From Bacteroidia bacterium (lineage in GTDB: Bacteria; Bacteroidota; Bacteroidia; Flavobacteriales; Flavobacteriaceae): a stretch of 64,000 nt of DNA. This document shows, piece after piece, positions 1-64,000 of the stretch. The translations under genes and the position numbers were made by a program. The notes beneath the pieces were generated by a model. The model worked only from the letters and a program-made list of their open reading frames with translations, had not been told where the DNA came from and made no database searches. Numbering within the stretch: the first letter of the stretch is position 1; the number at the start of each line of letters is the position of its first letter. The stretch lies in NCBI GenBank assembly GCA_030428705.1, contig JAUIDI010000010.1:49500-113499 (forward strand), given 5' to 3'.

Positions 1-753
1 TTTGATTGTGTCTTCAATGCCATACACGGAACCCCGGGCGAAGATGGACTTCTTCAGGCCTACTTCGAGCTATTAGGGATTCCGCAAACTTCTGGCGATC
101 ATTATCAAGCGGCACTCACTTTTAACAAAAGAGATCTTCTCAGTGTTTTAAGGCCATATGGCATCAAATCCGCAAAATCATACTACCTCAATTTGGGGGA
201 CCCAATCGATGAAGATGAAATAATAAATACCGTGGGACTTCCCTGTTTTGTAAAAGCTAACAAAGCGGGTAGTAGTTTCGGAATCTCGAAAGTCTATAAA
301 AAAAAGGATCTTGGTAGGGCAATTGCAAAGTCGTTCAAGGAAGACAGTGAAATACTAATCGAAGCTTTCTTGGAAGGCACGGAAGTATCGGTAGGTGTGA
401 TTACACATGAGGGACGAACAAAGGTACTTCCGATTACCGAGATCATAACCGAAAACGATTTTTTCGACTACGAAGCCAAATACGAGGGTAAATCACAAGA
501 AATAACTCCCGCCAGAATCTCTAAGGCCCAAGAACGCAATGTTGTCGAAATCGCCCAGCGTGCTTATGAGGTTCTCAAAATGAAAGGGTACTCTAGAAGC
601 GAATTCATTTTTATCGGTGACGAACCATACATGTTGGAGATGAATACCACACCGGGTCTTACAAGGGAAAGTATTCTTCCCCAACAGGCAAGAATTGCCG
701 GTATCGAACTTTCACAACTCTTTGAAAGTGCCATCGTAGAGGCATTGAAGTAA
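1..753 (+). CDS. ddl: D-alanine--D-alanine ligase (5' truncated by window edge)
   Basis: Frame 1 is open from base 1 (FDCVFNAIHGTPGEDGLLQAYFELLGIPQTSGDHYQAALTFNK...) and continuous with the listed ORF; ATP-grasp motifs FVKANKAGSSFGISKV and EMNTTPGLT; directly upstream of coaD. Confidence 0.95.
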   Translation, partial: FDCVFNAIHGTPGEDGLLQAYFELLGIPQTSGDHYQAALTFNKRDLLSVLRPYGIKSAKSYYLNLGDPIDEDEIINTVGLPCFVKANKAGSSFGISKVYKKKDLGRAIAKSFKEDSEILIEAFLEGTEVSVGVITHEGRTKVLPITEIITENDFFDYEAKYEGKSQEITPARISKAQERNVVEIAQRAYEVLKMKGYSRSEFIFIGDEPYMLEMNTTPGLTRESILPQQARIAGIELSQLFESAIVEALK

Positions 754-848
754 AATTAAGTAACTTTAAGCATCGAATTGACCTAATTTAAGTTCTGGTC
801 TTAAGACATTTTTATAAACGACTTCCGAATTTATAATCTAAAGTATTG

Positions 849-1304
849 ATGAAACGCGCTATTTTTCCCGGTTCTTTTGATCCGCTCACTTTGGGCCATG
901 ATGATATTATTCGAAGGGGCATCACTCTTTTCGATGAACTAATCATCGCCGTTGGAATCAATGCCGAGAAAAAATACATGTTTTCGTTGGAAGAGCGCAT
1001 GGGTTTTATCAAAGAGGCCTTTAAAGATGAACCATCCATTAAAGTCATGACCTACAAGGGTCTTACCGTCGATTTCTGCAAAACGGTAGGTGCTGATTTC
1101 ATACTAAGGGGATTACGCAACCCCGGAGATTTTGAGTTTGAAAAGGCAATAGCGCATACCAATCGTAAACTCTCCGAGATAGAAACGGTATTTCTACTGA
1201 CTTCTTCGGGAAAATCGTATATCAGTTCTTCGATTGTCAGAGACGTTATAAGAAATGGTGGCGACTATTCGGGTCTTGTTCCGGGCACGGTGAAATCCAC
1301 GTAA
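849..1304 (+). CDS. coaD: Phosphopantetheine adenylyltransferase
   Basis: MKRAIFPGSFDPLTLGHDDIIRRG nucleotidyltransferase motif and ISSSIVRDVIRNGGDYSGLVP C-terminus; ATG at 849 preferred over TTG at 846. Confidence 0.95.
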   Translation: MKRAIFPGSFDPLTLGHDDIIRRGITLFDELIIAVGINAEKKYMFSLEERMGFIKEAFKDEPSIKVMTYKGLTVDFCKTVGADFILRGLRNPGDFEFEKAIAHTNRKLSEIETVFLLTSSGKSYISSSIVRDVIRNGGDYSGLVPGTVKST

Positions 1305-1520
1305 GAAAAAACCTCTTTCAAAATAGTCCTTCAAAAAGACGTAGATTAATTCACAACGGTCCGAAAAAAAACCTAAAAGAAGGGAAAGACTGTATTTTAC
1401 TGGGGAATCGCCACCTCACATATCATTTTACCTTTGACACAACGGGATTCAATACATTCACAACATTTTTGTGTAAATATTGCAAAATCCCATTAATTTA
1501 GTAAGAAATTACGACACAAG

Positions 1521-3371
1521 TTGAAGGCGCAGAAGATACATCAGAATAACTATATCATTAAACAATTGCCCACGGCAACAGTTTATCTCAATAAAAAATT
1601 TGAGATTATCCATGCCTCAGATCAATGGGCAAATGAATTTGAAAGTGATAGTATTGACATTCTCGGAAAGAACATATTCGATCATATCAATATTGAAGCG
1701 AATAATGATCTGAAAAGAATTTTGAACGGTTGTCTTAAAGGTAAGGCCACTCAGTTCAATACCGAATGGCATTCATCGGATGATGATGCTTCCAAGTGGT
1801 TTGAATGGTCCACTGCACCTTGGTACGACGATAATGAAAATATCATAGGGGCAATAGTACAGATACAGAACATAACGCTACATGTTCAGGTCGAACAAAG
1901 GTTTCATAAGCTCGAATCATTATTAAGGGAAAAGGCGGAATTTGCCAATATAGGTATTTGGGAGTTCGACCCTATCACGGAAAAAGTGTGGTGGTGCGAG
2001 AGAACAAAGGCCATTCACGAGGTATCCGACGACTTTGTACCGACTTTTGACAATATCATAGACTTTTACAAACCCGGTTATAGTCGTAACTCATTTGCAT
2101 TGGCCTTGGAAAATGCGGCCACCAAAGGGGCTTCATGGAATGAAAAATTACAGATCATTACCCCTGAAGGAAATGAAAAATGGATAGTTGCTACGGGAAA
2201 GCCAATATTTAAAAACAAAAAGCTCATTGGCCTTTTAGGTTCATTTCAAGATATCAGTCAAACTGTCGAAATCGAAACCAGAACCAAGGAAAATGAACGT
2301 TTGCTTCAAACGTTGATCGATAACCTTCCATTGAATGTCTATATAAAAGATACGGAATCTCGTAAGATTCTTGTTAATAAATCGGAAGCTGACTATGTCG
2401 GGCTCGGTAGTCGGCAAGAATTATTGGGCAAAAACGATTTTGATGTTTACGACCATAAGACGGCAAAAATTGGAAGAAACGAAGATTTATGGGTCATGAA
2501 AAACCGTAAATCGATTATGTCGAAAGAAGATCTATGTGTCAAAAAAGATGGAAGCGAAACCGTTTTTTCGGTTTCCAAAATTCCTTACATAGATGAGAAC
2601 AATGAAATTGCAGGCATCATTGGAATGTCAATAGACATAACCGATATCAAGCAAAAGGAGAAGGAATTGAAAGATTTGATCAATGTAACTTCCTTACAGA
2701 ACAAAAAACTTATCGATTTTGCGCATATAGTATCACATAATCTCAGATCTCATACGGCAAACTTCTCGATGTTACTTGACTTTCTGACGCACGAGAAAAA
2801 CGAAGATGAGAAGAACAAGATAATGAAAATGTTGACCGATTCTTCCGATAGTCTGTTGGAAACTTTGGACAACCTCAATGAAGTAGTGGCCATAAATACC
2901 AATGTAAACCAAGAGAAGAAAAAAGTCGTCCTAAAAGAAAAGGTCGAACAGATAGAAAGTGACCTACAAGCATTTCTTACGAACAATAATGCATTGATAA
3001 TTAACCAAATACCTCAAAAACTGACCATTAAGGTAGTACCTGCCTATTTAGAGAGTATATTGATGAATTTCATTACGAATGCGGTTAAATACAGTATGCC
3101 GGAAAGAAGACCGGTAATCGTTTTGACCACTGAAAATAAAAAAGGGCATACCATACTGAGTATAGCCGACAATGGTTCTGGAATCGATTTGAAAAAATAT
3201 GGTGACAAGTTGTTCGGTATGTACAAAACGTTTCACGATCACAAGGATTCGCGCGGAATAGGCCTCTATATTTCCAAAAATCAAATTGAGGCCATGAACG
3301 GAAAGGTAGAAGTAGAAAGTGTAGTTGGTAAGGGAACCACGTTCAAAATTTATTTTAATGAGAAAGATTAA
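1521..3371 (+). CDS. PAS-domain sensor histidine kinase (multiple PAS)
   Basis: PAS-like repeats, H-box IVSHNLRSHTANFS, HATPase motifs NFITNAVKYS and DNGSGIDLKKYGDKLFGMYKTFHDHKDSRGIGLYI; TTG start. Confidence 0.88.
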   Translation: MKAQKIHQNNYIIKQLPTATVYLNKKFEIIHASDQWANEFESDSIDILGKNIFDHINIEANNDLKRILNGCLKGKATQFNTEWHSSDDDASKWFEWSTAPWYDDNENIIGAIVQIQNITLHVQVEQRFHKLESLLREKAEFANIGIWEFDPITEKVWWCERTKAIHEVSDDFVPTFDNIIDFYKPGYSRNSFALALENAATKGASWNEKLQIITPEGNEKWIVATGKPIFKNKKLIGLLGSFQDISQTVEIETRTKENERLLQTLIDNLPLNVYIKDTESRKILVNKSEADYVGLGSRQELLGKNDFDVYDHKTAKIGRNEDLWVMKNRKSIMSKEDLCVKKDGSETVFSVSKIPYIDENNEIAGIIGMSIDITDIKQKEKELKDLINVTSLQNKKLIDFAHIVSHNLRSHTANFSMLLDFLTHEKNEDEKNKIMKMLTDSSDSLLETLDNLNEVVAINTNVNQEKKKVVLKEKVEQIESDLQAFLTNNNALIINQIPQKLTIKVVPAYLESILMNFITNAVKYSMPERRPVIVLTTENKKGHTILSIADNGSGIDLKKYGDKLFGMYKTFHDHKDSRGIGLYISKNQIEAMNGKVEVESVVGKGTTFKIYFNEKD

Positions 3372-3762
3372 TACGATATGTGTCGTTGATGATGATCCTA
3401 TTTTGGTGTTCGGCATAAAAAAGATGTTGAGTACCGTTGTAGACTGTGATTCAATAATTGATTATGGCAACGGAAAACTGGCCCTTGATGGCATTTTGGC
3501 AGAATACAACAAAAATGGACAGGTTCCTGAAGTGATTTTCTTGGATCTGAACATGCCCGTAATGGATGGGTGGCAATTCTTGGAAGAGTTCTTGCAGTTA
3601 CCTATCGAAAAAAAGGTCCGCATCAATATTCTTACATCTTCAATAGATGCTCTGGACTACGAAAATTGGAAAAAATATAGAACCAGGACCCATCACACAA
3701 TTACCTACAATAGCAAGCCCATTCGAAAGAAAGAATTGGAAACAATTACAAAAGCGGCATAA
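3358..3762 (+). CDS. Single-domain response regulator (receiver only)
   Basis: CVVDDDPILVFGIKKML, IFLDLNMPVMDGWQFLEEF, TSSID..., NSKPI; ATG at 3358 overlaps the upstream kinase by 14 nt. Confidence 0.88.
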   Translation: MRKINTICVVDDDPILVFGIKKMLSTVVDCDSIIDYGNGKLALDGILAEYNKNGQVPEVIFLDLNMPVMDGWQFLEEFLQLPIEKKVRINILTSSIDALDYENWKKYRTRTHHTITYNSKPIRKKELETITKAA

Positions 3763-3784
3763 CACGACAAACGTATATTTTACC

Positions 3785-3792
3785 TAATTTTG
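3785..3792 (+). promoter_or_regulatory. -7 box TAATTTTG upstream of the M14 peptidase gene
   Basis: Exact TAnnTTTG match, GTG at 3825. Confidence 0.4.
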
Positions 3793-3824
3793 CACATGGA
3801 TCAGAACCTAAAAAAGTCATTGTC

Positions 3825-5573
3825 GTGTGGCGATTCTGTATTGGGTTAATAGTATTGGTACTATTTTCGTGCGAGACCAAAACTGTGGATAAGTCCGTAG
3901 ACTTTCAAACACCTTTTGAAAACTCAAATGGTAATGAAACACCTACGTATTTACAGGTAGTCGATTTTTACATTCAACTGGCAAAAGAATTCCCCGAAAT
4001 CAATATTCAGACTCTAGGTGAGACCGATAGCGGATATCCGCTACATCTCGTTACCTATAATCCCGACGGTACTTTTAACTTCTTAAAAATAGCTGAGGAA
4101 AAAACCATATTGTTGATCAACAATGGTATCCACCCTGGAGAAAGCGACGGCATCGATGCTACCATGCTCTTTTTTCGAGATTTGGCCGCTGGCAAACTGC
4201 CCGCTCCAAAAAATACCGTAGTGGCAACCATTCCGGTATACAATGTCGGTGGGGCAATGAACCGCAACAGTGGCACACGTGCGAACCAGAACGGACCTGA
4301 GTCCTACGGCTTTAGGGGCAATACCCAAAATTACGACCTGAACCGTGATTTTATAAAGGCCGACACCAAAAATGCAAGGACTTTTTCCGAGATATTCCAT
4401 ATTGCCGATCCCGATGTTTTTATCGATAACCATGTAAGCAATGGTGCCGATTATCAATATACCCTGACTCATTTGTTCACGCAGCATAATAAACTGGGAG
4501 GCAGATTGGGTGAATACCTACATACCGAAATGATGCCCCAACTAGAATTGGAGTTGGTCGAAAGCAATTGGGATATTACGCCCTATGTCAATGTTTTCAA
4601 TCGGGTACCTGAATCGGGATTTTCGCAATTCATGGACCATCCGAGATACTCGACAGGCTATACGACCCTTTGGAACACTTTAGGGATGATGGTCGAGACC
4701 CATATGTTAAAACCGTATAAACAAAGGGTCGAAGGCACCTATACGCTTATGGCCAAAATGCTCGGAATAATAGAAAAAGATGGTCAAAAAATAAAGGAAC
4801 TAAGAAAACGTGCCAGCACCCGACATGAAGATTGGACGTACTATCCTGTGAAATGGGCCATCGACACTACACAAACGACCAAATTTAATTTCAAAGGTTT
4901 TGAAGGTGCTATGATTACCAGCGAAGTTACCGGTATGCCTAGATTGAAATATGACCGAAGCAAACCTTTCGAAAAAGAGGTGGTCTATCAAAATTATTAT
5001 ATCCCCTCGGATTCCGTAAAAATACCCGAGGCCTATATCATAAAAAAAGGGTGGCATAAGGTCCTTGAATTGCTCGAAGTCAATAAAATTCACTTCAATG
5101 TTCTTGAAAAAGACTCCGTAATAGAAGTAGAATCCTATAAAATAGATTCATACGAAACCAGGCCCAATGCCTATGAAGGGCATTATCCGCATTATAACAC
5201 ATCGGTAACTTCAAAAGTTCAAAAAGTCAACTTTACAAAGGGCGATATACTGATACCTACAAATCAACCGGGGATACGGTATTTACTTGAAACGCTAGAG
5301 CCCGCGGCAGTAGATTCCTTTTTCAATTGGAATTTTTTCGACACCGTACTTCAGCAAAAGGAAGGGTTTTCTCCCTATGTTTTTGAAGACGAAGCACTTG
5401 AAATGTTGCAAAACGACCCTCAGCTCAAGGAAGTCTTCGAAACCAAAAAGACAACCGAAGAAGACTTTGCCCAAAATTGGTACGCCCAATTGGATTGGTT
5501 GTTCAAACGATCCGAACATTATGAGCCGGCCCACCTGCAGTACCCTGTATATCGTATCTTAAAAAAGAAATAA
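3825..5573 (+). CDS. Secreted/lipoprotein M14-family zinc carboxypeptidase
   Basis: Lipobox-like LVLFSC; GIHPGESDGIDA zinc-binding motif; DLNRDF; GTG start. Confidence 0.8.
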   Translation: MWRFCIGLIVLVLFSCETKTVDKSVDFQTPFENSNGNETPTYLQVVDFYIQLAKEFPEINIQTLGETDSGYPLHLVTYNPDGTFNFLKIAEEKTILLINNGIHPGESDGIDATMLFFRDLAAGKLPAPKNTVVATIPVYNVGGAMNRNSGTRANQNGPESYGFRGNTQNYDLNRDFIKADTKNARTFSEIFHIADPDVFIDNHVSNGADYQYTLTHLFTQHNKLGGRLGEYLHTEMMPQLELELVESNWDITPYVNVFNRVPESGFSQFMDHPRYSTGYTTLWNTLGMMVETHMLKPYKQRVEGTYTLMAKMLGIIEKDGQKIKELRKRASTRHEDWTYYPVKWAIDTTQTTKFNFKGFEGAMITSEVTGMPRLKYDRSKPFEKEVVYQNYYIPSDSVKIPEAYIIKKGWHKVLELLEVNKIHFNVLEKDSVIEVESYKIDSYETRPNAYEGHYPHYNTSVTSKVQKVNFTKGDILIPTNQPGIRYLLETLEPAAVDSFFNWNFFDTVLQQKEGFSPYVFEDEALEMLQNDPQLKEVFETKKTTEEDFAQNWYAQLDWLFKRSEHYEPAHLQYPVYRILKKK

Positions 5574-5611
5574 CCTTATCTTAACGAAGATGCCCAAGAA
5601 CCCGCAGGCAT

Positions 5612-6193
5612 TTATTCGAAAAGGATCTTGATATTGGTGTAAGAATTCTCAAGGGCTTCCTGAATTTTTTGGGGCCCTTTCCATTTGACCTTTACGATAC
5701 CTTCGTTTTCTTGGGGCACCAATTTGCCATCGTATGCGGTTTTCATAGCAAACCAATGGACTTCTTTTAAACGATATTTTCCATTTCGTTTAAAGACGTG
5801 GTAGGTCGTTTTAAGAAAGTTTTCGATTTTCAGGCTCTTGACTCCCGTTTCTTCTTTCACTTCCCTAAGGGCACATTCTTCGATGGTTTCCCCCTTGTCC
5901 AATCTTCCTTTTGGCAAATCCCATTTATTGTTCCTGAAAATGAACAATACTTTGCCATCCTTATTGGTCACTACCCCTCCGGCGGCAACTTCCAGTTTTA
6001 TGTTCTTTGTGAACTTTCTGAGGATTTCCTCATGGTTCGGGTGATAAATGTAGGCCTCTGGAAGTTTTTTTTTCACTAATGCCTTGATCGCTTGTTGAAT
6101 CGCTTCTTGGTTCAGAAGATAGTATTCGCCTGCCGTTTCAGAGAGTTTATTTGTCAATATCAGGGGCAATTCATTAACAAAAACTTTATACAT
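5612..6193 (-). CDS. NUDIX hydrolase
   Basis: Nudix box GRLDKGETIEECALREVKEETGV; start MYKVFVNELP at 6193 preferred. Confidence 0.9.
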   Translation of the reverse strand: MYKVFVNELPLILTNKLSETAGEYYLLNQEAIQQAIKALVKKKLPEAYIYHPNHEEILRKFTKNIKLEVAAGGVVTNKDGKVLFIFRNNKWDLPKGRLDKGETIEECALREVKEETGVKSLKIENFLKTTYHVFKRNGKYRLKEVHWFAMKTAYDGKLVPQENEGIVKVKWKGPQKIQEALENSYTNIKILFE

Positions 6194-6200
6194 TTGCGCA

Positions 6201-6842
6201 ATGGTTTTAGACAAAAACACGGCCAAAAAAACAGCAGAGCTTTTGCTGCAAATTAATGCAATTAAATTGGATCCCGAAAATCCGTTTACATGGGCCTCAG
6301 GTTGGAAATCCCCTATTTATTGTGACAATCGGATCATCCTTTCCCATCCGATAATTCGAAATTATGTAAGGGAAGAAATGGCAAAACAGGTCGATATGCT
6401 TTATGGCAAACCAGATATTATCGCGGGTGTCGCGACAGGGGCCATAGGAATCGGCATGCTGGTAGCCGATTATTTGGGCCTGCCGTTCATTTATGTACGT
6501 CCAGAGGCAAAATCACATGGCAGACAAAATCAAATCGAAGGCCAATTGGAACCGAATCAGACCGTTGTCGTCATCGAGGACCTTATCAGTACCGGCAAGA
6601 GTAGTTTGAATGCCGTAAAAGCGCTTAATGATGCAGGAGCCAACATCAAGGGCATGCTGGCAATTTTTACCTATGGTTTTGATGTCGCTACGGACAATTT
6701 TGAAAAAAACGACGTAGAACTGCACACACTTTCCGACTATAGCCATCTCATCGATCAAGCTTCTCGAACCGGTTACATAAAGGAAAATCAGATGGTTACA
6801 TTAATGGATTGGCGCAAAAGTCCCTCACAATGGAAACAATAG
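6201..6842 (+). CDS. pyrE: Orotate phosphoribosyltransferase
   Basis: FTWASGWKSPIYCDNR; GVATGAIGIGMLVAD; PRPP loop VVVIEDLISTGKSS. Confidence 0.95.
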   Translation: MVLDKNTAKKTAELLLQINAIKLDPENPFTWASGWKSPIYCDNRIILSHPIIRNYVREEMAKQVDMLYGKPDIIAGVATGAIGIGMLVADYLGLPFIYVRPEAKSHGRQNQIEGQLEPNQTVVVIEDLISTGKSSLNAVKALNDAGANIKGMLAIFTYGFDVATDNFEKNDVELHTLSDYSHLIDQASRTGYIKENQMVTLMDWRKSPSQWKQ

Positions 6843-6846
6843 GAAA

Positions 6847-7239
6847 ATGTTTATAGAAATACCCAAGAAAATAGTAAACAAAAGCAATCGCGAAGTCTTT
6901 GAGTTTTTGACCGATTTGAAGAACTTCGAGGTACTGATGCCGGATACAATCGATAAGTTCGAGGTCCTGAACGCCGATAGGTTTCTTTTCGCGTTAAAAG
7001 GTATGCCCGAAATCGTTCTAGAACGCAAGGACCAGAGCCAATACAACCGAATCGTTCTTGGTGCGGCCAGTGATAAACTACCCTTTACCCTTAGTGCGGA
7101 CATCGATGAAATTACGGCCGACCAAAGTGAGGTCTCATTAAGTTTTAATGGGGAGTTCAATGCGATGATGGCCATGATGATAAAGACCCCGATAACAAAT
7201 TTCATGGGGACACTATCGGAAAATCTTTCTAAAATCTAA
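6847..7239 (+). CDS. SRPBCC/START-like small protein
   Basis: MFIEIPKKIVNKSNREVFEFLTDLKNFEVLMPDTIDKFEV typical of the SRPBCC family. Confidence 0.65.
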   Translation: MFIEIPKKIVNKSNREVFEFLTDLKNFEVLMPDTIDKFEVLNADRFLFALKGMPEIVLERKDQSQYNRIVLGAASDKLPFTLSADIDEITADQSEVSLSFNGEFNAMMAMMIKTPITNFMGTLSENLSKI

Positions 7240-7967
7240 TAAAGAAGCTTGACTTCTTTAAGGCCAAACTCGGATAGGGTTCCGTCCTCAAGGGAGACTT
7301 TCAACAGCCCTTTGCTCGAAACGCCTCTGATTATTCCCATAAAGCGTTGACCGTGGTTATCTTCAAAAGCGGATGGCTTGTCTTTTCTAAAGAGAAGACC
7401 CTCATAATCGATCCAACGCTCATTGTTCCATTTTTTGTGTAAATGGGAAAGCTCCCTTTCAAGATGGAAAACAATTCTTAACAACAGCTTGTCCAGATCA
7501 AACGTTTGCCCCAGCAACAATTTTAACGATGAAACGTTTTTAAGGTTGTCGAAGAGCAATTGGTTTACGTTTAAGCCAATTCCGATTATCGAAGCTTGAA
7601 TTTTGTCGCCCAATATGGTATTCTCGATCAAGATTCCGCATATTTTGCAATTTCCTGACAGAATGTCGTTAGGCCACTTGACGGTGAGATTGTTGAGATC
7701 CAACTCTTTTAAAGCGCCGACAATGGCTATTGAAACACAAATATTCAATCGAAACCGATCTTCGGCAGCTAAGTTTCCGAACTTTTTTAAAATACTGAAT
7801 GTTAGGTTTTTACCTGCTTCAGATTGCCATACGGAACCCATTTGTCCGCGGCCTTTCAACTGTTTCTCGGCGACTACGACAGTATGGTCATCAAGAAGTT
7901 CAGACTTAGCCAAAGACTTTAAATAGGCATTTGTAGAGTCCGTGGCACTAAGTTTGATTATTTGCAT
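7236..7967 (-). CDS. birA: Biotin--[acetyl-CoA-carboxylase] ligase
   Basis: GRGQMGSVWQSEAGKNLTFS, VKWPNDILSGNCKICGILIE, GIGLNVNQ. Confidence 0.93.
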   Translation of the reverse strand: MQIIKLSATDSTNAYLKSLAKSELLDDHTVVVAEKQLKGRGQMGSVWQSEAGKNLTFSILKKFGNLAAEDRFRLNICVSIAIVGALKELDLNNLTVKWPNDILSGNCKICGILIENTILGDKIQASIIGIGLNVNQLLFDNLKNVSSLKLLLGQTFDLDKLLLRIVFHLERELSHLHKKWNNERWIDYEGLLFRKDKPSAFEDNHGQRFMGIIRGVSSKGLLKVSLEDGTLSEFGLKEVKLLY

Positions 7968-8034
7968 CTATGTCCCTGTGATATAACGTAGGAATCTATT
8001 GTCAAAAACTACGGTTAAAAGAACAAAAAAATAA

Positions 8035-8042
8035 TAACTTTG
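8035..8042 (+). promoter_or_regulatory. -7 box TAACTTTG upstream of rsfS
   Basis: Exact TAnnTTTG match, ATG at 8062. Confidence 0.45.
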
Positions 8043-8061
8043 CATAAACTAAAATTTTTGA

Positions 8062-8448
8062 ATGCAAAAAGGAAAAGCTAGCACAGACGAGTTAATTGCA
8101 TTAATTTTACAAGGTATTGAAGAAGTTAAAGGTCAGCAGATAAACTTACTGGATCTTAGGGCAATTGAAAACACCGTTTGTGACTACTTTATAATTTGCA
8201 ATGGTACTTCAAACACGCATGTCAATGCAATAGTCGGATCCATCCAAAAAACTGTCAGCAAAGCTATAAAGGACAAACCTTGGCATATTGAGGGCCAGGA
8301 TAATGCGGAGTGGGTTTTAATGGACTATGTAAACGTTGTCGTTCATATATTCCAAAAACATATTCGTGATTATTATGATATTGAAGGCCTTTGGGGCGAT
8401 GCAAAGGTGACCGAATTTGAAAGCAACGTAAATCAAGCCCTAAAATAA
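8062..8448 (+). CDS. rsfS: Ribosome silencing factor (RsfS/YbeB/Iojap)
   Basis: ICNGTSNTHVNAI...GQDNAEWVLMDYVNVVVHIFQKHIRDYYDIEGLWGDA. Confidence 0.95.
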   Translation: MQKGKASTDELIALILQGIEEVKGQQINLLDLRAIENTVCDYFIICNGTSNTHVNAIVGSIQKTVSKAIKDKPWHIEGQDNAEWVLMDYVNVVVHIFQKHIRDYYDIEGLWGDAKVTEFESNVNQALK

Positions 8449-8501
8449 TCCGGATATTTACCGATAACTGATAAGACCGGAAAAAGGGTAAAAAAAAGAT
8501 A

Positions 8502-10517
8502 ATGGCAAAAGACAACAATACAAATAAGAAACCTAAATTCAGCTCGTGGTGGATTTATGGATTGATAATAGTACTACTCATAGGTTTTCAGTTTTTCGGC
8601 AGTTCGAACCTATCGAACACTAAGAAAACGACCACTTCCGAACTTCAGGAGTATCTTCGAAATGGTGATATCAGTAAAATATTGATCATTACCAATACCA
8701 ATCAGGCGAAAGTCTTTCTCTCCGATGAGGCACTTCAAAAAGATGTCCACAAAGATGTGAATGTAAAGCCCTGGCTGCCCTCGACAGGAGCGGTACCTCA
8801 ATATGTTCTCGATTATGGAGATTTACAGATTTTCCAAAACGAGATTACCGAAATCAAAAAGGAAAACAATCTTGACACCATTGTTGAATTCGATAAAGAA
8901 TCGAATCTCTTCATGGAAATGTTGTTGAGCATTCTACCTTTTATACTGATAATCGGTATCTGGATATACCTGATGCGCAGAATGTCAGGTGGCGGAGGTG
9001 GTGGAGCCGGTGGACAAATTTTCAATATCGGTAAGTCGAAGGCAAAACTCTTCGATGAAAAGACTGATACCAGAACATCATTTAAAGATGTTGCCGGATT
9101 GGAAGGTGCAAAAGAAGAAGTCGAGGAGATCGTGGAATTCTTAAAGCATCCTGACAAGTATACCTCGTTAGGAGGAAAAATTCCAAAAGGTGCATTATTG
9201 GTCGGCCCTCCGGGAACAGGTAAAACATTACTTGCGAAGGCTGTAGCAGGTGAGGCCAAAGTACCTTTCTTTTCCCTTTCCGGGTCTGACTTCGTTGAAA
9301 TGTTTGTGGGGGTAGGTGCTTCCAGGGTCCGTGATCTCTTTAAGCAGGCTAAGGACAAATCACCGGCAATTATTTTTATCGATGAAATAGATGCCATTGG
9401 CCGGGCAAGGGGCAAAAACAATTTTACGGGCTCTAACGACGAACGCGAAAACACTTTGAACCAATTGTTGACCGAAATGGATGGTTTCGGCACTAACACC
9501 AATGTCATAGTACTAGCTGCCACGAACCGTGCCGATGTTTTGGACAAGGCACTTATGCGGGCAGGGCGTTTTGACAGACAGATTTATGTCGATTTGCCGG
9601 ATATTAGGGAACGAAAGGAAATTTTCGAGGTACATCTCAGACCTATTAAAACTTCTGAAAAATTGGACCTTGACTTTCTGGCAAGACAGACCCCGGGCTT
9701 TTCAGGGGCAGACATTGCAAATGTCTGCAACGAGGCCGCATTGATCGCTGCGCGAAAAGAGAAAAAAGCGGTCAGCAAACAAGATTTCTTGGATGCCGTC
9801 GATCGCATTGTCGGTGGATTAGAGAAAAAGAACAAGATTATTACTCCGGGCGAAAAAAAGACTATTGCCTATCATGAGGCGGGCCATGCCACGGTAAGTT
9901 GGATGTTGGAACACGCAGCACCTTTGGTCAAGGTAACCATTGTGCCCAGGGGTCAATCTTTGGGAGCGGCATGGTACCTTCCCGAAGAGCGATTGATCGT
10001 TAGGCCCGAACAGATGAAAGATGAAATGTGTGCCACTTTAGGAGGTCGGGCAGCCGAAAAAGTAATCTTCGATAAAATATCTACGGGTGCATTGAGCGAT
10101 TTGGAAAAGGTGACCAAACAGGCACGGGCCATGGTAACCGTTTATGGCCTTAACGATGAACTGGGTAACCTCACCTATTATGATTCTTCCGGCCAGACCG
10201 ATTACAGCTTTTCAAAACCCTATAGCGAAGAAACCGCACGTAAAATAGATATTGAGATTTCAAAACTTATAGAAGAACAATATGTTCGGGCCATAAAGGT
10301 TTTGAAGGAGAATAAGGATAAGCTGACCATTTTGGCAGAACGCCTGCTCGAAAAAGAAGTCATCTTCAAAGAAGATCTTGAAAAGATTTTCGGAAAACGC
10401 CCTTTTGAAAAAGAGTTTGACGAGAAGGGTCAAGAAATACCGAAAGAGACCGTTGAAGAAGCTTTGGTTACAGAAAAAACCAGTGCTGAGCCGGATAAAG
10501 AGGAAGAAAATAAATAG
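8502..10517 (+). CDS. ftsH: ATP-dependent zinc metalloprotease FtsH
   Basis: [21 protein letters not shown] region, HEAGH zinc motif, two N-terminal TM segments. Confidence 0.98.
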
Positions 10518-10576
10518 CTATATTTAACGTTGTGCTTTATTAGCGGGGCACATATTGAAGAAGTATTATACAGTCA

Positions 10577-11182
10577 ATGGGGCTATTTGACAAACTTTTT
10601 GGTGGTGGAAAAAAAGTTTCGAAAGAAACTAAGGAAACCCGAGGTATGCATATGCCCGATCTCAATATTCCGGTCGATGAGAAGTTTACCATCCATTTCA
10701 AAAAAAATGGAGGAAAATTTCTATACTGCGATTCTTTTTCCGAAGTTTCAACAGCCATGAAGAACATTGTCGAAGAAAATGGATGGCAAGATTATCCGTT
10801 TTTTGCCATGAACCCCCGTCTAGAAGAAAAGTTCGTAAAGGATGTCACATTCACCGATAAGACAGAAGAAAGTGACGTCTTTTTTACGACCTGCGAGCAT
10901 CTCATTGCCCAAAACGGTTCGATTCTAGTCTGTTCCAACCAATTAATGGAAAAGAAACTTAACGAGCTTCCCGATAATGTTATTGTTTACGCTACGACAA
11001 GTCAATTGGTCGAATCGATCGGGGAAGGGCTTAAAATCATAAAGAAAAAATACGGACACAACATACCTGCCAATATTACTACACTCAAACATTTTCTTCC
11101 CACAACTGAAAATTCAGACGATTTCTTAACCTACGGAAGTAGTTCAAAGAACCTTTATCTTTTACTTCAGGAGGATTTGTAG
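10577..11182 (+). CDS. LUD-domain (LutC/YkgG-like) protein
   Basis: Fold-typical sequence and position between ftsH and cdsA, as seen in Flavobacteriia. Confidence 0.6.
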   Translation: MGLFDKLFGGGKKVSKETKETRGMHMPDLNIPVDEKFTIHFKKNGGKFLYCDSFSEVSTAMKNIVEENGWQDYPFFAMNPRLEEKFVKDVTFTDKTEESDVFFTTCEHLIAQNGSILVCSNQLMEKKLNELPDNVIVYATTSQLVESIGEGLKIIKKKYGHNIPANITTLKHFLPTTENSDDFLTYGSSSKNLYLLLQEDL

Positions 11183-11183
11183 C

Positions 11184-11987
11184 ATGAGGGAAATCCTAAG
11201 ACGATCGCTCACAGGTGCCGTATATATTGTTTTATTGCTCTCAGCGGTATTCTTGAATTCTGATGCGTTCGATTTTTTGTTCATGACCTTTGGCCTTGCA
11301 TGTCTTTATGAATATAAAAGATTGGTGGCCTTAAGAGGGTACCACATCTTCATAGCCTATCTTGCCTTATGGTGGATATTCATTTATTTGACCAACGACA
11401 AAGGGCTGATAAACTTGCTGATGTTCATCACGATTACTATTGACATCGCCCTTTTGTTCTACCTGTTCAAAAAAAAGGAAAGGCAATTCAATACAATGCA
11501 AAAGTTCATAATCGGACTTTTTTATATCGGGGGCGGATGTATTTTTCTGACAATGATTCCTTATAAGGATGACGATTTCGCCAAACTTCTCATTATGGGA
11601 ATCTTTATCTTAATCTGGGTAAACGATTCTTTTGCCTATATCGTCGGAAAGAGCGTGGGGCGTACAAAACTCTATCCTTCGATTTCTCCAAAAAAAACGG
11701 TTGAAGGAACAATCGGAGGGTTTATATTTGCAATGGGTGCCGCTTATCTGATGGGTATATACGAGCCTTTGATAAGTCCCGGCCAATGGATGATATTAGC
11801 TGCTGTGATCGTCGTATCAGGAAGTTTGGGCGACTTGTTGGAATCGAAGCTCAAACGATCTGCAGGCGTAAAGGACAGTGGCGCGATTTTACCGGGCCAT
11901 GGCGGAATGTTGGATCGGTTGGATAGCTTGGTATTTGCAGCACCATTTGCATACTTAACATTAACGATTTTTGCATATGTTTCATAG
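11184..11987 (+). CDS. cdsA: Phosphatidate cytidylyltransferase
   Basis: Multipass membrane protein; SPKKTVEGTIGG and KDSGAILPGHGGMLDRLDSL signature. Confidence 0.95.
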   Translation: MREILRRSLTGAVYIVLLLSAVFLNSDAFDFLFMTFGLACLYEYKRLVALRGYHIFIAYLALWWIFIYLTNDKGLINLLMFITITIDIALLFYLFKKKERQFNTMQKFIIGLFYIGGGCIFLTMIPYKDDDFAKLLIMGIFILIWVNDSFAYIVGKSVGRTKLYPSISPKKTVEGTIGGFIFAMGAAYLMGIYEPLISPGQWMILAAVIVVSGSLGDLLESKLKRSAGVKDSGAILPGHGGMLDRLDSLVFAAPFAYLTLTIFAYVS

Positions 11988-12651
11988 GGAGGGTCAAACA
12001 ATAATTTTGACGACTTTTTTTCTTGTAATTGCCACGGTCTTGATTTCACAGTTCTATGTGGATATCCCTTGGTTGAGATTGGCAATCCAAATTTTGGCTG
12101 TTCTCATATTGGTGCTGATCCTTCAGTTCTTTCGTAATCCGAAAAGGGTTCCTGTCAAAAGTTTTGATGAAGTACTAGCCCCGGTAGACGGTAAGGTAGT
12201 CGTTATCGAAGAGGTCGAGGACCCCGAATATTTTAAGGATAAAAGAATGCAAGTCTCCATTTTCATGTCGCCAGTGAACGTGCATGTAACAAGATATCCG
12301 GTTAGCGGAAGTATTAAATATTCCAAATATCATCCCGGTAAATATTTGGTGGCATGGCATCCTAAATCAAGTTTGGAAAACGAACGGACGACGGTGGTGG
12401 TCAATACGCCCAAGTTCGGCGATATACTGTACAGACAGATTGCAGGTGCAATGGCGAGACGTATCATAAACTATGCGGAAGAAGGGCAAAGCGTACAGCA
12501 GGGAGATGACGCGGGCTTTATAAAATTCGGCTCCAGGGTGGATCTTTTATTGCCATTGAATGCTGCCATTGCCGTTAAATTGAACCAGAAGGTGGTTGGT
12601 GCCAAAACCTGCATCGCAACGGTTATCGACAAAATGGGTGATGAAGAATGA
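11977..12651 (+). CDS. psd: Phosphatidylserine decarboxylase-family protein
   Basis: VLAPVDGKVVVIEEV, FMSPVNVHVTRYPVSG, FKIKFGSRVD-like FIKFGSRVDLLLP; start overlaps cdsA. Confidence 0.9.
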   Translation: MFHREGQTIILTTFFLVIATVLISQFYVDIPWLRLAIQILAVLILVLILQFFRNPKRVPVKSFDEVLAPVDGKVVVIEEVEDPEYFKDKRMQVSIFMSPVNVHVTRYPVSGSIKYSKYHPGKYLVAWHPKSSLENERTTVVVNTPKFGDILYRQIAGAMARRIINYAEEGQSVQQGDDAGFIKFGSRVDLLLPLNAAIAVKLNQKVVGAKTCIATVIDKMGDEE

Positions 12652-12901
12652 TAAACTACAATCCGATTTTGCCAAAGCGGTCGAATTTGTCAATAATTAT
12701 ACCGAACCGCTTCCGGCGGATTTACTGCTCAAGCTATATGCCTATTATAAGATAGCGAACAAAAACTTCAGCAACCCGGGGAGTGAAACACCGCTTATCA
12801 ACGCTTTTAAGGCCAATGCCCTTATACAGGCCAAGAATATCTCGAGAGAACAAGCCATGAAATCATACATTTCATTGGTCAAAAGGGAAATTCCTCAATG
12901 A
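12641..12901 (+). CDS. Acyl-CoA-binding protein
   Basis: FAKAVEFVNNY...LLKLYAYYKIANKNFSNPGSETPLI...AWI-type ACBP pattern. Confidence 0.8.
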   Translation: MKNDKLQSDFAKAVEFVNNYTEPLPADLLLKLYAYYKIANKNFSNPGSETPLINAFKANALIQAKNISREQAMKSYISLVKREIPQ

Positions 12902-12934
12902 TACTATTATCACAAAAATCAAACGTAACAAGTT

Positions 12935-13501
12935 CTAGTTTTTGTTTTTGATCATTTCGGCCAGTAATTTTTTAGCCCTCAACAATTTTACCTTCACATT
13001 GTTCATCGGCTCGTTGAGTTCTTGTGCAATGGCCGCATAGCTCATTTCGTTGAAATACCTCAAATTGATAACTTCTTGGTAATGGGGCTTTAATTTTTTT
13101 ATGTGCTGCAATAGCGCCGCCAAGTTCTGTTCGATAATCAATTGGTCTTCAGCGGATGGCGCGTCATCAAGTACCGATTTGATGGCCTCATCGTTACTAT
13201 CGGAACCCAATACGTTTCGCTTTCTTTTTCGAATCAGGTCGACGTGTATGTTTTTTGAAATAGCGATCAACCAAGTTTTGAACTCGTACCCTTCATCATA
13301 GGTGTCGATTTTATCAAAAGCTTTGGAAAAGGTCTGAATAGTGATGTCTTCGGCGTCATTTTCATTTTCGGTGCGCTTTAACTGAAAACCGTAAACATCG
13401 TTCCAAAAGGTATCCAAAAGCGCACTGAACGCAATTTGGTTTCCCTGTTTGGCTCTCAGTATGGTTTCTTTGATCTTTATACCCGACGTATTCAATTGCA
13501 A
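12935..13501 (-). CDS. RNA polymerase ECF-type sigma-70 factor
   Basis: DTYDEGYEFKTWLIAISKNIHVDLIRKRKR region 2 and MSYAAIAQELNEPMNNVKVKLLRAKKLL region 4. Confidence 0.9.
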   Translation of the reverse strand: MQLNTSGIKIKETILRAKQGNQIAFSALLDTFWNDVYGFQLKRTENENDAEDITIQTFSKAFDKIDTYDEGYEFKTWLIAISKNIHVDLIRKRKRNVLGSDSNDEAIKSVLDDAPSAEDQLIIEQNLAALLQHIKKLKPHYQEVINLRYFNEMSYAAIAQELNEPMNNVKVKLLRAKKLLAEMIKNKN

Positions 13502-13538
13502 TTATTGTAGCGTAAAGCAATTTAGGGGTGAAGCGGAA

Positions 13539-13748
13539 TCAATGCAATTCCGTTAATGATTCCCTTCGGCAATCCTGTTCGTCCGGCAATTTACCGCACA
13601 TGCCACAGGCTTCTCCTTCCTTATTCAAAAATGGACTTTGGCTCGCACATGTACCTGCGAATTTTCCATCTTTTTTTGACCATATTTTTATGGCGATTCC
13701 TGCAAATGCAACAGCCAAAAGTCCGATGGTCAGTAAAATCAATTTCAT
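13539..13748 (-). CDS. Small membrane-anchored Cys-containing protein of unknown function
   Basis: 69 aa, N-terminal TM helix, GKFAGTCASQSPFLNKEGEACGMCGKLP. Confidence 0.7.
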   Translation of the reverse strand: MKLILLTIGLLAVAFAGIAIKIWSKKDGKFAGTCASQSPFLNKEGEACGMCGKLPDEQDCRRESLTELH

Positions 13749-13780
13749 TCTCGGTAATTTTATGCAAAGTTACAAAAATA

Positions 13781-13812
13781 AAGCCCCGACATTAATGCCG
13801 GGGCCTTGTTTT
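13781..13812 (-). terminator. Hairpin downstream of the anti-sigma gene
   Basis: GCCCCGACAT-TAATGCCGGGGC inverted repeat, A-rich flank on + strand (U-tract on - transcript). Confidence 0.65.
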
Positions 13813-13828
13813 AAATGTTATAAGAAAG

Positions 13829-14587
13829 TCAATATTTGATATTGGCCACTATATTCTCGACCGTCGGAGTTTCGTTTCCGCCCTGGGGCTCGATCGTAAT
13901 ATACCCCACCGCATTTTCGGCATAAGGCAACGCCATTAATTTTTCTTGGCCGGCGGCTTCCTTGATTACCCCGAGGTTGACCATCTCGCCGTTCACTTCT
14001 GCCCACATCTGAAAAACCTGGCTTTCAGGCAAATTGGGCAGTTTACTAACGTTGATATAGGAAAGCTTTTTTACCGGATTGATATAGGCCACCGCCTTCA
14101 AATCTTTGGCCTTTTGGTTGCCTTTTACATTAAGCTTTCTAGTTTGGGGATTATTCAAAACGATAAATTGGTTTCGAACATCTTCCAATTGCTGCTTCAT
14201 ATTCTCTTTAAGATCCTTGATCTCATTGGTAACGATGGTATTCTGTTCTTGCAGATTTTGATTTTGGTCCCAAAAGAAATACGACGCACCGGCGAACATC
14301 AATGCCGCAAAACTAGCTGCAATAGCATATTTAAAGAACTTCTTTCTACCAGAGTTCTCGGCTTTGATTCTTGCAATAATCTTTTCCTTAAGACCTTCCG
14401 GGGTTTTCAAAGCATGCATTTTGGCAAACTCCTCTAAATTCTCTTGAAGTTCGTCAAAGGTTTCCCTTACTTCAGGATACATAGCAATGTATCGCTCACA
14501 TTGAAACTCTTCTTGCTTCGTCGCTGTACCCAAAAGATACTTCTCAAGCAAGTCGGAATCTAGAAATATTTTTATTTTTTCCTTCAT
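13829..14587 (-). CDS. Anti-sigma factor (RskA-like)
   Basis: Cytoplasmic N-terminus, single TM (FKYAIAASFAALMFAGASYFFW), RskA-like extracytoplasmic domain (QVFQMWAEVNGEMVNLGVI). Confidence 0.85.
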   Translation of the reverse strand: MKEKIKIFLDSDLLEKYLLGTATKQEEFQCERYIAMYPEVRETFDELQENLEEFAKMHALKTPEGLKEKIIARIKAENSGRKKFFKYAIAASFAALMFAGASYFFWDQNQNLQEQNTIVTNEIKDLKENMKQQLEDVRNQFIVLNNPQTRKLNVKGNQKAKDLKAVAYINPVKKLSYINVSKLPNLPESQVFQMWAEVNGEMVNLGVIKEAAGQEKLMALPYAENAVGYITIEPQGGNETPTVENIVANIKY

Positions 14588-15150
14588 TACGATAAAATTA
14601 AAAGTGCGAGTATAATCGTCGTCGGCCCATATACTTTTTTGAGTTCGCGCAAACCGATTTTCAACCTCGATTTTATGGTTCCCAAAGGAATATCCAGCTC
14701 TTCGCTGGCTTCCTGTTGGGTCATTCCTTGAAAAAATAGGGCTTCAAGTACTATTTGATACTTAGACTCTATCTTATCCAAGTTCTCGCGAACATCCATT
14801 AGTTCTGGCCTAATGCCCTCAACACCTAAATTATATACGTCGGAAACGTCCATTTGGATTTCCTTATCCGATTTCGTGTTGACACTTCTTAATTTGTCAA
14901 TAGCGGTATTCCGTGTAATACGAAAAAGCCAAGTGAACAATTTTGCCTTGGTAGGGTCGTACGAATCCGATTTTTTCCAGATTTTCACGAAACTTTCCTG
15001 CAAAACATCCTGTGCCAATTCTTCATCACGTACAACTTTGTTGGCGACCCCAAATAACGTATCGCCGTAGTTGTCGTACAAAAGGGAAATGGCTTTTTCA
15101 TTTCGCTCTTGAAGCAACTCTACTATGTGCTTTTCAAGAAGTGTGCTCAT
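14587..15150 (-). CDS. ECF RNA polymerase sigma factor
   Basis: AQDVLQESFVKIWKKSDSYDPTKAKLFTWLFRITRNTAIDKLRS; GMTQQEASEELDIPLGTIKSRLKIGLRELK. Confidence 0.93.
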   Translation of the reverse strand: MSTLLEKHIVELLQERNEKAISLLYDNYGDTLFGVANKVVRDEELAQDVLQESFVKIWKKSDSYDPTKAKLFTWLFRITRNTAIDKLRSVNTKSDKEIQMDVSDVYNLGVEGIRPELMDVRENLDKIESKYQIVLEALFFQGMTQQEASEELDIPLGTIKSRLKIGLRELKKVYGPTTIILALLILS

Positions 15151-15355
15151 ACCTCGTTCATGGGTTTTAAAAAATTGTTCGACAAAGCATCCAATTTCCT
15201 TTTTAAACCGTATATCCCTTAAACGCTAATTTATAAAATTGATTGTTATAGCTAGCGTTATCACAAAATTTTAATATAGATGTGCACTTGGTAACTGCAC
15301 ATTTAGTTTTTGGTTAGTTTGGTTTGGTATAACCCTCGGGGAACTTCTTCGGGGG

Positions 15356-16372
15356 TTATTTTATTATATTGACTTCCGGGGTAATTGCAATACCGAATCG
15401 CTGTTGGACCGCTTTCATGATCTTGGTCGCCAAATCCAATATTTCAAGCCCTGCAGCAGACCCGTAATTTACCAGCACCAAAGCTTGGTTCTTGTGTACA
15501 CCGGCGTCACCGAATCGCTTTCCTTTGAATCCGCATTGTTCGATCAGCCATCCGGCCGGAATCTTAAATTCGTTTTCGGAGACCTGATAATGTGGTGCCT
15601 GCGGATGATGTTTTATGAAGGTACGAAATTTAGAATCCGATATGACGGGGTTTTTAAAAAAACTGCCACTGTTGCCCAATTCTTTCGGGTCGGGCAATTT
15701 ACGCTTACGAATCGCAATAACGGCTTCCGACACGTCTTTTATGGTAGGATGGACAACAACGTTCTTTTTTAATTCTTCTTCGATAGAACCATACGAAGTA
15801 TTCAGCATATGGTTTTTCTTGGTCAGCCTTAAATTCACGGAAACAATAATATATTCTCCTTTTCCTTCATTTTTGAAATATGAATCGCGGTATCCGAATT
15901 TGCATTCTTCTTTTGTGAATGTTCTGATACTTAGGTTTTTTATCTCCAAAGCCTCACAACTCTCAAAAACATCCTTCAACTCAACACCATAGGCCCCTAT
16001 ATTCTGAATTGGCGCCGTACCTGTATTTCCGGGTATCAACGACATATTTTCTAGTCCACCATAACCCTGTTTAAGCGTCCAAAGTACCATTTCATGCCAA
16101 TTCTCACCGGCCATGACCTTAATGATCACCTTATCATCATCTTCGGAAATTACTTCGATTCCTTTTAAATTGATATGCAACACCAAAGCATCTATATCTC
16201 TGGTCAAGAGCATATTGCTTCCACCGCTTATAATAAATTTTCTGGGATATCCTTCAAGTTGAAAGGCATGCCTTAAGTCATCCAAAGTATTGATTTTACA
16301 GAAAAATCGGGCCTTTACATCAATACCGAAGGTATTATAAGACTTAAGCGATTTATTTTTCTGAACGGTCAT
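15356..16372 (-). CDS. murB: UDP-N-acetylmuramate dehydrogenase
   Basis: NTFGIDVKARFF, SGGSNMLLT, GNTGTAPIQNIGAYGVE, NSGSFFKNPV. Confidence 0.95.
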   Translation of the reverse strand: MTVQKNKSLKSYNTFGIDVKARFFCKINTLDDLRHAFQLEGYPRKFIISGGSNMLLTRDIDALVLHINLKGIEVISEDDDKVIIKVMAGENWHEMVLWTLKQGYGGLENMSLIPGNTGTAPIQNIGAYGVELKDVFESCEALEIKNLSIRTFTKEECKFGYRDSYFKNEGKGEYIIVSVNLRLTKKNHMLNTSYGSIEEELKKNVVVHPTIKDVSEAVIAIRKRKLPDPKELGNSGSFFKNPVISDSKFRTFIKHHPQAPHYQVSENEFKIPAGWLIEQCGFKGKRFGDAGVHKNQALVLVNYGSAAGLEILDLATKIMKAVQQRFGIAITPEVNIIK

Positions 16373-17562
16373 CAGCCTATATAACTTTTTAAGGCTTCTT
16401 TTAGTATGTTGACCGCTCGCTTTAGACTTTCTTTATCAAGTACGTAGGCGATTCGTATCTGGTTTTTGCCAAGTCCTTCCGTTGCATAAAATCCGGCGGC
16501 CGGAGCCACCATAACGGTTTCATTGTTCACCCTGAAATCTTCTAAAAGCCATTGCGCGAAATCGTCCGCATCGGCCAGAGGCAGTTCAACGATACAGTAG
16601 AAGGCACCCTGTGGCCTACCTATCTTCACTCCCTCTATCTTACCCAATTCTTCAATCAACATATTTCTTCGGGCAACATATTCTTCTTTTACCTCGTCAA
16701 AATAACTTTGAGGGGTTTCTAGTGCCGCCTCACTTGCAATTTGTGCATAGGTAGGCGGCGACAACCTTGCCTGAGCAAACTTAAGGGCTGTTTTGATTAC
16801 TTCTTTGTTTTTTGACACAAGACATCCGATCCGCGCACCGCACATGCTATAACGTTTCGAAACCGAGTCCACGATTATCGCATGTGATTCCAATCCCGGT
16901 TCCTGAAGGACCGAATAGTGCTCCTTGCCGTCATAAGTGAATTCGCGATAGACTTCATCGGCCACCAAAAACAGGTCGTGTTTTTTTACTATGGCCGCCA
17001 ATTTTTGTATTTCCTCTTTGCTATAAAGATACCCAGTGGGATTTCCAGGGTTACAGATTAAAATGGCCTTTGTTCGCGATGTTATGAGTTTTTCAAATTG
17101 TTCTATCGGCGGTAAGGCAAAATTGGTATCGATATGGGAGACAACAGGTACGACCTTGACACCCAAAGCTGTCGCAAATCCGTTATAATTGGCATAAAAC
17201 GGTTCAGGTATGATTATCTCGTCGCCAGTATCGGCAATACTTCCGATAGTAAATGAGAGTGCTTCCGAACCGCCCGTTGTTACAATGATATCAGATGCAT
17301 CGACCATGATATCATTTTTTTCATAGTACTTCGCGATTTTCTTGCGATACGTCTCGGAACCCTCCGTTCTACTATATTCAAGAACCTCGATAATATTGTT
17401 CTTGACCGCATCAAGGGCTATCTGTGGTGTTTTGATATCTGGCTGGCCAATATTCAAATGTATAACCTTGACGCCATTCTTTTTGGCCTGTTCCGCAAAG
17501 GGGACCAATTTTCTTATGGGCGATTCTGGCATTATCCGCCCCTTCTGCGATATCGTCGGCAT
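16372..17562 (-). CDS. PLP-dependent class I/II aminotransferase
   Basis: HLNIGQPDI, TTGGSEALSF, CNPGNPTGYLYS, SVSKRYSMCGARIGC. Confidence 0.92.
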   Translation of the reverse strand: MPTISQKGRIMPESPIRKLVPFAEQAKKNGVKVIHLNIGQPDIKTPQIALDAVKNNIIEVLEYSRTEGSETYRKKIAKYYEKNDIMVDASDIIVTTGGSEALSFTIGSIADTGDEIIIPEPFYANYNGFATALGVKVVPVVSHIDTNFALPPIEQFEKLITSRTKAILICNPGNPTGYLYSKEEIQKLAAIVKKHDLFLVADEVYREFTYDGKEHYSVLQEPGLESHAIIVDSVSKRYSMCGARIGCLVSKNKEVIKTALKFAQARLSPPTYAQIASEAALETPQSYFDEVKEEYVARRNMLIEELGKIEGVKIGRPQGAFYCIVELPLADADDFAQWLLEDFRVNNETVMVAPAAGFYATEGLGKNQIRIAYVLDKESLKRAVNILKEALKSYIG

Positions 17563-17641
17563 GTTGATTTATTTTAGGCAAAAATGAGAAAACCCATCGG
17601 ACAAAGCAATAAGCTTATGATTTAATTACTTAATCGAAATT

Positions 17642-19051
17642 ATGTTAATTAACGTCGGCCGTAATTCAAAAATACTTAACTTTAAGAAAGTCAATCCATT
17701 AAAAATTAGAAGGTTGAGGCGAATCATCCCTTTACTTTTATTTGTTTTTATGTGTTTTCCATTTTATGGAACGGCACAGGGGTTCTCATTACCCGAAGGG
17801 CAGCGGTTTCAAAAAGTGAAATTCAAGCTGATCAACAATTTGGTGATCATTCCGATTACGGTAAACGGCACAGAACTATCCTTTGTACTTGATTCGGGTG
17901 TGGGCAAACCGATACTCTTCAATTTGACCGATCAAGATTCAATCCAAATCAACAATGTATCGGAGATTACCATTAACGGATTGGGTGATGGCGAGCCTAT
18001 AAAAGCGCTGAGTTCCAAAGAGAATGATTTTAAATTGGGCAACATTCGAAATAGCAATGAAAAATTGTACGTTGTACTAGACAGCGAAATGAACTTTTCA
18101 CCAAGCTTGGGCATACCCGTTCATGGTATCATTGGATATGAACTATTCAGGGACTTTGTAGTGGATATCAACTATGCCAGTAGGGTTATAAAGTTTCACG
18201 ACCCTCAGCGATATCGATACAGGCCCGATAAGAAAAGTGAGACGTTACCGCTTCATGTCATACGTAAAAAGGCTTATGTCGATGGTGAGGTACAAATAAA
18301 GGGCAGTGACAACATACCCGTCAAAATGTTGCTCGACACGGGCAGTAGTGATGCAATTTGGCTGTTTGAAAACGAAAAAATCGATATTCCCGACAAAAAT
18401 TACGAAGACTATCTAGGAAAGGGCCTGAGCGGTGATATCTTCGGAAAACGCACCATGGTCAAGAGTATCAAAATAGGGGGGTTCATGCTTTACGATGCCA
18501 AAGCGGCATTTCCAGATATGAAAGCCTTCAATGATATTAAGAACCTTGGAGACCGAAATGGAAGTATGGGCGGGGAAGTTTTGAAACGGTTCAATATTAT
18601 CTTCGATTATCCCAATGGAAAAATAACACTGCGAAAAAACAACAATTTTAATAAGCCCTTCCATTACAATATGAGCGGCATCGCACTTCAGCATGACGGA
18701 CTCCGTTATATTTCAGAGCGTATTACTGATGCCAATGGTGTGGTCAACAATGACAAAAAATCGTTTGGAGACGTTCAAATACTTTTTGAGAATAGAACCA
18801 GGCTTAGTTTGGTTCCCGAAATCGTTGTTTCGGGCATACGCGCAGGTAGTCCGGCCGAAAGCGCAGGTCTTCAAGAAGGTGATGTAATTTTGGCGGTCAA
18901 CGGAAAAAGTGTACATCGTTTCAAACTACAGGAAATCATGCATATGCTCAACGAGCGTGAGGGCAAAAAAGTCAAGGTACTGATTGAGCGCTACAATTCC
19001 GACCTACTTTTTACCTTCGTACTTAAAAATGTGCTTAAAGAAAAACCCTGA
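17642..19051 (+). CDS. Secreted aspartyl (retropepsin-like) protease with C-terminal PDZ domain
   Basis: Two D[ST]G motifs (FVLDSGVGKPIL; MLLDTGSSDAIW) and PDZ VVSGIRAGSPAESAGLQEGDVILAVNGKSV. Confidence 0.82.
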   Translation: MLINVGRNSKILNFKKVNPLKIRRLRRIIPLLLFVFMCFPFYGTAQGFSLPEGQRFQKVKFKLINNLVIIPITVNGTELSFVLDSGVGKPILFNLTDQDSIQINNVSEITINGLGDGEPIKALSSKENDFKLGNIRNSNEKLYVVLDSEMNFSPSLGIPVHGIIGYELFRDFVVDINYASRVIKFHDPQRYRYRPDKKSETLPLHVIRKKAYVDGEVQIKGSDNIPVKMLLDTGSSDAIWLFENEKIDIPDKNYEDYLGKGLSGDIFGKRTMVKSIKIGGFMLYDAKAAFPDMKAFNDIKNLGDRNGSMGGEVLKRFNIIFDYPNGKITLRKNNNFNKPFHYNMSGIALQHDGLRYISERITDANGVVNNDKKSFGDVQILFENRTRLSLVPEIVVSGIRAGSPAESAGLQEGDVILAVNGKSVHRFKLQEIMHMLNEREGKKVKVLIERYNSDLLFTFVLKNVLKEKP

Positions 19052-19070
19052 CCAAAGGCCAGGGTTTTTT
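19041..19070. terminator. Bidirectional rho-independent terminator between convergent genes
   Basis: AAAAACCCTGACC-AAA-GGCCAGGGTTTTTT. Confidence 0.85.
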
Positions 19071-19095
19071 ATAACTATTAGTAATGCAGATTCGT

Positions 19096-19488
19096 CTATT
19101 TGGTGCCTTCAGCGGCCTTGATTTCACCTTTGATCTTTAAAACTTTGGTAGGTGTATCGGCATTTGATATGACCGTTATGGCCTTTCTTATCGGACCGAC
19201 TCTGTTTGTGTCATACTTTACTTGAATTTCTCCTTTCTTACCAGGTAGAATCGGTTCTTCAGGTTTTTTCGGGATCGTGCATCCACAACTTGAGCTGACC
19301 TTGCTGATTATCAAAGGGGCATCTCCTGTATTGGTAAATTCGAAAACACGTACACCATCGGCTCCTTTTTCGATTTCGCCATAATCGACCGTTTCGGTCT
19401 TGAATTCAATCTTTGCCTTCTTATCCTGAGCGGTAAGGTTAAAGGCCATTAGGCCCATAAATAATAGTAGTACTATTCTTTTCATCAT
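19096..19488 (-). CDS. DUF1573 domain secreted protein
   Basis: EFTNTGDAPLIISKVSSSCGCTIPKKPEEPILPGKKGEIQVKYDT. Confidence 0.88.
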   Translation of the reverse strand: MMKRIVLLLFMGLMAFNLTAQDKKAKIEFKTETVDYGEIEKGADGVRVFEFTNTGDAPLIISKVSSSCGCTIPKKPEEPILPGKKGEIQVKYDTNRVGPIRKAITVISNADTPTKVLKIKGEIKAAEGTK

Positions 19489-19681
19489 ATTTAATTTAGG
19501 GTTGGTTTCAAAAGTAAATCTTTTCAGATGAACCTCAAAATCCTTTTGTTATATACTAACGTTACTTATTTTTGTTTCGTATTCCTTTTTCGGCAAACGG
19601 TGTCCCAAATCGATAATTTAACATATCTTTTTGGGTCGTTTATATTTGCCGGCCAAGAATGAACAAAAATCGTTCCAAAAA

Positions 19682-22312
19682 ATGGAAATTCCTTCGAAAT
19701 ATGAGCCTTCCAGTGCCGAAAACCGCTGGTATGATTATTGGATGAAACACAACTACTTTCATTCGATACCTGATGAACGCGAACCCTATACCATCGTAAT
19801 CCCTCCACCAAACGTAACCGGGGTATTGCACATGGGCCATATGCTCAACAATACCTTACAAGACGTATTGACCCGTAGGGCCCGCCTTATGGGCAAAAAC
19901 GCCTGTTGGGTGCCCGGCACCGATCATGCTTCGATCGCTACCGAGGCCAAGGTAGTAGCCAAGCTTAAGGAACAAGGTATTGCCAAGAACAATATTTCGC
20001 GAGATGAATTTTTGGAACATGCTTGGGAATGGAAGAAAGAATATGGCGGTGTTATCTTGGAACAATTGAAAAAATTGGGATGCTCATGCGATTGGGATAG
20101 AACCGCTTTTACAATGGATGACAAAATGTCTGAATCCGTCATCAAGGTCTTCATCGATTTGTTCAATAAAGGATTGATTTACAGGGGATATCGAATGGTG
20201 AACTGGGATCCACAGGCCCAAACAACCCTATCGGACGAAGAAGTCATCTACGAGGAAAAACAAGGCCTCTTATACTATCTTGCCTATCAAATCGAAGGTT
20301 CCAAGGAAAAAGTGACCATTGCCACTACCCGACCTGAGACCATATTAGGCGATACCGCCATTTGTATCAATCCCAATGACGAGCGACACCATCATTTAAA
20401 GGGAAAAAGGGCCATTGTACCCATTTGCGACCGATCTATTCCTATCATCGAGGACGAATATGTGGAAATCGAGTTCGGTACCGGCTGTCTAAAGGTCACA
20501 CCTGCCCACGATGTCAACGATAAGGCTTTGGGCGAAAAACACAATTTGGAGACCATTGACATATTCAATGCGGATGCCACCATGAACTCCTTTGGATTGC
20601 ATTATGAGGGCAAAGACCGTTTTACGGTTCGAAAAGAAATCGCCAAAGAGCTCGAGGAAAAAGGATTTTTGGTCAAAACGGAGCAATATCTTACCAAAGT
20701 GGGAACTTCCGAACGTACCAAAGCGGTAATCGAGCCAAGACTTTCGGATCAATGGTTTTTAAGGATGGAGGAATTGGTCAAACCGGCACTTAAGGCCGTT
20801 CTTGAAACCGAGGAAATCAAGTTTTTCCCAAAAAAATTCGAAAACACCTATCGTCATTGGATGGAAAACATCCGTGATTGGAACATTTCACGCCAACTTT
20901 GGTGGGGCCAACGTATTCCCGCCTATTATTATGGCGATGGGGAAGACGATTTTGTAGTCGCCGAAAATATCGATGAGGCTTTAAAGTTGGCACAGGATAA
21001 ATCCAACAACCCAAAACTGGCAATAGAACATCTCCGACAAGACGAAGATGTAGTCGATACCTGGTTTTCCTCATGGCTTTGGCCAATGACCGTCTTTAAC
21101 GGGATTTTGGAACCTGATAATGACGATATCAAGTACTATTATCCGACCAGCGATCTGGTCACCGGACCCGATATTATTTTCTTCTGGGTAGCGCGTATGA
21201 TAATCGCAGGATACGAGTACCGCAACGAAAAGCCTTTTAAAAATGTCTATTTTACAGGTATTGTCAGGGACAAGCAGCGCCGCAAAATGTCGAAGTCCTT
21301 GGGTAATTCACCTGATGCCTTAAAATTAATCGACGATTATGGGGCCGATGGTGTTCGCGTTGGGCTTCTTTTAAGTTCGGCTGCTGGTAATGATTTGATG
21401 TTCGACGAAGATCTATGCCAACAGGGGAAAAACTTCGCCAATAAAATCTGGAACGGCTTTCGGCTGGTAAAAGGTTGGGAGGTCGCAGACATTCCGCAGC
21501 CTGAGGCATCAAAATTGGCCATTGAATGGTTTCATGCAAAGTTCGACCAAACTTTGGCCGAAATAGAAGATCATTACAGTAAATACCGAATTTCGGACGC
21601 TTTGATGGCCACCTACAAATTAGTGTGGGATGATTACAGTTCTTGGCTTTTGGAAATCGTTAAACCGGCTTATCAAAAACCTATCGACCGAACGACCTTT
21701 GATGCCATAATCAATATTTTGGAACAGAACCTGAAATTGTTACATCCTTTCATGCCCTTCTTGACCGAAGAAATTTGGCAACATATTGCAACAAGGAAAC
21801 CCGAAGAGGCATTGATAGTGGCCCAATGGCCTAAATCAGGCAAGGCGGACAATGTTTTAACAGGAGGTTTTGATTTTGCTTCAGAGGTCATTGCGGGCAT
21901 TCGTACTATCAGAAAAGACAAGAACATCGCCATGAAAGAAGCCCTTGAACTATCGGTCATAAATAGTGAAAACGCTTCGAAGGATTGGGATGTGGTCATT
22001 CAAAAATTGACCAATATCTCGAGTATTTCGTATGTCGATGAGACAGTTGAAGGGGCGTTGACATTTCGGGTAAAAAGCAATGAATATTTTATTCCTATGG
22101 CCGGTACCATAGACATTGACGCCGAAATGAAAAAGATTCGCGAAGAACTTGAATACACCCGTGGTTTTTTACAATCGGTTCAAAAAAAGCTTCAAAATGA
22201 ACGTTTTGTAAACAATGCGCCGGAAAAGGTTATTGCCTTGGAGCGTAAAAAGCAGGCCGATGCCGAGGCCAAAATCGAGACTTTGGAAAAAAGTTTGGCA
22301 AGTCTTTCATAA
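19682..22312 (+). CDS. valS: Valine--tRNA ligase
   Basis: [18 protein letters not shown] (HIGH), [11 protein letters not shown] (KMSKS), C-terminal coiled coil. Confidence 0.97.
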
Positions 22313-22448
22313 ACAGAATCCAAGGTTCTTAAAATCATGAATCCACAAAATTTGGGCAATTAGATAAAACTTGTCCCAACAAGGATACATTTAAATCTGT
22401 TTTTATAAATTGGGGATTAAACTTTCTCATAAGAAAAATCAATCCACG

Positions 22449-23543
22449 ATGAAAAAAAATGTATTTCTCATGTTAGTCCTTGCCACCCTGCAATTATCTG
22501 CGCAAAAAGATCCTATGTCTATAGGTGTGGCAGGCTTGACCCACGGACACGTAAATTGGGTTTTTGGCGCCCAGAAAAGCGGTGACATTAAAATTGTAGG
22601 TATTGTCGAGCCCAACACCGATCTGGCTAAACGTTATATAGAACGATACGGACTTACCATGGATTTGGTCTTTGACAATATGGAGGAAATGCTGACGAAA
22701 AAGAAGCCCGTTGCCGTAACCGCCTTCGGTTCAATTTATGAGCACTTGGCCGTTGTTGAAGCATGTGCGCCAAAAGGAATTCATGTAATGGTCGAAAAGC
22801 CTTTGGCCGTAAGTGTGGCACATGCCAATAAAATGGAAGCCTTGGCAAAAAAACACAAGATCCATCTACTTACCAATTATGAGACTACTTGGTACCCAAC
22901 AAACCATAAGGCCTACGAAATAATGAAAAAAGGAGATATCGGAGGTATAAGAAAAGTCATCGTTCGTGATGGGCATAAAGGACCTAAAAAAATCGGGGTG
23001 CAAAAGGAGTTCTTGGATTGGCTCACGGATCCCGTTCAAAATGGCGGGGGCGCTTTGATAGATTTTGGTTGTTATGGTGCCAATTTGCTGACCTGGCTAC
23101 ATGAAGGGAAAAGACCCAATACGGTTACGGCGGTTACGCAACAATTACAAGTTGAAAATAATCCCAAAGTAGATGATGATTGCACCATTCTTTTGACTTA
23201 TGACAACAGTATGGCCATTTTAGAGCCTTCATGGAATTGGCCCATTGGAAGAAAGGATATGGAAATATATGGAGAAAAGGGGGTTGTATATGCCGACAAC
23301 CGACATGATATGCGGATTCGCATTTCGGAAGGATATGATGGTTTTAGCGAAGAAAAATTCAAACTAGAGGAAAGAGAAGCTCCTTTTGATGACCCTTTCA
23401 GGCTTTTTATCGCGGTAATTCGAGGTGAAATCGAATTGAACCCGAGTGACCTGTCATCCCTTGAAAATAACATGATCGTTGTAGAAATATTGGAAGCCGC
23501 GCGTGAAAGCGCCAAGACCGGCAAGTCGATTGAATTAAAATAG
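22449..23543 (+). CDS. Secreted Gfo/Idh/MocA-family oxidoreductase
   Basis: Signal peptide MKKNVFLMLVLATLQLSAQ; MVEKPLAVSVAHANKME; NGGGALIDFGCYGANL. Confidence 0.9.
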   Translation: MKKNVFLMLVLATLQLSAQKDPMSIGVAGLTHGHVNWVFGAQKSGDIKIVGIVEPNTDLAKRYIERYGLTMDLVFDNMEEMLTKKKPVAVTAFGSIYEHLAVVEACAPKGIHVMVEKPLAVSVAHANKMEALAKKHKIHLLTNYETTWYPTNHKAYEIMKKGDIGGIRKVIVRDGHKGPKKIGVQKEFLDWLTDPVQNGGGALIDFGCYGANLLTWLHEGKRPNTVTAVTQQLQVENNPKVDDDCTILLTYDNSMAILEPSWNWPIGRKDMEIYGEKGVVYADNRHDMRIRISEGYDGFSEEKFKLEEREAPFDDPFRLFIAVIRGEIELNPSDLSSLENNMIVVEILEAARESAKTGKSIELK

Positions 23544-23548
23544 TTGCC

Positions 23549-23872
23549 ATGAGGGAGGAAAAACTCAAAATCTACGACCAACTTGTTGCGAAATGCCCTC
23601 GATTTGAAAGAAAGGGCAAGACCATGCCCTATACCTCCGCAAACGGTTATATGTTCTCCCTTTTTAACAAAGACTGTGAAATAGGCATTCGTTTTTCAAA
23701 GGAAGTACAAGAAAAATATATCAAAGAATGGTCCACGACCATTTACAAATCATATGGGGCTGTTATGAAGGGTTACGTGTTGGTTCCTGAAAAAATGTTG
23801 CACGATTTAGATATGGTGGCCAAATACCTTGATGAGAGTTACGATTATGTAATATCGCTTCCTACCAAATAG
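23549..23872 (+). CDS. Small protein, possibly TfoX N-terminal-domain-like
   Basis: GYMFSLFNKDCEIGIRFS...GAVMKGYVLVPEKML pattern resembles TfoX_N. Confidence 0.5.
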   Translation: MREEKLKIYDQLVAKCPRFERKGKTMPYTSANGYMFSLFNKDCEIGIRFSKEVQEKYIKEWSTTIYKSYGAVMKGYVLVPEKMLHDLDMVAKYLDESYDYVISLPTK

Positions 23873-23965
23873 GTATTCCTTCTCTCGGGCGAAAGAAAAT
23901 CCTTTATATACCGAATTTGAAAACTTGCCATAAGTTTAGAAAAACAAGCTTGCCATTTTTTATTT

Positions 23966-24126
23966 AGAACTCATCTTGAGTTTTTTGATTCGACCGAAAA
24001 ATATAGATTTTGTGCACGGATAAAGACTTTTTTAAGCTGCATAGCAGGGCTACGGAGCGAAAAAAGACAAAATACGGGCGCAAAAGACAATTTTGCAGGG
24101 AATTATAAAAACTCAAGACGAGTTCT
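23966..24126. mobile_element. Putative MITE/REP-like nested palindromic element
   Basis: 20-bp terminal inverted repeats AGAACTCATCTTGAGTTTTT (23966-23985) and AAAAACTCAAGACGAGTTCT (24107-24126), 19/20 complementary; internal hairpins at 24027-24066 and 24080-24096; no coding potential. Confidence 0.6.
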
Positions 24127-24134
24127 TATATTTG
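24127..24134 (+). promoter_or_regulatory. Bacteroidota -7 box TATATTTG upstream of the isomerase gene
   Basis: Exact TAnnTTTG match 24 bp upstream of ATG at 24158. Confidence 0.5.
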
Positions 24135-24157
24135 AGAGGAACCAATCAATACTGAAA

Positions 24158-25354
24158 ATGAAAAAAATAGTTCTTGCCTTATTTTTTATTCTAATCGGAT
24201 ATCCGCTCTCGGCCCAAGAGCCCCAAGTGGGAATCATTATGGGAACGGCCAGGGGCCTTATGCAAGAAGATGTTGAAGATGCACTCGTCAAACTGAAAGC
24301 GATGGGCATTAAATACATTGAAGGTGCAGGTTCGAGAAGGATGCCCAGAGAAGAATACAAAGCTCTATTGGACAAATATGGATTTAAGGTTGTTGCGGGT
24401 GGCGTATCATTTGAGGATCTAACGAACAGGGACAGTATCGCCTCGATTATCGAGAACCTTAAATTCTTCGGGGCCGAATATGCCGTATGCTATTGGATAC
24501 CGCATAACGGAGACGATTTCACCTTTGACGACATGAAGAAAGGGGTCGAGGTGTTCAACGGGGCAGGAAAGCAACTGGCGGAATCGGGCATTTCGTTACT
24601 ATACCATGCGCATGGGTACGAGTTTCGACCATATTCTGGGCCAGGTACCATGTATGATTATATGATGGAAAATACCGATCCTCAATACGTAAACATCGAA
24701 ATGGATGTGTTCTGGACACGAAATCCCGGTCAAAACCCTGCGGAGATTTTACGAAAGTACCCTGGTAGATTTCCGATTACCCATTTGAAAGATCGAATGA
24801 TCGGGTCTATCGACAACCAAAATGGCAGACAGGACAAAGAACGTAATGTCGTACTCGGCACCGGTGATGTGAACATAGCCGCTGTAATGAAGGCTGCTAA
24901 GGAAACAGGGGTGAAATATCATTTTATCGAAGACGAATCTTCAAGGGCCACCGAACAATTGCCCATGCACTTGGCCTATCTAAGATCTTTAGATCTCGAT
25001 AACAAAGCAATCGAATTGACCGTGAATAACCTGCACAAGGCCATTATCGCTGCAGATTCGCTACAGTTGCACAACCTTACCGCCGAGGAACTGACTTATG
25101 GCCATTCGGGCGGCAGCATTGAAGACAGAAAAACGTTTATCGAGAACATTTTGAACGGTACTTCGGATTTCTCGAAAATCGATTTTCCAAATCCCGATAT
25201 TACGATAAAGGAAAATGTGGCTTGGGTACGTAGTACCATGCAGGCGGAACTTATCAATGATGGGAAACCTAACCCGATCACGCTCAAAATTTTATATATT
25301 TTCATCAAAGAAAATGGATTTTGGAAGCTCTTGGCGAGGCAAGCAGTGCGATGA
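24158..25354 (+). CDS. Secreted sugar phosphate isomerase/epimerase (TIM barrel) with C-terminal NTF2-like (DUF4440-type) domain
   Basis: Signal peptide; AP_endonuc_2-like HAHGYEFRPYSG, NIEMDVFWTRNPGQNP, HLKD, FIEDES; C-terminus HSGGSIEDRKTFIENI...LKILYIFIKENGFWKLLARQAVR. Confidence 0.82.
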   Translation: MKKIVLALFFILIGYPLSAQEPQVGIIMGTARGLMQEDVEDALVKLKAMGIKYIEGAGSRRMPREEYKALLDKYGFKVVAGGVSFEDLTNRDSIASIIENLKFFGAEYAVCYWIPHNGDDFTFDDMKKGVEVFNGAGKQLAESGISLLYHAHGYEFRPYSGPGTMYDYMMENTDPQYVNIEMDVFWTRNPGQNPAEILRKYPGRFPITHLKDRMIGSIDNQNGRQDKERNVVLGTGDVNIAAVMKAAKETGVKYHFIEDESSRATEQLPMHLAYLRSLDLDNKAIELTVNNLHKAIIAADSLQLHNLTAEELTYGHSGGSIEDRKTFIENILNGTSDFSKIDFPNPDITIKENVAWVRSTMQAELINDGKPNPITLKILYIFIKENGFWKLLARQAVR

Positions 25355-25408
25355 TCACTGTTTAATAATCCAGTTAAGGACCAATAATTGAACCAATAAA
25401 AAATCGAC

Positions 25409-26002
25409 ATGAAAAAAGCATCTTTCGTTCTTTTGACGCTCTCATTTTTTTGGGGAATTTCCCAAGAAGCAAAAAAACCTAAAATACTTCCTGCTGAAAT
25501 CCAAATAAAGACGGCCACTTTACCGGCCCCGGAAGCGGATAAGGATGCGGCAATGGTGTACGGCTATGACGAAAACGGACAAATGACGATTTTAAGGGAA
25601 GGCGCCAATAACTTGGTTTGTATTGCGGACGACCCGAACAAAGAAGGTATTAGTGTCGCATGCTATTCCAAAGAACTGGAACCCTTTATGAAAAGGGGGA
25701 GAGAACTTACGGCCGAGGGAAAGAACACCAAGGAAAAACGTGAAATACAGGGTGCCGAAGTCTCAGCCGGAAAATGGCAAATGCCCATTGTACCAAGCAT
25801 GATGTATGTCTACTATGGAAGCGATGCCGCTTATGACAAAGCCACGGGCGAACTTGGTGATGGTCAATATCGCTATGTGATATATACTCCGTTCGCTACT
25901 CCCGAGTCCACAGGACTACCCGTAAAGCCCCATGAAAAAGGTATGCCATGGCTCATGGATCCCGGTACTTTTAGGGCGCACATTATGATAGGCCCCTTTT
26001 AG
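25409..26002 (+). CDS. Secreted hypothetical protein
   Basis: Signal-peptide-like N-terminus MKKASFVLLTLSFFWGISQEA; no family recognised. Confidence 0.7.
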   Translation: MKKASFVLLTLSFFWGISQEAKKPKILPAEIQIKTATLPAPEADKDAAMVYGYDENGQMTILREGANNLVCIADDPNKEGISVACYSKELEPFMKRGRELTAEGKNTKEKREIQGAEVSAGKWQMPIVPSMMYVYYGSDAAYDKATGELGDGQYRYVIYTPFATPESTGLPVKPHEKGMPWLMDPGTFRAHIMIGPF

Positions 26003-26089
26003 CTCGAAAAATACCGTTCGAAAAATGCTTTTGGTAGAATCTTGACCAAGCGTATAACTTTTATAATGTTCTGCCATGCCTCAAAACCG

Positions 26090-26097
26090 TACATTTG
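26090..26097 (+). promoter_or_regulatory. -7 box TACATTTG upstream of ppk2
   Basis: Exact TAnnTTTG match, ATG at 26121. Confidence 0.4.
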
Positions 26098-26120
26098 ATA
26101 TTCTGATAAAGAACTAGCCA

Positions 26121-26969
26121 ATGGATTTTAGCTCAGAAGATTTTTTACAGGCAAGAACGAGGAAAGATCTGGTCAAAATTGCCAGGACCAAGAAAATCGA
26201 TGTCGATAACGTAGTCAAGAATTTAAAATACGAAATCGAATTGACCAAACTGCAGAGCGAACTGGTCAACCTTCAACAATGGATAACGAAAAACAAACTT
26301 CGCGTAGCGGTTATTTTCGAAGGCAGGGACGCCGCGGGAAAAGGTGGCGCAATAAAACGTTTTATGGAACACCTGAACCCGAGGTCATCACGTGTCGTGG
26401 CACTTTCAAAACCGACCGATAATGAAAGGGGACAATGGTATTTTAGAAGGTACATCAAAGAATTGCCGAATCCTGGTGAAATTGTATTCTTCGATCGAAG
26501 TTGGTACAATCGAGCCGTTGTAGAGCCTGTGATGGGTTTTTGCGATAAGGATCAATACGAGCAATTCATGGTACAGGTACCCGAATTTGAGCATATGTTG
26601 TATGAAGATGGTATCATTATAGTCAAGTTTTGGTTTTCAATTTCAAAAAAAGTACAAAAAGCACGATTCAAGTCAAGGCTTAAAAATCCACTTAAAGAAT
26701 GGAAATTCAGTCCGGTGGACAAAAAAGGACAAGAACTTTGGGATACCTATACTTTTTACAAAGAACAGATGTTCACCAAGACACATACTCCTTTCTGCCC
26801 TTGGGTAATCGTAAAAGCCAATAACAAGAAAACAGCACGCTTGGAAAGTATTCGATACCTATTATCGAGATTTGATTACTCCGACGATAAACAGGATTCT
26901 GACAAACTTTTGCCAGACCCCAATTTGATCGAACGTTATTATCGCAATGTCAAACAAATCGATATTTAA
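26121..26969 (+). CDS. ppk2: Polyphosphate kinase 2 family protein (copy 1)
   Basis: Walker A FEGRDAAGKGGAIKRF, FFDRSWYNRAVVEPVMGFC. Confidence 0.93.
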   Translation: MDFSSEDFLQARTRKDLVKIARTKKIDVDNVVKNLKYEIELTKLQSELVNLQQWITKNKLRVAVIFEGRDAAGKGGAIKRFMEHLNPRSSRVVALSKPTDNERGQWYFRRYIKELPNPGEIVFFDRSWYNRAVVEPVMGFCDKDQYEQFMVQVPEFEHMLYEDGIIIVKFWFSISKKVQKARFKSRLKNPLKEWKFSPVDKKGQELWDTYTFYKEQMFTKTHTPFCPWVIVKANNKKTARLESIRYLLSRFDYSDDKQDSDKLLPDPNLIERYYRNVKQIDI

Positions 26970-26970
26970 T

Positions 26971-27756
26971 ATGAAATCGACGAACGACCCGATTTTATCC
27001 GAAGAAGATGTAGAACTGCTCAATTCTAAGCTAGGGTTGCGTAGTTTGTTCTCAAACAAAAAAATAGATATCAATAAAACCTTAAGGGAGGTACGGTATG
27101 AAAAACAGTTGCTAGAGCGGCAAATAGAATTGGTCAAATTGCAGACCTGGGCGATCGAGAACGATAAAAAAATCGTAATCGTCTTTGAAGGCCGTGATGC
27201 GGCGGGCAAAGGTGGGGCCATTCGTCGCATAGCTGCGCACATAAATCCTCGATACTACAGGGTAATCGCTTTGAACAAACCGACGGAAGAAGAACAAGGC
27301 CAATGGTATTTTCAACGATACGTGAACGAACTGCCTGCTCCAGGAAAAATCGTCTTTTTCGATCGCAGTTGGTACAATAGGGCCGTAGTCGAACCTGTCA
27401 ATGGCTTTTGCACTCCGAACCAATATGACATCTTCATGGATCAGGTAAACGAATTTGAAAAAATGATCGTGCAGTCGAACACCTATCTCATCAAGTTCTA
27501 TTTTTCCATTTCTAAGGAAGAGCAGCAGAAAAGGTTCGACGATATCAAAAAGAGCAATCTGAAACGATGGAAGATGTCCGCGGTAGATGAAAGGGCCCAG
27601 GAACTATGGGACGATTATACAAAGTATAAACAATTGATGTTCGAGAAGACCGATACCCCGCATGCGCCATGGGTAATAATAGAGGCCAATAAAAAACCTG
27701 AGGCTAGGTTGGCAGCCATGGATCATGTTTTAAAGACAATTCCCTATAAGGTATAG
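26971..27756 (+). CDS. ppk2: Polyphosphate kinase 2 family protein (copy 2)
   Basis: FEGRDAAGKGGAIRRI, FFDRSWYNRAVVEPVNGFC; begins 2 nt after copy 1 ends. Confidence 0.93.
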   Translation: MKSTNDPILSEEDVELLNSKLGLRSLFSNKKIDINKTLREVRYEKQLLERQIELVKLQTWAIENDKKIVIVFEGRDAAGKGGAIRRIAAHINPRYYRVIALNKPTEEEQGQWYFQRYVNELPAPGKIVFFDRSWYNRAVVEPVNGFCTPNQYDIFMDQVNEFEKMIVQSNTYLIKFYFSISKEEQQKRFDDIKKSNLKRWKMSAVDERAQELWDDYTKYKQLMFEKTDTPHAPWVIIEANKKPEARLAAMDHVLKTIPYKV

Positions 27757-27784
27757 GTTTTTGGTTCCGTTATTTCTAAAATCC

Positions 27785-28303
27785 TTAGTTCGTTCGGGCA
27801 ACGGATGTTTCGAGTTTTTTCTTTTTGGCCTTTTTAAACGCTTTTTGTTCAACCTCCGATAAAAGAACAAGTAAGGTGCTTAGTATTACAACGTTCTTTA
27901 TTATATACTGACCCAACAATGATAGTGAAAGAGTGTTCTCCCCGAATACTATGTCTGGAAAGAAAATAAGGGGCGTGAATGTACAAACGATATGGAGTAT
28001 TGCCAATTTGAGTACTACGCGATTCTTGATGTTGAACACTAAAAAAATACCAATGGTTGTTTCCCAAATAGCCAAAAGGATTAACGAAATACGGGGTGCC
28101 AGAATACCGAAACTCAGTTGATCTATAGTATTTATAGCCAGTTCTTCCGCAGGGCTCATCCCTGGAAAAAACTTTAACCCCCCGAACCACAGGTATACCA
28201 GTCCTATGGAAATCGAGATTAGGGAAGACCTTGTTTTTTGTGAATTCATCATCTTGTCGGTTATTAAAAAGGTTTCTCTGTGCTGGAATGTAGTTTTATA
28301 CAC
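27785..28303 (-). CDS. DoxX/DUF417-like membrane protein
   Basis: GLVYLWFGGLKFFPGMSPAEELA and four TM segments. Confidence 0.6.
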   Translation of the reverse strand: MYKTTFQHRETFLITDKMMNSQKTRSSLISISIGLVYLWFGGLKFFPGMSPAEELAINTIDQLSFGILAPRISLILLAIWETTIGIFLVFNIKNRVVLKLAILHIVCTFTPLIFFPDIVFGENTLSLSLLGQYIIKNVVILSTLLVLLSEVEQKAFKKAKKKKLETSVARTN

Positions 28304-28633
28304 ATGCCTCTAGAATTATCAACCAGATTACAATTCCTTAATTAGTTGATTGAACTATAAGCGAATTTGAAATAAAGATTCTTAATCTATGCATTTATCA
28401 AAACTTGCAGTGACCGAAACGGCAAATAAAAAGCAGCCCTTTTACGGGCTAGCTCTCTATATGCATTTTATTTACAAATAATTAACTTAAAACTAACTGG
28501 GACCAATATAGCGTAATCTACCTGAGAAAAGGGTTAACCCATGGTCAAAAAAGATTAATCATGTATTAATTGAATTAACAAAAGATTAATTAACATTAGC
28601 CAATCACTAATTTTCTGTTATTTAGCTCCGATT

Positions 28634-29905
28634 TTGAAGAAAAGAAAATTCTATATAATAATATTCATTGTTTCGATACTTGGCCTGGCCATAATACAAT
28701 ACCAATATCTAAAAATAGGCCTAAGCTTGGCCAAAATTCAGTTCGACAAAAAAATTGGCCTGGCCAGCGAAACAATAAAAAAAGATCTAAATTCTCGTAA
28801 CCAACTTACTTTTTTAATAGGAAGGGCCCTCGAAAAGGACGACACTTTCTTTACCCTCGGTATCGACAGCGTTCAGGGCGCATCAAGTTATTTCTTGAAC
28901 GATATTATTGACGAGCGATTGATATACAACGGCATCGATATCGATTTTTCGTATGAGCTTCACACCCGGGATTCCCTTTACTATTTAAAATCGCCCATTT
29001 CATTTGAAAAAATGGAAAAAACCACCTTATATCCCATTGAACTCGAAGGGTACTTGCCCGACCTTCTCGGTAAACGTTTGATCCTTGAACTTAAGTTCAA
29101 AGACCTGAACAATTATCTACTGTCAAAGTTGAATAGCCTTACACTTCCCAGTCTGCTTTTTATTATTGGGATAATAATTGCCGTTCTCTGGGTCTTGAGA
29201 ACATATTATTGGCAGCGAAACCTGATTACGGTAACCAACAATTTTATCAATAACCTTACCCATGAACTCAAGACACCAGTCTTTTCAATGGGCCTGGCTA
29301 CCAAAATATTGGAAAACAATGCCACGGAAGAGCAAAAACCTTTGGTCAATATCTTAAGATTGCAAGTGCGGCGTCTGACCGATCATATCGACAAGGTGTT
29401 GGAGCTCGGCAGGCTTGAGGCGAACAAAAAAATGTTCTATTTAGAACGAGTTGACTTTAGGCCCTATTTACAAAAGCTTTGCGAAGAATTCCAAGCTTTG
29501 ATCTCGATAGAAAACGTCTCGTTCAGTTATGAATTGCAACCCGGTACATATACTATAATGGCCGAAGTATTCCATCTTGAAAATACTATCAACAACCTAT
29601 TGGACAATGCAAAGAAGTATTCGAACGACCCCCAAATACGTCTTGAGGCAAAAAAATCGAAAAAGTACCTTGTTATAAGTGTAGCCGATAACGGAATAGG
29701 TATAGATGAAAAGGATAAACATCGTATTTTTCAAAAGTACTACCGGGTACAGAACGGCGACCTACATAAGACAAAAGGCTATGGCCTTGGGTTAAGCTAT
29801 GTTAAAAATGTCGTTGAAAAACTCAAGGGCAAGGTTCATATTGAAAGCATAAAAAATCAGGGCACAACCGTTTTCCTCTCAATTCCTTTATCAAATGAAC
29901 GATAG
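28634..29905 (+). CDS. Sensor histidine kinase (RprX-like)
   Basis: Two TM segments, H-box NNLTHELKTPVFSMGLA, NLLDNAKKYS, DNGIGI, GYGLGLSYV. Confidence 0.9.
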   Translation: MKKRKFYIIIFIVSILGLAIIQYQYLKIGLSLAKIQFDKKIGLASETIKKDLNSRNQLTFLIGRALEKDDTFFTLGIDSVQGASSYFLNDIIDERLIYNGIDIDFSYELHTRDSLYYLKSPISFEKMEKTTLYPIELEGYLPDLLGKRLILELKFKDLNNYLLSKLNSLTLPSLLFIIGIIIAVLWVLRTYYWQRNLITVTNNFINNLTHELKTPVFSMGLATKILENNATEEQKPLVNILRLQVRRLTDHIDKVLELGRLEANKKMFYLERVDFRPYLQKLCEEFQALISIENVSFSYELQPGTYTIMAEVFHLENTINNLLDNAKKYSNDPQIRLEAKKSKKYLVISVADNGIGIDEKDKHRIFQKYYRVQNGDLHKTKGYGLGLSYVKNVVEKLKGKVHIESIKNQGTTVFLSIPLSNER

Positions 29906-30614
29906 AAAATACAAACTAATATTGGTCGAGGACGATCCTTCCCTGGGATATCTGCTTTCGGAATATCTTCAAATGAAGGATTTTGAAATTGTTTGGGCAA
30001 AAGACGGTGACGAGGCTTTGACCGAAATGGAAAAACATATCTTTGATTTGGCAATCCTGGATGTAATGATGCCCAAGTTGGACGGTTTTGCCCTTGCGAC
30101 AAAAATAAAGGAAAAACACAGCGATCTTCCCTTTATTTTCTTGACGGCAAAATCACTTAAAATAGATGTTCTGAAAGGTTTTTCACTTGGGGCAGTAGAT
30201 TATCTAAAAAAACCAATAGACGAAGAGGAGCTAGTAATCAGGATCAATTCATTATTGTCACGGCTTACCAATTCGATGGCCGCAGAAAAAACAAAAAAAA
30301 ACATATACAGTTTAGGACAATATTCATTCAATGATCTAAATCAAGAATTGGTTTTTAAAGATCAAGTAATCCACCTGACATCACGTGAGAATCAACTTCT
30401 AAGTTTTTTATTGGCGCACAAGAACCAGTTATGCCGACATAGGGACATCTTGGTTACCATTTGGGGTAAAAATGATTATTTTAATAAAAAGAGCCTGAAC
30501 GTATTCATTACCCATCTAAGAAAATATTTAGAGAAAGACCCCAATATTAAGTTGGAAAACGTTCATGGACAGGGTTTTATTCTAAGGGTAACCGATACAA
30601 AAACAGAGGGTTAA
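29895..30614 (+). CDS. OmpR/PhoB-type response regulator (RprY-like)
   Basis: LVEDDPSLGYLL, DLAILDVMMPKLDGF, winged-helix C-terminus LTSRENQLLSFLLAHKNQLCRH...FITHLRKYLEKDPNIKLENVHGQGFIL. Confidence 0.93.
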   Translation: MNDRKYKLILVEDDPSLGYLLSEYLQMKDFEIVWAKDGDEALTEMEKHIFDLAILDVMMPKLDGFALATKIKEKHSDLPFIFLTAKSLKIDVLKGFSLGAVDYLKKPIDEEELVIRINSLLSRLTNSMAAEKTKKNIYSLGQYSFNDLNQELVFKDQVIHLTSRENQLLSFLLAHKNQLCRHRDILVTIWGKNDYFNKKSLNVFITHLRKYLEKDPNIKLENVHGQGFILRVTDTKTEG

Positions 30615-30699
30615 GTAAATAGTACTTTTCATTTTTAATATGAAAAAAGGTCGATTTCTTTGATTTGAACTTTATTAATAATTCCCTACTTTAGATTAT

Positions 30700-31968
30700 A
30701 TGGAATCGTATGCTCAGGCCCTTCTATATGCCATCCCGTTTTTTTTAATACTGCTCATCTTCGAAATTTCGTACGGTTTTTTCATTAAAAATCAGAAGCA
30801 TAAAGTAATGGATTCGGTATCGAGCATCAGCTCGGGCTTCACCAATATTATTAAAGATACACTTGGATTGGGCATCATATTGGTCTCCTACCCTTTGCTG
30901 TTAAAATATCTGGCGATTACAGAAATCAAGAGTTCATGGGCCGTTTGGTCGATTGCCTTCGTTGCCATTGATTTTGCCAGCTACTGGAACCATAGGCTCA
31001 ACCATAAGGTCAACATATTTTGGAACCAACACGTAATACACCATAGTAGTGAGGAGTTCAATCTGGCCTGTGCCCTGCGGCAACCGATTTCGAATATTTT
31101 CGGGTATTTTGCATTGTTGTTGATTCCTGCTGCAATTTTAGGGGTGCCGAACGAAATCATTGCAGTGTTGGCACCGATACATTTGTTCGCCCAATTTTGG
31201 TATCACACTCAGCATATTGGCAAAATGGGATGGCTCGAATATATCATTGTTACCCCATCCCAACATCGGGTACATCATGCCATAAATCCTGAATATATCG
31301 ACAAAAATCTTGGGGCCATATTTTGTGTCTGGGATCGTTGGTTCGGCACCTTTCAAGAAGAACTTGATGATGTTCCCCCACAATATGGCGTTTTGAAACC
31401 TGCTTCGACCTGGAACCCCATACTTATCAATTTCCAGCATTTTTGGCGTTTGCTGCAAGATGCATGGCGAACAAAAAGCTTCAATGATAAACTACGTATT
31501 TGGTTCATGCCAACAGGATGGCGACCAAACGATGTAAAAGAAAAATATCCTATTAAGGTTATTGATGACGTATATAGCTTTGCACGTTATGAAACACCAT
31601 CATCCAAGGCATTTAATGTTTACGTGGTTTTTCAATTGTTGGTCACAGTGGCCCTTTTGTGGTTTATGTTCTTCAATTATTCACAAATAGGGTTTGACGG
31701 ACTTTTATTGTTCGGGGCACTTGTTTTTGTTGGCATTTATGGCTACACGAGCCTCATGGACCGTAAACAACATGCGGTATGGATAGAGGTTTTTCGTGGT
31801 TGTTTGGGTATTGCGCTGATACTTTGGACAGGGGATTGGTTCGGTATCAATGCCTATTTCGAATGGGGGGTGTGGCTCGTCGTAATCTATTTTGCGATTA
31901 CCGTTTTGGGCAGTATCTATTTTACCTTTTTTGAGAAGAATACCGTACGTAATCAACTACCTGCATAG
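30700..31968 (+). CDS. Sterol desaturase / fatty acid hydroxylase family protein
   Basis: His clusters HRLNH, HVIHHSSEEFN, QHRVHHAIN in a membrane protein. Confidence 0.92.
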   Translation: MESYAQALLYAIPFFLILLIFEISYGFFIKNQKHKVMDSVSSISSGFTNIIKDTLGLGIILVSYPLLLKYLAITEIKSSWAVWSIAFVAIDFASYWNHRLNHKVNIFWNQHVIHHSSEEFNLACALRQPISNIFGYFALLLIPAAILGVPNEIIAVLAPIHLFAQFWYHTQHIGKMGWLEYIIVTPSQHRVHHAINPEYIDKNLGAIFCVWDRWFGTFQEELDDVPPQYGVLKPASTWNPILINFQHFWRLLQDAWRTKSFNDKLRIWFMPTGWRPNDVKEKYPIKVIDDVYSFARYETPSSKAFNVYVVFQLLVTVALLWFMFFNYSQIGFDGLLLFGALVFVGIYGYTSLMDRKQHAVWIEVFRGCLGIALILWTGDWFGINAYFEWGVWLVVIYFAITVLGSIYFTFFEKNTVRNQLPA

Positions 31969-32097
31969 AGCTTCGATTGCAACTTCGTATTGATCCAGAA
32001 TACATATTTCCAACATTATCATGTAGTTGGTCGAATAATTATATACTTTTTCCAAGTAAGCCGTTTGTACAATGTCAACCCCCGATAACCAGATTCC

Positions 32098-32691
32098 ATG
32101 ACACGGCACGAACATCTGAAATTTTGCAAAGTTTGCAAATATCAAAAAAAGGATTTGAACCTTGGATTGGTTTGCAGTTTCACGGGAGCCATAGCTGACT
32201 TTGACAGTGAATGTCCGACTTTCGAAAAAGACAATGTGCTACAAATGCGGATGGATGAGCAAAACACACTTGCTTTCGACGCGAAACCGGCAAGTCAGGG
32301 CAAACGTTTTATCAACTTCTTGATCGATCAATTTTTTGTACTGGGTCTGGCCATGATAATCGGTACCATAATCGGCATTATACTCGTCTATTATTTTCCA
32401 TCGTACATCTATTTACTGGATGAAGAAAATAAACTTCGCGACTACCTTTTGGGGTTGATTATCGCATTGATATATTACAGTTTCTTCGAAGGTCTTACCG
32501 GAAGATCTTTGGGCAAATTCTTCACAAAAACCAAGGTTATCACCGAAGATGGAAAAAAACCGGGGTTTGGCACCATTTTCATCCGGTCGTTGTGCAGGCA
32601 TATTCCGTTCAATCATTTTTCGTTTTTGAACCATGACGCCGTCGGTTGGCATGACAAATTTTCGAAAACGCGGGTAATCGAAATCGATTAG
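32098..32691 (+). CDS. RDD-family membrane protein with N-terminal Cys-rich module
   Basis: N-terminal CKVCKYQKKDLNLGLVCSFTGAIADFDSECPTF, then RDD domain (GKRFINFLIDQFFVLGL, GRSLGKFFTKTKVITEDGKKPG). Confidence 0.78.
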   Translation: MTRHEHLKFCKVCKYQKKDLNLGLVCSFTGAIADFDSECPTFEKDNVLQMRMDEQNTLAFDAKPASQGKRFINFLIDQFFVLGLAMIIGTIIGIILVYYFPSYIYLLDEENKLRDYLLGLIIALIYYSFFEGLTGRSLGKFFTKTKVITEDGKKPGFGTIFIRSLCRHIPFNHFSFLNHDAVGWHDKFSKTRVIEID

Positions 32692-32892
32692 GCAAGTACT
32701 CAACGTTTCGCAGGTAATGATATACCGATTTTCCAAATTGGAAACACTCCTTTTAATTGATTTTGGTAGTGCTATAATAAAACCAATCGCGTAATCCAGA
32801 AGTCCGTTGTTCGTTTATTTAAAGAGGATATTTTTCTCCAAAACTTGTATTACCGCTACAGGTTCTTAAGTTTGTGTTTCAAACGTAAACTT

Positions 32893-33654
32893 ATGCGACC
32901 TTACATACTTGCCGAAACAAATTGGAACGAACTTAAGAATACCAAATTCGACTTGGCGGTACTGCCGTGGGGCGCTACCGAAGCACATAACTATCACTTG
33001 CCTTATGCGACCGACAATATTCAGGCCGACCACATTGTCGCCGAAGCCGCGCGAATGGCATGGGAAAAAGATGCCAAAGTCGTCATATTACCAACAATTC
33101 CTTTTGGGGTAAATACCGGGCAATCAGATATCTACTTCGATATCAACCTCAACCCAAGTACGCAATTAGCCATCTTGGCCGACATCATTGAGGTCTTGAA
33201 TCGGCAAGGCGTTCACAAACTATTGATATTCAATGGTCACGGCGGGAACAACTTCAAACCTTTGGTACGTGAGCTAGGTCTGAAATATCCGAAAATGTTC
33301 ATTAGTTTTTGTTTCTTTCCACAGATGCTTGATAAAAATTCTTTTTTTGAGGAAGCAGGCGACCACGCCGATGAAATGGAAACCAGTTTGATGCTTTATT
33401 TACGACCCGATTTGGTACTTCCAAGTGAAAATTGGGGAGATGGAAAGGCTAAAAAATACAAAATCAAGGCCTTCAATGAAGGATGGGCATGGGCCGAACG
33501 TAAATGGTCACAAATCAGTGAAGATACCGGAGTGGGTAATCCACATAAGGCCACAAAAGAAAAAGGTGAACGCTTTTTTAAGGCTATAACACAGAAAATG
33601 GGAGACTTCATGGTCGAACTGTGTAATGCCGACCTTGACGATTTATACGAATAA
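32893..33654 (+). CDS. Creatininase family protein
   Basis: LPWGATEAHNYHLPYATD, NGHGGNNFKPLVRELG, GDHADEMETSLML. Confidence 0.9.
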   Translation: MRPYILAETNWNELKNTKFDLAVLPWGATEAHNYHLPYATDNIQADHIVAEAARMAWEKDAKVVILPTIPFGVNTGQSDIYFDINLNPSTQLAILADIIEVLNRQGVHKLLIFNGHGGNNFKPLVRELGLKYPKMFISFCFFPQMLDKNSFFEEAGDHADEMETSLMLYLRPDLVLPSENWGDGKAKKYKIKAFNEGWAWAERKWSQISEDTGVGNPHKATKEKGERFFKAITQKMGDFMVELCNADLDDLYE

Positions 33655-33754
33655 AAAAGGAAGATCAACCCTAGAAAATGTCTTAGATCCCAACGTTTAA
33701 ATTTAGGACATCGGAGATCCAAAATCCGATATTAAACATCCCTTGAATACTTCG

Positions 33755-33762
33755 TATATTTG
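33755..33762 (+). promoter_or_regulatory. -7 box TATATTTG upstream of lipA
   Basis: Exact TAnnTTTG match 18 bp before ATG at 33780. Confidence 0.4.
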
Positions 33763-33779
33763 TTGTTCAAAATTCCGCT

Positions 33780-34655
33780 ATGGGCAATTCCACCATTGAA
33801 CATGTTATTCCTCCCAAAGGCAAACCGAAATGGCTACGGGTAAAGCTTCCGACAGGCAAAAAGTATACCCAGTTACGGGGCCTTGTTGAAAAGTATGATC
33901 TTCATACCATCTGCACTTCGGGCAGTTGTCCGAATATGGGGGATTGTTGGGGAGAAGGCACGGCCACTTTTATGATTTTGGGCAACATTTGTACCCGTTC
34001 TTGCGGATTTTGCGGCGTAAAGACCGGTAGGCCGGAAAATATCGACTGGGAAGAGCCTGAAAAAGTCGCACGATCCATCAAGATTATGGGCATCAGACAT
34101 GCCGTTATCACTTCCGTTGACCGAGACGACCTAAAAGATATGGGATCCATTATCTGGGCCGAGACCGTCAAGGCCATACGCAGAATGAACCCGAATACCA
34201 CCTTGGAAACCCTGATTCCCGATTTTCAAGGCATCGAACGTCATTTGGACCGTATTATCGAAGTAAGTCCAGAAGTGGTTTCGCACAATATGGAAACTGT
34301 CAAACGTCTGACCCGGGAAGTACGAATACAGGCCAAGTACGAAAGAAGCCTTGAGGTGCTTCGATACTTAAAGGCCAATGGGGCCAAGCGTACCAAATCG
34401 GGCATTATGCTCGGATTGGGTGAAATGGAAGAAGAAGTGATCCAAACCATGAATGACCTGAAAAATGCGAACGTCGATGTGGTAACCATCGGGCAATATC
34501 TTCAACCATCGAAAAAACACCTGCCCGTAAAAGAATTTATCGTACCTGAACAATTCAAGAAGTATGAGGAAATCGGCCTTGAAATGGGGTTTAGGCATGT
34601 AGAAAGTGGTGCCTTGGTCCGCTCTTCCTATAAGGCCCATAAACACATCGATTGA
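33780..34655 (+). CDS. lipA: Lipoyl synthase
   Basis: [13 protein letters not shown] and [10 protein letters not shown] Fe-S cluster motifs. Confidence 0.97.
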
Positions 34656-34701
34656 CCGCATAATATCAATAAAACATCCCATCGTTGCGGAATTTTTTCA
34701 A

Positions 34702-35712
34702 ATGAAGAATATAAATATAGGCATCAACGGCTTTGGTCGGATCGGCAGAACATTGTTCCGCCTTCTAATCGATCACCCGCACCTGAATGTAGTCGCGATC
34801 AATGATTTGGCAGATGCCAGAACCCTGTCACATCTCTTAAAATACGATAGCATTCACGGCACACTTCAAAAAGAGATAGGCCATAGTACGGACAGCATTT
34901 TGGTCGAGAATCGACGCATTCCCCTCTTAAATCACAAACTTCCTAAAGAGATAGATTGGTCCTCCTTTCAAACCGACGTTGTAATAGAATGTACGGGAAA
35001 ATTCAAAACAAGGGAAGTGCTGCAACCGCATATCGACAATGGCGCCAAAAAAGTAATCTTGAGCGTACCTCCATCCGATGAGACAATTAAAATGGTGGTT
35101 TTAGGTATCAATGAGTCCATTATTTCAAAAGAGGACGATATCATTTCAAATGCCTCGTGTACCACCAATAACGCCGCTCCGATGATCAAGGTCATCAACG
35201 ACCTCTGTGGTATCGAACAGGCCTATATTACAACGATCCACTCGTATACTTCCGATCAAAGCCTTCATGACCAACCGCACCATGACCTTAGAAGGGCCAG
35301 GGCCGCGGGACAATCGATTATACCCACTACAACCGGGGCCGCGAAAGCCCTTACAAAAATATTTCCGGAACTTGGGACGGTCATCGGCGGATGCGGTATT
35401 CGCGTACCTGTGCCCAATGGCTCATTGACCGATATTACCTTCAATGTAAAACGCCAGACAAGCATTGATGAAATAAACGCTACTTTCGAGCGAATTTCCC
35501 ACAATGAACTAAAAAACATACTTTTATATACGAAAGACCCTATAGTCTCTGTAGATATAAACAATAGTTGCCATTCTTGTGCGTTTGATTCTCAGATGAC
35601 ATCGGTAATCGGCAAGATGGTAAAGATAATCGGGTGGTATGACAATGAAACGGGCTATAGTAGCAGAATTATCGATCTAGTCGATTTATTGATTAACAAA
35701 CGGTACGTTTGA
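34702..35712 (+). CDS. gap: Type I glyceraldehyde-3-phosphate dehydrogenase
   Basis: NIGINGFGRIGRTLFR, SNASCTTNNAAP catalytic Cys, WYDNETGYSSRIIDL. Confidence 0.95.
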   Translation: MKNINIGINGFGRIGRTLFRLLIDHPHLNVVAINDLADARTLSHLLKYDSIHGTLQKEIGHSTDSILVENRRIPLLNHKLPKEIDWSSFQTDVVIECTGKFKTREVLQPHIDNGAKKVILSVPPSDETIKMVVLGINESIISKEDDIISNASCTTNNAAPMIKVINDLCGIEQAYITTIHSYTSDQSLHDQPHHDLRRARAAGQSIIPTTTGAAKALTKIFPELGTVIGGCGIRVPVPNGSLTDITFNVKRQTSIDEINATFERISHNELKNILLYTKDPIVSVDINNSCHSCAFDSQMTSVIGKMVKIIGWYDNETGYSSRIIDLVDLLINKRYV

Positions 35713-37928
35713 GAATTAGATTCTTACATAGCGAGATTAGAATCCTTTTGGGAGTTTTGGTGCTTTTTCTTTTTATGAACAGCGCCAAGGGTCAACAAAT
35801 AGATTCCTTACAAAAGGACATTCAATCCTATTTTGATAGGGCTTTGCAATATCAAAATAAGAACGAAATAAACCTGGCCTTGGAAACTCTTGACAAGGCA
35901 GCTGAATTGGCACAACAAAAGGAAGACATCAAGGCTTGGATCGATAGTTACCACAGACTGGCGTTGCTTTACCTGAAAATAGGCAATGAAAAAAGCTCGG
36001 TTTTCTTTTCAGATCGCGCCAAGGGAATGCTGGAAGAAGTTGAGTATCCTTATGGGGATGCAATGCAGAAATACCTTGAGGCGGTGCGGCTTTTCAACGA
36101 GGGAAAAAACTATCTGGCGATTTTTTCACTGGAAGAGGCCAGACAACTGAACAACGACCGGAATTTCTTCAATAACATCCTGTTGACCGAAGGAAACATT
36201 TACCTGAAATTGGAAAAATTTGAGGACGCATCTAAAAATTTCAATTCGCTGGTCATCAATACTGATTTAAAGGAAAAGGATTATCTGGCGACAAAAGCCC
36301 ATTTGGGTCTGGCCAAACTCCACTACTCCACTGAAAACTATGAACAGAGCGCGACTGATGGAGAAAGTGCCCTGAAACTTGCCGCGGCCAACGGCTTTCA
36401 TAATGAAATGCTCGAAGCCAACGAGCAGTTAAGCCAAACCTATGAAAGACTTGGACGATATGACCAAGCCTTGGGAAGCACAAGAAACTTAATGCTTATC
36501 CAAGATTCCGTCTTTACGGTCGAAAAGGCAAAAATCGATGCCAAAACCGCCGATAAGATCCAGATCGAAAATATGGGCGATGAAATCAAACGACAGGATG
36601 AGCGCATTGAAGATTTGAGCGAATCGGCGAACCGGTCCGAAATAACGGCTATTCTTACTTCTGCTTTTTTAACGATTATCTCACTTTTGGCAGTTTCGCT
36701 CTACCGCAACAACCAGATCAAATTGAAGACCAACGATCTGCTACAGACCAAAAACAATGAGCTACAGGCGGCAAGGGATGCCGCGGTAAGCGCCATGGAA
36801 GCCAAAACGAACTTCTTGTCCACTGTTAGCCATGAGCTAAGAACCCCGCTCTATGCCGTTACCGGGCTGACACATTTATTACTTGAGGAAAATCCGAATG
36901 ATGATCAAAAAGAACATCTAAAAGCCTTAAAATTTTCAGGGGACTATTTATTGAATTTCATCAACGATATTCTTCAAATCAATAAAATCGACGCTAAAAA
37001 ACTGGAGCCGCTCAATATTGAGTTCAACCTCAAAAAGGTTCTTAAAGAAGTAATCGATTCATTGCAACAAAGTGCGAAGGCCAATAAGACCAAGATTATT
37101 TTGGAATACGACGAGGAGATTCCAGGACATCTGATGAGCGACCCGCTTAAGTTGTCCCAAGTATTTATGAACCTCGTCGGAAATGCCCTGAAATTTACCA
37201 AAAACGGGGAGGTAAAAGTAATTGCGCGTTTGCTAAAAAAGGAAGAGGAAGATGTAACCTTGTATTTTGAAGTAGCCGATAACGGTATCGGAATCTCCGA
37301 AGAGCAACAAGAGAACATTTTCGAAGGGTTTGAACAAGGTTCCGTTCAGATCAATCGCGAATATGGTGGAACCGGACTCGGTCTTACCATAGTCAAAAGT
37401 CTTTTGGGTCTTTTTGATAGTAAAATTCAATTGGAAAGTGAATTGGGACAAGGGAGTTCGTTCTTTTTTGAATTGAAATTGAAAAGCAAGGATAGTGTTA
37501 TCGACGACATACCTTTTGAAATTACGGAGCAGGACTACAATTTCAAAGGATTGCACTTGATGATCGTCGAGGACAATAAAATCAATCAGGTCATCACAAA
37601 AAAGATGTTGACCAAAAAAGAAATCACCAGCGATATTGCGAGCAACGGTACCGAGGCCATCGAATTGGCCAAAAATAATGAATACGATGCCATTTTAATG
37701 GATATCCACATGCCGGGAATCAGCGGGGAGGAAGCTACCATTGAAATTAGAAAATTCGATAAGACAACCCCTATCATTGCCCTAACAGCCATCTCATTGG
37801 ATGATAGTTTGGAGAGCTTCTATGCAGCCGGGTGCAACGACGTGGTAACAAAACCTTTTAAACCAGAGGTCTTTTATCAAAAAATCGGCGAGAACATTTT
37901 CGATAAGAAGGTTACGAATCCTGCTTGA
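35709..37928 (+). CDS. TPR-containing hybrid sensor histidine kinase/response regulator
   Basis: N-terminal TPRs, TM, H-box TVSHELRTPLYAVTGL, HATPase, receiver MIVEDNKINQVITKKML/DAILMDIHMPGISG; TTG start overlaps gap stop. Confidence 0.92.
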   Translation: MRIRFLHSEIRILLGVLVLFLFMNSAKGQQIDSLQKDIQSYFDRALQYQNKNEINLALETLDKAAELAQQKEDIKAWIDSYHRLALLYLKIGNEKSSVFFSDRAKGMLEEVEYPYGDAMQKYLEAVRLFNEGKNYLAIFSLEEARQLNNDRNFFNNILLTEGNIYLKLEKFEDASKNFNSLVINTDLKEKDYLATKAHLGLAKLHYSTENYEQSATDGESALKLAAANGFHNEMLEANEQLSQTYERLGRYDQALGSTRNLMLIQDSVFTVEKAKIDAKTADKIQIENMGDEIKRQDERIEDLSESANRSEITAILTSAFLTIISLLAVSLYRNNQIKLKTNDLLQTKNNELQAARDAAVSAMEAKTNFLSTVSHELRTPLYAVTGLTHLLLEENPNDDQKEHLKALKFSGDYLLNFINDILQINKIDAKKLEPLNIEFNLKKVLKEVIDSLQQSAKANKTKIILEYDEEIPGHLMSDPLKLSQVFMNLVGNALKFTKNGEVKVIARLLKKEEEDVTLYFEVADNGIGISEEQQENIFEGFEQGSVQINREYGGTGLGLTIVKSLLGLFDSKIQLESELGQGSSFFFELKLKSKDSVIDDIPFEITEQDYNFKGLHLMIVEDNKINQVITKKMLTKKEITSDIASNGTEAIELAKNNEYDAILMDIHMPGISGEEATIEIRKFDKTTPIIALTAISLDDSLESFYAAGCNDVVTKPFKPEVFYQKIGENIFDKKVTNPA

Positions 37929-38919
37929 TAGATTTTCTCAATTCAGCACTCATAACTGCTCCACCATCATTCAGAAAAGAATGCCCGACGCTTATATAAT
38001 GTAAGTTTTTGACCCTGCCTTTCAGCCTAACATAATCTTTTTCAGTGGTTAGAACGTAATCTTTGGCATTCAATATTCCAATATCCTCTTGGGTAAAGAA
38101 ATGGTGGTCCTTGAACTTAAGATGCTCGATTGAAAGTCCATTGTTTTCCAAATACGTAACCAACGGTTCGGGATTGGCTATCCCCGTGACCAAGGTAGTT
38201 TTCATTTTCTTCAAAGAACCAACTTCCTTCTGATCACCACTTTCCGAATGAACATTCCCATATTTGAGATAACTGAATAAGACGATTTGGTTACGTCGAG
38301 GCTTTAATTTCGAAATTATCGCATTTTGCATCTCCTTGGAAAGATTTTGAGGGCACTTTGTGACAATTATGATATGGGCCCTTCTCGCCTCCCTCCTGCT
38401 ATCCCTAAGGTTCCCAGTGGGCAAATACCAATCATCACAATATAAATTACCATACGAAGTCAAAAGAATGGAAATGGTGGGTGTTACCTTACGATGCTGA
38501 AAGGCATCATCCAAAAGAATGATATCCGGTCTGACCAGTTCCTTAAGTTTTGTGATTCCATTCCTCCTATCAACATCTACGGCAACCGACACTTCGCTAT
38601 ACTTCGAGTGTATCTGATAGGGTTCATCACCGATTTCCTCAACGTTGCTATTGGGCGTGGCAAGTACAAACCCTTTGGATTTTCTTTTATACCCCCTGCT
38701 CAGAACAGCAACCTTATATTCTTCCAACAAGAGTGCTATCAAATATTCGACCATCGGGGTCTTACCCGTGCCGCCAACACTCAAATTGCCAATACAAATG
38801 GTCGGCGTTTTAAAAGATTTCGACCCAAGAATGCCCAAGTCATAAAGAAGATTTCGAACGTGAACCAAGGTAGCGTATATCAACGAAATCGGAAAAGCTA
38901 TTTTTCTTAGGAGTTGCAC
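37912..38919 (-). CDS. lpxK: Tetraacyldisaccharide 4'-kinase
   Basis: IGNLSVGGTGKTPMVEYLI Walker A, LSRGYKRKSKGF, LLDDAFQHRKV. Confidence 0.95.
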   Translation of the reverse strand: MQLLRKIAFPISLIYATLVHVRNLLYDLGILGSKSFKTPTICIGNLSVGGTGKTPMVEYLIALLLEEYKVAVLSRGYKRKSKGFVLATPNSNVEEIGDEPYQIHSKYSEVSVAVDVDRRNGITKLKELVRPDIILLDDAFQHRKVTPTISILLTSYGNLYCDDWYLPTGNLRDSRREARRAHIIIVTKCPQNLSKEMQNAIISKLKPRRNQIVLFSYLKYGNVHSESGDQKEVGSLKKMKTTLVTGIANPEPLVTYLENNGLSIEHLKFKDHHFFTQEDIGILNAKDYVLTTEKDYVRLKGRVKNLHYISVGHSFLNDGGAVMSAELRKSIKQDS

Positions 38920-38939
38920 GCAACGAAATTATAATATTT

Positions 38940-38947
38940 TATCTTTG
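38940..38947 (+). promoter_or_regulatory. -7 box TATCTTTG upstream of the Nif3-like gene
   Basis: Exact TAnnTTTG match, ATG at 38969. Confidence 0.4.
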
Positions 38948-38968
38948 AACGACCTGTAAAAAACCAAA

Positions 38969-40063
38969 ATGATAGTAAAAGAAGTTACCGATATACTTGA
39001 AGAATTGGCACCTCTGTGCTACGCCGAAGATTTTGACAATGTAGGACTTTTAGTGGGCGAAAATAATATGCAGGTATTCGGTATCCTGGTTACTTTGGAC
39101 ACTTTGGAAAATGTCATCGACGAGGCCATAGCCAAAAAATGTAATCTTATTGTCAGTTTTCATCCCATCATTTTTTCAGGATTAAAGAAATTGACTGGCG
39201 CCACCTATGTTGAACGGGTAGTTATCAAGGCAATTCAGAACGATATTGCGATTTATAGCATGCATACGGCCTTGGATAATTCAAATATAGGCGTTAATGC
39301 AAAAATCTGTGAAGTCTTGGGTATCGGCAATCCAAGGATATTGATCCCGCAAAAAGGGACCATCAAAAAATTGACCACCTACGTTCCAGAAGCGGATTCG
39401 AAACGGTTATTAAAGGCTTTGTTCACTGCTGGGGCAGGAAATATAGGCAACTATAGTAATTGTAGTTTCACTACGAACGGGTCGGGAAGTTATAAAGCGG
39501 GCGAAAATGCCAATCCTACTAAAGGAGAAATAGGTAAGACCCACTATGAACAAGAGACCCAGATCAATGTCATATTCCCTAAATCGAAGGAAAAACCCGT
39601 TCTAAAAACTCTTTTTGAGAACCATCCGTACGAAGAAGTGGCCTATGAAATTTTCACGCTTGAAAATTCAGACCAAAATATAGGCATGGGTATGGTCGGT
39701 GAATTGCAAAAATCAGTTGATGCCAAAAACTTTCTAATGTTCGTCAAAGAAAGGATGAAGGTTTCTAACATTAGACACTCCGAACTGCTTGGCAAAAAAA
39801 TAAAAAAGGTGGCTGTTCTAGGTGGTAGTGGGGCTTTCGCAATCGCAAGGGCAAAATCGGCCGGGGCGGATCTCTTTATTACAGCGGATGTGAAATATCA
39901 CCAATTCTTTGAGGCCGAGAAAAAAATGATTATCGCCGATATCGGACACTATGAAACCGAGCAGTTTACAAAAAATCTTTTAGTTGATTATCTTACCGAA
40001 AAAATTCCTAATTTTGCAATCCGTTTATCGGAAAGTAAAACCAATCCCATCAAGTATTTATAA
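38969..40063 (+). CDS. Nif3-like dinuclear metal center hexameric protein
   Basis: DNVGLLVG, SFHPIIFSGLKKLTG, MHTALDNSNIGVNA, ADVKYHQF. Confidence 0.93.
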   Translation: MIVKEVTDILEELAPLCYAEDFDNVGLLVGENNMQVFGILVTLDTLENVIDEAIAKKCNLIVSFHPIIFSGLKKLTGATYVERVVIKAIQNDIAIYSMHTALDNSNIGVNAKICEVLGIGNPRILIPQKGTIKKLTTYVPEADSKRLLKALFTAGAGNIGNYSNCSFTTNGSGSYKAGENANPTKGEIGKTHYEQETQINVIFPKSKEKPVLKTLFENHPYEEVAYEIFTLENSDQNIGMGMVGELQKSVDAKNFLMFVKERMKVSNIRHSELLGKKIKKVAVLGGSGAFAIARAKSAGADLFITADVKYHQFFEAEKKMIIADIGHYETEQFTKNLLVDYLTEKIPNFAIRLSESKTNPIKYL

Positions 40064-40065
40064 GT

Positions 40066-40845
40066 ATGGCAAAAAAAGCAGAAGTTACCGTTGAAGAGAA
40101 ATTAAGGGCATTATATGATTTGCAGCTAATCGATTCAAGGGTTGACGAGATACGCAACGTTCGAGGCGAACTTCCACTTGAAGTCGAAGATCTCGAAGAC
40201 GAAGTATTGGGACTTAAAACAAGAATGGATAAGTTAAAGACCGATCTTGAAACCATAAACTTTGAAATCGGGGCCAAAAAGAACCTGATCGACGAATCAA
40301 AGGCCTTGATCAAAAAATATACCGAGCAACAAAAGAACGTTCGCAATAGTCGTGAATTCAACTCGATTACCAAGGAGCTTGAGTTTCAAGAACTTGAAAT
40401 TCAATTAGCCGAAAAGAACATCAAAGAATTCAAGGCCCAGATCGAACAAAAAAAGGAAGTCATTGCCGAGACCAAGGAAAAACTCTCCGAGCGTGAAGAG
40501 CACTTGAAGCACAAAAAAAATGAATTGAACGCCATTTTGGCCGAAACCGAAAAAGAAGAGAAGGCACTGCTTGAAAAATCCGAAAAATACCAAGAGCAGA
40601 TCGAAGAACGTCTGGTCAAGGCCTATGTACGAATCAGGAACAATGTGAAAAACGGATTGGCAGTGGTACCTATTGAAAGAGGTGCTTCCGGAGGTTCTTT
40701 CTTTACGATACCGCCACAAGTACAGGTAGAAATCGCTTCACGAAAAAAAATCATTACCGATGAGCATAGCGGTCGAATTCTTGTCGACCCTGTTTTGGCC
40801 GAAGAAGAGCAAGAGAAAATGGAGAAAATGTTCGCCAAATTGTAG
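40066..40845 (+). CDS. Coiled-coil protein of the zf-RING_7/DUF164 (CT398) type
   Basis: Long coiled coil, LYDLQLIDSRVDEIRN..., C-terminal VEIASRKKIITDEHSGRILVDPVLAEEE; pairs with Nif3-like gene as in other Bacteroidota; canonical zinc Cys not visible. Confidence 0.75.
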   Translation: MAKKAEVTVEEKLRALYDLQLIDSRVDEIRNVRGELPLEVEDLEDEVLGLKTRMDKLKTDLETINFEIGAKKNLIDESKALIKKYTEQQKNVRNSREFNSITKELEFQELEIQLAEKNIKEFKAQIEQKKEVIAETKEKLSEREEHLKHKKNELNAILAETEKEEKALLEKSEKYQEQIEERLVKAYVRIRNNVKNGLAVVPIERGASGGSFFTIPPQVQVEIASRKKIITDEHSGRILVDPVLAEEEQEKMEKMFAKL

Positions 40846-40865
40846 GTAAATCGAAATATCTAGAT

Positions 40866-40894
40866 AAAAAAGCCGCCTTCAGGGCGGCTTTTTT
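40866..40894. terminator. Bidirectional rho-independent terminator
   Basis: AAAAAAGCCGCC-TTCAG-GGCGGCTTTTTT between convergent genes. Confidence 0.9.
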
Positions 40895-42236
40895 AGTTCA
40901 ACAAATTCAAAATCTTCTGTTCGACCTCGGCACTATCCCATTTGGTTTCAATATCGGGCATTTGCATCACATCTTTCATTATTTCTTCCTGAACATCGCC
41001 AATGGCCAAAGCCTCGGCATAAGGTCGTTCCGAAAAAGTGACTCGCGAATAAGCCGGAATCCATTTATCGGGATGTTTTTCGGCAAAACTTTTTTCAATC
41101 TTTTTTTGAAGCAAAAATTTCGGATCGCTAGTCTTGCTGCTCATTTCTATGAAATTCCGATAGCTCAATTCTGCGATTGCATCGGCATTCGGCTTTCTGG
41201 CCTCTTGATACTCGGCAAAAATCTGCTCCCAATTGTCTCCATGGGTATCCATCAATTGATTGAGAACAAAGATGTCCTCAAAGCCGGCATTCATTCCTTG
41301 TCCATAGAAAGGCACTACGGCGTGGGCCGAATCACCTACCAAGGCTACCTTGTTCCAATACGTCCATGGATAGCATTTCATCGTGACTAACGCGCTTGTA
41401 GGGTTCTTAAAAAAATCTCCTATCAAATTTTCAATATCCCTACTAACGTTAGGGAAATACGTTTTGAAAAATTGCGCCGCATCGTTCTTGGTCTTAATAT
41501 TTTCGAATGAGACCTCTCCTTCAAACGGCATGAACAATGTACAGGTAAAGCTTCCATCAAGGTTGGGCATGGCGATGAACATAAACCTTCCCCTTGGCCA
41601 AATATGAAATGAATGTTTGTCCAATTTATGGGTGCCATCCTCATTGGCCGAAATGGTCAGTTCCTTATAGCCCACATCAATGAAATCTTGAGAATAATCG
41701 AAGCGGCTTCGGCGCTGCATTTTATGCCGTACTCTTGAAAAGGCGCCATCACAACCAAAGATGATATCGTAATGATATTCCTTCCACTCACCCTTTTCGG
41801 TCTCTCCCGTGAACAATTTGGCCTTCGGCAAATCTACATCCCAAACCTTTTCATTGAAGCGGAATTCGGCACCGGCCTCTTCCGCCAAATCTATCATGCT
41901 TCGATTTAGCACGCCCCTGGATATCGACCAAATAGCCTCGCCCTCTTTCCCGTAAGGTTGAAAATACATTTCTTTCCCGACTACATGCATAGCTCTTTTA
42001 TAGAGCGGGATGGCTATTTTCTTGACTTCTTCTTCTAGACCTACCTCGCGAAGTGCCCGCCATCCCCGATTGCTCATTGCCAGATTAATCGACCTGCCCG
42101 AAAAATTGATGGTACGAATATCAGGGCGCCGATCGAAGACGGTGATCTTATGCCCTGCTTTTTTAAGATAAATCGCCAGTAAAGAACCCACCAATCCGGA
42201 CCCGATAATTGCAATGTCTTTGGGGGTTTGGTTCAT
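40893..42236 (-). CDS. kmo: FAD-dependent kynurenine 3-monooxygenase
   Basis: IIGSGLVGSLLAIYLKKAGHKITVFDRRPD, GRSINLAMSNRGWRAL, VALVGDSAHAVVPFYGQGMNAGFED. Confidence 0.92.
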   Translation of the reverse strand: MNQTPKDIAIIGSGLVGSLLAIYLKKAGHKITVFDRRPDIRTINFSGRSINLAMSNRGWRALREVGLEEEVKKIAIPLYKRAMHVVGKEMYFQPYGKEGEAIWSISRGVLNRSMIDLAEEAGAEFRFNEKVWDVDLPKAKLFTGETEKGEWKEYHYDIIFGCDGAFSRVRHKMQRRSRFDYSQDFIDVGYKELTISANEDGTHKLDKHSFHIWPRGRFMFIAMPNLDGSFTCTLFMPFEGEVSFENIKTKNDAAQFFKTYFPNVSRDIENLIGDFFKNPTSALVTMKCYPWTYWNKVALVGDSAHAVVPFYGQGMNAGFEDIFVLNQLMDTHGDNWEQIFAEYQEARKPNADAIAELSYRNFIEMSSKTSDPKFLLQKKIEKSFAEKHPDKWIPAYSRVTFSERPYAEALAIGDVQEEIMKDVMQMPDIETKWDSAEVEQKILNLLN

Positions 42237-42373
42237 AATACGGATAGTACTGATAAGATTAAAGGTAAAAGTAATGAATTTCTTTACGGTAAATTAACAC
42301 GCGGTAACATCTAAAGATTTTATCCCTTCCGTATATATCTTGAACATTCCGCGAGAGCGTCTATATATCCAAG

Positions 42374-42409
42374 AAAAGTCCTTCACATGAAGATTGCGAA
42401 GGACTTTTT
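42374..42409 (-). terminator. Terminator downstream of clpP
   Basis: AAAAGTCCTTC...GAAGGACTTTTT inverted repeat. Confidence 0.8.
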
Positions 42410-42428
42410 GATTTCTTTCGAATACCGC

Positions 42429-42977
42429 TTACTCCAAAATACCGTCGACTATGCCGTATTCTATTGATTCTTCAGCGTTCATCCAGTAATCCCGGTCAAA
42501 ATCCTTTAAGACTTTTTCATATTTCTGACCACAATTTTCGGCAAGTATTTTTGCGCTCAACTCTTTGGTCTTGATAATTTCCTTGGCCTGGATTTCGATA
42601 TTCGAGGCCTGCCCCTTGGCACCCCCGCTGGGCTGATGGATCATCACCTGGGCATGGGGCTGGATAAAACGTCTCCCTTTTTTGCCCACCGACAATAAAA
42701 TACTGCCCATAGAAGCGGCGAGACCTGTACAGATGGTCGACACAGGGCTTTTAAGGGATTTTATGGTATCGTACATGGCGAAACCAGAGGTAACATATCC
42801 GCCGGGACTGTTTATGAACAGCTGTATTTCTTTATTGTTCTGCATATCGAGGTACAACAAACGATCGATTACATGCTTCGCCGAGTCATCATCTACCATA
42901 CCCCAAAGAAATACTTTTCTTTCCTCAAGCAATTTCTCATCGATAGCTTCTTGTACTTTTCCTTTTTTTGAGCTCAT
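42429..42977 (-). CDS. clpP: ATP-dependent Clp protease proteolytic subunit
   Basis: INSPGGYVTSGFAMYDTI, GLAASMGSILLSVG, MIHQPSGGAKGQA. Confidence 0.92.
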   Translation of the reverse strand: MSSKKGKVQEAIDEKLLEERKVFLWGMVDDDSAKHVIDRLLYLDMQNNKEIQLFINSPGGYVTSGFAMYDTIKSLKSPVSTICTGLAASMGSILLSVGKKGRRFIQPHAQVMIHQPSGGAKGQASNIEIQAKEIIKTKELSAKILAENCGQKYEKVLKDFDRDYWMNAEESIEYGIVDGILE

Positions 42978-43383
42978 ATTCTAATTTTTTACAAGACTCA
43001 AAATTAAACAATTTATATGACAGCGAGAAGGTCTTCATTGTAACAAAAAGACTTCCGATTATCGTGTTTTTCGGCATGCTGTCCAATACGACAGTTTTAC
43101 CGTCAACTACTAAACCTAACGCTTTATCCGATGGTGACCTTCTTCATCGACAAATGGTAACGTTCATCGTTCCATTTAGGCTTTTGCACCCATTCACCAG
43201 TTCTTTGTATAGTATTAACCAAATCTTGAATAGCGACAAAAGCACTTTATTATTCCCCAAAATAATTTAGGCGCTACAGAATGAACTTGACCTTAACGAT
43301 TATATTTCACCTTTTCGGGTAAAGAACATTATGTAGCTTCTAATTATAAGGCGATGATCCGTAAGATCCATAACGTTATAATT

Positions 43384-45819
43384 ATGAAGAAACTTTTACT
43401 CCTACAAAACACTTTGTCCAAATTCTTTTTCGTTGTTTGCGCATTAACCGCATTTTCCATGAATGCGCAGTTAAAAAAAGACTTTGCACCGAGGTATTCT
43501 GAAACTTTGAACGGTGATTTTACCATGATCGCCAATAATGTGCTATCGAGACACGCGACCAATAATTATGACGGTACCGAAAGCAACCATGATTTTGATG
43601 ACAATATTTTTGTCGATATCGATACCGATCCGACGACCTTTAATTCAAGTAGCGCCAATCTGGCCAACCCGGCTCCTGGCAATTCATGCTTGACCATTGA
43701 ACGCGTATTTTTATATTGGTCGGCCGCCGACAAGGAATATGAAGTTGACGGCGGTGGTAATGTGCTTGCCGGAGACGGAGGCCCAGAACCTGCTTGGAAC
43801 TACAATGAAATCAAAATGATGCTTCCGGGTTCTACGACCTATGACGCAACTTTGATGGCAGATGAGGTCATTTATCGAGGTAGGGACGAACATTTTGTAA
43901 ATGATCCTTATATATGTGTAAAGGATATTACAAGTTGGGTACAGAACCTGAACAACCCTTTTGGCAAATACCAAATAGCAAACGTAAAAGCGACCGAAGG
44001 TCGTCTACTGGGTCATGATGGCGGAAATGTAGGAACATCTGGCGGGTGGCAGATTGTCTTTGTTTATCAGAGTCCGACCTTGCCCCAAAAGAACATTACC
44101 TTATTTGACGGATATGCTCACATCACGGCCAGCCAAAATAATTTTGACGTGACTTTTAACGGCTTTCAGACCGTTCCGAACGGACGTGTCAAAGCCAACA
44201 TGGTTATAGGGTCATTTGAAGGAGACCGCGGCATTAGTCAAGATCAATTGTTGATTTTCAATACAAATGGTGTTTGGGAACCGTTAACCACGCCTATGCG
44301 TCTTGCCGATAACTTTTTCAACAGCTCGATAACCACAAACGGCTCGGATTTCCTTGATAGAATGCCGGCCAGTACCAATACGCTCGGGTACGATGCTTCT
44401 CTTTTCGACCTTGACAATAATGCCAATAGGTTGATAACCAACAATCAAACCTCTGCAGTAATCAGAATGACATCGAACCAAGAGACGTACGGGCTATATC
44501 TTTTGGGTATGGCAGTTGAAGTCTGGGAACCTTCGTTAAACCAGTTGGAACTGTACGCCATGGCTTCAAATGAGAATCCCAGGGCCGGAGAGACCATTCA
44601 AATCTATTTGGATGTCGCCAATACCGGTAATGACAATATTCGTGATTTGACCTTTGTTACAACAATCCCTCCGGAAATGGAATTTGTTTCCGTTGAACCA
44701 TTGCCCTCCGAAATAACCTATAATTTCGATTCAAATACCCGGGAATTGACCTTCATGGTCGCTGATGGGTATACCGATGTGTCGGGAACGCCTTATACAA
44801 TTCAATATGCGTTGCGCGTTCAGGATGATTCGTATTTTGGAAACCTCCCTGCATGTACTTTTGAATCGAGTTCACAAACGATGGCCTCATTTTCGGGTGA
44901 AATAAATACCACGCCAAAAACCGAGTACAGTTCATTTACCTTCGACGATTGTGGTATAGGAAACGAAGATGCTACCATAATCTCAATAAGCATAACAGAT
45001 ATTCAAGCACCAACTTTTGACGGAGAATTGCCCGCGGATATTACCGTCGAATGTGACGAGGTGCCCGACCCAGCCGTTTTGACCGCTACGGACTACTGCG
45101 ATATGAATCCTATTGTAACCTTTAACGAAATGGCGACCAACAATCGTGATTGCGGAACCGGTTACGAGATTACAAGAACTTGGACGGCCACCGACAATAG
45201 CGGAAACAGCTTTACGCATACCCGGATTATTACGGTCAATGGAAATCCATGTTTGATGGACGTCGAGGCTCCGGTTTTTGTAGAGGAACTTCCCATGGAT
45301 ATTACGGTAGATTGTGATAACGTTCCAGATGCGGAAATTTTGACCGCCATTGATAATTGCGATATGGATCCCGAGGTAACTTTCACTGAAACGGCCACGA
45401 ACGACCGTGATTGTACCACCGGATATGAAATTACAAGAACATGGATTGCCACGGACGATGCCGGCAACCAAACAACACATACCCAAATTATTGTCGTGAA
45501 TGCCGATTTGCCCTGTAGTATTGATGATTTGATAGTGTCAAAGACAATTACTTCGAATGGCGACGGCATAAATGACATGTTCGAGATAACCGGTCTTGAG
45601 GCCTGCAATTACATCTATCAATTGAGAATATTTAACCGATGGGGCAATATAGTATACGAATCGAACGATTATAAAAATGACTGGGGCGGATTTGCCCCTA
45701 ATAATTCCCTTGGGAATTCAGGTATGCTACCTTCTGGAACTTATTATTATATCATCGGTTTTAATAATACAGAAATCAAACCGATCAACGGGTATATTTA
45801 TATTGGATCCAATATTTAA
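43384..45819 (+). CDS. Large secreted surface protein with two HYR-like repeats and T9SS type-B sorting domain
   Basis: Signal peptide; tandem repeat ITVECDEVPDPAVLTATDYCDMNPIVTF / ITVDCDNVPDAEILTAIDNCDMDPEVTF; C-terminus SNGDGINDMFEI...FNRWGNIVYESNDYKNDWGG...LPSGTYYYII. Confidence 0.9.
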   Translation: MKKLLLLQNTLSKFFFVVCALTAFSMNAQLKKDFAPRYSETLNGDFTMIANNVLSRHATNNYDGTESNHDFDDNIFVDIDTDPTTFNSSSANLANPAPGNSCLTIERVFLYWSAADKEYEVDGGGNVLAGDGGPEPAWNYNEIKMMLPGSTTYDATLMADEVIYRGRDEHFVNDPYICVKDITSWVQNLNNPFGKYQIANVKATEGRLLGHDGGNVGTSGGWQIVFVYQSPTLPQKNITLFDGYAHITASQNNFDVTFNGFQTVPNGRVKANMVIGSFEGDRGISQDQLLIFNTNGVWEPLTTPMRLADNFFNSSITTNGSDFLDRMPASTNTLGYDASLFDLDNNANRLITNNQTSAVIRMTSNQETYGLYLLGMAVEVWEPSLNQLELYAMASNENPRAGETIQIYLDVANTGNDNIRDLTFVTTIPPEMEFVSVEPLPSEITYNFDSNTRELTFMVADGYTDVSGTPYTIQYALRVQDDSYFGNLPACTFESSSQTMASFSGEINTTPKTEYSSFTFDDCGIGNEDATIISISITDIQAPTFDGELPADITVECDEVPDPAVLTATDYCDMNPIVTFNEMATNNRDCGTGYEITRTWTATDNSGNSFTHTRIITVNGNPCLMDVEAPVFVEELPMDITVDCDNVPDAEILTAIDNCDMDPEVTFTETATNDRDCTTGYEITRTWIATDDAGNQTTHTQIIVVNADLPCSIDDLIVSKTITSNGDGINDMFEITGLEACNYIYQLRIFNRWGNIVYESNDYKNDWGGFAPNNSLGNSGMLPSGTYYYIIGFNNTEIKPINGYIYIGSNI

Positions 45820-45823
45820 TTAT

Positions 45824-46729
45824 ATGAGACACATTAGGAAACATATTTTTGTATTGGCTTTAGGTTTCACTTTGTTTTCAAGTGCCCAACAATTACCACA
45901 ATTTACCCAATATGTTTACAATACGATGTCGATAAACCCGGCTTATGCAGGCAGTAGGGAGACATTGAATGTTACCGCACTCCATCGCAACCAATGGGCT
46001 GGTATTGATGGTAATCCGACTACAAGTACACTTTCAGTGCATACACCGATCAGGTTTAGCCGGGTCGGCCTAGGCCTGTCTTACATCAATGACCGGCTAG
46101 GGTTCGAAAAGACAAATTACATTTATGCCGATTTTTCATATACGGTACCAGTAAGTAGCGAGGTCAATATGGCTTTTGGATTAAAAGGCGGTTTCACCAA
46201 TTATCGCTTGGAAACCCCTGATGGGAACGACCCCTTCTTTTCGGGGGGATTTACAGAATGGAATCCCAATTTTGGGGCAGGCATCTATATCAGTTCGAAC
46301 AAATGGTATATCGGGGCATCTTCACCTAGAATTTTGAATACCGATTTGAATGAAGGGGAATTCGCCGCCTTGGAGCGAAATAGTTATTATGCCATTGGGG
46401 GTTATGTTTTCGATTTGGGCAAAACCACTAAATTTAAGACCACGGCCATTATGAAATATACTAATGGAGCTCCTGCCACATACGACATCTCTGCCAATTT
46501 TCTACTTTTTGAAAAGTTCTGGATCGGGGCATCTTATCGCTTTAACGATGCAGATAGTTTTGGGGTGGTCATGGATTATTCTATTTCCAATTCCTTTAGA
46601 TTAGGGTATGCCTATGACCAACCTACGGCTACTTTTAGGCCCTATTCAGGAGGCACCCATGAGGTAATCCTCATTTACGAGCTTTTCAATAGACGTATCG
46701 GAGGCCTTAAATCTCCTAGATATTTCTAA
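45824..46729 (+). CDS. Type IX secretion system membrane protein, PorP/SprF family
   Basis: QQLPQFTQYVYNTMSINPAYAGSRETLNVTALHRNQWAG; outer-membrane beta-barrel; ATG 5 nt after upstream stop. Confidence 0.95.
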   Translation: MRHIRKHIFVLALGFTLFSSAQQLPQFTQYVYNTMSINPAYAGSRETLNVTALHRNQWAGIDGNPTTSTLSVHTPIRFSRVGLGLSYINDRLGFEKTNYIYADFSYTVPVSSEVNMAFGLKGGFTNYRLETPDGNDPFFSGGFTEWNPNFGAGIYISSNKWYIGASSPRILNTDLNEGEFAALERNSYYAIGGYVFDLGKTTKFKTTAIMKYTNGAPATYDISANFLLFEKFWIGASYRFNDADSFGVVMDYSISNSFRLGYAYDQPTATFRPYSGGTHEVILIYELFNRRIGGLKSPRYF

Positions 46730-46765
46730 AAATAGTGTTGGGAAACAAACTGAATTCCTTGACAT

Positions 46766-47194
46766 TCATTTTAAGAGAATGTCGAAAAAATAGCTATTCG
46801 ACCATTTTGAAGCGATACCATTATCCGGAACGAGAAGTGCCCGAACTCTTAGACCATCAAGAAATCCATCATCCAAAAACTGGATATCAATATTCTTCTC
46901 GACCATCATTTTAGACTTTTTCGCACATACATGAACAGTAGTATGGGCCAGCAATTTTAATTGATCGGGGGCTTTTGAAAAAATTATATCGGCTGTATCT
47001 TCAAACAAAATGGTTGATTGATCGATTCTTCCCATATTTTCATAAATAAAAAAATGGAGTTGATACCGAAATCCCGATTTTACTTCCTTTTTATCGAACT
47101 TTAGTTTTGATCTGGCAACAATGCCTTCGTCAAAACGATAGTCAAAAGAACATTTATCATTGAGGGCAAGTTTTACAAACTTGACTTTTGCCAT
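46766..47194 (-). CDS. Hypothetical protein
   Basis: 142 aa ORF in unoccupied sequence; no family recognised. Confidence 0.55.
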   Translation of the reverse strand: MAKVKFVKLALNDKCSFDYRFDEGIVARSKLKFDKKEVKSGFRYQLHFFIYENMGRIDQSTILFEDTADIIFSKAPDQLKLLAHTTVHVCAKKSKMMVEKNIDIQFLDDGFLDGLRVRALLVPDNGIASKWSNSYFFDILLK

Positions 47195-47303
47195 TTAAAA
47201 CCCGATTAACTTGAGATAAAAATTAAAGTGGTCAATTCCTTCTAAGAGAAAGGACGGAACGATTTACCATCAATTCCGCCCCTTCAGCAAAAACAACAAC
47301 CAA

Positions 47304-48131
47304 TTATTTCTCTATTTCTACTCTGTTATCGACCACTTCTTTAATGGGAATTATGGTCTTGCCTTCGTTTGTTTTTAGCGTAATGCTAATGTTATCTATA
47401 GATTCTATAGTGCCTTTCACACCGTTCACCTTAATCTTGTCTCCTAAAACATAGGTCTTACGTGTATAAAAAGTTCGCAACAAGTCGGCGATGACATCTT
47501 TGGATCCCAGACCAAAACCAATGGACAATGCCAAAAGAAATGAACCCAGTATGATGGTAACATTATTAGTGATAATGGTAGTATCGACTCCTGCTTGGTT
47601 CAACGCCGTGACCGTTATGAAGACCAATATCAGGTAAAAAACGATGTTGCCGATAATTTTTGAGCCGCTTAATTCAAATGATTCGAACACTCCTTTCACA
47701 GCCTTTTTAATAAAATTGGCAATGTAAAGTCCGATCATGAAGAGCGCTATGGCACTAAACAATTTTGGCAGATATCTAAGAAGATTTCCAATTTCCGACG
47801 AGATGATGTTCCAATTCATGATGTCGGCCGCCACGATCAAGAAAACCAAGAACATGAGCCATTTTACAAAACTCAGGATCACTTTTGAGACCTTGAAGTC
47901 TATGTCATGATTACCGAACAAATCGGTCTCGTTAATCTTTTCGGTAAGCCGATCGACTTTTACTATCTTCAAAAGTTTTTTCAGAATCAATAATATCACT
48001 CTGGTAATCAACCAGCCTATTAGTAAAATGAGTATGGCTCCAACAATATTCGGTAAGGTCGAGCCAATATTCTCTCCCATAGTACTAAGTGATTCTAAGG
48101 TCAGGTCTTTCCATGCGTTAATTGTTTCCAT
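47304..48131 (-). CDS. Small-conductance mechanosensitive ion channel family protein
   Basis: Three TM helices, GFGLGSKDVIADLLRTFYTRKTYVLGDKIKVNGVKGTIESIDNISITLKTNEGKTIIPI. Confidence 0.93.
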   Translation of the reverse strand: METINAWKDLTLESLSTMGENIGSTLPNIVGAILILLIGWLITRVILLILKKLLKIVKVDRLTEKINETDLFGNHDIDFKVSKVILSFVKWLMFLVFLIVAADIMNWNIISSEIGNLLRYLPKLFSAIALFMIGLYIANFIKKAVKGVFESFELSGSKIIGNIVFYLILVFITVTALNQAGVDTTIITNNVTIILGSFLLALSIGFGLGSKDVIADLLRTFYTRKTYVLGDKIKVNGVKGTIESIDNISITLKTNEGKTIIPIKEVVDNRVEIEK

Positions 48132-48155
48132 AAGTTGTCGTTGATTAGTGTTACT

Positions 48156-48353
48156 TCAGTTATACTTGTTTTTGTCTTTGGTTTTTAAAAATTGTGTCAA
48201 GGTAGAAGGATAATTATTTGTTACGAGAAAAGTAATATCCATCAATAATTTGGCCGTCGCCACATCATCCATGACCTTCTGCCTCATTTCTGACGGAACT
48301 TCCCTAATGGAATCTTCCAATTCTTTAAAAGGATTATTTTTTGTGTTCGACAT
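48156..48353 (-). CDS. Small cytoplasmic hypothetical protein between sigma factor and MscS genes
   Basis: 65 aa ORF abutting sigma factor stop (48354) with no gap. Confidence 0.65.
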   Translation of the reverse strand: MSNTKNNPFKELEDSIREVPSEMRQKVMDDVATAKLLMDITFLVTNNYPSTLTQFLKTKDKNKYN

Positions 48354-48926
48354 CTATCCTAATTTATTATATGCTACTATTACTTTGCTCTTGGCCCTTT
48401 TCAACCTCATTTTAATGGCGCTTTCACTTACATCTAAAAGACCGGCCAATTCCCTTACCGGCACTTCATCTTGATACTTCAAAAGCAATAGGGATTTGTC
48501 TTCTGAGGGAATGATCTCCAGTGCTTTCCTCAACTTTGACACTTTCAGTCGAAGTAGCGTTTCTTCAGGCACATGGATCAAATAGGTATCATCGTTCTCA
48601 TCAATTGCCTTGGCCTTATCGCTAATTTTGCGCTCCCTGTTTCTATTCACGTGGTTCGCACAAAAGTTATAGGTAAAAGAATACAGCCAGGTAGAAAATT
48701 TAGATTTGCCCTTAAAAGTTCTGAGTTTGACAAAGAGCAATAAAAACACATCTTGGGTAAGGTCCTTGGCTTCGTCCTCGGTTCTTGAAAAACCAAAGCA
48801 CTTATTATATACTATTTTGGCATACCTATCGTACAATTCCCCAAAAAAGAAAGGATTGTTGTCCTTCACCACTCTTTCGACAAGTTCTTCGTCAGAGAGG
48901 GTATCAAGAAGATCTGCGGTATTCAA
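48354..48926 (-). CDS. ECF RNA polymerase sigma factor
   Basis: AKDLTQDVFLLLFVKLRTFKGKSKFSTWLYSFTYNFCANHVNR; VPVRELAGLLDVSESAIKMRLKRAKSKV. Confidence 0.93.
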   Translation of the reverse strand: MNTADLLDTLSDEELVERVVKDNNPFFFGELYDRYAKIVYNKCFGFSRTEDEAKDLTQDVFLLLFVKLRTFKGKSKFSTWLYSFTYNFCANHVNRNRERKISDKAKAIDENDDTYLIHVPEETLLRLKVSKLRKALEIIPSEDKSLLLLKYQDEVPVRELAGLLDVSESAIKMRLKRAKSKVIVAYNKLG

Positions 48927-49056
48927 GGTCGCTTTAGGTTTGGTTGTTTATTATATTTAGACACCGAATTTTTTAAAAAGTCACCATTATATTTCAAATT
49001 TTTTTAAAGTAGGCTAAACTCTGCATATTCAATATCTTTGATAAAAACCTTGAAAA

Positions 49057-49737
49057 ATGAAAAAGTACCTATTAACGACCGTTTTACTGGTATGCGCGGC
49101 TATTGCATGCAAAGAAGAAAAGAAAGCCGAAACCGCCGTGCCCCAAAAAGAGCTTTCCCTATTGGAAAAAATAGCTTTTGCCAACGGGTATGAAAATTGG
49201 AAAAACGTCAGCGAGCTTAAATTCACATTCAACGTAGACCGGGATACATCACATTTTGAGCGTACATGGAGCTGGAAGCCCAAGACAAACGATGTTACCA
49301 TGGTATCGGCGACCGATACCGTTTCGTACAATCGGAAACAAATGGACAGCATTGCGGAAAAAGCAAACAGTAATTTTATCAACGATAAATACTGGTTATT
49401 GGCCCCTATCAATATTTTATGGGATGAAAACAATATAACCCAGGAACATTCGACCGAGACGGAAGCCCCCATCAGCAAAAAACCGATGCAAAAATTGACC
49501 GTGGTGTACGGAAATGAAGGAGGTTACACTCCCGGAGATGCCTATGATTTTTATTTCGGTAATGATTACATCGTTCAAGAGTGGGTATTTAGAAAAGCAA
49601 ACCAAGCCGAACCTTCAATGGTTACATCATGGGAAGATTATGTCGAAAAAGGAGGGCTTAAGATTTCTCAAACGCATAAGATGCCAGAAGGAAACTTCAA
49701 ACTCTATTTCACCGATATCGAGGTGAAGACTAACTAA
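49057..49737 (+). CDS. Putative lipoprotein
   Basis: Lipobox MKKYLLTTVLLVCAAIAC; -7 box TATCTTTG at 49033-49040. Confidence 0.75.
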   Translation: MKKYLLTTVLLVCAAIACKEEKKAETAVPQKELSLLEKIAFANGYENWKNVSELKFTFNVDRDTSHFERTWSWKPKTNDVTMVSATDTVSYNRKQMDSIAEKANSNFINDKYWLLAPINILWDENNITQEHSTETEAPISKKPMQKLTVVYGNEGGYTPGDAYDFYFGNDYIVQEWVFRKANQAEPSMVTSWEDYVEKGGLKISQTHKMPEGNFKLYFTDIEVKTN

Positions 49738-50906
49738 CCTCTTCTATTTCCAAGTATACCGGTCGCCAAGAGTACGATTATGGCACAGACCAGAAGTACC
49801 ACAAAACTTGTGATCAACGAGTAACTGTCGGCCAAAAAGCCCAAAATCGGAGGTGCCGCCAAAAAGCCTGCATAACCAGTGCCGGCAATAAAAGCAACCC
49901 CTTGAGAGGAGTCGATACCTTTTACATTGCCCCCGATACGAAAAAGTTCAGGAATTATGACCGAGAAGCCAAGACCTATAAGGCCAAAACCGATTATGGC
50001 CAAGAAAGTAAAAGTGCTCAATACCGCAATATGACCGGCTATGGCAACAAGACTCCCCAAGGCCACGATCTTTACCGAACCGATTTTCTGGCTGATACTA
50101 TCTCCTAAAAACCGTCCAGTGGTCATGGTAATGGAAAACGCCAAAAAACCGGTTCCCCAAAGGGCTTCAGGTGCCAAACTGATCTCCTTCAAAAAAAGTC
50201 CGCTCCAATCGACAATGGCTCCCTCGCCTCCCATCACCATAAAAGAGACGATACCGATGACCAACAAAGGTTTGAATAGTTTGAGGCTGAAGGGTTCTTT
50301 TTCAACGGGAGCAGCCGTAATATGGAAGTAATTTTTATGCAAAAGATAATTTATTATCAATACGGCCGCTACCACTAGGGTCATATGTAAAGCGGGATTA
50401 CCAAAAAAAACGATCAGAAAACTTCCCAGACCGGCCAGTACCCCGCCCAGACTGAAAAATCCATGGGCAGCTGACATGAAGTTCTGTTTATCCTCCTTTT
50501 CAAGTTCGGTAACCAGAGTATTCATAGAGATATCGGTAAAACCATTCGAGGCCCCAAAGAGAAAGAGAGACCCCATCAAAATATAGTAATTCGTTGCAAC
50601 GAGTGGCAATAAAGCGGTAAAACTACAGAGCAGTACGCCATACCAGGTCGCCTTGCCTACACCAAGTCTGTTGATAATCTTCGCCGCAATAGGGAACACC
50701 GTAAAAACCCCCAAAGAGAGAAAGAAAATAGCGATTCCCAATTGCGATTTGTCAATGCCCAGATTTTCTTTTACCGTAGGGATATAGATAGCCCAGGTAC
50801 CGAACCATATATTGAGGCTGGCAAACACCCAGGCAGGGGCAAAATACCGTGGGTTCGAAAGAATAAGTCGGAGTGATTTCATTGAAATAGCATAATCGCG
50901 GGTCAA
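49734..50906 (-). CDS. MFS transporter
   Basis: 12-TM-like hydrophobic pattern, GVFTVFPIAAKIINRLGVGKATW. Confidence 0.88.
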   Translation of the reverse strand: MTRDYAISMKSLRLILSNPRYFAPAWVFASLNIWFGTWAIYIPTVKENLGIDKSQLGIAIFFLSLGVFTVFPIAAKIINRLGVGKATWYGVLLCSFTALLPLVATNYYILMGSLFLFGASNGFTDISMNTLVTELEKEDKQNFMSAAHGFFSLGGVLAGLGSFLIVFFGNPALHMTLVVAAVLIINYLLHKNYFHITAAPVEKEPFSLKLFKPLLVIGIVSFMVMGGEGAIVDWSGLFLKEISLAPEALWGTGFLAFSITMTTGRFLGDSISQKIGSVKIVALGSLVAIAGHIAVLSTFTFLAIIGFGLIGLGFSVIIPELFRIGGNVKGIDSSQGVAFIAGTGYAGFLAAPPILGFLADSYSLITSFVVLLVCAIIVLLATGILGNRRG

Positions 50907-50931
50907 AGCTAGTCAAAACAGTTGCTACCAA

Positions 50932-52206
50932 CTAACTGCTTTTTGTCAATATGCCCTCTTTTAAAATCCCTCCGAAGTTGTACATATCCTCATAAGAACA
51001 ATAAAAAGGTGCCGGGGCCAAACGAATGGCATTAGGCTCGCGCCAATCGGTTATTACCCCTTGTTTCATCAAATAATCAAAGAGTGTTCTGCCTTGCCCA
51101 TGAAGAAGGACCGATAATTGGCAACCACGGTCTTTGGGGGTTATTATTTCAAAGGAACCCCCGACCTCTTTATCTACTTCGAGGAGAACATATTCAAGGT
51201 AAGCGACGATGGTATCACGCTTTCGGATCAATGCATCAATTCCGACTTCTTCGAACATTTGCAACGATGCCAAATAGGGTGCCAAAGAAAGTACTGGCGG
51301 ATTGCTTATTTGCCATGCATCTGCCGTTTGCATGGGTTCGAATTCAGGTTTCATCAAAAAGCGGGTATCTTTTTTGGTGCCCCACCACCCTTCAAATCTT
51401 GGAATATCATCTTTTCCCAAATGTGCTTCATGAACGAAAACGCCAGAAGCATTCCCCGGCCCGCTATTCATATATTTATAACTGCACCAGGCAGCGAAAT
51501 CCACCTTCCAGTCATGAAGTTTCAATTCAATATTACCTACCGCATGCGCCAAATCCCAACCAACCATGGCTCCGACCTTTTTTCCTGCTTCCGTTATGCG
51601 TTTCATATCGAAGACTTGGCCATTGTAGTAATTGACCCCTCCGATAAGGACAAGGGCAAGCTCGTCGCCCACCTCCTCGATTTTGTCAAGTATATCCTCC
51701 GTGTGCCAAAAATGTTCTCCCGGCCTTTTCTTTAGTTCGACTATGGCGTGCGAAGGGTCAAGCCCGTGGAACCTGACTTGGCTTTGTAGCATATACTGAT
51801 CTGACGGAAACGCTTTTTCCTCACATATAATTTTGTAACGTTTTGCGGTCGGACGATAAAACGAGACCATCAGCAGGTGCAGGTTCACAGAAAGTGTATT
51901 CATAACCGATACTTCTTTCGGCTCTCCACCCACCACTTTGGCCAACGGTGCGGCCAGTCTTTCATGGTAGTCCCACCAAGGCTTTTCGGCTTCGAAATGA
52001 CCTTCTACGGCCAATGCCGCCCAGTCGTCCATTATTTCGTCGACAAATTTTCGGGTACGTTTGGGCTGAAGACCAAGGGAATTTCCTGTAAAATAAATAA
52101 CGTCCTCGCCATCTATCTTAGGGAAATGGAATTCGTTACGATATTTGCCGAGTTCATCGGTTGCATCCAATTGTCGTGCAAATGACAACGTATTTTCAAA
52201 TCGCAT
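50932..52206 (-). CDS. kynU: Kynureninase
   Basis: YFTGNSLGLQPKRTRKFVDEIMDDWAALAVEGHF; GWDLAHAVGNIELKLHDWKVDFAAWCSYKYMNSGPG (PLP Lys). Confidence 0.96.
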   Translation of the reverse strand: MRFENTLSFARQLDATDELGKYRNEFHFPKIDGEDVIYFTGNSLGLQPKRTRKFVDEIMDDWAALAVEGHFEAEKPWWDYHERLAAPLAKVVGGEPKEVSVMNTLSVNLHLLMVSFYRPTAKRYKIICEEKAFPSDQYMLQSQVRFHGLDPSHAIVELKKRPGEHFWHTEDILDKIEEVGDELALVLIGGVNYYNGQVFDMKRITEAGKKVGAMVGWDLAHAVGNIELKLHDWKVDFAAWCSYKYMNSGPGNASGVFVHEAHLGKDDIPRFEGWWGTKKDTRFLMKPEFEPMQTADAWQISNPPVLSLAPYLASLQMFEEVGIDALIRKRDTIVAYLEYVLLEVDKEVGGSFEIITPKDRGCQLSVLLHGQGRTLFDYLMKQGVITDWREPNAIRLAPAPFYCSYEDMYNFGGILKEGILTKSS

Positions 52207-52272
52207 ACAATAAATTTATCCCAAAATTACAACTTCACCAGCGATATTCTGAAGGGTTTTTCGAAGTGTGGA

Positions 52273-52755
52273 TCATTGAATACGCATTTCGCTAATGTGC
52301 TTTTTGAACCCCATTTTTTCATAGGCCCGTATGGCTGAAAGATTATTCTCATAAACCGTTAAACGTATTTCTTTCAATCCTTTGACTTGAGCCCAATCCT
52401 TTAATTTTTCAATGATTTTGGCATTTACCCCTTTCCCCCTGAATTCGGGGTCCACATACATAAGGCCGAGATAGGCATAGGTCTTATGGTCCAAATAATG
52501 TCGCGCCTCTTTTTCCATACCGATTCCACAACCGATCGGTCGACCATCGACTTCAGCAATGAGCAGGATAGCTTGCCCATTCGACATCAGCTTTTTAATA
52601 TCATAATAAGATACAGGGTCTTTTGCTATCGTTGGATCATATTGACGTTCCCAAGTGACGACTCCTTGTTGAAACTCAAGTAGGGTTTGCACATCTTCGG
52701 GCCGAGCCTCACGTATCAGAATATCTTGTTCGAGCATGAAAATATTTAAAGACAA
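52273..52755 (-). CDS. GNAT-family N-acetyltransferase
   Basis: LGLMYVDPEFRGKGVNAKIIEKLKDWA...LTVYENNLSAIRAYEKMGF. Confidence 0.9.
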   Translation of the reverse strand: MSLNIFMLEQDILIREARPEDVQTLLEFQQGVVTWERQYDPTIAKDPVSYYDIKKLMSNGQAILLIAEVDGRPIGCGIGMEKEARHYLDHKTYAYLGLMYVDPEFRGKGVNAKIIEKLKDWAQVKGLKEIRLTVYENNLSAIRAYEKMGFKKHISEMRIQ

Positions 52756-52795
52756 AAGATAGCATATAAATCTATATTTTTGAAAAAATCAGGGT

Positions 52796-53437
52796 ATGCA
52801 CTTTTTATCACCTTTACTGGAAGCGTACATTCAGGAACATTCAGAAGAAGAGCCGAAAATTCTACAAGAACTTACCCGCGAGACCCATTTAAAAGTTCTT
52901 CGCCCCCGGATGTTGACCGGGCATTTTCAGGGTAGGGTTTTAAGTATGTTATCAAAGATAATCAACCCAAAAACTATTCTCGAAATAGGCACCTATACAG
53001 GATATTCAGCCATCTGCCTGGCCGAGGGACTTCAAAAAGACGGCCGATTGCACACCATTGATATCAATGAGGAATTGACCGAACTGCAACGCAAATATTT
53101 TGACCTAAGTGGATTTGGAGCCCAAATCGTTCAGCATTCGGGCAACGCCCTTGACATCATACCCAAATTGGAAGTCACATTCGACTTAATTTTTATCGAT
53201 GCCGAAAAAATGGAATATGCCAAATATTTGGAAGCCATTGTTCAAAAGACAACATCGGGAAGCATCATTTTATCCGATAATGTACTTTGGTCGGGCAAGG
53301 TCGTGGAGCCATTAGATCCAAAGGATAAGGCCACAAAAGCCGTTTTGGATTACAATAAAAAATTAAGGGAAGACCAACGGTTTGAAACGGTTTTGTTACC
53401 CATTAGGGATGGTCTAACCATAAGTAGGGTACGATGA
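52796..53437 (+). CDS. O-methyltransferase (class I SAM-dependent)
   Basis: ILEIGTYTGYSAICLAEGL, TIDINEEL, LIFIDAEKMEYAKYLE, DNVLWSGKV. Confidence 0.93.
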   Translation: MHFLSPLLEAYIQEHSEEEPKILQELTRETHLKVLRPRMLTGHFQGRVLSMLSKIINPKTILEIGTYTGYSAICLAEGLQKDGRLHTIDINEELTELQRKYFDLSGFGAQIVQHSGNALDIIPKLEVTFDLIFIDAEKMEYAKYLEAIVQKTTSGSIILSDNVLWSGKVVEPLDPKDKATKAVLDYNKKLREDQRFETVLLPIRDGLTISRVR

Positions 53438-53975
53438 GCTGTTTGTACAATAGATAGACGAACAAAGCAGAAGCTATTCCGACCAATGCGCCAACAATAA
53501 TATCAATTGGGTAGTGTACTCCAACATAGATTCTACTCGTAGCAAAAAGTATGGGCCAGGTATAAAAGAGCCAAGACCATTTTACCGTTCGCCTTAAAAA
53601 CAAGTATACCAGGGTCGTAATCGAAAACGAACTGGACGCATGGCCCGAGAAAAAACTGAAACTGGTGGGACTTTTGACAATACGGATCAATGTATTTATT
53701 TCTTCATTGTTGTTCGGTCTGATCCTGGCAACCGTTTCTTTGGTCAGGTCAGTCAAGGTAGTGATGAAAAGTGCCAAAAATAATACGGTGCCCAAAACAG
53801 CAAAAGCCTTCTTTGAATGGAACTTTTTAAAAAAAAGAAAAATGAAAAAGGCAAGTAACGGGATCCAATGATTAAAATTGGTGATGGCCGACCAAAAGGC
53901 ATCATACTTTTCTATGCCGAGTCCGTTAAGGTAGATAAAGGTTTCCCGATCCCATTCGAGTATCTCTTCGAGCAT
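53403..53975 (-). CDS. PAP2-superfamily phosphatase
   Basis: KETVARIRPN, SFSFFSGHASSSF, ATSRIYVGVHYPIDIIVGA. Confidence 0.93.
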   Translation of the reverse strand: MLEEILEWDRETFIYLNGLGIEKYDAFWSAITNFNHWIPLLAFFIFLFFKKFHSKKAFAVLGTVLFLALFITTLTDLTKETVARIRPNNNEEINTLIRIVKSPTSFSFFSGHASSSFSITTLVYLFLRRTVKWSWLFYTWPILFATSRIYVGVHYPIDIIVGALVGIASALFVYLLYKQLIVPYLWLDHP

Positions 53976-53979
53976 AATC

Positions 53980-54321
53980 TCATGACCCTCTTTTTATCGT
54001 TCCGGTAACATCGTCAACATTTTTTTTCACATCGTCAAAACCTGTCTTAATATCATTGCCGATACCCGAAGTGAGGTTGCTTTTGACATCGTTGATATCT
54101 TTTTTGATATCGTCGACGATCTTGGTATCGATCCCTTGCTTTTCGGCACTCCTTTGAATTTCTTGCTTGATATCCTCGGTCGCATCTTTCAATTGCCGCA
54201 TCCCCTTGCCCAGCCCTTTGGCTATGCCTGGAATCTTATCGGCACCGAAAACCATGACCACGATGAACATGATAAAGAATATCTCTCCACCGCTGATAAA
54301 CAAAAATTGGGTCAAATACAT
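53980..54321 (-). CDS. tatA: Sec-independent protein translocase TatA/E
   Basis: FIMFIVVMVFGADKIPGIAKGLGKGMRQLKDATEDIKQEI. Confidence 0.9.
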   Translation of the reverse strand: MYLTQFLFISGGEIFFIMFIVVMVFGADKIPGIAKGLGKGMRQLKDATEDIKQEIQRSAEKQGIDTKIVDDIKKDINDVKSNLTSGIGNDIKTGFDDVKKNVDDVTGTIKRGS

Positions 54322-54359
54322 GATACAAATATAATGAAGTTTGAAACAGCGAAATAAAA

Positions 54360-54388
54360 AAGTCCTAGTAATACGATTACTAGGACTT
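54360..54388 (-). terminator. Terminator downstream of the M1 peptidase gene
   Basis: Perfect stem AAGTCCTAGTAAT-ACG-ATTACTAGGACTT with poly-A on + strand (U-tract on - transcript). Confidence 0.85.
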
Positions 54389-54407
54389 CATATCTTTCAT
54401 TTTAATT

Positions 54408-56711
54408 CTATCCTTTTATATTTTCCTTGAATTTATCGAAATCGGAGTTCTCTTCTTTTTTAGGCCATGAATTGTTGGTTACGTCGATATCGGCAGTCTC
54501 GGCTTTCGGGTCGACTATAATACCTGTCAATTCTTTTTCAGAGGAAATAACCACACTTACCTCCTTGTCGCTTTTTCTCCATATTTCAGGTGGATAGGTA
54601 ATGTTCTCCGTACTTCCATCGGCATAGGTGTATTCTACGATCAATGGCATCGGAATTCCACCGGGTTTGTCATACGTGACCTCATAAAAATATTTAGGCT
54701 CCTTGACATTTCTTCGTTCTTCGGCCGTCATATTGTCCATCATGAACTCTTTCAAGGTCTTCGAAGTCTCGGAAGGGGATTTACCTTTCAAACTTTCATC
54801 AAAATCTTCACTGCCCTCTTCGGCCAAATATACCAATGGGGGTAGATCGGCTTCCGTCAGATTGCGTGCTGCCATATACTCTTCCATCCTTTTTGTAGGC
54901 TTGTTCGACACGTAATATTTTTTGATTCCTTTCACCCCGATATCGACATAGTCGGTGGTATAAAACCAACCTCTCCAATACCAATCAAGATCTACCGCCG
55001 AAGCATCTTCCATAGTTCGGAAGAAATCCTCGGGAGTAGGGTGTTTAAACATCCATCGTTTTGAATACGTCTTGAATGCATGATCGAACAATTCCCTTCC
55101 CATGACCGTCTCACGAAGAATGTTCAAAGCGGTCGCCGGTTTTCCATAGGCATTCGGGCCTAATTGATATACATTTTCCGGGTTTGACATAATCGGTGAA
55201 ATCGTACTTTGATCCCCGCTCATATAGGGTACTATCTTTGATGGGTCGCCCCTTCTTGATGGGTATGCATCATTGGGTGCGATTGCTTCGGGATATGCCT
55301 CACCAAATTCTTGCTCGGCCATATATTGCATAAAGGTATCAAGTCCTTCGTCCATCCAACCCCATTGACGTTCATCCGAGTTTACGATCATCGGGAAGAA
55401 GTTATGCCCCACTTCGTGGATTATTACACTCATCATTCCGTACTTGACCCTATCGGAATATGTTCCGTCTTCATTGGGCCTGCCGTAGTTCCAACAGATC
55501 ATCGGGTATTCCATCCCCTGATTTTTGGCATGTACTGAAATTGCCTTCGGATACGGATAATCGAAGGTATGTGACGAATACGATTTCAAGGTATGTGCCA
55601 CGACCTTTGTAGAGTATTCTTCCCAAAGTGGATTTCCTTCTTTTGGATACAACGACACGGCCATCACGTCACGATTGCCCATTTTGACCGCCTGCATGTC
55701 CCAAATAAACTTTCGTGAAGTCGCAAAAGCGTAATCACGAACATTTTCGGCTCTGAACTTCCATGTTTTTTTCTTATCAGAAAATCCTTTTTCGGCCTTT
55801 TCGGCTTCTGCTTGGGTTACAATGATTACCGGTTTGTCGTACGATTTCTTAGCCTTTTCATAACGGCTCATCATTTCTTTTGAAAACACCTCTTTTCTAT
55901 TCTGTAAGGTTCCGGTAGCGTCAAGCACGTGGTCTGCGGGTACTGTAATGTTCACATCATAATCACCGAAAACCAAAGCGAATTCGCCATTGCCCCAAAA
56001 CTGATGGTTCTGCCATCCTTCAACATCATTGTACACGCACATTCTTGGAAAAAATTGGGCGATTACATAAGCGCGGTTGCCGTCTTTGAACTCTTCATAG
56101 CCCGATCTGGCCCTATCGACGGTATGATCGGGAATGTTATAATTCCATTTGATCGAAAAAGATACTTGATCCTTGCTTTTAAGAGGTTGCGGCAAATTGA
56201 TACGCATCATCGTAAAATTGATCGTGTAGGACATCGGATTGCCGGAAGCATCCTTTACATGCTCGATAATAAAACCGCCGTCGAACGGTTCGCCCATGTA
56301 TTTACCTGCAAATGCACCCGGTTGTTCGGCCAAGGGTACACCATTACCATTTTTCAAACGGGCCTTGGAATCTTTGGTTCTGATATTTTGATCCAACTGT
56401 ACCCATAAAAACTCAAGGTCATCAGGGGAGTTGTTAATATAGGTGATCGTCTCTTCACCATAAAGCCTATGGTTCTTGTCGTCGAGCTCGACATCAATTT
56501 TATAATTCGCTTGCTGTTGATAGTAGTCGGGGCCTGGGGCACCGGAAGCCGAACGATACGTGTTAGGGGATGCAAATTCTTCATAAAGCTGTTTGAACTT
56601 GCTCTGGTTGGTATGGCCCGGTTCTTTTTCTTTGGGAGCTTCCTCTTGTGCCCAAGCTGTGTAGGCGAACAAGAAAAGAACGGAAGCAAAACAATACTTG
56701 ATCTTATTCAT
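54408..56711 (-). CDS. Secreted M1-family metallopeptidase
   Basis: HEVGHNFFPMIVNSDERQWGWMDEGLDTF zinc motif HExxH..E; signal peptide. Confidence 0.93.
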   Translation of the reverse strand: MNKIKYCFASVLFLFAYTAWAQEEAPKEKEPGHTNQSKFKQLYEEFASPNTYRSASGAPGPDYYQQQANYKIDVELDDKNHRLYGEETITYINNSPDDLEFLWVQLDQNIRTKDSKARLKNGNGVPLAEQPGAFAGKYMGEPFDGGFIIEHVKDASGNPMSYTINFTMMRINLPQPLKSKDQVSFSIKWNYNIPDHTVDRARSGYEEFKDGNRAYVIAQFFPRMCVYNDVEGWQNHQFWGNGEFALVFGDYDVNITVPADHVLDATGTLQNRKEVFSKEMMSRYEKAKKSYDKPVIIVTQAEAEKAEKGFSDKKKTWKFRAENVRDYAFATSRKFIWDMQAVKMGNRDVMAVSLYPKEGNPLWEEYSTKVVAHTLKSYSSHTFDYPYPKAISVHAKNQGMEYPMICWNYGRPNEDGTYSDRVKYGMMSVIIHEVGHNFFPMIVNSDERQWGWMDEGLDTFMQYMAEQEFGEAYPEAIAPNDAYPSRRGDPSKIVPYMSGDQSTISPIMSNPENVYQLGPNAYGKPATALNILRETVMGRELFDHAFKTYSKRWMFKHPTPEDFFRTMEDASAVDLDWYWRGWFYTTDYVDIGVKGIKKYYVSNKPTKRMEEYMAARNLTEADLPPLVYLAEEGSEDFDESLKGKSPSETSKTLKEFMMDNMTAEERRNVKEPKYFYEVTYDKPGGIPMPLIVEYTYADGSTENITYPPEIWRKSDKEVSVVISSEKELTGIIVDPKAETADIDVTNNSWPKKEENSDFDKFKENIKG

Positions 56712-56773
56712 TTTTTGTGTGATTTTAAAAGCTGCGAAAAATAACAGTTTTTTAAGGAATTGTTAATATACTG

Positions 56774-57295
56774 TTACAAGTTTAACATTCCTTTAGTATC
56801 TGATTTGATGAGGACGAAACTCTTTTTCTTTTCGTTTATCTTGAAGTGTACCACATTTTGTTGTTCATCGAAGAGGTCGGTAAGTATTTCATTTTGAATC
56901 TGGATCGACTTTATTTTATCCATACCGATTTTCGGAATCTCAAGGTAGCATATCATCACATCGACATCATATTTTTTGCCTAAAAACTGATATTCGGTGA
57001 CTTTTCCGTCAATTTCGAACAACAGTTTTGCCTTAAAATATTTTTCCAGATATTCATCGGCCGATTTCGATTCGCTAGCGGTACCTAGTTGTGCTTTCAG
57101 GCCATAGCGTTCGTCCAACAATTTTTCCATATCATCGATAAAAACGCGGGTGGTAATCTGTAGGGCATCATCCTTTTCCGAATAAACGACATGAGTTACG
57201 CTCAGATAGAATTTATGGACAGCGGTAAAAGCGAGTAACGGCAACACCAGAACCAACAAACTTTTCTTAAAGGTCTTCATAGAAACATTTTTCAC
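56774..57295 (-). CDS. DUF6702-like secreted protein
   Basis: KFYLSVTHVVYSEKDDALQITTRVFIDDMEKLL. Confidence 0.7.
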   Translation of the reverse strand: MKNVSMKTFKKSLLVLVLPLLAFTAVHKFYLSVTHVVYSEKDDALQITTRVFIDDMEKLLDERYGLKAQLGTASESKSADEYLEKYFKAKLLFEIDGKVTEYQFLGKKYDVDVMICYLEIPKIGMDKIKSIQIQNEILTDLFDEQQNVVHFKINEKKKSFVLIKSDTKGMLNL

Positions 57296-57393
57296 ACCGC
57301 TAAAATAAGCAATTGCCTTGCCAAAGCTAAGCTAAGATCAGGCCACAACTTCGATCATGGAGTCCGATCGGCACCTGTGCTCGGCTAAAAGTT

Positions 57394-58194
57394 TTACTCT
57401 TTCACATTATCGTCAAGGTCGTTGTTCTCACGATACGCGATACTACGCTTCCGCATATAGTCCCAAATCTTAAAACGGTCATGGGTATCGACCGTGGACT
57501 GAAAAATGGAATCGATCTCGCAGAAATACATAAAATCGGAAATCTTTTCTTCCGGAATCTGAAAATCAATCCTGAACAACGAGTCAGCGTACATTTCACG
57601 TACCCGTTGGGTACGGGCATACGTATTATTTCTTGCAACCCGACCTTTCAGCATTTTTGTGCGTCCGGAAATTCCGTTCAAAATCGGATTCAAAGGTAAC
57701 AGACCCCTCCCCGATGTTGCCTCGAACAATTGTCGCTCGGCCATGGTCGGCACCTTTACATAAGCATTCGGCAAACCCAAGGTAGAGGCGGTTACCACTT
57801 CTTCATCCGTACCGATGCGTTCAACATCCCTTGACATATTACCGGTCAAGTTATAGGGCATGATCACCACTTCATCGAGCTCGGTCAATGCTTCCTCCAA
57901 AGGTATCGACAACATTTTGCTTTTTAGCATATCGGCGCTCACTACGATTTCCTTCCTTTTGAATTGGACCGCCGAAAAAACAATGGTGTCGTTCAAATTG
58001 GCCGATATGGAGAAAAATCCGTTTTCGTCGGTAATCGTTGCCCGTTGTATGGTCGTATTCAGAACGTGTGTGGCGGCCACATCGCCATCGGTACTATAGA
58101 CGCGGCCCTCAAGCCTACCTGATAACAAGGTTTGCCCACTCAAAGAAGTGGAAAACAAAATAACAACTAACGGAAGTACTTTACTTTTCGTCAT
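57394..58194 (-). CDS. Secreted protein with carboxypeptidase-like regulatory domain
   Basis: LEGRVYSTDGDVAATHVLNTTIQRATITDENGFFSISANLNDTIVFSAVQFKRKEI. Confidence 0.8.
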   Translation of the reverse strand: MTKSKVLPLVVILFSTSLSGQTLLSGRLEGRVYSTDGDVAATHVLNTTIQRATITDENGFFSISANLNDTIVFSAVQFKRKEIVVSADMLKSKMLSIPLEEALTELDEVVIMPYNLTGNMSRDVERIGTDEEVVTASTLGLPNAYVKVPTMAERQLFEATSGRGLLPLNPILNGISGRTKMLKGRVARNNTYARTQRVREMYADSLFRIDFQIPEEKISDFMYFCEIDSIFQSTVDTHDRFKIWDYMRKRSIAYRENNDLDDNVKE

Positions 58195-58924
58195 CTAGGG
58201 TTTCACGAAAGTTCTTGCTTTGCGTAACCAAAAAATCGATCAACTGAAATTCGTGATCTTGTCTTAGCAATTCCTGTTCGGGCGACTGTGCATCGCAATA
58301 GACCAAAAAGGCATCGATTTTGTCTTGGGGTATTTTCAGGTCGAGTACAAAAAAAGCATCATCATAAACATGTCGGAGTACTTCGCTCACCTTTAATTTG
58401 GGACCTGATGTAGCTTTTTCTTTGTTGGTTTTCAACAATACCTTAAAAATGTTCTTAAGGTTCAGGCCATCACGCAGAATGTTTCCTGTACGCGGCATGG
58501 CGATATTTTCGACTTCCGTAGATCGATCTTGTTCGTATTCAAATTCTTTTAGCTCTTCATTCTTGACCTGAATAAAGCGTTCAGGGTCATCGGGAGTTAC
58601 CACGACTTCGTCCAATTGGGTCACTTTTTCGTTCACTTCGACTACAAGTCGGTTCTTTTGAAGAATGTCGTTCGTAATCTTGACGACCATCAATTGATAG
58701 TTGACCGCGGTAAAGGCCAATTCGTCACCTTCTTTGACGGCAATTGCAAATTCACCCCTATCATTGGTTACGGTACCGGCCTCTGAAGTAACATTGATGA
58801 CATTCTCATTGGGCACACTTATATTTCTGTAGAGTACCTGGCCTCGAAGCAAACGACGGTCGTCATCTTGTGCGTATGAACATACGGTACAAACCAAAAA
58901 TAAAAGGAGTAGTAATCGTCTCAT
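58181..58924 (-). CDS. Secreted protein with carboxypeptidase-like regulatory domain (paralogue of the neighbour)
   Basis: LRGQVLYRNISVPNENVINVTSEAGTVTNDRGEFAIAVKEGDELAFTAVNYQ; stop overlaps next start by 14 nt. Confidence 0.8.
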   Translation of the reverse strand: MRRLLLLLFLVCTVCSYAQDDDRRLLRGQVLYRNISVPNENVINVTSEAGTVTNDRGEFAIAVKEGDELAFTAVNYQLMVVKITNDILQKNRLVVEVNEKVTQLDEVVVTPDDPERFIQVKNEELKEFEYEQDRSTEVENIAMPRTGNILRDGLNLKNIFKVLLKTNKEKATSGPKLKVSEVLRHVYDDAFFVLDLKIPQDKIDAFLVYCDAQSPEQELLRQDHEFQLIDFLVTQSKNFRETLDDEK

Positions 58925-59269
58925 GTATTATAAAGTTCTGGTTGATAAAGAAAATACAAGTTAAGCCGATAAAAAAAACGAAGCCACTAAACTTTTGTTA
59001 ATTTGTTTTTCGCAGGATTTTTTCCCCGCCATCAACGGTCATAAGATTCTATTCTAATGGTATGGCCGTTTGTCGAAGATTCTGATCACTTCACCCATGG
59101 ATAGCTATATTTTAGTGCTGAACACTAGGTAAATGCATAGATAATTTTATTTTTGTTTAGTTTGGTTTTTAAGGGCAACCCGTTTGTTTTTGGCTGTTCG
59201 CAAAACCACAAAACCACTTGGTTTTTCGACAAGTATCCGTTCGACCACTACTTTCTAAACAAGTAAGCT

Positions 59270-61975
59270 ATGAAAATGTCCAACATGCCCGCCCTTCTCG
59301 GATTGCTGTTTTGCTGTACGATTTACGGACAAATAAAAATTGGGGATAATCCGCAGATCATAGACCCCAGCTCGGTCTTGGAATTGGAAAGTCGAGAAAG
59401 GGTATTGGTCATTACCAGGGTAACCACGGCCGAAATGAATGCGATCATGCCCCTTCGCGGTGCGCTGGTTTACAATACCGACGTTCAATGTGTGCACTAT
59501 TATGATGGTACCCAATGGGTGAACCTTTGCGAAAATAACGGGTCGGCCAATATTACCGCCGATCCGATCATTCATGATATTCCGACTATTGCTTTGACCC
59601 CTTCGGCCGATGGTACCAATATAGAAATTGCCGAAAACAGTATTCGAAGCGAAATGATCGTCGATGGCGGTATAAACGGAGTGGATATTCAAAATGGATC
59701 CATCGGACCCGGAAAGTTGCAGAACAATTCGGTGACTCAAGACAAGTTGTCCGAGAATGCCGTAGGTGCTTTTGCCTTGGATAACGCCAATATTGGTCTG
59801 ACGGACTTTACCAATGATGCGGGTTTTATTACTAATGCTAATATTGTCAGTGCTGCTGCTAACAATGCAATTACAAATAATGGGGGGGCTTTTTACGATA
59901 ACTCACCGGTTCTTAATGCTGTTAACGATAATACAATCCTTATAAACAATCATATTGCGGCAGATGCCGATACCAATGTCAATAACGAGATACAAAGTCT
60001 CACGTTGACCGGTAACTCGCTTAGCATCTCAGGCAGTAACACAGTGACTTTTCCCAATATAACAGGTGAAATTGACAATAATGAGTTAATTACGAATGCC
60101 GTCCTTTCAGGAACCGACTTAATTATTACCGACCCTGGACAGACTTGGACCATACCACTAGCTAGTCTTGGGGGAAGCAATGGAGCTGACGGTAGCATAA
60201 TTGATCCTAATGGTGGAACAAATATTAATATAACTGGTGCCGGTACTCAGGAAAGTCCCTATGTAATCAACAGTACGTTTACCGAAGTTGACGGAAGCCC
60301 GACCAATGAGTTAATAACAGCATCCGTTCTGAACGGAAATATCTTGACCATTACCGAGGGCGGGAATCCATTTGATATTGATTTGACCGGACTTGGAGGC
60401 GGTAGCGGCACTCAAAATCTGACAAATGTTCTTACCCAAGGTAATGATGCCGGAAATACAATAATCACCAATTTAGGTTCTGAACCAACGGATCCAACAT
60501 CTGCGGCCACAGTTGGTTATGTGAATAACGCAATAATAGGTGGGGGAACACCTCTTGAATTTGATAATTCGACCATTTCTGGATCAGGAGCCATTGGAGA
60601 CCCTTATACTGTTGCTGATGAAGCAATAACTAGGGCAAAGATTGCAACCGCTACGGATGGTGCAACAGCAGGTCAAATATTAAAAGTTAATGTTGGAGGT
60701 AATGGTGTTGATTGGGTAGATCCAACTGTATTTGTGGATGCTACATTAACCGGAGATGGTACTACCCCGGCAACAGCTCTAAGTATTGCCGATGGTGCGA
60801 TCACCACCGACAAGATACTGGACCAAAACGTCACGCCGCCCAAGATACAGCCATCCGCCACCGACGGACAGGTGCTCACCACCTCGGGAGGGACCGTACA
60901 ATGGGCAACGGCAACGGCAGGGGCCGTGGGAACCGGGACCACAATCGATGGGGACGGGACAGTGGGCAACGAACTCGAAGTGGCCGACAATGCAATCACA
61001 TCCGCAATGATCGTGGACGGCACTATCGTCTCGGCGGATATAGCAACGGACGGGGTAACCAACACGAACGTCGCCGATGGTGCGATCACCACCGACAAGA
61101 TACTGGACCAAAACGTCACGCCGCCCAAGATACAGCCATCCGCCACGGACGGACAGGTGCTCACCACAGTCGGGGGGACGGCCCAATGGGCGGCAGCGAC
61201 CTCGGGCCAAAACCTTTTCGACGCTGATTTACCATTGGCATCAACTCGAACACATAATCTAGATGGGAATAATTTCAACCTCAATGGTCCCGGATTCGTT
61301 GGAATCGGGACAGATAATCCCACAAATAAGCTACATGTTGACGGAGCTGTTCGCGCTGAAGGTGGTTTTAGGAGTACTTTTGGAACACTACCAGGTAGTG
61401 TTGCGTATAGTTTCTATAACGACTCTGATACTGGTATGTATAGAGCAGGCGCAGATCAACTGGCATTTTCCACTGGCGGTGCTGAAGCAATGCGAATCGA
61501 TGGCTCCCAAAATGTTGGTATCGGACCCAAGTTTGCGAGTCCGATAGATGATCCCATTGATGCCAGATTACATGTCGATGGAGATATTTATGCAGAAGGA
61601 GATTTTTATTCAACATTAGGAACTGGAGTTCAACCGATCCCGGATTACGTTTTTGAGTATTATTTTTTAGGTAGATCCGAACTAAAGGAAAACTATAATT
61701 TTAAGAGTCTTGAAGAGATTGAAAACTTTGTAAAAAAGAATCATCATCTTCCCGGAATAAAATCAGCCGCCACCGCAATGGCCGAAGGAAAATGGAATTT
61801 GGGCGAATCTAATATTCAAAACCTCGAAAAAATCGAGGAACTCTTTTTGCATACCATAGAACAAGAAAACAAGATCAAACAATTACAAAAAGAAAACCAA
61901 ACAATTTCAAACGAACTTATCGCTCTCAAAAAAGAATTGGAGGTTATAAAAAATCTAATAAAAAAATCGAATTGA
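59270..61975 (+). CDS. Secreted tail-fibre-like repeat protein (head module, mosaic beta-repeat shaft, C-terminal coiled coil)
   Basis: Signal peptide; head IKIGDNPQIIDPSSVLELES...PLRGALVYNTDVQCVHYYDGTQWVNLC; repeats ADGAITTDKILDQNVTPPKIQPSATDGQVLTT; FSTGGAEAMRIDGSQNVGIG; C-terminal HHLPGIKSA...LEKIEELFLHTIEQENKIKQLQKENQ. Confidence 0.88.
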   Translation: MKMSNMPALLGLLFCCTIYGQIKIGDNPQIIDPSSVLELESRERVLVITRVTTAEMNAIMPLRGALVYNTDVQCVHYYDGTQWVNLCENNGSANITADPIIHDIPTIALTPSADGTNIEIAENSIRSEMIVDGGINGVDIQNGSIGPGKLQNNSVTQDKLSENAVGAFALDNANIGLTDFTNDAGFITNANIVSAAANNAITNNGGAFYDNSPVLNAVNDNTILINNHIAADADTNVNNEIQSLTLTGNSLSISGSNTVTFPNITGEIDNNELITNAVLSGTDLIITDPGQTWTIPLASLGGSNGADGSIIDPNGGTNINITGAGTQESPYVINSTFTEVDGSPTNELITASVLNGNILTITEGGNPFDIDLTGLGGGSGTQNLTNVLTQGNDAGNTIITNLGSEPTDPTSAATVGYVNNAIIGGGTPLEFDNSTISGSGAIGDPYTVADEAITRAKIATATDGATAGQILKVNVGGNGVDWVDPTVFVDATLTGDGTTPATALSIADGAITTDKILDQNVTPPKIQPSATDGQVLTTSGGTVQWATATAGAVGTGTTIDGDGTVGNELEVADNAITSAMIVDGTIVSADIATDGVTNTNVADGAITTDKILDQNVTPPKIQPSATDGQVLTTVGGTAQWAAATSGQNLFDADLPLASTRTHNLDGNNFNLNGPGFVGIGTDNPTNKLHVDGAVRAEGGFRSTFGTLPGSVAYSFYNDSDTGMYRAGADQLAFSTGGAEAMRIDGSQNVGIGPKFASPIDDPIDARLHVDGDIYAEGDFYSTLGTGVQPIPDYVFEYYFLGRSELKENYNFKSLEEIENFVKKNHHLPGIKSAATAMAEGKWNLGESNIQNLEKIEELFLHTIEQENKIKQLQKENQTISNELIALKKELEVIKNLIKKSN
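60788..60882 (+). repeat. 95-bp direct repeat, copy 1
   Basis: Identical to 61073-61167 except one synonymous change (60862 C vs 61147 G); spacing 285 bp. Confidence 0.97.
61073..61167 (+). repeat. 95-bp direct repeat, copy 2
   Basis: See copy 1. Confidence 0.97.
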
Positions 61976-63120
61976 AAGCGATACTGTACATTCTATTTCT
62001 TTCGGCAGGCATTCTCGTCAATGCCCAAACTGCTTTCTATAACCAAGGCAATATACGTATTCATGAAAACGGGCAAATCGGTTTTCATACCGACCTCATC
62101 AACGATGGTGTCTTTGACGAGAATCTCGGGCTGGCCGGGTTTTACAGCAATGAATTCCGTGATATTTTCGGGGCGTTCCCTCCCACATTTTTCGACGTCG
62201 AATTCGATACGCAAATTAGCACAACGGTTAATACTACGGTCAATGTCGTAAATAATGTCAATTTTATCGATGGCAACGTCTTTTCACCTCGAATGCAATC
62301 GAGTATCGCATTGAACTTTCTTGAAAACGCCTTTTATAACGGTGAAGGTGATTTCAATAAGATCGATGGTTATGCCAGTATCAATGGCCAACAGAACTTC
62401 ACATTCCCTGTGGGTGATTTTGAACAATTGCGCCCCTTGATCATGACCTCTTCGGGAATCAACACCTTGGCCAAATGTGCCTATTTCGCCGAGAACCCGA
62501 ATAATCCACCAAGTTTGGATAATGGCTTTGATACCGGCCGAAAGGCAAGTAATATCGGCACTATAAGTCCGGTCGAATTTTGGAGGTTGGAAGGTGAAGT
62601 GTCTTCGACAATCAGCATCAGCTGGAACGAGCGCAGTAATCTGACCGCTTTGACCGATGATGTAAGCACAATAATCCCGGTTGGGTTTAGTAAAAGAATA
62701 AACCAATGGATAAGTTTAGGGGTCGATGCGCAGGCCGGAGATCTTTCCCAAGGTTTTGTAACCTCGGCCGAATTTGTTCCAAACGACTTTGAGGCCATTA
62801 CATTTGCCGGTGCAGGCGAACCCGTCGAACTGTTGGCGTTGGATAATTATTTAGTATCCGCCAATGGCGATGGTATCAACGACTTTCTTGAAATCCCAGA
62901 GTTGGAACAGTCGCCCAACAACGAACTTTTTATATACGATCGCTTTGGGATGAAAGTATTCGAGCAAGAAAATTATAGCGACGAATTTACGGGATTCGCC
63001 AATACGGGCGATTTTATAATCCAACGAGAAAAAGGGCTTCCCTCCGGAGTCTATTTTTATGTCGTTTCCATGAAAGATTTAGGATTGGATTTTCAGGGAT
63101 TTTTCTACTTGACCCGATAA
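61972..63120 (+). CDS. Secreted protein with T9SS type-B (gliding motility-associated) C-terminal domain
   Basis: TTG start in TTGA overlap; signal peptide KAILYILFLSAGILVNAQ; C-terminus LVSANGDGINDFLEIPELE...IYDRFGMKVFEQENYSDEFTGFAN...LPSGVYFYVVSM. Confidence 0.88.
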   Translation: MKAILYILFLSAGILVNAQTAFYNQGNIRIHENGQIGFHTDLINDGVFDENLGLAGFYSNEFRDIFGAFPPTFFDVEFDTQISTTVNTTVNVVNNVNFIDGNVFSPRMQSSIALNFLENAFYNGEGDFNKIDGYASINGQQNFTFPVGDFEQLRPLIMTSSGINTLAKCAYFAENPNNPPSLDNGFDTGRKASNIGTISPVEFWRLEGEVSSTISISWNERSNLTALTDDVSTIIPVGFSKRINQWISLGVDAQAGDLSQGFVTSAEFVPNDFEAITFAGAGEPVELLALDNYLVSANGDGINDFLEIPELEQSPNNELFIYDRFGMKVFEQENYSDEFTGFANTGDFIIQREKGLPSGVYFYVVSMKDLGLDFQGFFYLTR

Positions 63121-63286
63121 ATTTTCCCAATTAACATCATCGTTTAAAGGCCATATTCAGCGGTGATTGAAATTCAATTCCCATTTTACAACATTCTATA
63201 AGGCACTCACAACATTTTATGGAGATTTTGGCGACCAGCATCTAATTTTACACTTGATTAGATAATCAATCCAAATCTTATCTAAA

Positions 63287-64000
63287 ATGGACTTAAAAAA
63301 ACTTGGGCTATTATTGCTCTTCTTGGCCTTCATAAATGCTGCAACCGCACAGTTAAAAATTGGTGAAAATCCAAATTCTATCGATCCCACTTCGATCGTT
63401 GAAATGGAAAGTACCTCAAAAGCCTTGGTCTTGACACGACTGACCACGGCCCAAATGCAGAATATCGTTCCACTTCGTGGCGCAATGGTTTATAATACAG
63501 AGACGAAATGCATTCATTATTACGATGGAATGCAATGGAACAACCTTTGCCAAAGCTCTGATCAAGGAACTTTTTCGTTTGTAAATAACGGCAATGGTAC
63601 CTTCACCATAAATTATTCCGATGGTACCTCGTTTACCTCCCAAGACCTAACAGGCCCGCAGGGAATCCAGGGAGAGAAAGGTGACAAGGGAGACCAAGGG
63701 GACGTAGGTCCTCAGGGGATCCAGGGTGAAAAGGGAGACCAGGGAGACCAAGGGGACGTAGGTCCTCAGGGGATCCAGGGAGAGAAAGGTGACAAGGGTG
63801 ACCAGGGCGATCAAGGGATCCAAGGTATACAAGGCGAAAAAGGCGACAAGGGAGACCAAGGGGACGTAGGCCCGCAGGGAATCCAGGGAGAAAAAGGAGA
63901 CAAGGGAGACCAAGGCGATCAGGGTATACAGGGTATCCAGGGCGAAAAAGGCGACAAGGGTGACCAAGGGGACGTAGGCCCGCAGGGAATCCAGGGAGAG
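63287..64000 (+). CDS. Secreted collagen-like (Gly-X-Y) repeat protein with the same head module; truncated by window end
   Basis: ATG at 63287; open to base 64000 (238 codons, so absent from the ORF track); [43 protein letters not shown]...[27 protein letters not shown] then [18 protein letters not shown] repeats. Confidence 0.9.
63653..64000 (+). repeat. Tandem repeats encoding collagen-like triplets (54-bp and 108-bp units)
   Basis: GPQ-GIQ unit starts at 63653, 63707, 63761, 63869 and 63977 (spacings 54, 54, 108, 108); continues past window. Confidence 0.95.

Follow-up and report, generated by a model that had tools for sequence, protein, structure and literature searches.

We wondered how a bacterial surface fibre might be displayed when the domain that would direct it to the surface is encoded by the neighbouring gene. 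T9SS cargo is defined by a C-terminal domain (CTD) on the cargo itself, and proteome predictions therefore miss passengers without one. The question arose from the window, a stretch of 64,000 nucleotides that forms the end of contig C10 in a flavobacterial genome of 4.16 Mb. A first-pass annotation had placed a fibre gene, a partner gene and a collagen-like fibre gene at its far end, and all three were found there, with the following features.

59270..61975, plus strand: fibre 1 gene, 901 aa, with Sec signal peptide, head module, repetitive tail-fibre-like shaft, C-terminal module and coiled coil, without a T9SS CTD
59327..59545, plus strand: head module 1 (residues 20-92), the mature N-terminus, with two conserved Cys (fibre residues 74 and 87)
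59546..61490, plus strand: shaft of fibre 1, phage-tail-fibre-like repeats that vary among species
61600..61972, plus strand: C-terminal module of fibre 1 (PDYVF...HLPGI...), with a heptad-like coiled coil at its end
61972..61975, plus strand: TTGA overlap of the partner start TTG and the fibre stop TGA
61972..63120, plus strand: partner 1 gene, 382 aa, TTG start, with signal peptide, beta-rich N-domain and type-B T9SS CTD
62842..63111, plus strand: type-B CTD of partner 1 (CHU_C), residues 291-380
63287..64000, plus strand: fibre 2 gene, collagen-like, open at the window end and cut by the contig end
63347..63562, plus strand: head module 2
63650..64000, plus strand: Gly-X-Y shaft of fibre 2, with 54-nt repeats

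Both window fibres start with a Sec-type signal peptide that is directly followed by the head module. As had been proposed, this module is common to the two (58-59% identity over ~70 aa of a ~72-aa mature N-terminus) and the shafts are unrelated: that of fibre 1 matches PHROG tail-fibre families and that of fibre 2 is a collagen repeat (PF01391, E 9e-20, 70.7 bits against a cut-off of 27.2). The fibre was described as lacking a T9SS CTD of its own, and we indeed found neither a type-A nor a type-B CTD in Pfam or NCBIfam up to E 0.1. The TTGA coupling of fibre stop and partner start was seen in the sequence, and the partner carries the predicted type-B CTD, with CHU_C (PF13585, E 8e-23, 80.8 bits, cut-off 27) and TIGR04131 (E 1.4e-9, 38 bits, cut-off 35) both above cut-off. 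Its signal peptide was read from the sequence and corresponds to a hydrophobic helix at residues 2-16 of a confident structure model (pLDDT 89).

The window and contig C10 stop inside the collagen repeat, and the first-pass annotation had predicted that a type-B CTD gene would also follow the collagen-like gene past position 64000. In this genome the 54-nt pattern is restricted to two places, the end of contig C10 and the end of contig C1, and we located the continuation of the fibre 2 gene on C1 (about C1:213962-215178, minus strand). Beyond the end of the collagen frame on this contig come a gene of 513 aa, whose head is degenerate, and next a type-B CTD gene of 389 aa (partner 2), a paralogue 44% identical to partner 1. 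In G001, a genome of the same genus, the entire arrangement lies within a single contig and both flanks carry the same neighbours; the fibre 2 orthologue there is an unbroken frame of 1324 aa. Given a join of C10 and C1 that is based on repeats and synteny, with no read across the gap, the prediction therefore holds on C1 and in G001. The 513-aa gene between collagen fibre and partner 2 (L014 12420-13961, minus strand) has a C1q-like-looking tail, which is fused to the collagen gene in G001. No LPXTG motif was found at the C1 ends of the collagen gene, and the tip of the G001 orthologue gave a weak BclA_C match (22.6 bits, cut-off 38).

A scan with the partner N-domain retrieved 80 loci in Flavobacteriaceae, among them Maribacter, Zobellia, Arenibacter, Muriicola and Eudoraea. 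Typically, two BamP-like genes on the opposite strand come first, followed by head-fibre 1, partner 1 and head-fibre 2, then, in some loci, a small degenerate-head gene, and last partner 2. Among 105 partner genes, 26 were cut by contig ends, and 78 of the 79 assessable ones shared their cassette with a head gene; 68 of these pairs were directly adjacent in one frame and 10 had a frame break or an extra gene in between. At the remaining partner (L106), a toxin-antitoxin pair separates the partner from a fibre C-terminus upstream, and the start of that fibre is cut by a contig end. The inserted pair (L106 2283-2842) is MazEF-like. The adjacency of head genes and type-B CTD genes that had been put up for checking is thus consistent and involves one specific type-B CTD family. 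Since many of the loci are of common ancestry, these counts are not independent, and the neighbouring BamP-like genes are also conserved in place. In the window the BamP-family-like paralogues lie at 57394-58194 and 58181-58924 on the minus strand (NCBIfam NF053692, below cut-off), and most of the complete loci that were examined have such a pair, divergently oriented, upstream of their fibre cassette.

In 45 intact first cassettes, mean identity was 67% for heads, 54% for partners and 28% for shafts, and a detectable tip was common to only 36% of first-cassette pairs. With a constant N-terminus but a variable shaft and tip, the fibres of the compared cassettes showed no constant export signal at the C-terminus. 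Of 23 second-cassette fibres, 13 are collagen and 10 are of another kind, with head and partner class unchanged, which supports the earlier idea of exchangeable shafts. The nearest neighbour fell into the same cassette class for 75/76 heads and likewise for 75/76 partners. The pair has thus been duplicated in tandem and has remained together while its shafts were replaced. One short frame fuses a head to a truncated type-B CTD (L113 10300-11067); we did not accept it as Rosetta-stone evidence, as the first part of the CTD is missing and the frame looks like a deletion remnant.

Adjacency and coupling alone are no proof of contact, and the two products might be co-expressed but separate surface proteins, the fibre leaving by another route and the partner acting as an independent type-B adhesin co-regulated in one adhesion programme. 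The spacing of the genes speaks against this: the gap from fibre to partner has a median of 3 nt and is at most 40 nt in 100 of 103 cases, whereas the gap from partner to the next fibre has a median of 217 nt and is never below 114 nt. The one-to-one pairing also survives duplication, both in tandem and in an ectopic copy beside mobile-element-like genes (L048), and an alternative outer membrane export signal was not recognised in the fibre with Pfam or NCBIfam. At the level of genomes, a census of 301 members of the family found strong heads (>95 bits) in 65, partners (>200 bits) in 66 and both in 63 (Fisher p about 1e-58, ignoring shared ancestry). The head motif as such is widespread, reaching E<=1e-6 in 160 of the 301 genomes, and its weak form (<90 bits) is generic; chance adjacency of a generic motif was nevertheless rejected, as the strong subfamily tracks the partner almost perfectly.

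Some observations count against display of the fibre by its partner. On long contigs there are a few heads that lack a partner (G003:C12, G262, G008 and a second copy in G085), and in G170 no CTD could be detected in one partner. Covariation of heads and partners (r 0.68) does not exceed that with an unrelated neighbour (r 0.71); with a partial r of 0.34 it is near the species background, and we discarded it as proof of contact. Taken together, the gap pattern, the kept pairing and the co-occurrence favour a functional unit, and we regard two separate proteins as a serious but unlikely alternative. In G085 (L194 5363-12798), one partner is flanked by two collagen fibres whose first ~45 residues are identical, apparently a recent duplication that left the second copy without a partner.

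We then considered what the constant module might do within such a unit. An AlphaFold2 monomer model shows a small beta module with confidence (pLDDT 87). Its best fold matches in the PDB (Foldseek) are the CBA120 tailspike, phage hyaluronidase, Mtd and the trimerisation domains of collagen XV/XVIII; each match is weak (best E 0.14), and all are trimeric fibre domains. Superposition on the collagen XV/XVIII domain gave an rmsd of 1.4-1.8 A over ~42 residues and a TM-score by target length of ~0.6. Sequence searches of the head against PDB and Pfam gave no match, and the likeness to this multiplexin domain could be analogy. Two cysteines of the module, Cys55 and Cys68, are both present in 111 of 117 heads, both missing in 6 and never found singly, and they face each other in a hairpin of the model (strands 55-59 and 64-66). 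Co-presence and position suggest a disulfide. The module is the N-terminus of the mature protein, immediately behind the signal peptide, and in the model its fold is similar to that of trimerisation-type fibre domains. It is therefore probably a base-proximal trimerisation-type module rather than an adhesive head, from which we infer a base that sets the trimer register for either kind of shaft. Conserved adjacency, exchangeable shafts and a fibre without CTD stood up from the earlier interpretation, whereas the word 'head' is probably wrong.

The module also resembles phage proteins. Seven matches at E<1e-3 among the predicted viral structures of BFVD were all phage proteins, one of them with collagen repeats, and the head sequence matched phage proteins at E 6e-4 and PHROG families at 5e-5. 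Since shaft and collagen repeat match PHROG and phage fibre proteins as well, the fibres might be taken for remnants of a prophage or of a phage-tail-like particle. Their neighbours are, however, chromosomal genes (peptidase-like, BamP-like, phosphoglycerate-mutase-like and methionine-aminopeptidase-like) that keep their place across genera, both window fibres have Sec-type signal peptides, and the vicinity showed neither virion genes nor phage enzyme genes. Gene neighbourhood and signal peptides led us to dismiss a phage origin of this kind as extremely improbable.

If the constant base is to be held at the cell surface, the partner is the candidate to hold it. Its N-domain has no Pfam family and its fold no PDB match at E<=1e-3; against PDB sequences the partner profile had a single significant match, GhpA of Aureispira, which is confined to the CTD. 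A cognate porP/sprF gene directly downstream is typical of a T9SS type-B substrate, though not universal. The genome encodes SprA, the T9SS translocon, and contains 15 CHU_C stretches and 8 PorP/SprF genes, all 8 of which lie away from partner 1 and partner 2. Elsewhere in the window, an 821-aa type-B CTD protein with HYR-like domains (43354-45819) is directly followed by a PorP/SprF gene (45677-46729). On leaving SprA, type-B CTD proteins are bound to PorP/SprF shuttles, which then keep them anchored (PMC9143113, PMC10994853, PMC12635249), and a shuttle encoded at another locus can be shared by orphan type-B substrates (PMC12618676). The partner would also need such a shuttle, which is absent from this locus.

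In a comparison of CTDs, the partners fell together with the type-B protein of contig C8 and distant partner-like proteins and apart from the SprB class. A gliding-track adhesin of SprB type is therefore not favoured, in line with the lack of an adjacent sprF. In the C8 locus and its orthologues a giant fibre is followed by a type-B CTD gene and sprF, and in G018 and G266 a gene with the C-terminal module of fibre 1 precedes a partner-like type-B gene, sprF and a PorE-like gene. The start of C8 (L013 1-3897) is a second collagen-like fibre locus, whose orthologous fibres reach 3084 aa and have a head-like motif at the N-terminus. Contig C17 encodes an orphan SprF-like protein (L221 14693-15766, minus strand) with no type-B gene beside it; it ends in CYCPAAQ and has twin cysteines in this tail, as does the gliding-track carrier SprF. 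Six more orphan type-B genes are found among the CHU_C genes of C17 and C15 (L224, L225, L226), most with HFTLKR-like CTDs and three in tandem.

A dedicated, co-encoded partner of similar size throughout, with an N-domain fold that has no solved relative, would also suit a transient export or assembly factor, such as a chaperone, a template or a trimer cap, in place of a permanent anchor. The type-B CTD proteins studied so far remain bound to their shuttle on the surface (PMC9143113, PMC12635249), so an anchor fits better, and we consider a transient role improbable.

Judged from the sequences, the two-gene pair suggests that a small type-B partner carries or anchors an interchangeable, CTD-less fibre on the cell surface. 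The first gene would provide a Sec-exported, probably trimeric fibre with a constant base, an exchangeable shaft of tail-fibre-like repeats or collagen and an exchangeable tip, and the second, closely coupled gene a dedicated partner that combines a conserved N-domain with a type-B CTD. This partner would pass SprA via the T9SS and remain surface-bound on a PorP/SprF-type shuttle encoded elsewhere, plausibly the SprF of C8. Its N-domain may hold the constant base, the fibre being co-exported with the partner or captured by it, and the variable tip would point outwards, where we infer an adhesive function. On balance, we think it likely that the loci are tandem fibre-display cassettes in which a T9SS-exported partner displays a CTD-less and probably trimeric fibre. 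A more general proposal is tentative, in our view possible but short of probable: the T9SS may export or display CTD-less trimeric fibres in trans, a small type-B adaptor binding the constant base of a preassembled fibre and carrying it across or onto the outer membrane; shaft and tip could then be exchanged with the secretion signal left as it is. In the open-licence literature we found no description of SprA exporting a CTD-less passenger, nor, in work on collagen-like proteins with T9SS or on CTD-less passengers, of a fibre paired with a type-B partner. If true, a family of CTD adaptors and CTD-less fibres would lengthen the list of T9SS-displayed proteins, give some orphan type-B genes a role and represent a natural modular surface-fibre system in marine flavobacteria.

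The fibres resemble several known systems in part. They recall the tail fibres and tailspikes of phages (Mtd, CBA120 TSP3, phage hyaluronidase) in an N-terminal module whose predicted fold is similar, a repetitive shaft and exchangeable tips, but they are chromosomal, have signal peptides and a T9SS CTD partner and lack virion genes. The long Gly-X-Y shaft recalls the bacterial collagen-like surface proteins Scl and BclA, the latter also through the weak tip match in G001; here, in contrast, no LPXTG anchor was seen, and an N-terminal module and a T9SS-partner gene are present. To the multiplexin trimerisation domain the likeness is one of modelled fold, with weak E-values and no PDB or Pfam sequence match. 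The grappling hook GhpA of Aureispira resembles the partner in CTD sequence but is one chain of 5898 aa with its own CTD, not a two-gene pair. The F. johnsoniae orphans Fjoh_1123, 1720 and 4934, which have Fjoh_1677 as common shuttle (PMC12618676) and are likened here by description, likewise have a type-B CTD without a neighbouring sprF; in this comparison two CTDs are about 44% identical, and the partner CTDs differ from the GHFTL[KY]R type of this genome's SprB-like protein. Closest in layout are the type-B systems with PorP/SprF shuttles, SprB-SprF, PG1035-PorP-PorE and Fjoh_3952-3951-3950: the partner likewise combines a Sec signal with a type-B CTD, and distant partner-like genes lie directly before sprF and a PorE-like gene. 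In those systems the known adhesin has its own CTD, whereas here no shuttle gene is adjacent, the fibre is free of a CTD and its small neighbour carries it.
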